The position numbers were made by a program, and so were the translations under genes. The notes under the pieces are model-generated. The model saw only the letters and a list, made by a program, of their open reading frames with translations, was not told the DNA's origin and searched no databases. This document shows, one piece after another, positions 1 to 35,512 of a stretch of DNA of 35,512 nt; within the stretch, counting starts at the first letter, position 1, and every line of letters starts with the position of its first letter. Origin of the DNA: a virus; IMG/VR virus record IMGVR_UViG_3300034198_004995, positions 1-35,512 of that record; one strand, written 5' to 3'.

Positions 1-1
1 T

Positions 2-517
2 ATTGATGATGAGTTTTTAGAATGGTTTGTAAAGAATCCAAGTTGTGAGTATGCTGAAGTTGAAAAATACTTTCACGAAGTTGGAGATACTTTTGACTAT
101 GAAATCATCATTCCACAAGAAGAACCTAAACTTACAAATGTTTGTATAAAATGTGGTGTAGATTTATATTATGCAGATAATTTTGCTTGTCAAGAACATC
201 CTAAAAATTGTAAAGGTATTCATCTTTCAGAAGAAACTTTAAAAGAAAGAGCATTAAAAGAAGAACCTAAACAATATTCAAAAGTATTATCAGAAAATGG
301 AAATGAATTATTTTTTGATAAAGATGGTTACTTGTTAAAAGAAGAACCTAAACAAAAAACACTTGAAGAATCTTGGGAAGATATTTCAAAAGAATTTGAA
401 ATATTTTACAATAAACAAAATCAACTTTACAGAATAGAAAATACTCCTACTTATTCTTTTTTTATATTTTTAAAAGAGAATTACACTTTACCAACAAAAA
501 AAATTACAGTAAGATGA
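2..517 (+). CDS. C-terminal part of a hypothetical protein with EEPK repeats (5' part at 35376)
   Basis: This frame is open from the first bases of the window, so the gene starts upstream. Joined to the frame that leaves the right end (35376..35512), it continues in phase and gives one protein of about 217 residues. The visible part has a possible metal-binding cluster, a CxxC at bases 143-154 followed by further Cys and His residues up to about base 213. It also has three copies of an E-E-P-K motif, two of them preceded by K and followed by Q. The stop overlaps the next start as ATGA at 514, so the genes are probably translationally coupled. From memory, similar modular proteins (ITSDEEIKEG segments, IDDEFLEW segments, EEPKQ linkers) occur in flavobacterial phages without a known function. 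No function is assigned. Confidence 0.75.
   Translation: MDDEFLEWFVKNPSCEYAEVEKYFHEVGDTFDYEIIIPQEEPKLTNVCIKCGVDLYYADNFACQEHPKNCKGIHLSEETLKERALKEEPKQYSKVLSENGNELFFDKDGYLLKEEPKQKTLEESWEDISKEFEIFYNKQNQLYRIENTPTYSFFIFLKENYTLPTKKITVR
254..355 (+). repeat. In-frame direct repeat within the EEPK gene
   Basis: The 21-base segment at 254-274 recurs exactly at 335-355, 81 bases (27 codons) later and in the same reading frame, encoding the repeated LKEEPKQ stretch. A shorter relative lies at 118-131. The repeat is probably an internally duplicated linker in the protein, not a regulatory site. Confidence 0.8.
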
Positions 518-816
518 AAGAAACACTTGAAGAAGTTGCACAATGGGTTATAAATAATAGATATGCAAAAAGTGAATTAGAAAAAGTTTCTGATTTTGAA
601 ATGTATAATACTATAATTGACAAAGGTTCTAAATGGCAACAACAGAATAGTTATAGTGAGGAAGAATTTGCTATTGGATTTGCAGAGTGGTTCACAAACG
701 AACAATCTCCCTATTCTATTATGAACGGCAATCAAGAGGTAAGATTTTCAGATTTCAGAAAAGAGTACACAGCAAAAGAACTATTAGAAATTTATAAAAA
801 AGAGAAAGGATTATGA
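514..816 (+). CDS. Hypothetical protein, 100 aa
   Basis: A small acidic, probably soluble protein beginning MKETLEEVAQW. The ETLEE segment resembles the KTLEESWED segment in the preceding gene, so the two may derive from a shared module. It starts inside the ATGA overlap with the upstream gene and overlaps the next start at 813 by four bases, so it belongs to a tightly packed operon. There is no signal peptide, membrane segment or catalytic motif that I recognise. Comparable ORFs are, to my knowledge, common in flavobacterial phage early regions without a known role. Confidence 0.7.
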   Translation: MKETLEEVAQWVINNRYAKSELEKVSDFEMYNTIIDKGSKWQQQNSYSEEEFAIGFAEWFTNEQSPYSIMNGNQEVRFSDFRKEYTAKELLEIYKKEKGL

Positions 817-1166
817 GTTTTGAAACTTGGTTAGACGACAATTATCCGTACAAGAATAGAAATTTTAAAAATGAAATTCTTTACGCAAAATCAAAATTTG
901 ATGAAACTTATTTATATCACGAATTATTAGAAATTTTTACAAATAAAATTATGACACCAATACACTACGATTCAGGACAAGAGTACGATCTTATCGATGT
1001 TGCACTTAATTACAACCTTAATTTTTTCCGATTTAATGTGCTAAAATACATTTGTAGAGCTGGAAAAAAACAAAACGAGTTACACGATTTAGAAAAAGCA
1101 GTTGATTACCTCCAGAGGGAAATTAAAAATATTAGAGAAAACCAATTAAAAGAAATAGAAAAATGA
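813..1166 (+). CDS. DUF3310-domain protein (T7 gp1.7-like)
   Basis: Residues about 48-105 match the pattern of DUF3310: a PxHYD segment near residue 49, then a stretch ending LKYICRAGKK and LEKAVDYLQREI. In phage T7 the DUF3310 protein gp1.7 acts as a nucleotide kinase for dGMP and dTMP; whether this copy is an enzyme is inference. The N-terminal 45 residues are extra and unrecognised. It overlaps its neighbours by four bases on both sides. No P-loop is visible, as expected for this family. Confidence 0.75.
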   Translation: MSFETWLDDNYPYKNRNFKNEILYAKSKFDETYLYHELLEIFTNKIMTPIHYDSGQEYDLIDVALNYNLNFFRFNVLKYICRAGKKQNELHDLEKAVDYLQREIKNIRENQLKEIEK

Positions 1167-1369
1167 TTGCAGTAATTACAACAGACAAAAAAGTATTTAA
1201 TTTATACTTACAACAAGAAAACCTAACTTTTATGGATGCTAGGCAAATTTGCCGAAAAGAAGATTTAGATAATACAATTTATGATGATATAATTGATTTA
1301 GATCCAAAGTCAAATGTTACCGACTGGGTGCGAGATAGAATAAAAAGTAAAACATTAGAAAATAATTAA
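1163..1369 (+). CDS. Hypothetical protein, 68 aa
   Basis: Short acidic protein starting in a four-base overlap with the DUF3310 gene. It has no membrane segment, cysteine cluster or known motif. It is the last gene of the small-gene operon before the promoter element at 1370, which begins directly after its stop codon. Function unknown; it is called real from its length, the overlap and the unbroken operon layout. Confidence 0.6.
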   Translation: MIAVITTDKKVFNLYLQQENLTFMDARQICRKEDLDNTIYDDIIDLDPKSNVTDWVRDRIKSKTLENN

Positions 1370-1377
1370 TACCTTTG
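1370..1377 (+). promoter_or_regulatory. TAnnTTTG promoter element, predicted leaderless transcript
   Basis: TACCTTTG matches the Bacteroidota -7 consensus TAnnTTTG exactly and is separated from the ATG at 1382 by only four bases. With the usual spacing, transcription would start at or next to the A of the start codon. No clear -33 TTG box was found. Confidence 0.5.
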
Positions 1378-1381
1378 AATT

Positions 1382-1576
1382 ATGAAACGAATAATTTTAT
1401 TACTAGCAATAGCATTATCGAGTTGCTCAGCAGAAAAAGAAACTTGTTCCTGTACTGCAAAATATTCTCTAGGTAATGGACAAAGTTATTTAGTTCCGAA
1501 CAACCCTATTGATTGCGATACAAAACAACCTACTAAGTTAGCACAAAGCGGTTACTTCGTTGGATGCATTGATTAA
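1382..1576 (+). CDS. Small phage lipoprotein, 64 aa
   Basis: The N-terminus is a typical lipoprotein signal: MKR, a hydrophobic stretch of nine residues, then a lipobox L-S-S-C with the lipidated cysteine at residue 15. The mature part of about 50 residues has four more cysteines (22, 24, 45, 62), which could form two disulfides. It would sit in the periplasm or outer membrane of the infected cell. The gene has its own promoter element immediately upstream and precedes the terminase operon. Small phage lipoproteins often act in superinfection exclusion or as outer-membrane spanins; either role here is inference. A separate spanin candidate exists at 24011, which favours an exclusion role. Confidence 0.7.
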   Translation: MKRIILLLAIALSSCSAEKETCSCTAKYSLGNGQSYLVPNNPIDCDTKQPTKLAQSGYFVGCID

Positions 1577-1593
1577 CTAGAAAGTAAGATAAA

Positions 1594-1944
1594 ATGCCAA
1601 AAGAGGGAGATATAAATAATCCGAATGGAAAGGGAGGTTTTGCTGATAATCCACAAAACAGAGCTAATGGTAGATGGTCTAAAGATACTTCTATTAGTTA
1701 TTGGTATAATCACTTAATTCGTTTAGATTTGAAAGAATTTAAAGAGTTTAATCCTACAACAATGGCGCAAGACCTAGCTTATAAAGCAGTTGTTGAAGCA
1801 CAATTAGAATTAAATTATTTAAAAGAAATTACAGATAGAACAGAGGGCAGACCTAACCAACAAACCGATATAACCACAAACGGAAAAGAGCTAACTGTTC
1901 CTACGACTATCCAAGTGGAAATAGTAAAACCTGATGAAGATTAA
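1594..1944 (+). CDS. Probable terminase small subunit
   Basis: It lies immediately upstream of, and overlaps by 11 bases, the large terminase gene, the usual position of TerS. The N-terminus (NGKGGFADNPQNRANGRW) resembles the Gly/Asn/Arg-rich start of DUF5681-type proteins found at this place in other phages. The middle (residues about 45-90) is predicted helical and could contain the DNA-binding and oligomerisation part. TerS selects viral DNA and regulates the large subunit. The call rests mainly on position. Confidence 0.65.
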   Translation: MPKEGDINNPNGKGGFADNPQNRANGRWSKDTSISYWYNHLIRLDLKEFKEFNPTTMAQDLAYKAVVEAQLELNYLKEITDRTEGRPNQQTDITTNGKELTVPTTIQVEIVKPDED

Positions 1945-3127
1945 AGGAACGCCAGTATTTCAAAAGAATTGGGAAGCATTAAATAGCAACCAATACAAAT
2001 ACATAATCAATAGCGGTTCTTCTCGTTCTAGTAAAACCTTTTCAATTATTCAAATATTTTGGATATTGGCGTGGACTAAAGAACGTACAAAACTAGCAGT
2101 ATTTAGAAATACTAAAAAAGACTGCAAAGATACAATCTTACAAGATATGCTTAAATACTATCCTACTTTAGATAATTGGGATAGTATTAAGTATAATAAA
2201 ACAGAAAGTACTCTGACATTTCCAAACGGTTCAACAATCTTTATTGAGGGGACAGATGACGAGTTAAAAGTACACGGTTATCATTCGGATTACCTTTGGT
2301 TTAATGAAATCTACAAAGTACCTTTAGAAGTGTTTAACCAATTAGATATGCGTTGCAATGGTTCTGTATTTCTTGACTATAACCCTATTGGCATAATGTG
2401 GAGCGATAACTTACTAAAGCAAGACAACGCAATAGTAATTCATTCTACATTTAAAGATAATCCTTTTGTCCCTTTAGAGCAGAAAAAGAAAATACTATCT
2501 TATGAGCCTACCGAGTACAATATCGAGCAGAAAACCGCAAGTGATTACCTTTGGACTGTTTACGGTTTAGGTTTAAAAGCTGAAAAACCTAATAGGATTT
2601 TTAAAGGTTGGGAAACAATGAGCGACAAGATGTTTTATGATTTGCCTTATCCAATGTATTACGGTATGGATTTCGGATTGTCAGCTCCGAGTACAGTTAT
2701 AGCAATGAAATTTGATGGCGATAGGACTTTTTTCTTTCACGAATTACTATACAAGCCAATGAATAAGATGCAAGGCACGTTATCAGAGGAATTAATTAAT
2801 CTAGGAATAGATAAAAGATTAGAGTTAATTTGTGATAGTTCAAACGAAATAAACGAAACAGAGGGTAGAAAGCTAAGAAATAGCGGTTTTAATGTAATAT
2901 TTGCTCTCAAAGGAAAAGGAAGTGTAAAGTCTGGAATAGAGTTATTACAAAAGAAAAAAGTAATTTATACCAATACCAGCACTAACTTAGAAAGCGAATA
3001 CGAGCAGCATTCGTGGCGTGTAGTACAAGGATTACAACTAGACGAACCCGAACAAGGGAACGATCACGCTATTGACGCTTGTAAATATGTTGCGAGTTGG
3101 TACGCAAGAACAAGAAGATTAACATAA
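1934..3127 (+). CDS. terL: Terminase large subunit (PBSX type)
   Basis: DNA-packaging motor with ATPase and nuclease domains. The Walker A motif GSSRSSKT is at residues 28-35 and the Walker B segment LWFNE at 121-125, with E125 as the catalytic glutamate. The RNase H-like nuclease domain shows three acidic positions: D246 in YYGMDFG, D301 in LICDSS and D377/D381 in NDHAIDA. At 397 residues it is close to the length of PBSX-family terminases. It works at the portal vertex, pulling DNA into the prohead and cutting concatemers. It is followed by a 147-base non-coding stretch containing a promoter and a terminator-like hairpin. Confidence 0.93.
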   Translation: MKIKGTPVFQKNWEALNSNQYKYIINSGSSRSSKTFSIIQIFWILAWTKERTKLAVFRNTKKDCKDTILQDMLKYYPTLDNWDSIKYNKTESTLTFPNGSTIFIEGTDDELKVHGYHSDYLWFNEIYKVPLEVFNQLDMRCNGSVFLDYNPIGIMWSDNLLKQDNAIVIHSTFKDNPFVPLEQKKKILSYEPTEYNIEQKTASDYLWTVYGLGLKAEKPNRIFKGWETMSDKMFYDLPYPMYYGMDFGLSAPSTVIAMKFDGDRTFFFHELLYKPMNKMQGTLSEELINLGIDKRLELICDSSNEINETEGRKLRNSGFNVIFALKGKGSVKSGIELLQKKKVIYTNTSTNLESEYEQHSWRVVQGLQLDEPEQGNDHAIDACKYVASWYARTRRLT

Positions 3128-3142
3128 AAAAATAAATTAACG

Positions 3143-3168
3143 TTGTATTATATTAATTAATATATTTG
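3143..3168 (+). promoter_or_regulatory. Promoter for the head gene operon
   Basis: TATATTTG at 3161-3168 matches TAnnTTTG; a TTG at 3143-3145 lies 15 bases upstream, somewhat closer than the usual 17-23. It sits in the gap between terL and the portal gene, so it could drive the head and tail operon. A terminator-like hairpin lies between it and the portal start. Confidence 0.6.
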
Positions 3169-3173
3169 CATTA

Positions 3174-3268
3174 ACTATGTGAAGTTGCATAGTACTCAAA
3201 TGGAACGAAAAGACAACACAACACTAATTAAGCCTATGCTATATTGATTTATGGTATAGGCTTTTTTT
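3174..3268 (+). terminator. Terminator-like hairpin with competing helices in the portal leader
   Basis: Arms 3230-3240 and 3253-3263 form an 11-bp stem with two G-U pairs, followed by a T-run to 3268. Upstream, ACTATG (3174-3179) pairs with CATAGT (3188-3193). The overlapping GCATAG (3187-3192) can instead pair with CTATGC (3234-3239), which would break the terminator arm. The three helices compete, as in classic attenuators. The hairpin lies after the promoter and just before the portal start, so the head transcript must read through it. Confidence 0.6.
3200..3247 (+). CDS. Possible 15-codon leader peptide
   Basis: A short open frame, MERKDNTTLIKPMLY, starts 32 bases after the promoter element and ends inside the terminator loop. 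Its last codons cover the left terminator arm (3230-3240), so a translating ribosome would block the hairpin. Such short frames arise often by chance in AT-rich DNA; only the placement supports it. Confidence 0.3.
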   Translation: MERKDNTTLIKPMLY

Positions 3269-3274
3269 ATTAAT

Positions 3275-4486
3275 ATGGTAACAAAATCAATTAGTTTATT
3301 TGGGCGTGAACTTGTAAGAGTTGAGCGTAATAGAGCGGGAGAGTTTACCTATACTTTTTTAGATGGTGGCAACGACTTCGTTAATAGTGAAAAGTATTTA
3401 GCTACATCGCTAGAAAACCCAGTACTAATGACAGTACTTGCTTTACGTTCTCGTTTGTATTCTCAAATGGAAATTAAACACGTTGACAAGAATAATAAAA
3501 TAATTGAAAATAGTCCTTACTTAACTTTATTAAGACAACCTAATTACTTCCAAAGTCAAGAGGATTGGCTATTTCAACAATCGTGGTTCTTAAGTGTTGG
3601 CGGTACTAATTTCATTTATGAGCGTAAAGCATTTACAAATGAAATACCAAAAGCATTATACAATCTTATTCCTGCTGAAATAGATTTCAATCAATCACAC
3701 AAGATTAATAAATGGATAACCACACAAGCCGATAAAAAAGCCTTCGGGGAACGTTATATTAAATATACTTTAGACAATACCATTTATAACATTAAACTTA
3801 GTGAGTTAATTCCTTTGTACGATATGGCAAACGGAATGACTAACAATAGCTTTTTTAGTAGTCCAAGTAGAGTTAAGGGTATTAATAAAATATTGCAAAA
3901 TATCGATGCTAATTTAGCTAGTAAGAATAAAAACTTACAAATGAGTGCTAAGTATCTCAGTCAAAACGAAAGCACTGGAAATGAGGCGCAAATTAGAGAT
4001 GATGATCGTTTAGATATTGAGCGCACCTTTAGCCGTAAGGATTTGTTAATTACCAATGCTAATATAAAAGTTCAGCATTTAGTTAGCGATATGAAGCGGT
4101 TATTTTTAGATGAGCAGTTTGCAGATGATGCTAACAAAGTGTTATTAGCTTTTGAAATGAATAAGAACGTACTTAACTACTTTGCTAAAGATTCAACTTT
4201 TGAAAACCAAAGCGAGGGAATTATAAGCTACATTCAAAATTCAATCCAAACAACTGCTAAAAATACAATGAACTCTTTATCTAGCCAATGGGGATTGATT
4301 GAAAAAGGCGAAAGATTAGTAGCGAGTTATGACCATTTAGCAAGTATGCAACCCGTTGTAACTAAAAAGATAGCTTCATTTACTGAAATGCAAAATGCTA
4401 TTAAGATAGCCATTGAAAACGGTACAATGACAACCGATGAGGCTAAGAAAATGAGCGATGATTTTAAAACTAAATTAGGATTGTAA
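3275..4486 (+). CDS. Portal protein (HK97-like)
   Basis: The 403-residue protein follows the terminase and precedes the protease and capsid genes, as portals do. The N-terminal third resembles HK97-type portals: a VERNRAGEF start, then NPVLMTVLALRSRLYSQ, a segment typically followed by ENSPYLTLLRQPNY, and WLFQQSWFLSVGGTNFIY, which corresponds to the conserved 'G.ay.y' region. The C-terminal part is helical and polar, fitting the crown region. Twelve copies would form the ring through which DNA enters the head. The ATG lies just after the leader hairpin; its stop overlaps the next start as TAATG. Confidence 0.85.
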   Translation: MVTKSISLFGRELVRVERNRAGEFTYTFLDGGNDFVNSEKYLATSLENPVLMTVLALRSRLYSQMEIKHVDKNNKIIENSPYLTLLRQPNYFQSQEDWLFQQSWFLSVGGTNFIYERKAFTNEIPKALYNLIPAEIDFNQSHKINKWITTQADKKAFGERYIKYTLDNTIYNIKLSELIPLYDMANGMTNNSFFSSPSRVKGINKILQNIDANLASKNKNLQMSAKYLSQNESTGNEAQIRDDDRLDIERTFSRKDLLITNANIKVQHLVSDMKRLFLDEQFADDANKVLLAFEMNKNVLNYFAKDSTFENQSEGIISYIQNSIQTTAKNTMNSLSSQWGLIEKGERLVASYDHLASMQPVVTKKIASFTEMQNAIKIAIENGTMTTDEAKKMSDDFKTKLGL

Positions 4487-4614
4487 TGGGAACGAGATTG
4501 ACTTTATACGAGATTAATAAGCAGTTACATAAAAAAGATTTAGACGATAAGTTGAAACAATCTTTGGAGGACAAAAAAGAAATATTGTTAAAAGATAAAG
4601 AAGTTAAGAAATGA
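4486..4614 (+). CDS. Small highly charged protein, 42 aa
   Basis: A 42-residue, Lys/Asp-rich helical protein starting MGTRLTLYEINKQ. It begins in a TAATG overlap with the portal stop and ends in an ATGA overlap with the protease start, so it fills the gap exactly. The double coupling argues that it is translated. It might be a small scaffold-like or regulatory head protein, but no family is recognised. Confidence 0.6.
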   Translation: MGTRLTLYEINKQLHKKDLDDKLKQSLEDKKEILLKDKEVKK

Positions 4615-5540
4615 TTTACTGTAAAGAACTAAAAAAAGAATTTGCTAATAAAGCAGACCTTTTCAAAGAATTGGTAAAAAATGAAGTTGAAATAACTGAA
4701 CTAAAAAAGGGTGCTTTAAAATCAACTGATAATGTTTCTATTTTTGGAATTAAAGACACTCAATGTATTAAGGCTTTAAACTTTGTTAAAGATGGTTTTG
4801 TATATCCAGTAATCAACACGACTAACTATTTTGATTCTCACGGTGATGTACACTTTCCTAATTTATGGAATAAAACATTGAAAGATAAAGCAAAGAGAAT
4901 TTTTTACGTTCTTGAACACGAATTAGAATTAGATAGTGTTATTGCTTTTCCAAACGATGTAAACGCATTTGTTAAAACAGTAAGCTGGTCAGACTTAGGT
5001 AAAGATTATTTAGGAACAACCCAAGCGTTAATATTTGAAATATCTAAATCAAAGATTAAAATCGATAAAGTAGCGGAGTTATTTAATGAACAAGTAAACT
5101 TTGAGAATAGTGTAAGGATGCGTTACATAAACGTAAATCTAGCAATTAACTCAACAGATGCAGACTACGAAAAACAAAAAGCACTTTGGGATGCTAGAAT
5201 TGATTTAGTAGCTAATAAAGACGAAGCTATTAAGAATGGTTATATGTGGTGCGTTGATGAGGCTAGTATTGAAAAAGAAGGTAGTCTTGTACTGTTTGGT
5301 TCAAATGATGCAACTCCAGTAATATATCAAAAAAGTGATTCATTAACTAAGTGTGACAGTTGCGATGAAGAAACAGAAGATTACGAAGCCGAGAATGGAG
5401 AAATAGTTTGCAAGAAATGTGGAAATAAAAAACCAAAGCCGAAGAAAAGCACTTTGGATAATATAGAAGCCGAGAAATCACTTCAAGCCGAGCAAAATGC
5501 TCAAAAAGAATTATTAAAACAACTATTAAAGAAATTTTAA
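4611..5540 (+). CDS. Probable head maturation protease with C-terminal zinc ribbon
   Basis: It lies between the portal and major capsid genes, the usual place of the HK97-type prohead protease. Candidate catalytic residues are H103 (in VLEHELE) and S167 (in FENSVRMRY), followed by a beta-rich NVNLAINS segment; spacing is similar to the His/Ser pair of the HK97 protease, but this assignment is by eye. The protein would cleave the capsid N-terminal delta domain during maturation. The C-terminus adds a zinc-ribbon-like CxxC (248/251) and CxxC (267/270), then a Lys-rich, helical tail to residue 309. The tail may act as scaffold or DNA-contact segment. Confidence 0.65.
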   Translation: MIYCKELKKEFANKADLFKELVKNEVEITELKKGALKSTDNVSIFGIKDTQCIKALNFVKDGFVYPVINTTNYFDSHGDVHFPNLWNKTLKDKAKRIFYVLEHELELDSVIAFPNDVNAFVKTVSWSDLGKDYLGTTQALIFEISKSKIKIDKVAELFNEQVNFENSVRMRYINVNLAINSTDADYEKQKALWDARIDLVANKDEAIKNGYMWCVDEASIEKEGSLVLFGSNDATPVIYQKSDSLTKCDSCDEETEDYEAENGEIVCKKCGNKKPKPKKSTLDNIEAEKSLQAEQNAQKELLKQLLKKF

Positions 5541-5542
5541 AG

Positions 5543-6724
5543 ATGGAAGAAATCATTAAAGAATTGGGTCTAAAAATTGACGCAATGAAAACAGAAACAG
5601 TTTCTAAAGTAGAGCTTATTGAAATTATGTCAAAAGTTCAGCAATTGGAAACAGAAGGTGCAGAAGTAAAAACGCTAAAAGCAAACATTGAGGAATTAGC
5701 GTTAAAAGTTCTTGACCTTGAAACTAAAGGAGTTCAAAACAATGTACCTGAAAGTTTAGGTACTTTGCTTACTGAAAAAGCAGACGAACTAAAAGCAATG
5801 AAAGACAAGTCAGGCGCAAGTGTTAAAATCACTTTCAAAGCGGTTGGTACAATGGCACTTTCAACTAACACAACTGGACAGATTCCACAAGCTGAGAGAG
5901 AAGCTGGAATTACTAGAATTGTAAGACGTAACCCTTTCATTTTAGAATTGGTTAACGTTGGTTCTATTATGTCAAACGTTTGGGAATGGGTTGAGCAAAA
6001 GAATGCAGAGGGTGGCGCAGCTATGACTGCAGAAGCTGCTGCTAAATCTCAAGCTGACTTTGATTTAGTTGTTGCAAGTGCTAACGTTAAGAAAGTAACT
6101 GCTTACATCAAAATCACTAAAGAGATGCTTGACGATGTGCCTTTGATGCGTTCAGAAATTGACCAAGAGTTGACTGAATTGATTAACTTAAAAATTGATG
6201 AGCAATTATTGAGTGGATCAGGTTCTGGTGCTAACTTAACTGGTATTATCACAAACGCTACTGCGTGGGCGGCTGGTGCTTTTGCTTTGGCTATTCCAAC
6301 ACCTACAAAATGGGATGTTTTGAGAACTGCAATTAACCAAGTTCGTGTTAATTTGTTTGAGCCTACTTATATCGTTGTACATCCAACAGATGTTACAGGA
6401 ATGGAATTGTCTAAAGATTCAACTGGTCAATACATTATGCCTCCATTCGCTGCAGTTGATGGTACTATCATCAGCGGTATTCGTGTAGTTGCTAATACTG
6501 GAGTTACTATTGATAAATTCCTAGTAGGGGATTTCCAAAAAGCTGGTGTTCGTTTCAAAGAGGGATTGACTATTAACGTAGGTTACGAAAATGATGACTT
6601 TACTAAAAACTTAGTTACAATTTTAGCAGAAGCTAGATTGGTGCAAAGAGTAAAATCAAATCATTACGGTGCGTTTGTGTACGGTGATTTCAGCGATGCG
6701 ATTACTGCATTGACTAAAGCATAG
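5543..6724 (+). CDS. Major capsid protein (HK97 fold)
   Basis: The first 70 or so residues are a charged coiled coil, like the delta (scaffolding) domain of HK97 gp5. It is followed by a Gly-containing linker and a mature domain with features of the phage capsid family: a TGQIPQAERE segment, an N-arm, RNPFILELVNVGSI, the spine-helix region KKVTAYIKITKEMLDDVP, the segment ELINLKIDEQLLSGSG, and a P/A-domain ending in LVQRVKSNHYGAFVYGDF. At 393 residues it matches the family length. The upstream protease probably removes the N-terminal domain. Its richer Ala/Gly composition fits an abundant structural protein. Confidence 0.92.
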   Translation: MEEIIKELGLKIDAMKTETVSKVELIEIMSKVQQLETEGAEVKTLKANIEELALKVLDLETKGVQNNVPESLGTLLTEKADELKAMKDKSGASVKITFKAVGTMALSTNTTGQIPQAEREAGITRIVRRNPFILELVNVGSIMSNVWEWVEQKNAEGGAAMTAEAAAKSQADFDLVVASANVKKVTAYIKITKEMLDDVPLMRSEIDQELTELINLKIDEQLLSGSGSGANLTGIITNATAWAAGAFALAIPTPTKWDVLRTAINQVRVNLFEPTYIVVHPTDVTGMELSKDSTGQYIMPPFAAVDGTIISGIRVVANTGVTIDKFLVGDFQKAGVRFKEGLTINVGYENDDFTKNLVTILAEARLVQRVKSNHYGAFVYGDFSDAITALTKA

Positions 6725-6728
6725 TATT

Positions 6729-6860
6729 ATGGGATTTTTGCAAGATAGTACGGTAGAAGTTACTTATAATGGTAAAACTACACGAGTAGCTAAGCAAGAT
6801 GCTCATTTGTACGAGGCTAAAGAAACAAAAGTAAAAAAAGAACCTAAAACCAAAGAGTAA
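6729..6860 (+). CDS. Small hypothetical head protein, 43 aa
   Basis: A 43-residue frame, MGFLQDSTVEVTYNGK..., four bases after the capsid stop and ending in a TAATG overlap with the next gene. The C-terminus is Lys/Glu-rich with a KKEPK segment. Its position between the capsid and connector genes suggests a head or joining role, but nothing in the sequence confirms this. Confidence 0.55.
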   Translation: MGFLQDSTVEVTYNGKTTRVAKQDAHLYEAKETKVKKEPKTKE

Positions 6861-7501
6861 TGTCAATTTGTACTATTTCTCACTTTCAACAGTCAAATGA
6901 ATTATACATTCCGTTAAGTGTAGCCGATCCCGTATCAAATGCGAATGAGGCTAGTACTGACAATGTGGACTATTTGACTAACTTAATTGCTAGAGTTGAG
7001 AAAAACATACTATTGAACGCTTTAGGTTTAGCGACTTATAACACACTTCAATTGGCTATATCGGATGACTTTGTTAATCCGATATACGCCTCTTATAAAA
7101 AGCTAGTACAAGGTGATGAATATGATAGTAAAATATGGGTTGGATTAGAGTACGATTATTCTTTGATAGCTTATAAAATATTTGAGGAGTTCACAACCCA
7201 AACGGCAAGTAGATTGTCAGCAGTTGGAGCAGTAACGGTTAATCCACAAGGAGCGCAATTGATTTCGCCTAAGTATATTATTGCAAATGCAAACGCTAAT
7301 TTTTTAAGACAGTATCAAGGCGGTTATTTAAACGAGCCTATCATTTCGGATGATGGTTTGTTTGTTGATTGGTTTGGTTATCAAGATGAGTTAAACGTTT
7401 CAATGTATCGGTATTTAGTAGATAAGAAAGCGGACTTTGTAGATTGGAGCGAAGAAAATTTTAGACCAAGCCAAGACTTTAAAAATTCATTTGGGATATG
7501 A
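6860..7501 (+). CDS. Head-tail connector protein (predicted)
   Basis: A 213-residue protein directly after the capsid genes. The helical segment NVDYLTNLIARVEKNILLNALG resembles adaptor proteins that stack beneath the portal (gp6/gp15 class), and the middle contains further helices around FEEFTTQTASRL. In siphoviruses this slot normally encodes the adaptor. It overlaps the next gene by four bases. The assignment is from position and the helical N-terminus. Confidence 0.5.
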   Translation: MSICTISHFQQSNELYIPLSVADPVSNANEASTDNVDYLTNLIARVEKNILLNALGLATYNTLQLAISDDFVNPIYASYKKLVQGDEYDSKIWVGLEYDYSLIAYKIFEEFTTQTASRLSAVGAVTVNPQGAQLISPKYIIANANANFLRQYQGGYLNEPIISDDGLFVDWFGYQDELNVSMYRYLVDKKADFVDWSEENFRPSQDFKNSFGI

Positions 7502-8022
7502 TAGTATTTGAAACTTCGATTGATGCGATTGTAAACGTTTTGCCACCGAGTATAGATGCTAAAAGCGTGAGCCGTTCAATTCAGTTTGGATGGGGTACAA
7601 TAGAAGAACTTAATAAGTACTTACTACTACCCTCAAATCGTTCTAAATACCCTTTGATATGGCTAACAACTGGAAAGGATAAAAACAACCTTAGAGAGCC
7701 TAATGTAACACGTAGAGCAAGGTTAATCTTTGCAACACGTTCAGCAAACTCAAGCGAGTTAAACCGTTATCAATTTAGAAATGACTTCGATGTTATTTTG
7801 CAACCAGTACTAGATAATTTTTTATACGCATTAAGCAATAGCGGAATAAGTATGTATGATAATACAGACTTTGAAACTGAAAGACTGCCTAATTATTCGG
7901 TAGAGTTTAGCGGAGAAAGCCAAGCCAAACAGATTGCAGTTTGGAACGCTATAACGCTTGATGCAACAATTACAATAAACGGTTCAACAAACTGTTTAAA
8001 ACAAATTTTTTACAACAATTAA
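7498..8022 (+). CDS. Neck or tail-completion protein (predicted)
   Basis: A 174-residue mixed alpha/beta protein coupled by a four-base overlap to the adaptor candidate and located just before the tail-tube gene. Siphoviruses place the stopper and tail-completion proteins here. The central segment LREPNVTRRARLIFATRS and the following FDVILQPVLDNFLYAL resemble the arrangement in tail-terminator-like proteins, which cap the tail tube, but I see no diagnostic motif. Confidence 0.45.
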   Translation: MIVFETSIDAIVNVLPPSIDAKSVSRSIQFGWGTIEELNKYLLLPSNRSKYPLIWLTTGKDKNNLREPNVTRRARLIFATRSANSSELNRYQFRNDFDVILQPVLDNFLYALSNSGISMYDNTDFETERLPNYSVEFSGESQAKQIAVWNAITLDATITINGSTNCLKQIFYNN

Positions 8023-8032
8023 ATCATAAAAT

Positions 8033-8950
8033 ATGATAGCAATTAATCAAAAAGATTGTGCAACATCAATCAAAAACTTAGGACTTGCCGACTGTATTAT
8101 TCAGAACGGTAGAGTTGTAGGTAAGATTCTAACTTCGCCAGATTGGTCTATTGACACAACAAGCGGAACGTTAGATTTAGCAGCGGTTAACGACTTAATC
8201 CAAGATGGTACATTTATACCGGTATTGGGTGCAGTTGAAGCGGTAAACGGAACGCCAGAGGCTACAACAGAGGAATTTCAAGGCGGTGTTATGTCGGTTG
8301 TTCGTAATGGACTACCAATGTTTACCTTTAAATTCTTAAAAGGTTGGGGTTATGCAAGAGCGTTATACTCTTTAAACTCTTTTCAACAATATAAATTGTT
8401 GTTAGTTCACGAAGATGGTAGCATTTCTGGAACAGTAAACGGAACTACTTTTAGCGGTTTTAGTTTAGGAATGTTGAATACTGGTACTTATTTCTTTACT
8501 GATGGTTCAGTAAGTGGATATGTTAATACAGTAGTTCAAATGACTAGTACAGATGAATTTAATCTTAACGCTGCAACTATTGACAGAAGCGCATTAGGAT
8601 TTGACGCAAACCAATTACAACCAGTAACAGATATTGTTATGACTGGTAGAGCAGACGCATCAGAGGGATTAGTTTACTTCAAAGCTAAATTTGCAATGAA
8701 CCAAGCACAAAACTTAGGTGGAATTGCAATTGCTAACTTAAAAAGTACAGTTAACGGAACGGTTGATACTATTACTGCTTTGTCTTTGAGTTACAACTCA
8801 ACCACAGAGGAATGGAGTTATGAGCCTACTGCAACTTTAGTAGCAGCCGATACTGTTACAGTAGAGTTAGTGGATGGTGCTATTACGGTGGCTAAGATTG
8901 GTACTAGATACTATAAAGGAAAGACTGCAACGATTGTTACAGTAGCCTAA
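8033..8950 (+). CDS. Probable major tail tube protein
   Basis: A 305-residue, beta-rich protein upstream of the tail-chaperone region and tape measure gene, the standard position of the tail tube protein. The body contains Gly/Thr-rich strands and a segment of the kind GWGYARALYSLNSFQQYKLLLVHEDGS. The last 80 or so residues (from about 225) look like an additional small beta domain, ending in TRYYKGKTATIVTVA. It is the last gene of its unit: a terminator follows 21 bases after the stop. Confidence 0.6.
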   Translation: MIAINQKDCATSIKNLGLADCIIQNGRVVGKILTSPDWSIDTTSGTLDLAAVNDLIQDGTFIPVLGAVEAVNGTPEATTEEFQGGVMSVVRNGLPMFTFKFLKGWGYARALYSLNSFQQYKLLLVHEDGSISGTVNGTTFSGFSLGMLNTGTYFFTDGSVSGYVNTVVQMTSTDEFNLNAATIDRSALGFDANQLQPVTDIVMTGRADASEGLVYFKAKFAMNQAQNLGGIAIANLKSTVNGTVDTITALSLSYNSTTEEWSYEPTATLVAADTVTVELVDGAITVAKIGTRYYKGKTATIVTVA

Positions 8951-8971
8951 GTTTAACCTACTTAAAAAATT

Positions 8972-9002
8972 AACCTATCAATTTACATTGGTAGGTTTTT
9001 TT
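8972..9002 (+). terminator. Terminator after the tail tube gene
   Basis: AACCTATC (8972-8979) pairs with GGTAGGTT (8990-8997) with one G-U pair, loop of ten bases, followed by a T-run through 9002. It ends the head and tube operon. Its right arm overlaps the TTG box of the next promoter. Confidence 0.75.
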
Positions 9003-9013
9003 GTTTATATTTG
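8988..9013 (+). promoter_or_regulatory. Promoter for the tail operon
   Basis: TATATTTG (9006-9013) matches TAnnTTTG; TTG at 8988-8990 lies 15 bases upstream, the same spacing as at the portal promoter. The element stands between two terminator-like hairpins. Confidence 0.6.
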
Positions 9014-9046
9014 CAATAGAGAAGTAATTAATTAATTGGGAATGAG

Positions 9047-9078
9047 AAGCAATCTATATTTATGGGTTGCTTTTTTTT
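9047..9078 (+). terminator. Second terminator-like hairpin, in the tail operon leader
   Basis: Arms 9047-9056 and 9063-9072 form a 10-bp stem (two G-U pairs) with a six-base loop, followed by a T-run to 9078. It lies after the promoter at 9006 and 15 bases before the start at 9093. It may act as an attenuator or yield a short RNA. Confidence 0.6.
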
Positions 9079-9092
9079 ATAAATCAAACATT

Positions 9093-9392
9093 ATGGAAAT
9101 ATTCGGCAGACACATATTTGGAAGCGATGCACAAGAGTTTATTGATTTGTGCTTTGAGGATCAAGTGGCTTATATTGAAAAGTACACTACACAAAGAGAT
9201 AAAGAGCAAATTAAACTATTGTTAGATAACATCGCAATAAGTAAGGTTGATGAATGTTTAGATTGTAAGAAACAAAGAGAAAGCTATGGCAGTAATATCA
9301 GCAAAGGAGTGGTTACAGAGGTCGAAGTCAGTAGCGAAGATAGAAGTTTTAAGAGAGTTAGTAAACGAGGAGCTAACAAAAGAGGAAAGTAA
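9093..9392 (+). CDS. Tail assembly chaperone candidate, upstream frame (99 aa)
   Basis: A 99-residue protein beginning MEIFGRHIFGSDAQEF. The ATG at 9093 was chosen for its 'caaacattATG' context, seen at other starts here; an in-frame ATG at 9042 would add 17 residues encoded by the leader hairpin. Between the tail tube and tape measure genes, siphoviruses usually encode two chaperones that share an N-terminus through ribosomal frameshifting. This frame overlaps the next gene by 107 bases. The last 30 residues are Lys/Arg-rich. It has three Cys, two of them as CLDC. Confidence 0.6.
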   Translation: MEIFGRHIFGSDAQEFIDLCFEDQVAYIEKYTTQRDKEQIKLLLDNIAISKVDECLDCKKQRESYGSNISKGVVTEVEVSSEDRSFKRVSKRGANKRGK

Positions 9393-9744
9393 TCTTAAGC
9401 TACTAAAAGAACAAGATTATTTGCAAGGCGATATTTTTGGAGATGGTCGTTCTTATGCTTCATACAGAAGTAAGTCTTACGAGCAAGAAAAAAGAGCAAG
9501 AAACCCTATTGCTGGTGGTAAAGTAGATTTAATAAATACTGGTGCTTTTGTAGATGCTATGTATTTATTGAAGCAAAGACAAGGGCGTTATTTATTTGGA
9601 AATAAGGATAGTAAAAGAAATATATTAAAAGAGATTTACGGTGATAATATATTTGGTCTTAATCAAGCCGTATTTGACAAATTTCAAAAAGAAGTAATTG
9701 CTCCTAGATTTATTCGAGCCATAAAGTTAAAAGCTAATTTATAA
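9286..9744 (+). CDS. Tail protein, possibly the second chaperone frame (152 aa)
   Basis: The ATG at 9286 lies well inside the preceding gene, in the frame reached by a +1 or -2 shift; the frame is open back to 9262. If translated on its own it is a 152-residue basic, mainly helical protein (KEWLQRSKSVAKIEVLRELVNEELTKEE...) with an RNPIAGGKVDLINTGAF segment. That segment resembles tail proteins that contact the tube. Both an independent start and a frameshift product are possible; I saw no clear slippery heptamer. Confidence 0.6.
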   Translation: MAVISAKEWLQRSKSVAKIEVLRELVNEELTKEESNLKLLKEQDYLQGDIFGDGRSYASYRSKSYEQEKRARNPIAGGKVDLINTGAFVDAMYLLKQRQGRYLFGNKDSKRNILKEIYGDNIFGLNQAVFDKFQKEVIAPRFIRAIKLKANL

Positions 9745-10364
9745 TGCCAAAGTACGATTCTATAAAAAATATTCCTGCTGATGTATTCTTTGAAATAAAG
9801 AAAACAAATAATTTGCAATTGCTCAAACCTAAACCTAGAGAAAAGGATTTAGATAAAGTTTTTGAAATAATAGACGATGATTTCTTTACACGTTCTAAGA
9901 ATGCAGAAGCGAAAAGATATTTAGAATTATTCTCTACTATAAATTACCTTAACTTTAAAATAGCAACTCTTAAGACTACTTTACATTCATATTATTACAA
10001 CGAAACTAATTTAGAGATGCGTCAAGGATTAGCGGATGCATTAAAAGAGGGATACAATATTGATTTAGATTTAAAAGTTCCATTCGGTCAAGAAGTGCTA
10101 AGGATTTTAAATGTAGAGATTGGAGCGATTAAAAATGATTTAGTTGAAGCGCAAACGGAATTTGACAACTTAATTAAGAAAAGTCAATCACAATCTAGCT
10201 TTGATTATTTTAAATCTATTGTTGATTTGAGTACTGCTTTGCCTAATAACTCTTTGATAAATGACAGAATGACTTTATTAATTTACGTTGAGTTATGTAA
10301 TAAGGCAAAAGAGATTAGCGACAAACACGAGAATGAAAAAATATTATCTAAAATGCGTAAATAA
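9744..10364 (+). CDS. Hypothetical tail protein before the tape measure, 206 aa
   Basis: A predominantly helical, charged protein with no recognised domain. It starts in a one-base overlap with the preceding stop (TAATG) and ends the same way at the tape measure start. Its place directly before the tape measure fits a chaperone or tail assembly factor, and its C-terminus (residues 175-206) is a highly charged helix. Function is inferred from position only. Confidence 0.5.
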   Translation: MPKYDSIKNIPADVFFEIKKTNNLQLLKPKPREKDLDKVFEIIDDDFFTRSKNAEAKRYLELFSTINYLNFKIATLKTTLHSYYYNETNLEMRQGLADALKEGYNIDLDLKVPFGQEVLRILNVEIGAIKNDLVEAQTEFDNLIKKSQSQSSFDYFKSIVDLSTALPNNSLINDRMTLLIYVELCNKAKEISDKHENEKILSKMRK

Positions 10365-13054
10365 TGGCAGACTTTGTTGAAATATTATCGCCTAAGGCAC
10401 TAGAGGACTTAAGAATTGCGAACGTTGAAGTATTGACACTTATATCTAATATGGATAAAGTAGGGCAGTCAATGAAGAAAGTAAGCACTCCAAGCGGTGC
10501 TAATGATGCAGTTGCTGATTTAACTAATAAATATAAAGAGCAAGAAAAGACTATTGCATCTTTACAAAAGCAATTAATTGCATTAGAACAAGCCAAACAA
10601 CGTTATGCAAAATCTACAAAGACAGAAACTCAATTAATTTTAGATCAAGCCAAAAGCTATCAATCATTAGCAGTACAAAAAGATAAGGCAATTGCTCAAG
10701 CGGTAAAAGAGGAACAAATGTTAGCTAAGGCTAATTCATTATACAACCAAACACAACAAAAAGTCAATCAGTTAACCGCTACTTATAATGACTTAGCAAT
10801 TAAAAAAGAACTTGGTGGCAAACTTACCAATTCAGAAATAATTCAGCTATCTAAACTTACATCTGAATTAAATGTTTATCAATCGGCACTTATAAAGGTT
10901 GATAAAGATATTCAAAAGAATGGTAGAAATGTAGGTAATTATGCTAGTGGATGGAATGGACTTTCAAACTCTATTAATCAATTAAGTAGAGAAGCCCCAG
11001 CGTTTGCAAATTCGGTTCAAACTGGTTTTATGGCATTATCTAATAACTTGCCTATTTTATTTGATGAAATAAGCAAAGTAAAGAACGCTAATAAAGAACT
11101 AATTGCACAAGGTCAGCCAATTAAAAGCACTTTTATGCAAATTGCTGGTGCTATTTTCAGTTGGCAAACTTTATTATCAGTTGGCGTTACTGTTTTAACG
11201 CTGTATGGTGCTAAAATATGGGATTCAATTAGCGGTTCAAAAGCCAAAAAAGAAGCGTTAGAAAAAGAAAAGAAAGCGATTGAGGATAAAGTAGAATCGG
11301 AAAAACGTCAAAATGAATCAATAGGTCAGTCAATAGCTGCTGAACAAAACAGAGCAAGGATATTGTTTGAAATTGCTAAAAATAATGAAGTAAGCGATAA
11401 GAAAAGAAACGAAGCGTTAAAAGAATTACGTGAGCGATATGGAAAATATTTAACAGACTTAACAAACCAACAGATATTAGCGGGAGAAACCGCAAAGCAA
11501 GAAGAAAGGTTAAACAACGCCTTAATTGGTCGTGGTTATGCTTTGGCTACTCAAAACTTATTAGAACAAAACGCAACTGCTCAAATGAGTTTGCAAGTTG
11601 AATATCAAAAAACCTTAACTAAGAGTTTTAAAGAAATTAACGAATTGCGTAATTCAGATGGAAGTATTAAAAATGAAAAAAAATACTATGAAATATTACG
11701 CGCTACTGGATTAAAAAATAATGAAGCACTAAAAGTTCTTAATGATAAATTAAAGCCATTAAAAGATGAAGAAGATGTATTGTTGCAACTTTTTAAAGGT
11801 AACGCAAAATATCTTGACGCAGTTAATGAAGTAGGAAAGGCTAAAGAAAAAGTTGCTAAAAAAGACGAACAATATCAAACTAACTCTAAAAAAGCATTTG
11901 AGCAAAGCATTAAAGCACTTGAAGAACAATTAGATGGATTAGATAGATTTAGTCCAGCGTACGATACTATAAACGGTTTATTAATTATTCAAAAAGAATT
12001 ATACGATCAGCTTTTTGGAACTATAAAAAAAGGACAAAAAGAAGTTCAAGAGGGAATAATGTTAACAGATGAGCAAGTTTATTACGAATATTTTGCGTGG
12101 TTAAAACTAAAAGAAGCAACAGAGCAATATATTAAAACATTATCAAGCGGAGCAATAGAAAAAGGGTTAGATTCAATTGGATTTTCTGCTGCTAAAATGT
12201 TTTTAGACTTTGACGAACAAGGCAAAAGCACCTTTGACAAACTTATCGAGGGCGCAGATACAATGAAAGAGAGATTTGCGATAGGATTCCAAGCAATTGG
12301 GGATTTATTTCAAGACACTTTAAATTTTATGTCTCAAGGCAGTGCTGCTTATTATGCAAATAGGAGAGAGGAATTAAAGCAAGACACTCAAATTGCACTT
12401 GCTTTTGCTGAAGATTCCCAAACCGCACAAGATGAAATTAAAAGACAGGCAGCCGAAAAAGAAAAAGAATTAAGACGTAGAGAATTTAAAGCTAAAAAAG
12501 AACAAGCTATTTTTAATATTGCCATAGACACAGCTCAAGCAATTGCAGCAACTTTAGCACGTGGCGGTTTCTTTGCAATACCATTGACTTTTATTGTTGG
12601 AGCTTTAGGTCTTGCTCAAATAGCAATGGTAAGTTCTCAACAAATGCCAGCCTACAAAACTGGTACAGATAACCACATTGGAGGAAAGATGCTTGTAAAT
12701 GATGGTAGTGGTTCAAACTACAAAGAAACAATCCAAACGCCAGATGGTAAGATTTATCAACCTAAAGAGCGTAATGTAATAATGAACGCACCAAAAGGTA
12801 CTAAGGTATTTACTCACGATCAATGGCAACGTAATTTAGATAATATTTTAACTAGCAATAGCATTAACTATGCTCAACCAAATGTTGTTGTAAATAGTGG
12901 AATGAGTGATGAGCAAGTAGATAGGATTGTAAGTACTATTGCAAACAAGCAAGAAAGTCATTTATCTTTGGATAAAAGCGGAATTAAGCATTACGTTTCC
13001 AACGGACACACTACAAAAGAAATATTAAACTCACAAGTAACATTCGGTAGATAA
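10364..13054 (+). CDS. Tape measure protein
   Basis: An 896-residue protein, among the longest in the genome, rich in Lys/Glu/Gln/Ala coiled coil (about residues 50-190 and 285-600). It has hydrophobic segments near residues 257-285 and 715-760 that could insert in the host membrane. It carries the GRNVGNYASGWNGLSNSI type segment found in Bacteroidota tape measures. The tape measure sets tail length and helps DNA pass into the cell. Predicted tail length is not calculated because the coil boundaries are by eye. Start and stop overlap the neighbouring genes by one base. Confidence 0.85.
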   Translation: MADFVEILSPKALEDLRIANVEVLTLISNMDKVGQSMKKVSTPSGANDAVADLTNKYKEQEKTIASLQKQLIALEQAKQRYAKSTKTETQLILDQAKSYQSLAVQKDKAIAQAVKEEQMLAKANSLYNQTQQKVNQLTATYNDLAIKKELGGKLTNSEIIQLSKLTSELNVYQSALIKVDKDIQKNGRNVGNYASGWNGLSNSINQLSREAPAFANSVQTGFMALSNNLPILFDEISKVKNANKELIAQGQPIKSTFMQIAGAIFSWQTLLSVGVTVLTLYGAKIWDSISGSKAKKEALEKEKKAIEDKVESEKRQNESIGQSIAAEQNRARILFEIAKNNEVSDKKRNEALKELRERYGKYLTDLTNQQILAGETAKQEERLNNALIGRGYALATQNLLEQNATAQMSLQVEYQKTLTKSFKEINELRNSDGSIKNEKKYYEILRATGLKNNEALKVLNDKLKPLKDEEDVLLQLFKGNAKYLDAVNEVGKAKEKVAKKDEQYQTNSKKAFEQSIKALEEQLDGLDRFSPAYDTINGLLIIQKELYDQLFGTIKKGQKEVQEGIMLTDEQVYYEYFAWLKLKEATEQYIKTLSSGAIEKGLDSIGFSAAKMFLDFDEQGKSTFDKLIEGADTMKERFAIGFQAIGDLFQDTLNFMSQGSAAYYANRREELKQDTQIALAFAEDSQTAQDEIKRQAAEKEKELRRREFKAKKEQAIFNIAIDTAQAIAATLARGGFFAIPLTFIVGALGLAQIAMVSSQQMPAYKTGTDNHIGGKMLVNDGSGSNYKETIQTPDGKIYQPKERNVIMNAPKGTKVFTHDQWQRNLDNILTSNSINYAQPNVVVNSGMSDEQVDRIVSTIANKQESHLSLDKSGIKHYVSNGHTTKEILNSQVTFGR

Positions 13055-15708
13055 TGGCGCACCCATACGATGAAAACGGATTTAGACACTATTTAAAGTT
13101 TTACGACTTTGATATGGATTGGTACGAAATAGCAGAGCCAGTTGGTTTTGATGGTGCTAAATACGTTAAGAAGCAATTGCCAAATAGATGGACTAGAGAT
13201 GTAGAGTATTTTGCTATTGAGGGATTAACATTCCCTGATGGTTTTGTAGGTAAATTAAGTGCGCCTAGAGTTTACACACCGCAAGGAGATACTTCAAATT
13301 ATATGGATTATGGTTTTCGTTTTTTAATGGAAAACAGACGCATTAAGGGAAGCGAAATGAAAGTAGGTTATAAGATTAGCCGAAATGGTGTTGACTTTAG
13401 AGAGTTTGAACTAGACAATAGAGAAGAAGATTTAACCGATGGCGAAACGTACTACAAAGCGAAATTAGTTGAGATTGGATTAGTGGCTGACCATTTCAGA
13501 AACTTAAAAAATACTTTTAACGCATTTTCAGATAAGAATTGGAAAGACGAAACTATTATACCTATTGTACCTTTTAACTATTTGGTTAAAGCTACACCTC
13601 AAATAAATAGAAGTGTATTCAAATTGTCTAGCAATTTTCAGTACAACAGAAATAATTTACAAGAATTTACTGTATTTTTTGGTTTAAATCCAAGTCAGTT
13701 TATAGAACAAAGCGAAATTGATAATACTTTAGGTTGGATATCTCCAGCAGATTTAGTATTTAATAATTTTGGTTTGATTGAAGCGGTTATCGAAACTAAA
13801 AACTTAAAAGGAACTATTGATGTAGACTTTGATTATGAATTTAGGCGTGTAATTGCTGGAGATCCACCACTTGAATACGGTTCTATTTCTTTGAGATTGA
13901 ATATGTATGTAGGAACAACGGCTGCGGTTGATGAAAGCACTTTATTTGAAACATTCTTAACTAGAACTTCTCCGACAAGTGAAAGCAATCAAAATGGAAC
14001 AATTACTCAAAGTTATACTTTTGAGTTAGATAATTTGCCAGTAGGTCAAAAGATATTTATTTTTTATAAAATTACTTTAGGCAATAATAGACGTATTGAA
14101 TTATTATTCAGAAAAAACACAATCGAACTTGAAGCAATTAATACTGATTTAGATTTGGTTGTTCCCGCAGTTCGTTACTTTGACTTAATCAAACAAGGTG
14201 CAAAGTACGTAAATAATTTACCCGTACTATTTACTAATTTTAGTCAGTTTGAACAACAAGCGGTTTTTAGCCGTTCATTACTTGAGCAAAGAAAGGAATT
14301 ATACACAACAAATGAAAATCTACAAATGTCTTTGCAAGAGTATTGCGCTGATGTGGAAATATCAAAGGATAATTTAAACATAAGACAACACCAAGACTTT
14401 TATGAGAACAACGAAATAAGTAGCTTTTTAGTTATACCTAGTGAGGACTATACAGAGCCGTATGATGAAACGTATTTAATTAATAATATTGCTTACGGTT
14501 ATAAGAATTACGAGCAAGATCGAACATCTAAAAATACAGCACAATCTTTTCACACGTTTGCCGAGTTTTTGCCAAGGAATGAAAGAGCTGATAAAGATAA
14601 AAAAATAGAGAATGAGTTTATACGTGATCCGTTCTTAAAACAAGCTACATTCAATTTAGCAATTAGAACACCTAGCACTTCAACTGAAAAAGACGAAAAG
14701 TTATTTATTGAAGATATTGTGCCTTTAGCTCCAAATACATCGAGGGAGTTTGTTAGAACATTATTAGTTAGATGGCAAGATGGTAAATTAGAGATTTTAA
14801 ACCGAAATACGTTAGGAACGAATGACGATGCTATTTTAAATTGGAATAACATCGGTTTGGCAGTAGGTGCTGGCTTCCAAATATTAAGCGGTGCAAATAC
14901 TGGAAATTATACAATCTTTTCAATTAATGATATAGGAACTATTTTGACATTAACGCCAATAGGTAGCATATCACAAGTAAGTGGAAATTACACTATTAGA
15001 ATGAAGCATTTTTACTCTAATGTAAATTGGCAAACTAGAACAACAGAGGGATTTAGTATTGCGCCAGAGGGTTACTCAAATTTAGCTTACACAATAAAAC
15101 GTAATTTAAAGTACTGGTATTACTATTTAGCAACTGCTACAATGTACTGCAAGAAAGATATTAAAAATTCGTTCTTTAAAAACTTCGGTAAGTTAGAAAC
15201 GCAGTTATTAACTGAAACAACGCCAGTTATTGAGGATGCAACAATACTTTATGAAGATTTGTTTACGCCTTTAGTTGAGCCGATTACTATTAAAGCTAAA
15301 ATTGTTGCAGAGTATAATGATGTAGTTGACTATTTAGAGAATTACAGAACTACAAAAGGGTATGTAAGACTTTTTACACCAACAGGTAAAGTTGTAAAGG
15401 TTTACCCAAAAGACTTTCAATATACGTTAGCCACAAATGAAGCGGTAATACAAGGGGAAAAGAAGTATGAAGATGAATATTTAAGAATTACAATCGATGG
15501 AAATATAGTAAATGTAAACGATGCGCCTTATGATTTACAAGGCGTTGCCGAGTGGTTTAGAACGCAAAATGACTTCATTCAGCTTTACGATAAAAAAAGC
15601 AATCCATTGAGTAATTTTTATCGATATGATTTTGTACTTTTGAACGGTGTTAAATATAATTCTATAACAGAATTAGTTACACAATTAAACTTAGTAGTAT
15701 GGACTTAG
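13054..15708 (+). CDS. Large distal tail protein (884 aa)
   Basis: Follows the tape measure directly, where the distal tail and baseplate hub genes lie. The N-terminus (YLKFYDFDMDWYEIAEPVGFDGAKYVKKQL) and the first 200 residues resemble the start of a Dit-like domain. The centre is rich in beta strands and aromatic residues, with an SGANTGNYTIFSINDIGTILTLTP segment typical of small structural modules. It could form the baseplate ring or hub. No enzymatic motif is seen. The last ten bases overlap the next gene. Confidence 0.5.
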   Translation: MAHPYDENGFRHYLKFYDFDMDWYEIAEPVGFDGAKYVKKQLPNRWTRDVEYFAIEGLTFPDGFVGKLSAPRVYTPQGDTSNYMDYGFRFLMENRRIKGSEMKVGYKISRNGVDFREFELDNREEDLTDGETYYKAKLVEIGLVADHFRNLKNTFNAFSDKNWKDETIIPIVPFNYLVKATPQINRSVFKLSSNFQYNRNNLQEFTVFFGLNPSQFIEQSEIDNTLGWISPADLVFNNFGLIEAVIETKNLKGTIDVDFDYEFRRVIAGDPPLEYGSISLRLNMYVGTTAAVDESTLFETFLTRTSPTSESNQNGTITQSYTFELDNLPVGQKIFIFYKITLGNNRRIELLFRKNTIELEAINTDLDLVVPAVRYFDLIKQGAKYVNNLPVLFTNFSQFEQQAVFSRSLLEQRKELYTTNENLQMSLQEYCADVEISKDNLNIRQHQDFYENNEISSFLVIPSEDYTEPYDETYLINNIAYGYKNYEQDRTSKNTAQSFHTFAEFLPRNERADKDKKIENEFIRDPFLKQATFNLAIRTPSTSTEKDEKLFIEDIVPLAPNTSREFVRTLLVRWQDGKLEILNRNTLGTNDDAILNWNNIGLAVGAGFQILSGANTGNYTIFSINDIGTILTLTPIGSISQVSGNYTIRMKHFYSNVNWQTRTTEGFSIAPEGYSNLAYTIKRNLKYWYYYLATATMYCKKDIKNSFFKNFGKLETQLLTETTPVIEDATILYEDLFTPLVEPITIKAKIVAEYNDVVDYLENYRTTKGYVRLFTPTGKVVKVYPKDFQYTLATNEAVIQGEKKYEDEYLRITIDGNIVNVNDAPYDLQGVAEWFRTQNDFIQLYDKKSNPLSNFYRYDFVLLNGVKYNSITELVTQLNLVVWT

Positions 15709-16856
15709 CATTTGTCAGACTATATTTAAACGACTTTCAAAGCGCATTAAAAGGCGATGACAGTAACGATGTGCGTATTGCTAAGTATGCTTATATCCAA
15801 TTATTACCTTGTGGTATATTAAGTCAATTCAGTAGATGCAAAGATGGCGTTTCATTTGTAGGAGGTATAAAGGTTGAGCTTATTGATTCTTGCGAAACAG
15901 TTTTAGAAAATGTAACGAATTTCTTTGCCTATGATACTTTCATTCAAGATGGACTGTCGCAAATTAATTGGGAGTTTGGTAAAGTAGGCAAAGATTATTA
16001 TTACAAGCCTTTGTTTTTAAAGATAACTGACTTAGTAAACGAAAATGTTTACTATTCTAGTAGGTTTTTAATGACAAATATGGATAGTGAGCTAAGCACT
16101 AACTTTGTTTATACTGAAAACACTCGTTTCAGAGGCATACCATACGATATAAAGCCTTTTTACCAGCAAGTAAGGTTTTATAAGTGTTTCTATAAAGATT
16201 CAGCTAATACGTCTAATTTAAAGGAATACACTCAAACAAGTGGGCGTATTATGAATTATAGAAATATAACTACTTTTATAAAGTCATTTGTATTTGACAA
16301 ATTAGATATAGCTATTGACAATCGTATGAATGAAATGTTTGCTCACTCTATTGTTTACGCAAATGATGAGCGAATTAAATTACAGTCTTACGAGAGTGAA
16401 GAAATTGTTGGAGATACTAACTGGAAGTCAGCTAAAATTAGTTTAAATCCACAAGATGAGTATTTTACTTTAGGAGTTCAAGTATTAGAAGATTTAACTT
16501 TAGATTTAATACCAAGTGGTAGTTATACAGTTGATTTGTTCCCTAATGATATTGTTGGAACTTTTAACCAAGTAGTAGCGTTGGGCATTGGTACTTTAAA
16601 AATATATGACGAGTTTAATACATTAATTGTTACTTTTACAGAGGAAGATATTACGCTAGTTGATAACGAGTTTACAATCGATAACAGCGCATTTACCAAA
16701 ACATTAAAGAGTTATTACATTATAATTACAGAGGGATTATTTATTGGTTTAGGTTGTAACAGTTTCAAAGTAAGTAATATTAATGAGTTCACTTTTGAGA
16801 TAATAGGCGGACAATACGATCCAGAGGATTATGACACAACAAATGATTATACATAA
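15699..16856 (+). CDS. Minor tail protein (385 aa)
   Basis: A beta-rich, acidic structural protein in the distal tail block, overlapping the large tail gene by ten bases. It contains five to six Cys, for example in LPCGILSQFSRCKDG and KCFYKD, more than other tail genes here. It has no recognised domain. Position suggests a baseplate or fibre-attachment protein. Confidence 0.45.
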   Translation: MDLAFVRLYLNDFQSALKGDDSNDVRIAKYAYIQLLPCGILSQFSRCKDGVSFVGGIKVELIDSCETVLENVTNFFAYDTFIQDGLSQINWEFGKVGKDYYYKPLFLKITDLVNENVYYSSRFLMTNMDSELSTNFVYTENTRFRGIPYDIKPFYQQVRFYKCFYKDSANTSNLKEYTQTSGRIMNYRNITTFIKSFVFDKLDIAIDNRMNEMFAHSIVYANDERIKLQSYESEEIVGDTNWKSAKISLNPQDEYFTLGVQVLEDLTLDLIPSGSYTVDLFPNDIVGTFNQVVALGIGTLKIYDEFNTLIVTFTEEDITLVDNEFTIDNSAFTKTLKSYYIIITEGLFIGLGCNSFKVSNINEFTFEIIGGQYDPEDYDTTNDYT

Positions 16857-16859
16857 GAT

Positions 16860-17387
16860 ATGAGTACACTAGCACAAATAACCGCAGCGATAGATGATGA
16901 CATTCGCAACAAAACACCTTTAGTTCTCAAAGTTGAACACGCTGACGTTGAGCAGTTGATAACCGATGAGATGTTTCCAGATTCAGCTAAATTAGAGTGG
17001 AGTGGTTCAGCAGTAGTTGATCCAATTGCTGATATTGTCGTTAACCCATCTTTATCAACCCTAGCAAAGATTGAGTTTAAGATTTACTTTGAAAAAATAG
17101 GTAATCAAGTATTTGGCAATGGAATAATTAGAAGTAAAGAAAACAGTATTGATATTGGTACAGTTTTACTAGCTACATTTCCAACAAACACCTATAAGCC
17201 GTTAACTACACATTCAACACGCGTTCCATTAATAATGGATAATAATGCTTCTCCAGCAATGTTGCCTAATGGCTTTTTATATATTGGTGTAGCGGGTGTT
17301 AGTCAAGGATTGTTTTTTACAGGTACTTTTCCAGTATCTAATAACCGTTATTTTAATTTAAGTTTTCATTATAAAGTAGCAAATTAA
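16860..17387 (+). CDS. Small beta-rich tail protein (175 aa)
   Basis: Three bases after the previous stop. The protein begins with a helix (STLAQITAAIDDDIRNKT) and continues with short beta strands, ending RYFNLSFHYKVAN. This helix-then-sandwich layout is common in receptor-binding or fibre adaptor proteins, but there is no diagnostic motif. It belongs to the tail operon by spacing and strand. Confidence 0.45.
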   Translation: MSTLAQITAAIDDDIRNKTPLVLKVEHADVEQLITDEMFPDSAKLEWSGSAVVDPIADIVVNPSLSTLAKIEFKIYFEKIGNQVFGNGIIRSKENSIDIGTVLLATFPTNTYKPLTTHSTRVPLIMDNNASPAMLPNGFLYIGVAGVSQGLFFTGTFPVSNNRYFNLSFHYKVAN

Positions 17388-17393
17388 TAAATT

Positions 17394-18398
17394 ATGGCAA
17401 TAGAAGCTCAATTAATACAGACACAACAAGCAGTTTTTGCGGATAACATTTGCAATCCGTATATGACTTTTAACAATGCAATTACCTACGATTTTACAAG
17501 TGGTGTAGGGAATGCAACTGTTACCAATTCAGATGAAAAGACTTTAGTAGGTAGTAAAGCAATGAAAATACGTGCTTTAACTACTTCTAGCTGTAATTTT
17601 AACGCAAATGATAGTTTTGACTTTACTGTTAAAACCGATGGTATTCATAATATACAATTTAGAGCGTTTAAATCCGATCCGACGGCAGTTGTGAATATGG
17701 TTGTAAATGTTTTTATTGATGGAGCTTTAACGGCAGACAGAACAATCAATGTAGAAATGGATTCGGCTAATGGTTTTGCAGATGATACGTGGAATTTGTT
17801 TTATCAATCTTTTACGGCTTTAGCGGGTGATGAGGGTTCAATTTCTTTTTCATTTGAAAGCGATACCGTTGATTGTATTGTTTATTTAGATGCTTTTAAA
17901 ATAGAAGCTAGTAATCAAAATCAATTAGCACCGAGTATTTATACAGATCCACAATTCTTAATAAACAAATGGTCTAGGGTTTATAACTTTGATAATACAC
18001 AATTATTATTTGAAGATACCGCAATAGATTTTAGTTTGTTTGAGGGTACTTTTGAAAGTAATTGCGGAAGTGAAATATTATTTGAGGGAGCAGGTTTTAT
18101 ACCAACTAGACTTAATAGCTTTTTTACAGTTAATTGTAACTTTTTAGCAAAAGTGCCTAGTGGAACTAATTTACATATTGACGCTGAATTATTAATAGAT
18201 GGTACGGCATATTATGGCGATTGTAAATTTTTACAAAAGGCAGTTGATGAATTTGAATACATTAACTTTTCTTTTCAAATCCCTTGTAATCAAGTTTTTT
18301 TAGATGGTGGCGGTGCGGTTTATTTAACTGCAAAAGGAAACGATATTGAAATAAGCAGACGCAACTTAACGATTTCAGAAACAGTAAATTCAAACTAA
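17394..18398 (+). CDS. Tail protein with jelly-roll (carbohydrate-binding-like) modules
   Basis: A 334-residue protein with two similar beta modules (about 20-170 and 190-325). Each shows the pattern of carbohydrate-binding modules and jelly rolls: a hydrophobic start, 'SKAMKIRALTTSSCNF', and an ending of the type 'CIVYLDAFKIEA'. Such modules often occur in virion proteins that touch cell-surface glycans. The stop is followed by one base and the fibre start. A host-binding role is inference. Confidence 0.5.
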   Translation: MAIEAQLIQTQQAVFADNICNPYMTFNNAITYDFTSGVGNATVTNSDEKTLVGSKAMKIRALTTSSCNFNANDSFDFTVKTDGIHNIQFRAFKSDPTAVVNMVVNVFIDGALTADRTINVEMDSANGFADDTWNLFYQSFTALAGDEGSISFSFESDTVDCIVYLDAFKIEASNQNQLAPSIYTDPQFLINKWSRVYNFDNTQLLFEDTAIDFSLFEGTFESNCGSEILFEGAGFIPTRLNSFFTVNCNFLAKVPSGTNLHIDAELLIDGTAYYGDCKFLQKAVDEFEYINFSFQIPCNQVFLDGGGAVYLTAKGNDIEISRRNLTISETVNSN

Positions 18399-21300
18399 AT
18401 GGACTTTATAATAAGAAAAGATATTTACGGCAGTTGGTGGCACGACTTTAATAACAATGCTACTAAAGTAAATATTAGCGACTTTGAGTGTGTTATTGAT
18501 GAAGTTGCTAATACGTTTATAATTCAAAATAAAAACGGTTCAAATGTACCTAGCAAAGCTGTTAGCATAGCTGATGTAAAAGTTATTAATCAAATTGTTT
18601 CAAACACGCCAATATCTTTTAGCGGTGCAGTTGGGTTAAAGAATTTACTTACTTCTTTGAATTATACGCCTTATGTAACAAGTGGTGGCGGTAGTGGCGC
18701 AGTTGATTCTGTAAACGGTCAAACTGGAGTTGTTATTATTCCTTTAGACTATTTGCCTTTAGCGGGTGGCACAATGGATGCTGATGCTGATATATTCTTT
18801 GATAACGGTTCAAAAATTAGCGAGGGTGCATTAGATGCTGGTACTGGTGGAAATAAAGGTATAGCCTTAACGTGTGCAGTTGATTATGAATTTAAGTGGG
18901 AAGCAGGTGAAGTTTATATAACACAGTTAAGCGGAAATCAACTTGATGGCAAATATTTTACAAGGTCACTTCCAACGCCAACTGACGACGCATCAAAAGG
19001 TTTTTACGCAGGTAGTAAGTGGCTTACCTTATCGAATCAGATATATGAATGTTCTGACCCAACCGTAGGAAATGCTGTATGGGATTTAGTAGTTACTCCT
19101 ACTCCAACACTAGACCAAGTTTTAACAGTTGGGGATAAAGTATTTGATTCAATTAGTGGCGATAGAACTTGGCAACCCGAAGACCGTTTAAAATATTGGC
19201 AAGTTCAAAGCGGAGTTCAAACATTAGATGATACTGTATTTCCAGATAATAGTTTAATCGAGGGCGTTATTCAAAACGATGATATAAATGCTACTGTTAC
19301 ATTTGATTTTGATGGTGTTACTCCTTTTTATTTAGACCAAGCAATATCAACCGTTACTTTAAACGTTGGGGATTTCTTTCAATTAAAACACTTTAGCGGT
19401 GGTACTTGGATTCTAACCGTTACAAACAAGTCAAGTGGTGTTCCTACACTTCAACAAGTAACAGATGAGGGGAATGTAACGAGTAATGATGTAATTGTAA
19501 GAAATCCCGATGATGCTTTAAAACAAGTAATAATTAAAAGAGCAACTGATGGAGATGATACTTCTTCTGTTTTTGCGCAATATGATACTGATACATATAT
19601 TATTGCTTATGCTCAAGAGGGTGCTTCTGCAATTGCAGGTTCTCTTTATGACCCAGCAGGTAATGGTGAATTTACGTTAAGTAATGGTCTTCTTTCAACA
19701 TCTAATAGTCTTTGTAGTATGTTATTTCAAGGCGGAAACTTATACTTATCTTCTTTAGTAGACCAACCTTATATTGGTATGAGTGGCGTTGGTAATTCAG
19801 TTTCCATAAACACTAATTTACTTACAGGTAATAGATTACAAGAATTACCCGACAAAGACGGAACTTTTGCAATGCTTGACGATATTCCAGCTGCTGGAGT
19901 TACTTCAGTCGGATTAACAATGCCGTCTGCTTTTACGGTAACAAATAGTCCTATTACATCAAGTGGCGATATAGCTGTAACTGGTTCGGGAGCAGTATCT
20001 CAATACGTTCGTGGCGATGGTAGTTTAGCTAACTTTCCAACTTCAAGCGGTGCCGGTTCTTCATTATCATTTTATCTTAATGGCTCAGTTTCACAAGGCA
20101 CATTTGGAGGAGTTGCATTTAAAGAAATGGATAGAACACCAATTCTAGGTGCAGGTACAGATTTTACAATAAATGCAAATGGTTATATTCAATCGTTCAT
20201 TACAGATGCTGGAGTACCTAATTTATTAGAGATACCAGCTGGGAATTGGAATTTTGAAACCTATTTTAGTGCTTCAAGTGGTGGAGGTTCGCCATCATTT
20301 TACGTTGAGTTATACAAATGGAATGGTACAACTTTATCTTTAATAGCTTCTAATTCAGCAACGCCTGAAAATATAACAGGAGGCACAAGTATAGATTTAT
20401 ACGTTAGTGCTTTAGCAGTTCCACAAACTGCTTTATTAGCAACTGATAGACTAGCAGTTAGAATTTATGTTACACATAGTGGAAGAACTATTACACTTCA
20501 CACAGAGGACAATCATCTTTGTCAAGCAATAACAACTTTCTCAACTGGACTTACTGCATTAAATGGACTTACAGCGCAAGTTCAAAATTTAGCAGTAGGA
20601 ACAACAGGAACAGATTTTGGTATTGTTTCAAGCGGTTCAACACATACATTTAATATACCGAATGCTAGTGCTGCAAATAGAGGTTTATTAACTTCGGCTG
20701 ATTGGACTACTTTTAATAGTAAAGCATCAACAGCTTATGTAGATGCAAAGGTAAGCGATGCAATAGTCGATGGAGTTACAACGGTTGCGCCTAGTCAAAA
20801 CGCTGTATTTGATGCGTTGGCTTTAAAGCAAGATGAATTATTTGATTTTAATACTAGAAAGGGTTTTAATTTCTTTGAAGACTTTTTAGGAAATCCTTTA
20901 AATAGTAACTTTAATAGTTATGGAATTAGTACTGCTACAAGTGGCACAGGAGCACAAGTAGCGGTAACTACATCATATCCAAATAGAACAAATCAACAAG
21001 GTGTTGTTCAGTTAGGTAGTGGAACTACATTAACAGGATTAGCACAAATTACATTAGGTATTTCAGGTGGAACAAGTCACTATTTAGGAAATGGAGTTTA
21101 TACAATACAAACTTTTGTAAATATTGAAACATTATCTACATCATTAGAAAGATTTTATGCAATTATAGGTTCAACAACAAATGCAAACCTTGTAAATACT
21201 AACGGAATATTTTTTATTTATGATGAAGGTGGAATTGGTGCTTACGGTGTAGCAAGTCCTAATTTTAAATGTGTAACAAGTAATGCATTCACAAGAACAT

Positions 21301-21539
21301 TAACAACTACAAGTACACCAGTTGTAGCTTCACAATGGTATAATTTAAAAATAGTTGTAAATGCTGCTGCTACAAGTGTAGAATTTTTTATAGATGGCAC
21401 TTCAGTAGCTACACACACAACAAATATTCCAACAGTTATTACTCCAAAAATTGCAACACAAAAAACAGTAGGAGTAACAAATAGAAATATGTTTTGTGAT
21501 TATTTAGCAGTTAAACAAATTTATACAAATCCAAGATAA
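18399..21539 (+). CDS. Tail fibre with LamG-like C-terminal domain (1046 aa)
   Basis: The N-terminus (MDFIIRKDIYGSWWHDF) probably attaches to the tail. Near residue 95 a GGGSGAVDSVNGQTG segment, and near 500 a GVTSVGLTMPSAF segment with YVRGDGSLANFP, are typical of phage fibre shafts. The middle has a beta-sandwich-like region (about 560-690). The last 190 residues, from FFEDFLGN, look like a LamG/concanavalin fold with the pattern WYNLKIVVNAAATSVEFFIDGT, usual in glycan-binding domains. The protein would bind the host surface. No protease or lyase motif and no chaperone cleavage site were identified. Confidence 0.75.
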   Translation: MDFIIRKDIYGSWWHDFNNNATKVNISDFECVIDEVANTFIIQNKNGSNVPSKAVSIADVKVINQIVSNTPISFSGAVGLKNLLTSLNYTPYVTSGGGSGAVDSVNGQTGVVIIPLDYLPLAGGTMDADADIFFDNGSKISEGALDAGTGGNKGIALTCAVDYEFKWEAGEVYITQLSGNQLDGKYFTRSLPTPTDDASKGFYAGSKWLTLSNQIYECSDPTVGNAVWDLVVTPTPTLDQVLTVGDKVFDSISGDRTWQPEDRLKYWQVQSGVQTLDDTVFPDNSLIEGVIQNDDINATVTFDFDGVTPFYLDQAISTVTLNVGDFFQLKHFSGGTWILTVTNKSSGVPTLQQVTDEGNVTSNDVIVRNPDDALKQVIIKRATDGDDTSSVFAQYDTDTYIIAYAQEGASAIAGSLYDPAGNGEFTLSNGLLSTSNSLCSMLFQGGNLYLSSLVDQPYIGMSGVGNSVSINTNLLTGNRLQELPDKDGTFAMLDDIPAAGVTSVGLTMPSAFTVTNSPITSSGDIAVTGSGAVSQYVRGDGSLANFPTSSGAGSSLSFYLNGSVSQGTFGGVAFKEMDRTPILGAGTDFTINANGYIQSFITDAGVPNLLEIPAGNWNFETYFSASSGGGSPSFYVELYKWNGTTLSLIASNSATPENITGGTSIDLYVSALAVPQTALLATDRLAVRIYVTHSGRTITLHTEDNHLCQAITTFSTGLTALNGLTAQVQNLAVGTTGTDFGIVSSGSTHTFNIPNASAANRGLLTSADWTTFNSKASTAYVDAKVSDAIVDGVTTVAPSQNAVFDALALKQDELFDFNTRKGFNFFEDFLGNPLNSNFNSYGISTATSGTGAQVAVTTSYPNRTNQQGVVQLGSGTTLTGLAQITLGISGGTSHYLGNGVYTIQTFVNIETLSTSLERFYAIIGSTTNANLVNTNGIFFIYDEGGIGAYGVASPNFKCVTSNAFTRTLTTTSTPVVASQWYNLKIVVNAAATSVEFFIDGTSVATHTTNIPTVITPKIATQKTVGVTNRNMFCDYLAVKQIYTNPR

Positions 21540-21772
21540 TGATTAAATACAAGTACACAATAGAAAATCAAACTATTGAATGTTTGAATATTTCTGAAGT
21601 TCCTGATGGACTTAATTACGAAACTATCACTTTTGAGCAAGAATTTGAAGTAACTGAAGAACCTACGCTACCAATAGCCAACGAAATTGTTATTGATTTG
21701 CTTACAAAGCAAGTTGAAACGATGACTGAAGAGGAAAAAACAGATATTTTACAAACCCTTTTGACCCAATAG
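21539..21772 (+). CDS. Small acidic protein after the fibre (77 aa)
   Basis: Starts in a TAATG overlap with the fibre stop. It is strongly acidic with a C-terminal helix (VETMTEEEKTDILQTLLTQ). Proteins directly after fibre genes can be fibre-assembly chaperones; here this is only positional. No membrane segment. Confidence 0.5.
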   Translation: MIKYKYTIENQTIECLNISEVPDGLNYETITFEQEFEVTEEPTLPIANEIVIDLLTKQVETMTEEEKTDILQTLLTQ

Positions 21773-21774
21773 AG

Positions 21775-22119
21775 ATGAAAGACTTAATTAAATCAATCCT
21801 AAGCGACGTTAAAAGTTGGAATAGAATATTAGTTAATCGTTGGCACTTACACGCTCCGATCGCTTTAATTGCGGGGTGCTTTATGTTTTGGCTACTAAAA
21901 GACACAATAAGCGATACTTATGTATCAACAGAAATAGCGTTTAAGATATTTGTACCTACATTTTTAGGAGGTATTTGCTTATGGTTGTTTGAAGCGTGGC
22001 AAAAGAAAGGGCGCATAATTGGAGAACTAGAAATGTTTGAGAGTAATAAGGACTTTATTGTCGGTTTATTTTTCTTACTTTGCGGAATAGTAATAACTTT
22101 TTTTTATTTTTATGTATAG
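21775..22119 (+). CDS. Membrane protein, holin candidate (114 aa)
   Basis: Three predicted membrane segments at about residues 26-41, 56-72 and 93-114, with a charged loop (EAWQKKGRIIGELEMFESNK) between the second and third. It lies at the head of the lysis cluster, two genes before the lysozyme, and overlaps the next gene by eight bases. This resembles three-segment holins, which form the inner-membrane hole at lysis. No family signature is recognised, so the call is based on topology and location. Confidence 0.55.
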   Translation: MKDLIKSILSDVKSWNRILVNRWHLHAPIALIAGCFMFWLLKDTISDTYVSTEIAFKIFVPTFLGGICLWLFEAWQKKGRIIGELEMFESNKDFIVGLFFLLCGIVITFFYFYV

Positions 22120-22507
22120 TTTTTTTCAAGAATACTGGCAAACTATTATAGCTACAATAACTGCTCCGATTATGTGGTTTTTTGGTGGTAGAGCAAAACA
22201 ACGACAAGATGCAGTTAGTACTATGAAGGTAATGTATGATGACTTTCTAACGGTTTATAAAAATAGAATGGATGATGTTATGCAGGAAGTTACTGATATT
22301 AAAAAACACAATCTTACTTTACAAACAGACTTTAATAATATTCAAATGAGTTACGCTAAAGAGGTTGAGAAATCACAAAACTGGGAAAAGTTACATAGAC
22401 AATTAACGGACAAATATAACGAACTAGCAAAAGATTACGAAAGTTTAAAAGGACTTTATTCAAAATTAAAAACAGATTTTGATAATCATAAAAAATCAGC
22501 TAAATGA
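22112..22507 (+). CDS. Membrane-anchored coiled-coil protein of the lysis cluster
   Basis: An N-terminal hydrophobic segment (about residues 8-26, TIIATITAPIMWFFGGRAK) is followed by about 95 residues of coiled coil. The layout is that of an inner-membrane anchored periplasmic or cytoplasmic rod. It could be an antiholin, an i-spanin-like protein, or a second holin component. Overlaps both neighbours, including ATGA with the lysozyme. Confidence 0.5.
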   Translation: MYSFFQEYWQTIIATITAPIMWFFGGRAKQRQDAVSTMKVMYDDFLTVYKNRMDDVMQEVTDIKKHNLTLQTDFNNIQMSYAKEVEKSQNWEKLHRQLTDKYNELAKDYESLKGLYSKLKTDFDNHKKSAK

Positions 22508-22950
22508 AACTCGATGATAACGGATATAAATTAATTCAAGGCTTCGAGGGATTGTCTTTAGTTCCTTATTTATGCAGCGCAAAAGTAGCGACCATAGGGT
22601 GGGGGAATATTTTTTACCCTAGAGGAATAAAAGTTACGATGGCAGATAAGCCAATTAGTTTAGCGACTGCCTCGTGGATGTTTAGAACAATAGCGGATAG
22701 GTTTGCAGTTGATGTAGATAAAATGATTAAAGCAAATCTTAATCAAAACCAGTTTAACGCTATTGTATCTCTAGCTTATAATATCGGACTTGCTGGACTT
22801 GCTAAAAGTTCATTATTGAAAAAAGTAAATGCTAATCCTAGCGATCCGACAATTACAAACTCCTTTATGATTTGGAATAAAGCAGGTGGCAAAGTATTAA
22901 ACGGACTTACTAAAAGACGTGCTATTGAAGCTAAATTGTATTTTGCATAG
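22504..22950 (+). CDS. Endolysin, GH24 lysozyme with E/C/T triad
   Basis: A 148-residue T4-type lysozyme that cleaves the glycan strands of peptidoglycan. The catalytic residues are E15 (FEG), C24 and T30 (ATIGWGN): spacing E-8-C-5-T, which equals T4 E11, D20 and T26 but with Cys for Asp. A Cys here occurs naturally in phage P1 Lyz. The later segment NQNQFNAIVSLAYNIG matches the conserved GH24 helix, and the C-terminal KRRAIEAKLYF also fits. There is no signal peptide or N-terminal membrane anchor, so release likely needs a holin. It overlaps the upstream gene as ATGA. Confidence 0.9.
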   Translation: MKLDDNGYKLIQGFEGLSLVPYLCSAKVATIGWGNIFYPRGIKVTMADKPISLATASWMFRTIADRFAVDVDKMIKANLNQNQFNAIVSLAYNIGLAGLAKSSLLKKVNANPSDPTITNSFMIWNKAGGKVLNGLTKRRAIEAKLYFA

Positions 22951-22967
22951 ATAAAAGGGTATATTTG
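22936..22967 (+). promoter_or_regulatory. Promoter for the phosphatase-spanin unit
   Basis: TATATTTG at 22960-22967 with TTG at 22936-22938, spacing 21 bases, a good match to the Bacteroidota consensus. It begins in the end of the lysozyme gene and precedes the ATG at 22990 by 22 bases. Confidence 0.65.
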
Positions 22968-22989
22968 TTGAAACTAAACAACAAAAATT

Positions 22990-24009
22990 ATGGGCGTAAA
23001 AGGAAACCAAAACGCAGCAACCTACAAAAAAGATATTATATTATCTTATTTAAAAAGATTTCCAAAAGCTACAACGATGGCTATTTCACGAATGATATTT
23101 TTTGAAAACCCTTTAGACTTTAAAAAACTAGAGGGAGTTAGGGGGATGGTTAGACAGTACAGAAATGAAAGTAAACATAAATCCATCACGCTAGAGGGAG
23201 TTAGAACAGCAGAGGAGAAGAAATTAGCAATGCGACAAATTTCCGAACTTCCTGAAAGCGATTACTCAAAATTAGAGCCTTTCATCATTCCAAAAGGACA
23301 AAATAACATTTTAGTTTTAAGCGATATACATTTACCTTATCAAGATAATCACGCACTTACATTAGCTTTGAATTACGGACTTGAAAACAATGTAAATGCG
23401 GTTTATTTGAATGGCGATACGATTGATATGTACCAAGCGAGTAGGTTTACAAAAGATAGGAGATTGCGGGATTTAGCTGGGGAGTTGGAAATGACTCGGG
23501 AATTTTTAAAATTGGTACAAGGTATGTTTAAATGCCCGATTTATTTTAAGATTGGCAACCACGAAGCGAGATGGGAGCATTATTTACAATTAAAAGCACC
23601 CGAACTATTAGGAATTGACGATTTTAAACTTGAGCAAATATTACGCTTTAGAGAGTTTGGAGTAACTTTGGTAAAAGATAAGCAAATTGCAATGGCGGGG
23701 AAATTACCTATCTTACACGGTCACGAATGGTATGGCGGATTTGCGCCTCCAGTCAATCCAGCGAGGGGGTTATTTTTAAAAGCAAAAGAAAGCGCATTAG
23801 TCGGACACCACCATCGCACTAGCGAACACACAGAAAAGACTTTAAGCGGGGAAGTAGTTACAACGTGGAGTACTGGGTGTTTATGTGGTCTTGAACCTGA
23901 GTATGCACCTTACAACAATTACAATCACGGATTTGCACACGTTAAAACGGACAAAGAGGGCAACTATGAGTTAAAAAACATCCGCATCATTAACTATAAA
24001 ATCGTTTAA
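22990..24009 (+). CDS. Calcineurin-like metallophosphoesterase with N-terminal HTH-like region
   Basis: The metal-binding motifs are all present: DIH (D112, H114), GDTID (D143, D146), GNHE (N190, H191), HGHEW (H243/H245) and GHHH (272-275). These define a dimetal phosphoesterase acting on phosphoesters, possibly on nucleic acids. The first 90 residues are basic and helical, with a start MGVKGNQNAATYKKDIILSYL that resembles a winged-helix or DNA-contact region. It lies in the lysis region under its own promoter, an unusual place. It may process host or phage DNA, but this is inference. Confidence 0.8.
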   Translation: MGVKGNQNAATYKKDIILSYLKRFPKATTMAISRMIFFENPLDFKKLEGVRGMVRQYRNESKHKSITLEGVRTAEEKKLAMRQISELPESDYSKLEPFIIPKGQNNILVLSDIHLPYQDNHALTLALNYGLENNVNAVYLNGDTIDMYQASRFTKDRRLRDLAGELEMTREFLKLVQGMFKCPIYFKIGNHEARWEHYLQLKAPELLGIDDFKLEQILRFREFGVTLVKDKQIAMAGKLPILHGHEWYGGFAPPVNPARGLFLKAKESALVGHHHRTSEHTEKTLSGEVVTTWSTGCLCGLEPEYAPYNNYNHGFAHVKTDKEGNYELKNIRIINYKIV

Positions 24010-24010
24010 A

Positions 24011-24508
24011 ATGAAATATTTACTACTTGCATTTCTTATTGTTTCCTGCGGAGCAAAAACAATTAATAAAGACGAAAAGAAAACCGATAGTATTGCTACA
24101 ACTATTGCAGTAGTGAAAACCGATAGCACTTCTATTGATAAAAAGGTATTGGTTTATGATGTTGAAACAGATGAAATCGTAATTGAAGCAGTAGATACAA
24201 CCGAGCCAATCGAAATAACCAATAATGAGGGCAAAGTAACTAAATACAAAAACGCTCGTTTAAGCCGCAAAAAAAGAAAAGACAATACAATAGTAGTAAG
24301 TGAAAAAATAGTGGCTAAAATCGTTGTTGATTCAGTTACAAACGAGATTGAAGTGAATAAAGTTGAAAGCACAAAGATAGTTTACAAGGAGCAGTTTAAT
24401 TGGGGAACATTTATTTTGCAACTCTGGTGGTTGTGGCTACTTATAATTTTAGCTATTTATCTAGCTTACAGCAGATATAAAGGTTATCTCAAATTTCCTT
24501 TACTTTGA
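24011..24508 (+). CDS. Predicted single-chain (u-) spanin
   Basis: The N-terminus is a lipoprotein signal with lipobox I-V-S-C (C13), which should place it in the outer membrane. After about 115 polar residues there is a C-terminal membrane segment (about 131-153, FILQLWWLWLLIILAIYLA), followed by a short basic tail. This outer-membrane lipid plus inner-membrane anchor is the layout of u-spanins such as T1 gp11, which fuse the membranes at the last stage of lysis. It follows the phosphatase gene by one base, close to the lysozyme. A structural lipoprotein of unknown purpose is the alternative. Confidence 0.65.
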   Translation: MKYLLLAFLIVSCGAKTINKDEKKTDSIATTIAVVKTDSTSIDKKVLVYDVETDEIVIEAVDTTEPIEITNNEGKVTKYKNARLSRKKRKDNTIVVSEKIVAKIVVDSVTNEIEVNKVESTKIVYKEQFNWGTFILQLWWLWLLIILAIYLAYSRYKGYLKFPLL

Positions 24509-24627
24509 TTCCACAATACGAATGGATAAAAGAGGGCAAAGACTGGGTGCGAGTTGAAAAGCCGTTAAACAAATGGAAAGGAATACCTCCGATAGAAGAT
24601 GAAATAAAAAAGCCACTAAATAAATAG
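24505..24627 (+). CDS. Small protein with TTG start (40 aa)
   Basis: The frame starts with TTG in a four-base overlap (TTGA) with the spanin stop and encodes MIPQYEWIKEGKDWVRVEK..., 40 residues, acidic and Trp/Pro-containing. Coupling by overlap suggests translation despite the weak start codon. Its stop codon lies inside the terminator stem. No family recognised. Confidence 0.45.
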   Translation: MIPQYEWIKEGKDWVRVEKPLNKWKGIPPIEDEIKKPLNK

Positions 24628-24635
24628 TGGCTTTT
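24608..24635 (+). terminator. Bidirectional terminator between converging units
   Basis: Arms 24608-24618 and 24625-24635 form a perfect 11-bp stem (core GCCACTA/TAGTGGC) with a six-base loop. T-runs occur on both strands: TTTT after the right arm, and TTTTTT on the minus strand from the A-run at 24606-24611. It separates the rightward lysis unit from the leftward methyltransferase island. Confidence 0.85.
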
Positions 24636-24659
24636 CTAATCTATCAAACATCAAACATT

Positions 24660-24683
24660 ATGAAAGGCAAATGTATGAATTAG
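24660..24683 (+). other. Remnant start of a rightward gene (MKGKCMN then stop)
   Basis: An 'aaacattATG' start context, shared by genuine starts at 9093 and 27275, is followed by only seven codons before a stop. This looks like the beginning of a former rightward gene whose body was lost when the leftward island arrived. The rest of 24636-24806 holds no gene that I can support. Confidence 0.3.
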
Positions 24684-24806
24684 TTTTTAATGTGCAATTA
24701 AAATTAGACATATCTTGCCAAATAGACGTATAGGTCTTAGTTTATCAGTTGTAGCCATAAGTTATATGAAATGCCTTGCTGACGTGTTCTAATTGACATT
24801 TTCGTT

Positions 24807-25447
24807 AGAAATTTTTAATTAAACCATTTGAGTTCAGTAGTTCCAACAAAACCTTTTTCCCATACATACCAAGCATAAGCAACAGCACTTCCACCTCCAG
24901 CAACCATCTTTTCAAATTCAGCGTTTTTTGCACACATCAGCCGAGAACTTGAAACATAAATTGTCTTTGGTGGATTTTTTAGGAATAGATTTTTTCTTCC
25001 TTTACCTTCCATAAATTGTAATTTCAAAAACATTGCAACCTTGTTTCCTGTTGGTATTATCTGCAATGCTTTTTCTACAAACTCCTGTGCATATTTGTAA
25101 GGTGGGTTTGTAATTACATCGCCATTCCATTCAAGGTTATCTATTCCTAAAAAATCTGTTTTTATTTCGCCAAATCCTCTATCCATCAAATCGCTACTCC
25201 TTACATTATATCCTTTGCTTTCAAATACCTTGCTTAAATGTCCTTCGCCACAAGCACACTCCCAAATATTTGGCGAAAATGTTTCAAGTTCTAAAAGCAA
25301 TTCGGCTGCTTTCGGTGTGGTTGCATAGTAATCTTCATTCTGCCTTTCTTTGTCAGTATGGTTGCTTGCTCCCAATGTTTTATAGATGCTGTTGCTATTT
25401 CCTGTCCAATCTTTTGTCATTTCGTTATGGTTTAATTAAAAATTTCT
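24807..25447. repeat. Inner 21-bp perfect inverted repeat around the methyltransferase gene
   Basis: The sequence at 24807-24827 is the exact reverse complement of 25427-25447 (core TTTAATTAAAAATTT). The left copy includes the last codons and stop of the methyltransferase gene; the right copy lies 6 bases upstream of its start. A perfect 21-bp inverted pair is not expected by chance around one gene, although both are AT-rich. Confidence 0.85.
24815..25420 (-). CDS. DNA N6-adenine methyltransferase
   Basis: A 201-residue methyltransferase. The SAM-binding motif I is ECACGEGHL (54-62) and the catalytic NPPY is at 105-108 (VITNPPYKYAQEF), the signature of N6-adenine methylases. The C-terminus has the AWYVWEKG segment seen in phage-type methylases. 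No separate target-recognition domain is evident, so its recognition site is probably short or set by the core. It could protect phage DNA from host restriction. It is transcribed against its neighbours, sits inside nested inverted repeats, and its last codons lie in the left inner repeat, all suggesting it arrived as a cassette. No cognate restriction enzyme is seen. Confidence 0.88.
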   Translation of the reverse strand: MTKDWTGNSNSIYKTLGASNHTDKERQNEDYYATTPKAAELLLELETFSPNIWECACGEGHLSKVFESKGYNVRSSDLMDRGFGEIKTDFLGIDNLEWNGDVITNPPYKYAQEFVEKALQIIPTGNKVAMFLKLQFMEGKGRKNLFLKNPPKTIYVSSSRLMCAKNAEFEKMVAGGGSAVAYAWYVWEKGFVGTTELKWFN

Positions 25448-25493
25448 TTATCGTTTCAATTCAAGTTTTGTGCTAAATAAGTCGGCACTTCAT

Positions 25494-25568
25494 ATAACAG
25501 CACCTAACCAAAAGCGGGCGAACTTATGCTACTGAATAGCCCGCCTTCGGTTAGCTGCGGCTCGTTAT
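25494..25568 (-). repeat. GC-rich palindromic element, attC-like
   Basis: Imperfect palindrome with a 19-base loop (25520-25538). Arms: GCGGGC/GCCCGC (25514-25519 and 25539-25544), CTAACC/GGTTAG (25504-25509 and 25549-25554) with a preceding GCA/TGC, and an outer ATAAC/GTTAT pair (25494-25498 and 25564-25568). Two A-C mismatches on the plus strand become U-G pairs in a minus-strand RNA, so the RNA would fold better in that direction. The paired boxes GCATAAC...GTTATAT on the minus strand resemble the ends of integron attC sites. It is much richer in G+C than the flanks. Alternatively it is a structured RNA in the leader of the methyltransferase. Confidence 0.5.
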
Positions 25569-25616
25569 GCGGTATTCTGCGAAGTTTCATAGAAAATAGA
25601 ATAAATATTTTAACCT

Positions 25617-25650
25617 TTTTTTATTCATATTTTAAATTTTTTATTCATAT
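25617..25650. repeat. Direct repeat pair in the island spacer
   Basis: A 14-base sequence ending TTATTCATAT occurs at 25617-25630 and 25637-25650, 20 bases apart (two helical turns), so it might be a paired protein-binding site. Between it and 25690 lies a hairpin, GGAGTCGC/GCGTCTCC (25671-25678/25682-25689). I see no gene in 25569-25690. Confidence 0.45.
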
Positions 25651-25690
25651 GTTTGTACTCGCGTCTGGGAGGAGTCGCCAAGCGTCTCCA

Positions 25691-25909
25691 CTAAGGGAAT
25701 AATTCCCTGATACCAGTCGCTTTTTTTATGTCTTTTTTTAATGGTATATTTTTGCTATATCGATGAGTCAGGAACACCAGAAGTTCCAGGAAATACAAGC
25801 CATTATGTATTGGCAGGTTTAGCCATTGCCAACAAACTAAAATGCCATAAGTTATTGCTACTAAAAGAATAACTATTAAAAGCACCAATCCCTCGTTATT
25901 TTCTTTCAT
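25691..25909 (-). CDS. Small membrane protein (72 aa)
   Basis: An N-terminal hydrophobic segment (about residues 8-27, LVLLIVILLVAITYGILVCW) follows a short polar start, and a second weakly hydrophobic stretch (about 36-48) follows. The C-terminus is basic. It starts in a 14-base overlap with the preceding minus-strand gene. Its last codons and stop lie in a small palindrome (25694-25708) that may aid termination. No family recognised. Confidence 0.55.
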   Translation of the reverse strand: MKENNEGLVLLIVILLVAITYGILVCWQWLNLPIHNGLYFLELLVFLTHRYSKNIPLKKDIKKATGIRELFP

Positions 25910-26045
25910 TGTATTTTGCAGTTAAATATTCGTAAGCCAATCGGTTGCATTCTTTTGTTCCTCCGATAACTTCAATCTTATACTTTTCAAGTTTTCCGTT
26001 ATACGGTTCTCGTTTCTCTATTCCTTTTTTTGGTCTTCCTGCCAT
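25896..26045 (-). CDS. Small AT-hook-like protein (49 aa)
   Basis: A 49-residue basic protein, MAGRPKKGIEKREPYNGK..., too short for routine calling. The GRPKK core resembles an AT-hook, which binds the minor groove of AT-rich DNA. It overlaps the upstream gene by 28 bases and the downstream one by 14, in line with a compact leftward operon. It might be a DNA-binding regulator; this is inference. Confidence 0.5.
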   Translation of the reverse strand: MAGRPKKGIEKREPYNGKLEKYKIEVIGGTKECNRLAYEYLTAKYNERK

Positions 26046-26227
26046 ATTAATTGATTTGATTGTTTATATTCCTTTGGTATTTTATCGATGATCCGCACAC
26101 GCCAGCATCCGATTGCATCCTGTTCAACTACTCTAAATTCACTCGGCAAATTTACAATAGAATTATGATAGTGGCGCACTATAATAAACTTTGGATTTTG
26201 GATTGTTTTAATGTGAGATATTTTCAT
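26018..26227 (-). CDS. Hypothetical protein, first gene of the leftward operon (69 aa)
   Basis: A 69-residue protein, MKISHIKTIQNPKFIIVRHYHN..., with no membrane segment and no recognised motif. It starts four bases after an exact TAnnTTTG element on the minus strand and heads a unit of overlapping genes (26227 to 25691). The leftward orientation sets it apart from the rest of the genome. Confidence 0.55.
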   Translation of the reverse strand: MKISHIKTIQNPKFIIVRHYHNSIVNLPSEFRVVEQDAIGCWRVRIIDKIPKEYKQSNQLIWQEDQKKE

Positions 26228-26231
26228 TTGG

Positions 26232-26239
26232 CAAACCTA
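26232..26239 (-). promoter_or_regulatory. Promoter element of the leftward operon, predicted leaderless
   Basis: On the minus strand TAGGTTTG matches TAnnTTTG and is followed by four bases and the ATG at 26227, the same geometry as at 1370. It is divergent from the rightward element at 26287. Confidence 0.5.
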
Positions 26240-26286
26240 CAAATAAACTTTTATATAAAAAAATTTTTTTATTACAATTTAGATTC

Positions 26287-26294
26287 TATATTTG
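26287..26294 (+). promoter_or_regulatory. Promoter element of the rightward early unit
   Basis: TATATTTG matches TAnnTTTG; the ATG at 26322 follows after 27 bases. No TTG box is clear. Together with the minus-strand element at 26232 it forms a compact divergent control region. Confidence 0.55.
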
Positions 26295-26321
26295 CCTCAT
26301 CAAACTTTAAAAACATTTATT

Positions 26322-26570
26322 ATGAATTACGACAATCTAGTATTAGGAGTTGGCAACAGTAGCCACCCATCGAACCAAGAGGAAACAGAAATTGAGTTGA
26401 CTATTGAGGAGCAAATGGAAAATGAGATTTGCGATTTAGAAAGCAAAATTAGAGATTTAACAAACCGCATCAAATACCGAGAAGCGGTTAACAAGAAAAT
26501 AGTTGAACTTTGCCAAGCGGTGTGTGGCGACAATACTTATATTTTTAACAAACTAAAAGAGATAAAATAA
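26322..26570 (+). CDS. Coiled-coil hypothetical protein (82 aa)
   Basis: Residues 20-65 form a charged, helical coiled-coil-like stretch. The ATG at 26322 was chosen because it follows the 26287 promoter; a possible upstream TTG at 26292 would lie within the promoter. It precedes the next gene by one base. First gene of the early rightward unit; function unknown. Confidence 0.6.
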   Translation: MNYDNLVLGVGNSSHPSNQEETEIELTIEEQMENEICDLESKIRDLTNRIKYREAVNKKIVELCQAVCGDNTYIFNKLKEIK

Positions 26571-26571
26571 G

Positions 26572-26799
26572 ATGGAAGATTTAATCAAATTTCAAGCACA
26601 ACAATTAAACGCATTAAGAACCGAAAACGAGCGTTTAAACAACGAACTAAAACAAGCTAAAGACTTGTTTCAAGCACTTATTAACGATTGGGAGGTGCAA
26701 GATGCGGAAGTTTTAGAAACTAGACAACTCGATCAAGCGACTAAAGTGTTTGACGAGATATTTCAAAACCCGATTCAGCAACTTAACAACTTATACTAA
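26572..26799 (+). CDS. Leucine-zipper-like coiled-coil protein (75 aa)
   Basis: Residues 10-45 (NALRTENERLNNELKQAKDLFQALI) show regularly spaced Leu and are predicted as a coiled coil, so the protein probably dimerises. Its stop overlaps the next start (TAATG). There is no DNA-binding motif visible beyond the coil. Function unknown. Confidence 0.6.
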   Translation: MEDLIKFQAQQLNALRTENERLNNELKQAKDLFQALINDWEVQDAEVLETRQLDQATKVFDEIFQNPIQQLNNLY

Positions 26800-26954
26800 T
26801 GGACTACATCGCAGATAACATCGTATTACTTAGCTTTATTGCTGGTTACTTACTTCTTTTGATTGTGTTTATTGTTTGTATGTTATTATTCCCCGATGAA
26901 ATGATACAAGATATTGATTGGGAGGATAGATTTAAAGATAAAGACAATGGATAG
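26799..26954 (+). CDS. Single-pass membrane protein (51 aa)
   Basis: A 51-residue protein with one strong hydrophobic segment (about 8-31) and an acidic C-terminal tail ending WEDRFKDKDNG. It overlaps its neighbours on both sides by one and eight bases, which supports it as a real gene. Early phage membrane proteins of this size often modify host or superinfecting phage behaviour; this is inference. Confidence 0.6.
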   Translation: MDYIADNIVLLSFIAGYLLLLIVFIVCMLLFPDEMIQDIDWEDRFKDKDNG

Positions 26955-27153
26955 ACGTAAAGATTACAGTAGTTTTAAAATAACTATCATTGAGTTATGG
27001 TTTAGATTTGAATACTTTGGTAGGCAAACATTTATCAATCGAATGGCGATTAGTTCTAAAAAACTTAATAGAATTATTGACGAGTGGGAGCAGAATGACG
27101 AGTGTATTTTAGTAGAAAGTAAATTAAATAATACTGCAAAAAGTTATTTATAG
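26947..27153 (+). CDS. Hypothetical protein (68 aa)
   Basis: The ATG at 26947 (MDRRKDYSSFKITII) was chosen because it gives an eight-base overlap typical of this genome; an upstream non-ATG start would add eleven residues. The protein is basic, helical and contains ISSKKLNRIIDEWEQ, a possible HTH-like segment. It is the last gene before the promoter and leader at 27166. Confidence 0.5.
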   Translation: MDRRKDYSSFKITIIELWFRFEYFGRQTFINRMAISSKKLNRIIDEWEQNDECILVESKLNNTAKSYL

Positions 27154-27165
27154 AAAAAAAGTTTT

Positions 27166-27173
27166 TATATTTG
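27166..27173 (+). promoter_or_regulatory. Promoter element before the first attenuator leader
   Basis: TATATTTG matches TAnnTTTG; a convincing TTG box was not found. It stands about ten bases before the left strand of the leader structure. Confidence 0.55.
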
Positions 27174-27182
27174 CAAAACAAT

Positions 27183-27262
27183 CTGGTCAGAGATTGAAAC
27201 AAAACTATAATCGATCCTAATTTTGCCTACTCTGACCAGTAGGATTTAAGTTAGGATTTTTT
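27183..27262 (+). ncRNA. Leader RNA with interleaved helices ending in a terminator-like hairpin
   Basis: A perfect 10-bp pair links CTGGTCAGAG (27183-27192) with CTCTGACCAG (27230-27239). Interleaved with it, ATCCTAA (27214-27220) pairs with TTAGGAT (27251-27257), followed by a T-run to 27262. The right strand of the first helix lies in the loop of the second. A smaller CCTACT/AGTAGG hairpin (27226-27231/27238-27243) stacks inside the terminator and excludes the first helix. The start at 27275 follows. The layout matches two other leaders in this genome. See the findings. Confidence 0.6.
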
Positions 27263-27274
27263 AATTTAAACATT

Positions 27275-27718
27275 ATGAGTAAAGATTTATTCCAGTTAAT
27301 GCGACAACAAGAGATTGAAACGCAAAATTTCCTACCTAATCGACTAGAGATCCAGTTCTCCGCACAAACATTCATCAAAGAAGTGTTAGATGCTGGAGAG
27401 ATTGACAAAATTGAACTACTAGCGCAAGCCAAAAGAATGGGCGAAGCGTTAGATGTTATTAACGCTGAACTTATAAAAGTTATCCCACAAGAGAACTTTG
27501 AGGGTTACGGACTTAAAGGCACATTCAGAAGCGGAGGCGAAACGATTAACTACAAAGATTGCGAAGTTTGGAGCGACATCAACCGAGAACTTAAAGAACG
27601 TGAGGACTTACTAAAGTTAGCTTTGAAATCGCATAATGAAATATACGATGCGGCTGGAGTTCAAGTGCCTAAAGTTACTACAACTCCTCGCAAAAGTAGT
27701 ATGGCTATATCATTTTAA
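27275..27718 (+). CDS. Hypothetical protein of the DNA-metabolism region (147 aa)
   Basis: Residues 30-75 (FSAQTFIKEVLDAGEIDKIELLAQAKRMGEALDVINAEL) are helical. The C-terminus is basic, ending RKSSMAISF. It lies directly after the attenuator leader and before the SSB-like gene, so it probably takes part in DNA metabolism. Phages with single-strand annealing or SSB modules often have such small accessory genes. No known family could be named. Confidence 0.6.
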   Translation: MSKDLFQLMRQQEIETQNFLPNRLEIQFSAQTFIKEVLDAGEIDKIELLAQAKRMGEALDVINAELIKVIPQENFEGYGLKGTFRSGGETINYKDCEVWSDINRELKEREDLLKLALKSHNEIYDAAGVQVPKVTTTPRKSSMAISF

Positions 27719-27747
27719 ATTACTATATTTACATTTCATAATTAACC

Positions 27748-27766
27748 GATGCAAGGTTCGGGCATC
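27748..27766 (+). promoter_or_regulatory. Short hairpin before the SSB-like gene
   Basis: GATGC (27748-27752) pairs with GCATC (27762-27766) over a nine-base loop. An overlapping CCGA/TCGG pair is possible. There is no T-run, so a terminator is unlikely. A promoter-like TATATTTA (27724-27731) upstream misses the final G. Confidence 0.3.
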
Positions 27767-27797
27767 TTAACTCCGATCCATAAACAAATATATTATT

Positions 27798-28502
27798 ATG
27801 AGTACTTCAAACAGACGTGCAGCATTTGCACAACCACAAAGCAATCCAGCCACTAAATTTATTGAGTGGAAATCAAACGACAAGTGTTTCAACTATTACG
27901 ACAAAGAAGCGCAGAAAAATGTAGAAATACCTTTGCCTTTTAAGTTCTTAGTCCTAGACGAACTACATTGTATTAAAGGTTGGAATGATGCTTCATCAAG
28001 CAACATCTATTCCAACGAGGTAAAGTTCATTTCAAAAGAAGTAATGACAGTTAAACCTTTCAAGGGTAACGAGATTGCAAAAGGTTATTACAAGGACATT
28101 AAAGATAAAGTTGTTGCTGCTGGAGGACATTACACCAAGTCTATTTATGTAATGCTTGAAGATGGTTCACTAGCAAACATATCACTAAAAGGATCTGGAG
28201 TTCAAAAGTGGGGAGATTTCACACAGAAAACACGCAACAGACTTGCAGACGAGTGGGTAATAGTTGCATCAGCAGAAGATGGTAAAAAAGGCGCAGTTAA
28301 GTTCTCAACACCAAGTTTCTCTTTTGCAAACTCTATTTCAGATGAAGAAGCTAATATGGCAGACGAAGCGTTCAACATATTGGAATCATACCTTAAAACA
28401 TACTTAGCAAAATCAGATATCGATGTTGTATTAAATGGAGATATAGCAAATGACTTTAATGATATGCAAGATGCTGGTATTGATGATGGATTAGACTTCT
28501 AA
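27798..28502 (+). CDS. Single-stranded DNA-binding-like protein with acidic tail
   Basis: A 234-residue protein that ends in an acidic tail finishing DDGLDF, the type of ending by which SSB and T7 gp2.5 recruit partner proteins. The body is beta-rich with a helical segment near residues 190-215, in line with an OB-like fold, but no standard SSB family is recognised. It lies before the origin candidate, the HTH gene and the primase gene. It would coat ssDNA at the fork. The function is inference from tail and context. Confidence 0.5.
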   Translation: MSTSNRRAAFAQPQSNPATKFIEWKSNDKCFNYYDKEAQKNVEIPLPFKFLVLDELHCIKGWNDASSSNIYSNEVKFISKEVMTVKPFKGNEIAKGYYKDIKDKVVAAGGHYTKSIYVMLEDGSLANISLKGSGVQKWGDFTQKTRNRLADEWVIVASAEDGKKGAVKFSTPSFSFANSISDEEANMADEAFNILESYLKTYLAKSDIDVVLNGDIANDFNDMQDAGIDDGLDF

Positions 28503-28524
28503 ACGCCAAACAACACAACTAATT

Positions 28525-28550
28525 AAACCGCTATAACTAGCGGTTTTTTT
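28525..28550 (+). terminator. Terminator after the SSB-like gene
   Basis: AAACCGCTA (28525-28533) pairs with TAGCGGTTT (28538-28546), nine perfect base pairs with a TAAC loop, then a T-run through 28550. It separates the SSB-like operon from the repeat region. Confidence 0.9.
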
Positions 28551-28551
28551 A

Positions 28552-28791
28552 TTTTAAACCGAGTTTAAAATTTTAAAGTATTTTAAACCAATAAAACGCT
28601 GTCAAGCCTTATAAACATTGAGTTTTAAACCAGTTGGTTTAAAATTTGAATAAAATTTTATTTTTTTTTATTTTACAAAAATTATTTTTTACCTAAAAAA
28701 TTTTAAACTTGGTTTAAAAACAGCGTTAAGCCTTACTATCATTGAAAAGGTTGGTTTAAAATTAGTTGAAAATTTTAAACTAGGTTTAAAA
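28552..28791. repeat. Origin or operator candidate with paired TTTTAAAC repeats
   Basis: The half-site TTTTAAAC, in both orientations, occurs about ten times. Four copies form palindromes: 28552-28570, 28623-28644, 28701-28719 and 28773-28791, with spacers of 3, 6, 3 and 3 bases between half-sites. Single copies lie near 28581 and 28753. In addition AAGCCTTA-N4-CATTGA occurs at 28604-28621 and 28728-28745, and ACGCTG (28596-28601) is inverted at 28721-28726. An AT-only stretch (about 28645-28700) could melt easily. The 372-base gap has no gene. It lies between SSB-like and HTH/primase genes, so an origin or a multi-site operator is likely. Confidence 0.65.
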
Positions 28792-28853
28792 AGTATTTTA
28801 AAATAAAATAAATAAATTATAAGTTTAATTAGTTTATATTAAAAATAATAAAG

Positions 28854-28861
28854 TATATTTG
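28854..28861 (+). promoter_or_regulatory. Promoter element of the HTH gene
   Basis: TATATTTG matches TAnnTTTG and lies 13 bases before the ATG at 28875, giving a very short leader. The last palindromic repeat ends 62 bases upstream, so a protein bound to the repeats could influence it. Confidence 0.5.
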
Positions 28862-28874
28862 TAAAAAAATAATT

Positions 28875-29105
28875 ATGAAAACAAAAGAAAAAATTATTGA
28901 GTTGTCTTTGAAAGGAATACCAGTTGATGAAATAGCTGATGAATTAAATGTTTCAATTCAAAATGTCTATAAGCATTTAAGAGCTGATAAAATAGAAAAG
29001 CAAGAAAGAAAAGATAGATTAGAAAAAAATATTAATCTTACTGATTTAGATATTGAAAGATTATCTGAAAGAATTTATTTAAAGATATTAGCGTATATTA
29101 ATTAA
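28875..29105 (+). CDS. Small helix-turn-helix protein, possible initiator or regulator (76 aa)
   Basis: Residues 5-40 form a helix-turn-helix of the kind used in resolvase/sigma-like regulators: KIIELSLKGIPVDEIADELNVSIQNVYKHLRADK. The rest is a charged helix, possibly for dimerisation. It has a near-leaderless promoter and faces the repeat array that lies directly upstream, so it is a good candidate to bind those repeats as replication initiator or autoregulator. This is inferred. Confidence 0.65.
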   Translation: MKTKEKIIELSLKGIPVDEIADELNVSIQNVYKHLRADKIEKQERKDRLEKNINLTDLDIERLSERIYLKILAYIN

Positions 29106-29112
29106 ATATTAT

Positions 29113-29120
29113 TACATTTG
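29113..29120 (+). promoter_or_regulatory. Promoter element before the primase leader
   Basis: TACATTTG matches TAnnTTTG, directly after the HTH gene. No TTG box at the usual distance was seen. Confidence 0.5.
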
Positions 29121-29128
29121 CCTTTGTA

Positions 29129-29155
29129 ATGTTCTGGTGGGTTCGTTACATCTAA
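29129..29155 (+). CDS. Possible 8-codon leader peptide with tandem Trp
   Basis: The frame ATG TTC TGG TGG GTT CGT TAC ATC stop encodes MFWWVRYI. Its Trp-Trp codons (29135-29140) are exactly the 5' strand of the leader helix, so a ribosome there would prevent that helix. The frame may be chance; a start so close to the promoter would be near the 5' end. Confidence 0.25.
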   Translation: MFWWVRYI

Positions 29156-29216
29156 AGAATTATTAAAATGTCCTTTAGGGAGTAGTTGCCACCACAACGA
29201 AACCTAAAGGATTTTT
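29135..29216 (+). ncRNA. Leader RNA with interleaved helices before the primase gene
   Basis: TGGTGG (29135-29140) pairs with CCACCA (29189-29194), and TTCGTT (29142-29147) with AACGAA (29196-29201). The terminator stem TCCTTTAGG/CCTAAAGGA (29171-29179/29203-29211) is followed by TTTTT. The complementary strands lie inside the 23-base terminator loop, the same order as at 27183 and 33882. The start codon at 29231 follows. Confidence 0.55.
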
Positions 29217-29230
29217 ACTTTTAAATATTT

Positions 29231-31504
29231 ATGGAAGAATCGAAATTAAAAAAGTTCTACGAAAACTTTTCTTTGATAACTGTATCAGACAATAAAGTGC
29301 CAAACTTCTCTTGGAAGCATTGTCAATCTGAAAAACAAAGTTGGGATGGCTTTTACAAAAACTTTAATTACAAAGGCGGTATATTTAAAAAGGATGGGAC
29401 TGAGATACCAGCAACTGATAACTTTGGCATTGTTACAGGTTTTGAATACTTAGAGTGTATTGATGTTGATTTAAAAGTTTTTTCAACTGCAAAGGAGCAA
29501 ATAGCTTTTTGGGATGAGTATATTACTTATTTAAAAGATAATATACTAGATTTTGAAGATAAGGTTATAGTTTACAAAACTAAAAACGCTGGATTTCATT
29601 TGCTTTACAAATCGAAAAGAGTTGATGGTAATTTAAAATTAGCGAAGTTAAAAGGACATAAAGAAGCCGTTATTGAAACAAGAGGGATAGGCGGTTATAT
29701 TTTTACATATCCTGATAATAAGGTTTATAAGAAAAGTTACCACGATGTTGACTTTATATCTGATGAAGATAGAGAAATCATCATTAGTTTCTCTAAAATG
29801 TACGATTATCAACAACCTATAAAAGAAGTATCTGAAACAAAGAAGATAAAAAGTGAATATGTTGAGGGAGAAATATTGCCTTGGGATGACTTTAATGATA
29901 AGAATAGTATTTTTGATATTGTAGCTTCTGAATTTACAATAGTTGGAAACCATAAGGATAAATACATAATAAAAAGACAAGGAGGGACTTCTCCACATAG
30001 CGGTTACATTTATAAGAATGACAACATAATGTTTCTTTTTTCAACTGGCACAATATACCCGCACGAAAAACCAATATCTCCTTACACAGCTTATACATTT
30101 CAAAACTTTAATGGAGATTATAGTGCTTCGGCTAAGCAAATTTACATTGATGGTTATGGAAGTAGAAAAGTAAAGCAAGAGTTAGAGCCTAAAGAAAAAA
30201 TTGTAATTAACAAAACAGACTTAGAGTTCCCTATTGATATATTTCCAAAGTCAATTCAATCTTATATTTTAGAGTGCAATCAAACATTAGATAGCTCAGT
30301 CGATTATATGAGCTGTTCCTTGCTGTGGCTTACTTCTTTAAGTATTGGTAACAGTATGCAAATTGAAGTAAAAAGAGGTTGGACTGAAAACGCTACAATT
30401 TGGGTTGCTATTGTTGGTAAAGCTGGTATAGGTAAAACACCGTCTATATCAAATATTATATTCCCTTTAGAGAAAATTAATAATAAGGAAATTTCAAACT
30501 ACATAAAGGAATACGAAAAGTACGAGTACTACAACGGACTTTCAAAGAAAGACCAAGAAGAATGTATGGAGGTAAGTAAGCCAATAAAAAAACAATTTAT
30601 TGCAAATGATATTACTATTGAAGCCTTAGTTGATTTGCACCAACAAAGCGACAATTCAGTTGGAGTTTTTAAAGATGAACTAGCTGGATGGTTTAAGGAT
30701 ATGAATAAATATAAACCAGGTTCTGACTTAGAGTTTTGGCTTTCAACTTGGAGTGGTAAGTCCGTTAATCTAAATAGATTAACAAGAGCTGGTTCATTTG
30801 TAGCAAAACCTTTAATCCCAGTATTAGGAGGAATACAACCTAGTATTTTTAATTCATTTTATACTGATGATAACAAGGATAATGGTTTTATGGACAGAAT
30901 GCTATTATCGTTCCCTGATTTGAGTATTGAAAGCTATAATGATAACGAAATGAATTATGACACAATTCAATGGTATAGTGATACCATTATCGCTTTTTAT
31001 GACACGATTAGAAATAAAGTAATACAAAGGGATCAAGACGGAGCAATAACACCTAAAATTGTTAAATTCAATGCTGAATCGAAATTAGAATGGATGCGTA
31101 TTTTTAACGAGATAACAGAAATTCAAAATAGCGAAAGCGAAAATGAGTATATGAAATCTATGCTGCCAAAGCAGAAGTCTTATATTCCTAGATTTGCTCT
31201 TTTAATACACGTTTTTGGAGCAATAGGGCAAACAAATTATAATTTAGATGAAATATCTGTTGAATCAATTTTAAAGGCTGAGAAGCTATCTAAATACTTT
31301 ATTGCTATGGCTAAGAAAGTTAAAGTTGATAGTATTGAAGTTTCAGAAATTAGAAAGGTTTTAAAAGTAAATGATGGAAAAACCAACAAAGATAAATTTG
31401 CAGCTCTTTATAAGTCAAACCCATCATTAAATAAAAAAGAAGTTTCAGAACAATTAGGCGTTTCTCTACAAATGATTTACAAATATGTTAAAGAGCTAGA
31501 ATAA
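29231..31504 (+). CDS. Primase-polymerase and DUF3987-type helicase fusion
   Basis: The N-terminal AEP (archaeo-eukaryotic primase) domain has motif I CIDVDLK (D78, D80), motif II GFHLLYK (H123) and motif III IETRGIGGYI (E149). The central part has a P-loop ATPase, GKAGIGKT (396-403) and Walker B VFKDE (479-483), the DUF3987 helicase arrangement. The C-terminus (about 738-757) ends in an HTH-like segment, EVSEQLGVSLQMIYKYVKELE. The 757-residue protein probably primes and unwinds DNA at the fork. It is preceded by the interleaved leader and overlaps the next start. Confidence 0.85.
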   Translation: MEESKLKKFYENFSLITVSDNKVPNFSWKHCQSEKQSWDGFYKNFNYKGGIFKKDGTEIPATDNFGIVTGFEYLECIDVDLKVFSTAKEQIAFWDEYITYLKDNILDFEDKVIVYKTKNAGFHLLYKSKRVDGNLKLAKLKGHKEAVIETRGIGGYIFTYPDNKVYKKSYHDVDFISDEDREIIISFSKMYDYQQPIKEVSETKKIKSEYVEGEILPWDDFNDKNSIFDIVASEFTIVGNHKDKYIIKRQGGTSPHSGYIYKNDNIMFLFSTGTIYPHEKPISPYTAYTFQNFNGDYSASAKQIYIDGYGSRKVKQELEPKEKIVINKTDLEFPIDIFPKSIQSYILECNQTLDSSVDYMSCSLLWLTSLSIGNSMQIEVKRGWTENATIWVAIVGKAGIGKTPSISNIIFPLEKINNKEISNYIKEYEKYEYYNGLSKKDQEECMEVSKPIKKQFIANDITIEALVDLHQQSDNSVGVFKDELAGWFKDMNKYKPGSDLEFWLSTWSGKSVNLNRLTRAGSFVAKPLIPVLGGIQPSIFNSFYTDDNKDNGFMDRMLLSFPDLSIESYNDNEMNYDTIQWYSDTIIAFYDTIRNKVIQRDQDGAITPKIVKFNAESKLEWMRIFNEITEIQNSESENEYMKSMLPKQKSYIPRFALLIHVFGAIGQTNYNLDEISVESILKAEKLSKYFIAMAKKVKVDSIEVSEIRKVLKVNDGKTNKDKFAALYKSNPSLNKKEVSEQLGVSLQMIYKYVKELE

Positions 31505-32586
31505 TGACAAAGTATGAATATTTATTTGACGCTGACAATAAGTTAGTTCATAAATCGGAAGCAATTAGACTAAATGAATATAGGTTATATCCTGACGAGC
31601 CTTTAGATTACATTTATAAGCAAGGGGATGAAAGAGAATACTTTGCAAAAAAGATTGAAACTAACAATGTTTTTGGTTTTGTAGGATTAAAAGAGCAAGG
31701 AATTTATGGAGAATCTCCAGAGCATTATAACGCTAAAATGAAAATAGTTCACGAAAGTAAATACTTTGATACTATTTTTAATCAATGGATTGAATTTGAT
31801 TTAGTAGTTCCAGAGTTTTACCACGATATTAAAAAGAGACCAGACCTATCTTGTTATGATGCTAAAAACAAATTAGTTTGTTGTATTGAGATTTGCTGGA
31901 GTAATGCTAAAACAGAAATAGATATAATAAAACTAAAAGAATTAAAAGTTCCAATAATTGAAATACATTTAAAAGATGACAACAGATCTAAACACCTTGT
32001 ACTCACAGAAGTACTCGAATCTAACAGAGAAAAACTTAGAGTTCTTGAAAATGAACAACTTAAACTTGAAGAATCTTATAAAAGATTTTCCGAAGAAAAG
32101 AATACAGATTACTCAAGAATTATCTTTGAAATTGAAAAGTTTGAAAGAGAATCAGAGGAATATATTAAATCAAAAACTACAAAGATTAATAATTGGTTAC
32201 AAAAAAGATTGCCAGCAGATAATTCAAAGCAACGAGGAGTTTTTAAAGCTAAATTGTCAAAACAGAACAGAATCGATTTTAACCTTGAGGAAATTGATTA
32301 CTATTTACAAGAAAGACTTAAAAGATTTACAAGAGAACCAAGCGTTGCAGTTGCAATTAAAGAAACTGAAAATAGAATATCAAAATCAAAACTTAACAAT
32401 GAAAAACTTGATTATAGAATCGGAAAACTTGAATCAGAAATTGAATCAGTTAAATCAGAGCTTACAGAAAGAAGAAATGCTTTTAATAAAATTGCAGAAA
32501 AAAGCAAAATTGAATGGTTTAGAAATAATTGGATAATAAATAAACCACAAAATTTAATTCAGGAAATAAAATACTGGCTATGCTAA
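31504..32586 (+). CDS. CoiA-like nuclease domain with long coiled coil (360 aa)
   Basis: Residues about 70-160 resemble the competence protein CoiA: PEHYNAKMKIVHESKYF, then RPDLSCYD (D114) and CCIEICWSNAK (E129), a PD-(D/E)xK-type arrangement in which the usual Lys is replaced by Cys. CoiA-like proteins are linked to DNA processing. Residues 165-235 and 285-335 are coiled coils. It overlaps the primase by one base and the helicase by seven, so it is part of the replication operon. The nuclease function is tentative because of the altered active site. A long open frame in another phase (31976-32536) is read as a shadow of the A-rich coils. Confidence 0.55.
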   Translation: MTKYEYLFDADNKLVHKSEAIRLNEYRLYPDEPLDYIYKQGDEREYFAKKIETNNVFGFVGLKEQGIYGESPEHYNAKMKIVHESKYFDTIFNQWIEFDLVVPEFYHDIKKRPDLSCYDAKNKLVCCIEICWSNAKTEIDIIKLKELKVPIIEIHLKDDNRSKHLVLTEVLESNREKLRVLENEQLKLEESYKRFSEEKNTDYSRIIFEIEKFERESEEYIKSKTTKINNWLQKRLPADNSKQRGVFKAKLSKQNRIDFNLEEIDYYLQERLKRFTREPSVAVAIKETENRISKSKLNNEKLDYRIGKLESEIESVKSELTERRNAFNKIAEKSKIEWFRNNWIINKPQNLIQEIKYWLC

Positions 32587-33860
32587 CACTTCGAGATTAC
32601 CAAATAAAGCTATCAAATGAAGCCACCGATATATTAAAGCGTAAAGGATTGGTTATATTGTGCCTAGCCGTAAGAACAGGCAAGACATTAACATCTTTGC
32701 AGACAGCTGAAAATTATGGAGCTAAAAATGTTTTGTTTGTTACAAAGCTAAAAGCATTTAGCTCTATTCAATGGGATTATGACCAGATGGATTATAGTTT
32801 TAAGATAACAATTATCAATAAAGAATCGTTACATAAAGTCGATGATAGTTTTGATTTAGTTATTTTTGATGAATTTCACGGCTATTCAGCATACCCAAAG
32901 CCATCTGTATTTCAAAAGTTAGCTAGGAAAAAATATAGCCATTTGCCTATGATTTTATTATCAGGTACACCTACTCCAGAGAGTCATTCGCAATGGTATC
33001 ACAGTTTGCAATTATCAGATAACAGTCCTTTCAAGGAATACAAAAACTTTTATAAATGGGCTGCCGACTTTGTAAATGTAAAGCAGAAGAACTTAGGCTT
33101 TACCAAAATTAATGACTATTCAGATGCAGATATAAAATATATTCAAAGAAGAATTAAATATTTTATTTTAACTTTTACCCAAGCTGAATCAGGTTTTAAG
33201 ACTGAAATATCAGAGATGGTAATTGATGTTGAAATGAAGCCTATTACCTATCAAATAATTGAAAGACTTAGAAAAGATTTAGTTGTAAAAAATTCACAAG
33301 GGCAAATAATATTAGCAGACACAGCAGTAAAATTGCAACAAAAACATTTACAGTTAGCTAGTGGAACTTGTAAATTTGAAGATGGATCTAGTAAAGTTAT
33401 TGACTATTCAAAGGCTGAATATATTAGAGATAATTTTAAGGATTATAAAATAGGAATATTTTATAAGTTTAAGGAAGAATTAAATATGCTAAAAGAAATT
33501 TTAAAAGATAAACTTACAACAGATTTAGATGAATTTAATGAAACTGACAAATGGATTGCCTTGCAATTTCAAGCAGGGAAAGAAGGAATTAGTCTTAAAA
33601 AAGCTAATTATATTGTTGCATTAAATATTGATTTTAGTAGCTCAACTTACTGGCAATTCAGGGATCGTATGGGTACTTTAGACAGAACAGAAAATCAAAT
33701 ATTTTGGTTATTTTCAAAAGATAATGGAAAAACAAAGTCTATTGAAAGAATGGTTTACAAGAGTTTGATGAACAAAAAAGATTTCACTCTTGATTTGTAC
33801 AAAAAAGATTTTGGAATTTCAGATAAAATTAAAAAAACATTTAGTAGAATTAATAGATAA
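32580..33860 (+). CDS. SNF2/DEAD-like helicase (426 aa)
   Basis: A superfamily-2 helicase. Motifs: RDYQ (5-8), Walker A AVRTGKT (30-36), DEFH (97-100), LSGTPTPES (127-135), and in the second lobe GISLKKANYIVALNIDFSSS followed by WQFRDRMGTLDRT, which corresponds to the conserved motifs V/VI (Q..R..R). It is shorter than chromatin SNF2 proteins, as usual for phage members, which often accompany a VRR-NUC nuclease. The VRR-NUC gene lies just downstream but separated by an HNH gene. Likely role: remodelling or branch processing of phage DNA. Confidence 0.85.
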   Translation: MLTLRDYQIKLSNEATDILKRKGLVILCLAVRTGKTLTSLQTAENYGAKNVLFVTKLKAFSSIQWDYDQMDYSFKITIINKESLHKVDDSFDLVIFDEFHGYSAYPKPSVFQKLARKKYSHLPMILLSGTPTPESHSQWYHSLQLSDNSPFKEYKNFYKWAADFVNVKQKNLGFTKINDYSDADIKYIQRRIKYFILTFTQAESGFKTEISEMVIDVEMKPITYQIIERLRKDLVVKNSQGQIILADTAVKLQQKHLQLASGTCKFEDGSSKVIDYSKAEYIRDNFKDYKIGIFYKFKEELNMLKEILKDKLTTDLDEFNETDKWIALQFQAGKEGISLKKANYIVALNIDFSSSTYWQFRDRMGTLDRTENQIFWLFSKDNGKTKSIERMVYKSLMNKKDFTLDLYKKDFGISDKIKKTFSRINR

Positions 33861-33866
33861 TTTTGT

Positions 33867-33874
33867 ATCTTTGA
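33867..33874 (+). promoter_or_regulatory. Promoter element before the HNH leader
   Basis: TATCTTTG matches TAnnTTTG, six bases after the helicase stop. The leader structure begins eight bases downstream. Confidence 0.55.
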
Positions 33875-33881
33875 AAAAGCG

Positions 33882-33955
33882 AGTACGACCGCTATCAAAA
33901 AATTATTACAATTCCCGATTATTTAGAGTGTCGTACCTCTTTTTAATCGGGTTTT
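33882..33955 (+). ncRNA. Leader RNA with interleaved helices before the HNH gene
   Basis: GAGTACGAC (33882-33890) pairs with GTCGTACCTC (33930-33939), with one bulged C. The terminator stem CCCGATTA/TAATCGGG (33914-33921/33944-33951) is followed by TTTT. The right strand of the first helix lies in the 22-base terminator loop, as in the two other leaders. The ATG at 33969 follows. Confidence 0.6.
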
Positions 33956-33968
33956 ATATTTTAATATT

Positions 33969-34451
33969 ATGGAAGTTTGGAAACAAATAAAAAATTATGA
34001 AAATTATCAAGTATCTAATTTTGGAAATGTAAAAAGTTTAAATTTTAATAAAGAAAAAATTTTAAAAATTAGATTTTTACCTACTGGTTATTGCAGAGTT
34101 AATTTATGCAAAAATAACAATGCTTTTGATTTTTATATTCATCGACTTGTTGCTGATGCTTTTTTATTAAAATTAAATAACAGTTTTCAAGTGAATCATA
34201 TTGATGGAAATAAATTAAATAATAGAATTGAAAATTTAGAATGGTGCAATCAAAGTGAAAATATGCTTCACTCTTATAAAATAGGATTAAATAAAATAGG
34301 AGAAAATAACAGTAAATCTAAATTAAGCAATAATGATGTTTTGGAAATAAAAAATAGTTCTTTATCATATACTGAATTATCTAAAATTTTTAATGTTAGT
34401 AAATCTTTAATTTGTTTAATTAAAAATGGTAAAAAAAGAATTTTATGTTAG
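33969..34451 (+). CDS. HNH homing endonuclease with NUMOD4 and HTH
   Basis: Residues 3-24 match NUMOD4 (VWKQIKNYENYQVSNFGNVKSL). The HNH catalytic part has H58 in the FYIHRLVADAF segment, then VNHIDGNKLNNRIENLEWCNQSENM (H77, D79, N94). Residues 118-156 form a C-terminal HTH-like segment (SYTELSKIFNVSKSLICLIKNGKK) typical of DNA-binding homing endonucleases. Such selfish genes cut DNA at intron- or gene-free sites and insert there. It interrupts the helicase and VRR-NUC pair and overlaps the latter by seven bases. No intron is evident. Confidence 0.9.
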   Translation: MEVWKQIKNYENYQVSNFGNVKSLNFNKEKILKIRFLPTGYCRVNLCKNNNAFDFYIHRLVADAFLLKLNNSFQVNHIDGNKLNNRIENLEWCNQSENMLHSYKIGLNKIGENNSKSKLSNNDVLEIKNSSLSYTELSKIFNVSKSLICLIKNGKKRILC

Positions 34452-34708
34452 AAAGCAAAATCCAAAGCAAAATAATTAAAAAATTAGAGCTACAAGGTTA
34501 TTTTGTAATAAAATTAATATCTACAAATAAAAACGGCATTGCTGACATCATAGCCTTAAAAGATGGCAAAACAATTTTTATAGAAGTTAAGCAGCCAAAT
34601 GGCGTTTTATCTGAATTGCAAAAGTTAAGAATTAAGCAATTAACGGATTTAGGTTTTGATTGTAAGGTCTGGACAGACTATGAGGTAGATTTTATGTTAA
34701 ATAATTAG
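34445..34708 (+). CDS. VRR-NUC nuclease (87 aa)
   Basis: A compact VRR-NUC domain: E3 near the N-terminus, GIADIIALKDG (G31, D34) and FIEVKQPNGVLSELQK (E47, K49, Q59). In phages, this small nuclease is often adjacent to an SNF2-like helicase, as here on the other side of the HNH gene; it may cut branched DNA. The start overlaps the HNH stop by seven bases. The 51 bases after it contain a weak promoter candidate. Confidence 0.85.
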   Translation: MLESKIQSKIIKKLELQGYFVIKLISTNKNGIADIIALKDGKTIFIEVKQPNGVLSELQKLRIKQLTDLGFDCKVWTDYEVDFMLNN

Positions 34709-34728
34709 TTTAATAAAAAAATTCTTTT

Positions 34729-34736
34729 AATATTTG
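34729..34736 (+). promoter_or_regulatory. Weak promoter candidate before the small-gene operon
   Basis: AATATTTG differs from TAnnTTTG only at the first base. It lies 23 bases before the start at 34760 in the gap between VRR-NUC and the small-gene operon. Confidence 0.35.
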
Positions 34737-34759
34737 TTCAAACATTAAAAATTTACATT

Positions 34760-34897
34760 ATGAGAAAACAATTTTACATTTGGACACAAGAGAACCAACA
34801 CTCTGAAAATTATTACAGAACAGAGCAGCACGCTAAATTAAGAGCCGAGTTGAAAGGTTATGAGAATTACGAAATTAGAGAAGTTTACACACGATGA
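34760..34897 (+). CDS. Small hypothetical protein (45 aa)
   Basis: A 45-residue charged protein, MRKQFYIWTQENQHSENYYR..., with an 'acattATG' start context and an ATGA overlap with the next gene. It is rich in Tyr, Glu and Arg. No family is recognised. It probably begins the operon that runs through the window junction. Confidence 0.6.
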   Translation: MRKQFYIWTQENQHSENYYRTEQHAKLRAELKGYENYEIREVYTR

Positions 34898-35151
34898 AAC
34901 CAACCGACTTAAATTTATCAATTACGCCAAAACTTTCAAAGTTAGGCAGACCTTACAGACACTATGGAGCTTTTGATTTAGAACAAGAAAGTAAGTGGAT
35001 AAACAAAATGGAAAGCAGACCTTTTATTTATATGTTTATTTATACTGATGATAATAGTTTATTTGCTTTTGAGTATAGTTATGGGATGGAGTTTAAAAGC
35101 AAATGGGTTCACGAAAAATGTAGAAATTTTTTAAATAATATTAAATTTTAA
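34894..35151 (+). CDS. Hypothetical protein (85 aa)
   Basis: A soluble-looking 85-residue protein, MKPTDLNLSITPKLSKLG..., in ATGA overlap with the previous gene. It contains an aromatic-rich middle (FIYMFIYTDDNSLFAFEYSYG) but no known motif. Placed in the small-gene operon. Confidence 0.55.
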   Translation: MKPTDLNLSITPKLSKLGRPYRHYGAFDLEQESKWINKMESRPFIYMFIYTDDNSLFAFEYSYGMEFKSKWVHEKCRNFLNNIKF

Positions 35152-35154
35152 ATT

Positions 35155-35379
35155 ATGGATATTTCAAAATGCAACGATAATTTTTGTCCCTCAAAAGAAA
35201 TTTGTTATCGGTTTACTGCGCCAGCAGGATTTAGACAAGCATACATTAACACAAACAGAGAGTGCGATGCTTACAACTGCGATTTATTTTGGCACAATGG
35301 CACTTGTAAATATTGCGGACAAAAAGAGGGAGTTCACAAAATGAGCTGCGAAACTAGAAAAATACAAATAAACTTATGA
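35155..35379 (+). CDS. Cysteine-rich zinc-binding-like protein (74 aa)
   Basis: Cys at 6, 11, 17, 37, 42, 51, 54 and 65 and His at 61. C51, C54, H61 and C65 resemble a CCHC zinc knuckle, and the others could hold a second metal or disulfides. Zinc-bound small proteins in phage early regions often modify host functions; this is only inference. It overlaps the next start as ATGA (35376). Confidence 0.6.
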   Translation: MDISKCNDNFCPSKEICYRFTAPAGFRQAYINTNRECDAYNCDLFWHNGTCKYCGQKEGVHKMSCETRKIQINL

Positions 35380-35512
35380 AAAACATACATAAAATAGGAA
35401 AAGAATTGTTCATTACTTCTGATGAAGAAATTAAAGAAGGAGTTGACCAATGGTATTTAGATAAAGTACTAAATGAACCTTACAACTCAGGAGGAGCACA
35501 ATACTCCTCAAA
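35376..35512 (+). CDS. 5' part of the junction-spanning EEPK protein
   Basis: Opens MKNIHKIGKELFITSDEEIKEG and runs off the right end after 45 complete codons plus two bases. Adding base 1 of the window completes the codon (aat) and puts the frame exactly in phase with the open frame at 2-517. The joined protein has about 217 residues. The ITSDEEIKEG and EEPK segments are, from memory, typical of one kind of flavobacterial phage protein, which supports a single gene. Starts in ATGA overlap. Confidence 0.75.
   Translation, partial: MKNIHKIGKELFITSDEEIKEGVDQWYLDKVLNEPYNSGGAQYSS

Follow-up and report, generated by a model that had tools for sequence, protein, structure and literature searches.

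The ends of a nearly whole, circularly mapping siphophage contig are probably two halves of one gene parted by a short assembly gap

A relative of Baltic Flavobacterium siphophages

The Baltic Flavobacterium siphophages hattifnatt9-1 and snusmum6-1 (MN812207 and MN812234; PMC7077304) have genomes of about 39 kb, and the structural genes of the hattifnatt9-1 record follow the order terminases, portal, structural protein, capsid. CheckV calls a contig complete when it has a direct terminal repeat of 20 bp or more, or an inverted terminal repeat (PMC8116208). The CheckV paper also traces odd-length end repeats to assembler k-mers that remain when the template is circular, and the isolators of the Baltic Flavobacterium phages likewise relied on this sign (PMC7077304).

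The sequence analyzed here, called the window, is the whole 35,512-nucleotide stretch of IMG/VR record IMGVR_UViG_3300034198_004995. Its capsid protein is 85% identical to those of the two cultured phages, and its structural genes are arranged as in hattifnatt9-1. These are the hallmarks of hattifnatt/snusmum-type siphophages, and judged by them, the window belongs to a new phage of ordinary type that is related to the Baltic isolates. The cultured records contain no relative of the protein encoded across the ends of the window (the junction protein). The window has the genes expected of a whole siphophage (terminase, portal, capsid, tape measure, lysozyme, primase/helicase, helicase, and nucleases), no tRNA genes were found, and its length falls inside the range of its relatives (35.0 to 38.2 kb). 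The following genes lie toward the two ends.

1594-1944, + strand: putative small terminase subunit, assigned by position
1934-3127, + strand: large terminase subunit (PF04466, 4.7e-15; phrog_2, 9.1e-29)
32580-33860, + strand: helicase (Pfam/PHROGs)
33969-34451, + strand: NUMOD4/HNH endonuclease (Pfam/PHROGs)
34445-34708, + strand: VRR-NUC nuclease (Pfam/PHROGs)

Elsewhere, a − strand gene (24815-25420) that lacks a Pfam match at 0.01 has an NPPYK motif and resembles by eye a phage DNA adenine methyltransferase; it sits in the sole 2-kb stretch with a negative GC skew.

The gene map is circular in the closest relatives

Closer relatives were recruited via the large terminase gene. Two genomes of 35 kb, G001 (3300042890_001861) and G002 (3300027764_000002), have the structural gene order and genome size of the window (large terminase, 85% identity; capsid, 86 to 88%); in G002 the early block is on the other strand. 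A third genome, G003 (IMG/VR 3300012664_000377; 37,534 bp), displays the gene order of the window round the circle (large terminase, 83%; capsid, 87%) but differs from it in the middle module of the junction protein, in several tail and early genes, and in its cut point. Unlike the window, G001 and G002 carry no copy of the junction gene, which is also absent from G004; its presence at this locus is therefore not fixed in the group.

In G003, homologues of genes 32580 and 34445, of both parts of the junction gene, and of genes 1594 and 1934 are consecutive in one stretch, with the junction gene whole between the VRR-NUC gene (the 34445-34708 homologue) and the terminase genes. Because their genes adjoin in G003, the two ends of the window are neighbors. 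The adjacency seen in G003 led us to reject mere coincidence and a longer linear fragment as explanations. With the circle closed, the genes from 32580 to 34708 (helicase, NUMOD4/HNH, and VRR-NUC) stand upstream of the terminase, and the order helicase, VRR-NUC, terminase is the same in G001, G003, and G004. End repeats of 127 bp (G001 and G002) and 51 bp (G003) were observed, and the cut points of the three genomes differ on the common gene map; that of G001 falls within the homologue of gene 22990. The adjoining of the end genes in relatives and the assembly of relatives as circles cut at different points support a circular gene map for the window.

The contig ends join in phase

The junction gene is divided between the two ends of the window.

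35376-35512, + strand: N-terminal part of the broken junction gene; ATG at 35376, 45 codons and 2 bases
1-517, + strand: C-terminal part of the junction gene; starts IDDEFLEWFVKNPSCE, stop at 515-517

If the ends are joined directly, the 'aa' of the right end and the 't' of base 1 give the codon 'aat' and a frame of 217 residues. The first-pass annotation had described this in-phase continuation (35376-35512 into 2-517), and we reproduced it on the window sequence. It had also taken the two pieces for parts of one protein, and relatives indeed carry both parts in one family. We then compared the join with random ones and counted spanning frames of at least 100 amino acids. They arose in 27.5% of random internal joins within the window; when the real right end was paired with a random left point the share was 22.5%, and when a random right end was paired with the real left end it was 32%. 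Chance spanning frames are this common (22 to 32%) on so densely coded a strand; therefore, the in-phase join says little by itself, and the phase match of the ends, taken alone, is weak evidence. No terminal repeats of 6 to 399 bases, direct or inverted, were found in the window, and the CheckV end-repeat sign is thus absent from it.

A conserved block is missing from the direct join

An IMG/VR search with the joined protein as the query returned 279 relatives, 80 of which were fetched. The right-end piece, KNIHKIGKELFITSDEEIKEGVDQWYLDKVLNEPYNSGGAQYSS, matched the N-terminal part of the family, and the left-end piece matched the part that follows; homologues of the N-terminal module (QWYLDKVLNEPYNSGGAQYSS) were present in L003, L004, L006, L008, L009, L017, and others. 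The two pieces are never adjacent in the relatives. Between them lies a KQDVIILTTDQDLIKDGVQA-like block, which is the most conserved block of the family and is absent from the direct join. This 20-residue block precedes the DDEFLEWF core in all 11 relatives with a QWYLDK module, and it was found upstream of the core in 87 of 87 distinct core copies (86 by pattern and 1, IILTDNKDLIKDGVQSI, by eye). The contiguous block reads IILTTDxxLIxDGVQAIDDEFLEWFVKNPSCE; its right half is present from window base 1 on, whereas its left half is absent, as expected if there is a gap.

The DNA of the relatives gave the size of the missing stretch. In L003, L004, L006, L009, L010, and L017, exactly 57 bases separate the counterparts of window base 35512 and window base 1. 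Window 1-39 occurs exactly in eight IMG/VR records, where it is preceded eight times by the conserved block ending TACAAGC and never by the right-end sequence of the window. Neither the exact right-end 37-mer nor the exact pattern of both ends with a gap of 42 to 72 bases was found in any IMG/VR record, so diverged relatives served for measuring the gap. Since 57 bases are a multiple of three (19 codons), the phase survives at the join.

Comparison with these homologues suggests that the right-end 'aa' probably opens a Lys codon and that the 't' of window base 1 probably closes an Ala codon (GCT). Judged in this way, the junction codon 'aat' is not real; it would be an artefact composed of the start of the Lys codon and the last base of the Ala codon. 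The 217-residue protein lacks the conserved 19-codon (57-base) stretch found in homologues and is most likely an artefact; the intact protein would probably comprise about 236 residues (45 + 20 + 171). We infer that the join lacks about 57 bases and that the genome measures about 35.57 kb rather than being complete at 35,512 bases. The first-pass annotation had proposed a complete circular genome of 35,512 bases. The order in G003 and the relatives cut elsewhere support the circular map; completeness is not supported, given the 57 bases that appear to be absent. An in-frame join of contig ends can hence be right on circularity yet wrong on completeness, and the gap at such a join can be measured by comparison with homologues.

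Alternative readings of the contig ends

The same gene stands at both ends, the gene order is circular, end repeats are absent, and the spacing in relatives is 57 bases. We consider it very probable that the window is one contig holding a nearly whole, circularly mapping tailed-phage genome, that its ends are the halves of one gene, and that about 57 bases were lost at a shared segment where the assembly stopped. If the spacing of the relatives applies, the gap in the window's own phage would be just 57 bases; against this figure, the family is multi-copy in some large phages, and a second copy in the gap would enlarge it.

Such a second copy is the basis of an alternative in which each end belongs to a separate copy of a multi-copy gene and a few hundred to a few thousand more bases are missing (one more copy, perhaps with neighbors). 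Family copies do occur side by side in G008 (nine matches, at least six of them strong), G007 has four matches, and the genomes of G003 and G004 carry 2 to 3 kb more sequence. However, the window contains no further copy, and we regard this alternative as unlikely because G003 has a single copy and a similar spacing, with about 3.09 kb from VRR-NUC to the large terminase compared to about 2.85 kb in the window (57 bases added). It is highly improbable that the window is complete, with ends that join directly and a phage protein shortened by 19 residues. The direct join is in frame, but this explanation demands a deletion of exactly the block that is kept in all 87 family copies, and both borders of that deletion would have to coincide exactly with the contig ends; moreover, closed assemblies usually carry an end repeat (G001 to G003; PMC8116208), and the window is without one. 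Finally, we give almost no credence to the ends being unrelated fragment ends of a larger element (a prophage or a longer phage) that match in phase by chance: chance spanning frames are common (22 to 32%), but the two pieces match adjoining parts of one family, and the modules expected of a 35- to 38-kb siphophage are present in the window.

The break falls in a DNA block shared by many phages

The preferred reading, a gap of about 57 bases within one gene, places the break in the following feature.

1-60, + strand: right part of an approximately 110-bp DNA block common to many phages, delimited by per-base majority identity

The majority identity (10-base means) was 0.80 to 0.98 between positions −50 and +49 relative to window base 1, compared to a background of 0.42 to 0.50 in the flanks, and exact core 21-mers were common to up to 76 of 81 copies. 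From this profile, the approximately 57 missing bases would be the left part of the shared block. The most likely cause of the break would be an assembly fork at the shared segment. When several phages of one sample carry the segment, the assembly graph would fork there, and the assembly would halt on either side of this short stretch, which differs little between phages. The 309-kb genome G007 (L020; a 309,177-bp record) begins inside the same conserved block, the terminase relative L089 stops no more than 77 bases from the core, and the start of L077 lies about 64 bases ahead of the core.

The core of about 110 bp is kept at the DNA level in window 1-60 and in L002 to L081, rare codons included (ATC ATC CTA ACA ACA GAC), and its flanks are strongly variable. 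The mean pairwise codon identity of the core was 0.78 versus 0.54 predicted from codon usage, with related copies unweighted. As a lead only, this synonymous conservation would fit recent phage-phage exchange or a constraint on the DNA. More speculatively, and with considerable doubt on our part, the core of this unnamed multi-copy family, with its synonymous sites kept, could be a recombination handle for module swaps between phages, and the same property would break assemblies.

A widespread, uncharacterized gene family

The junction protein belongs to a widespread, uncharacterized phage family, and metagenome assemblies seem to break at its genes. Neither Pfam nor PHROGs gave a match to the family, the INPHARED set of 50,697 phage records contained no relative of the junction protein, and a literature search yielded no paper naming the family motif. 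Six contigs with the family were found in bacterial genomes, all of them MAGs. A structure model of the junction-protein domain (mean pLDDT, 73; pTM, 0.56) had no match in the PDB, and a search of BFVD matched only uncharacterized proteins of uncultured phages. In the 319-kb phage record G008 (L016), at least six strong family copies lie within about 12 kb (108105-120307) in an array-like arrangement. A Cys-rich module of the junction protein (window 118-240; EEPKLTNVCIKCGVDLYYADNFACQEHPKNC) is nearly identical in L002, which comes from a 114-kb phage record. The module may bind zinc, as its cysteines suggest, and it looks exchangeable.
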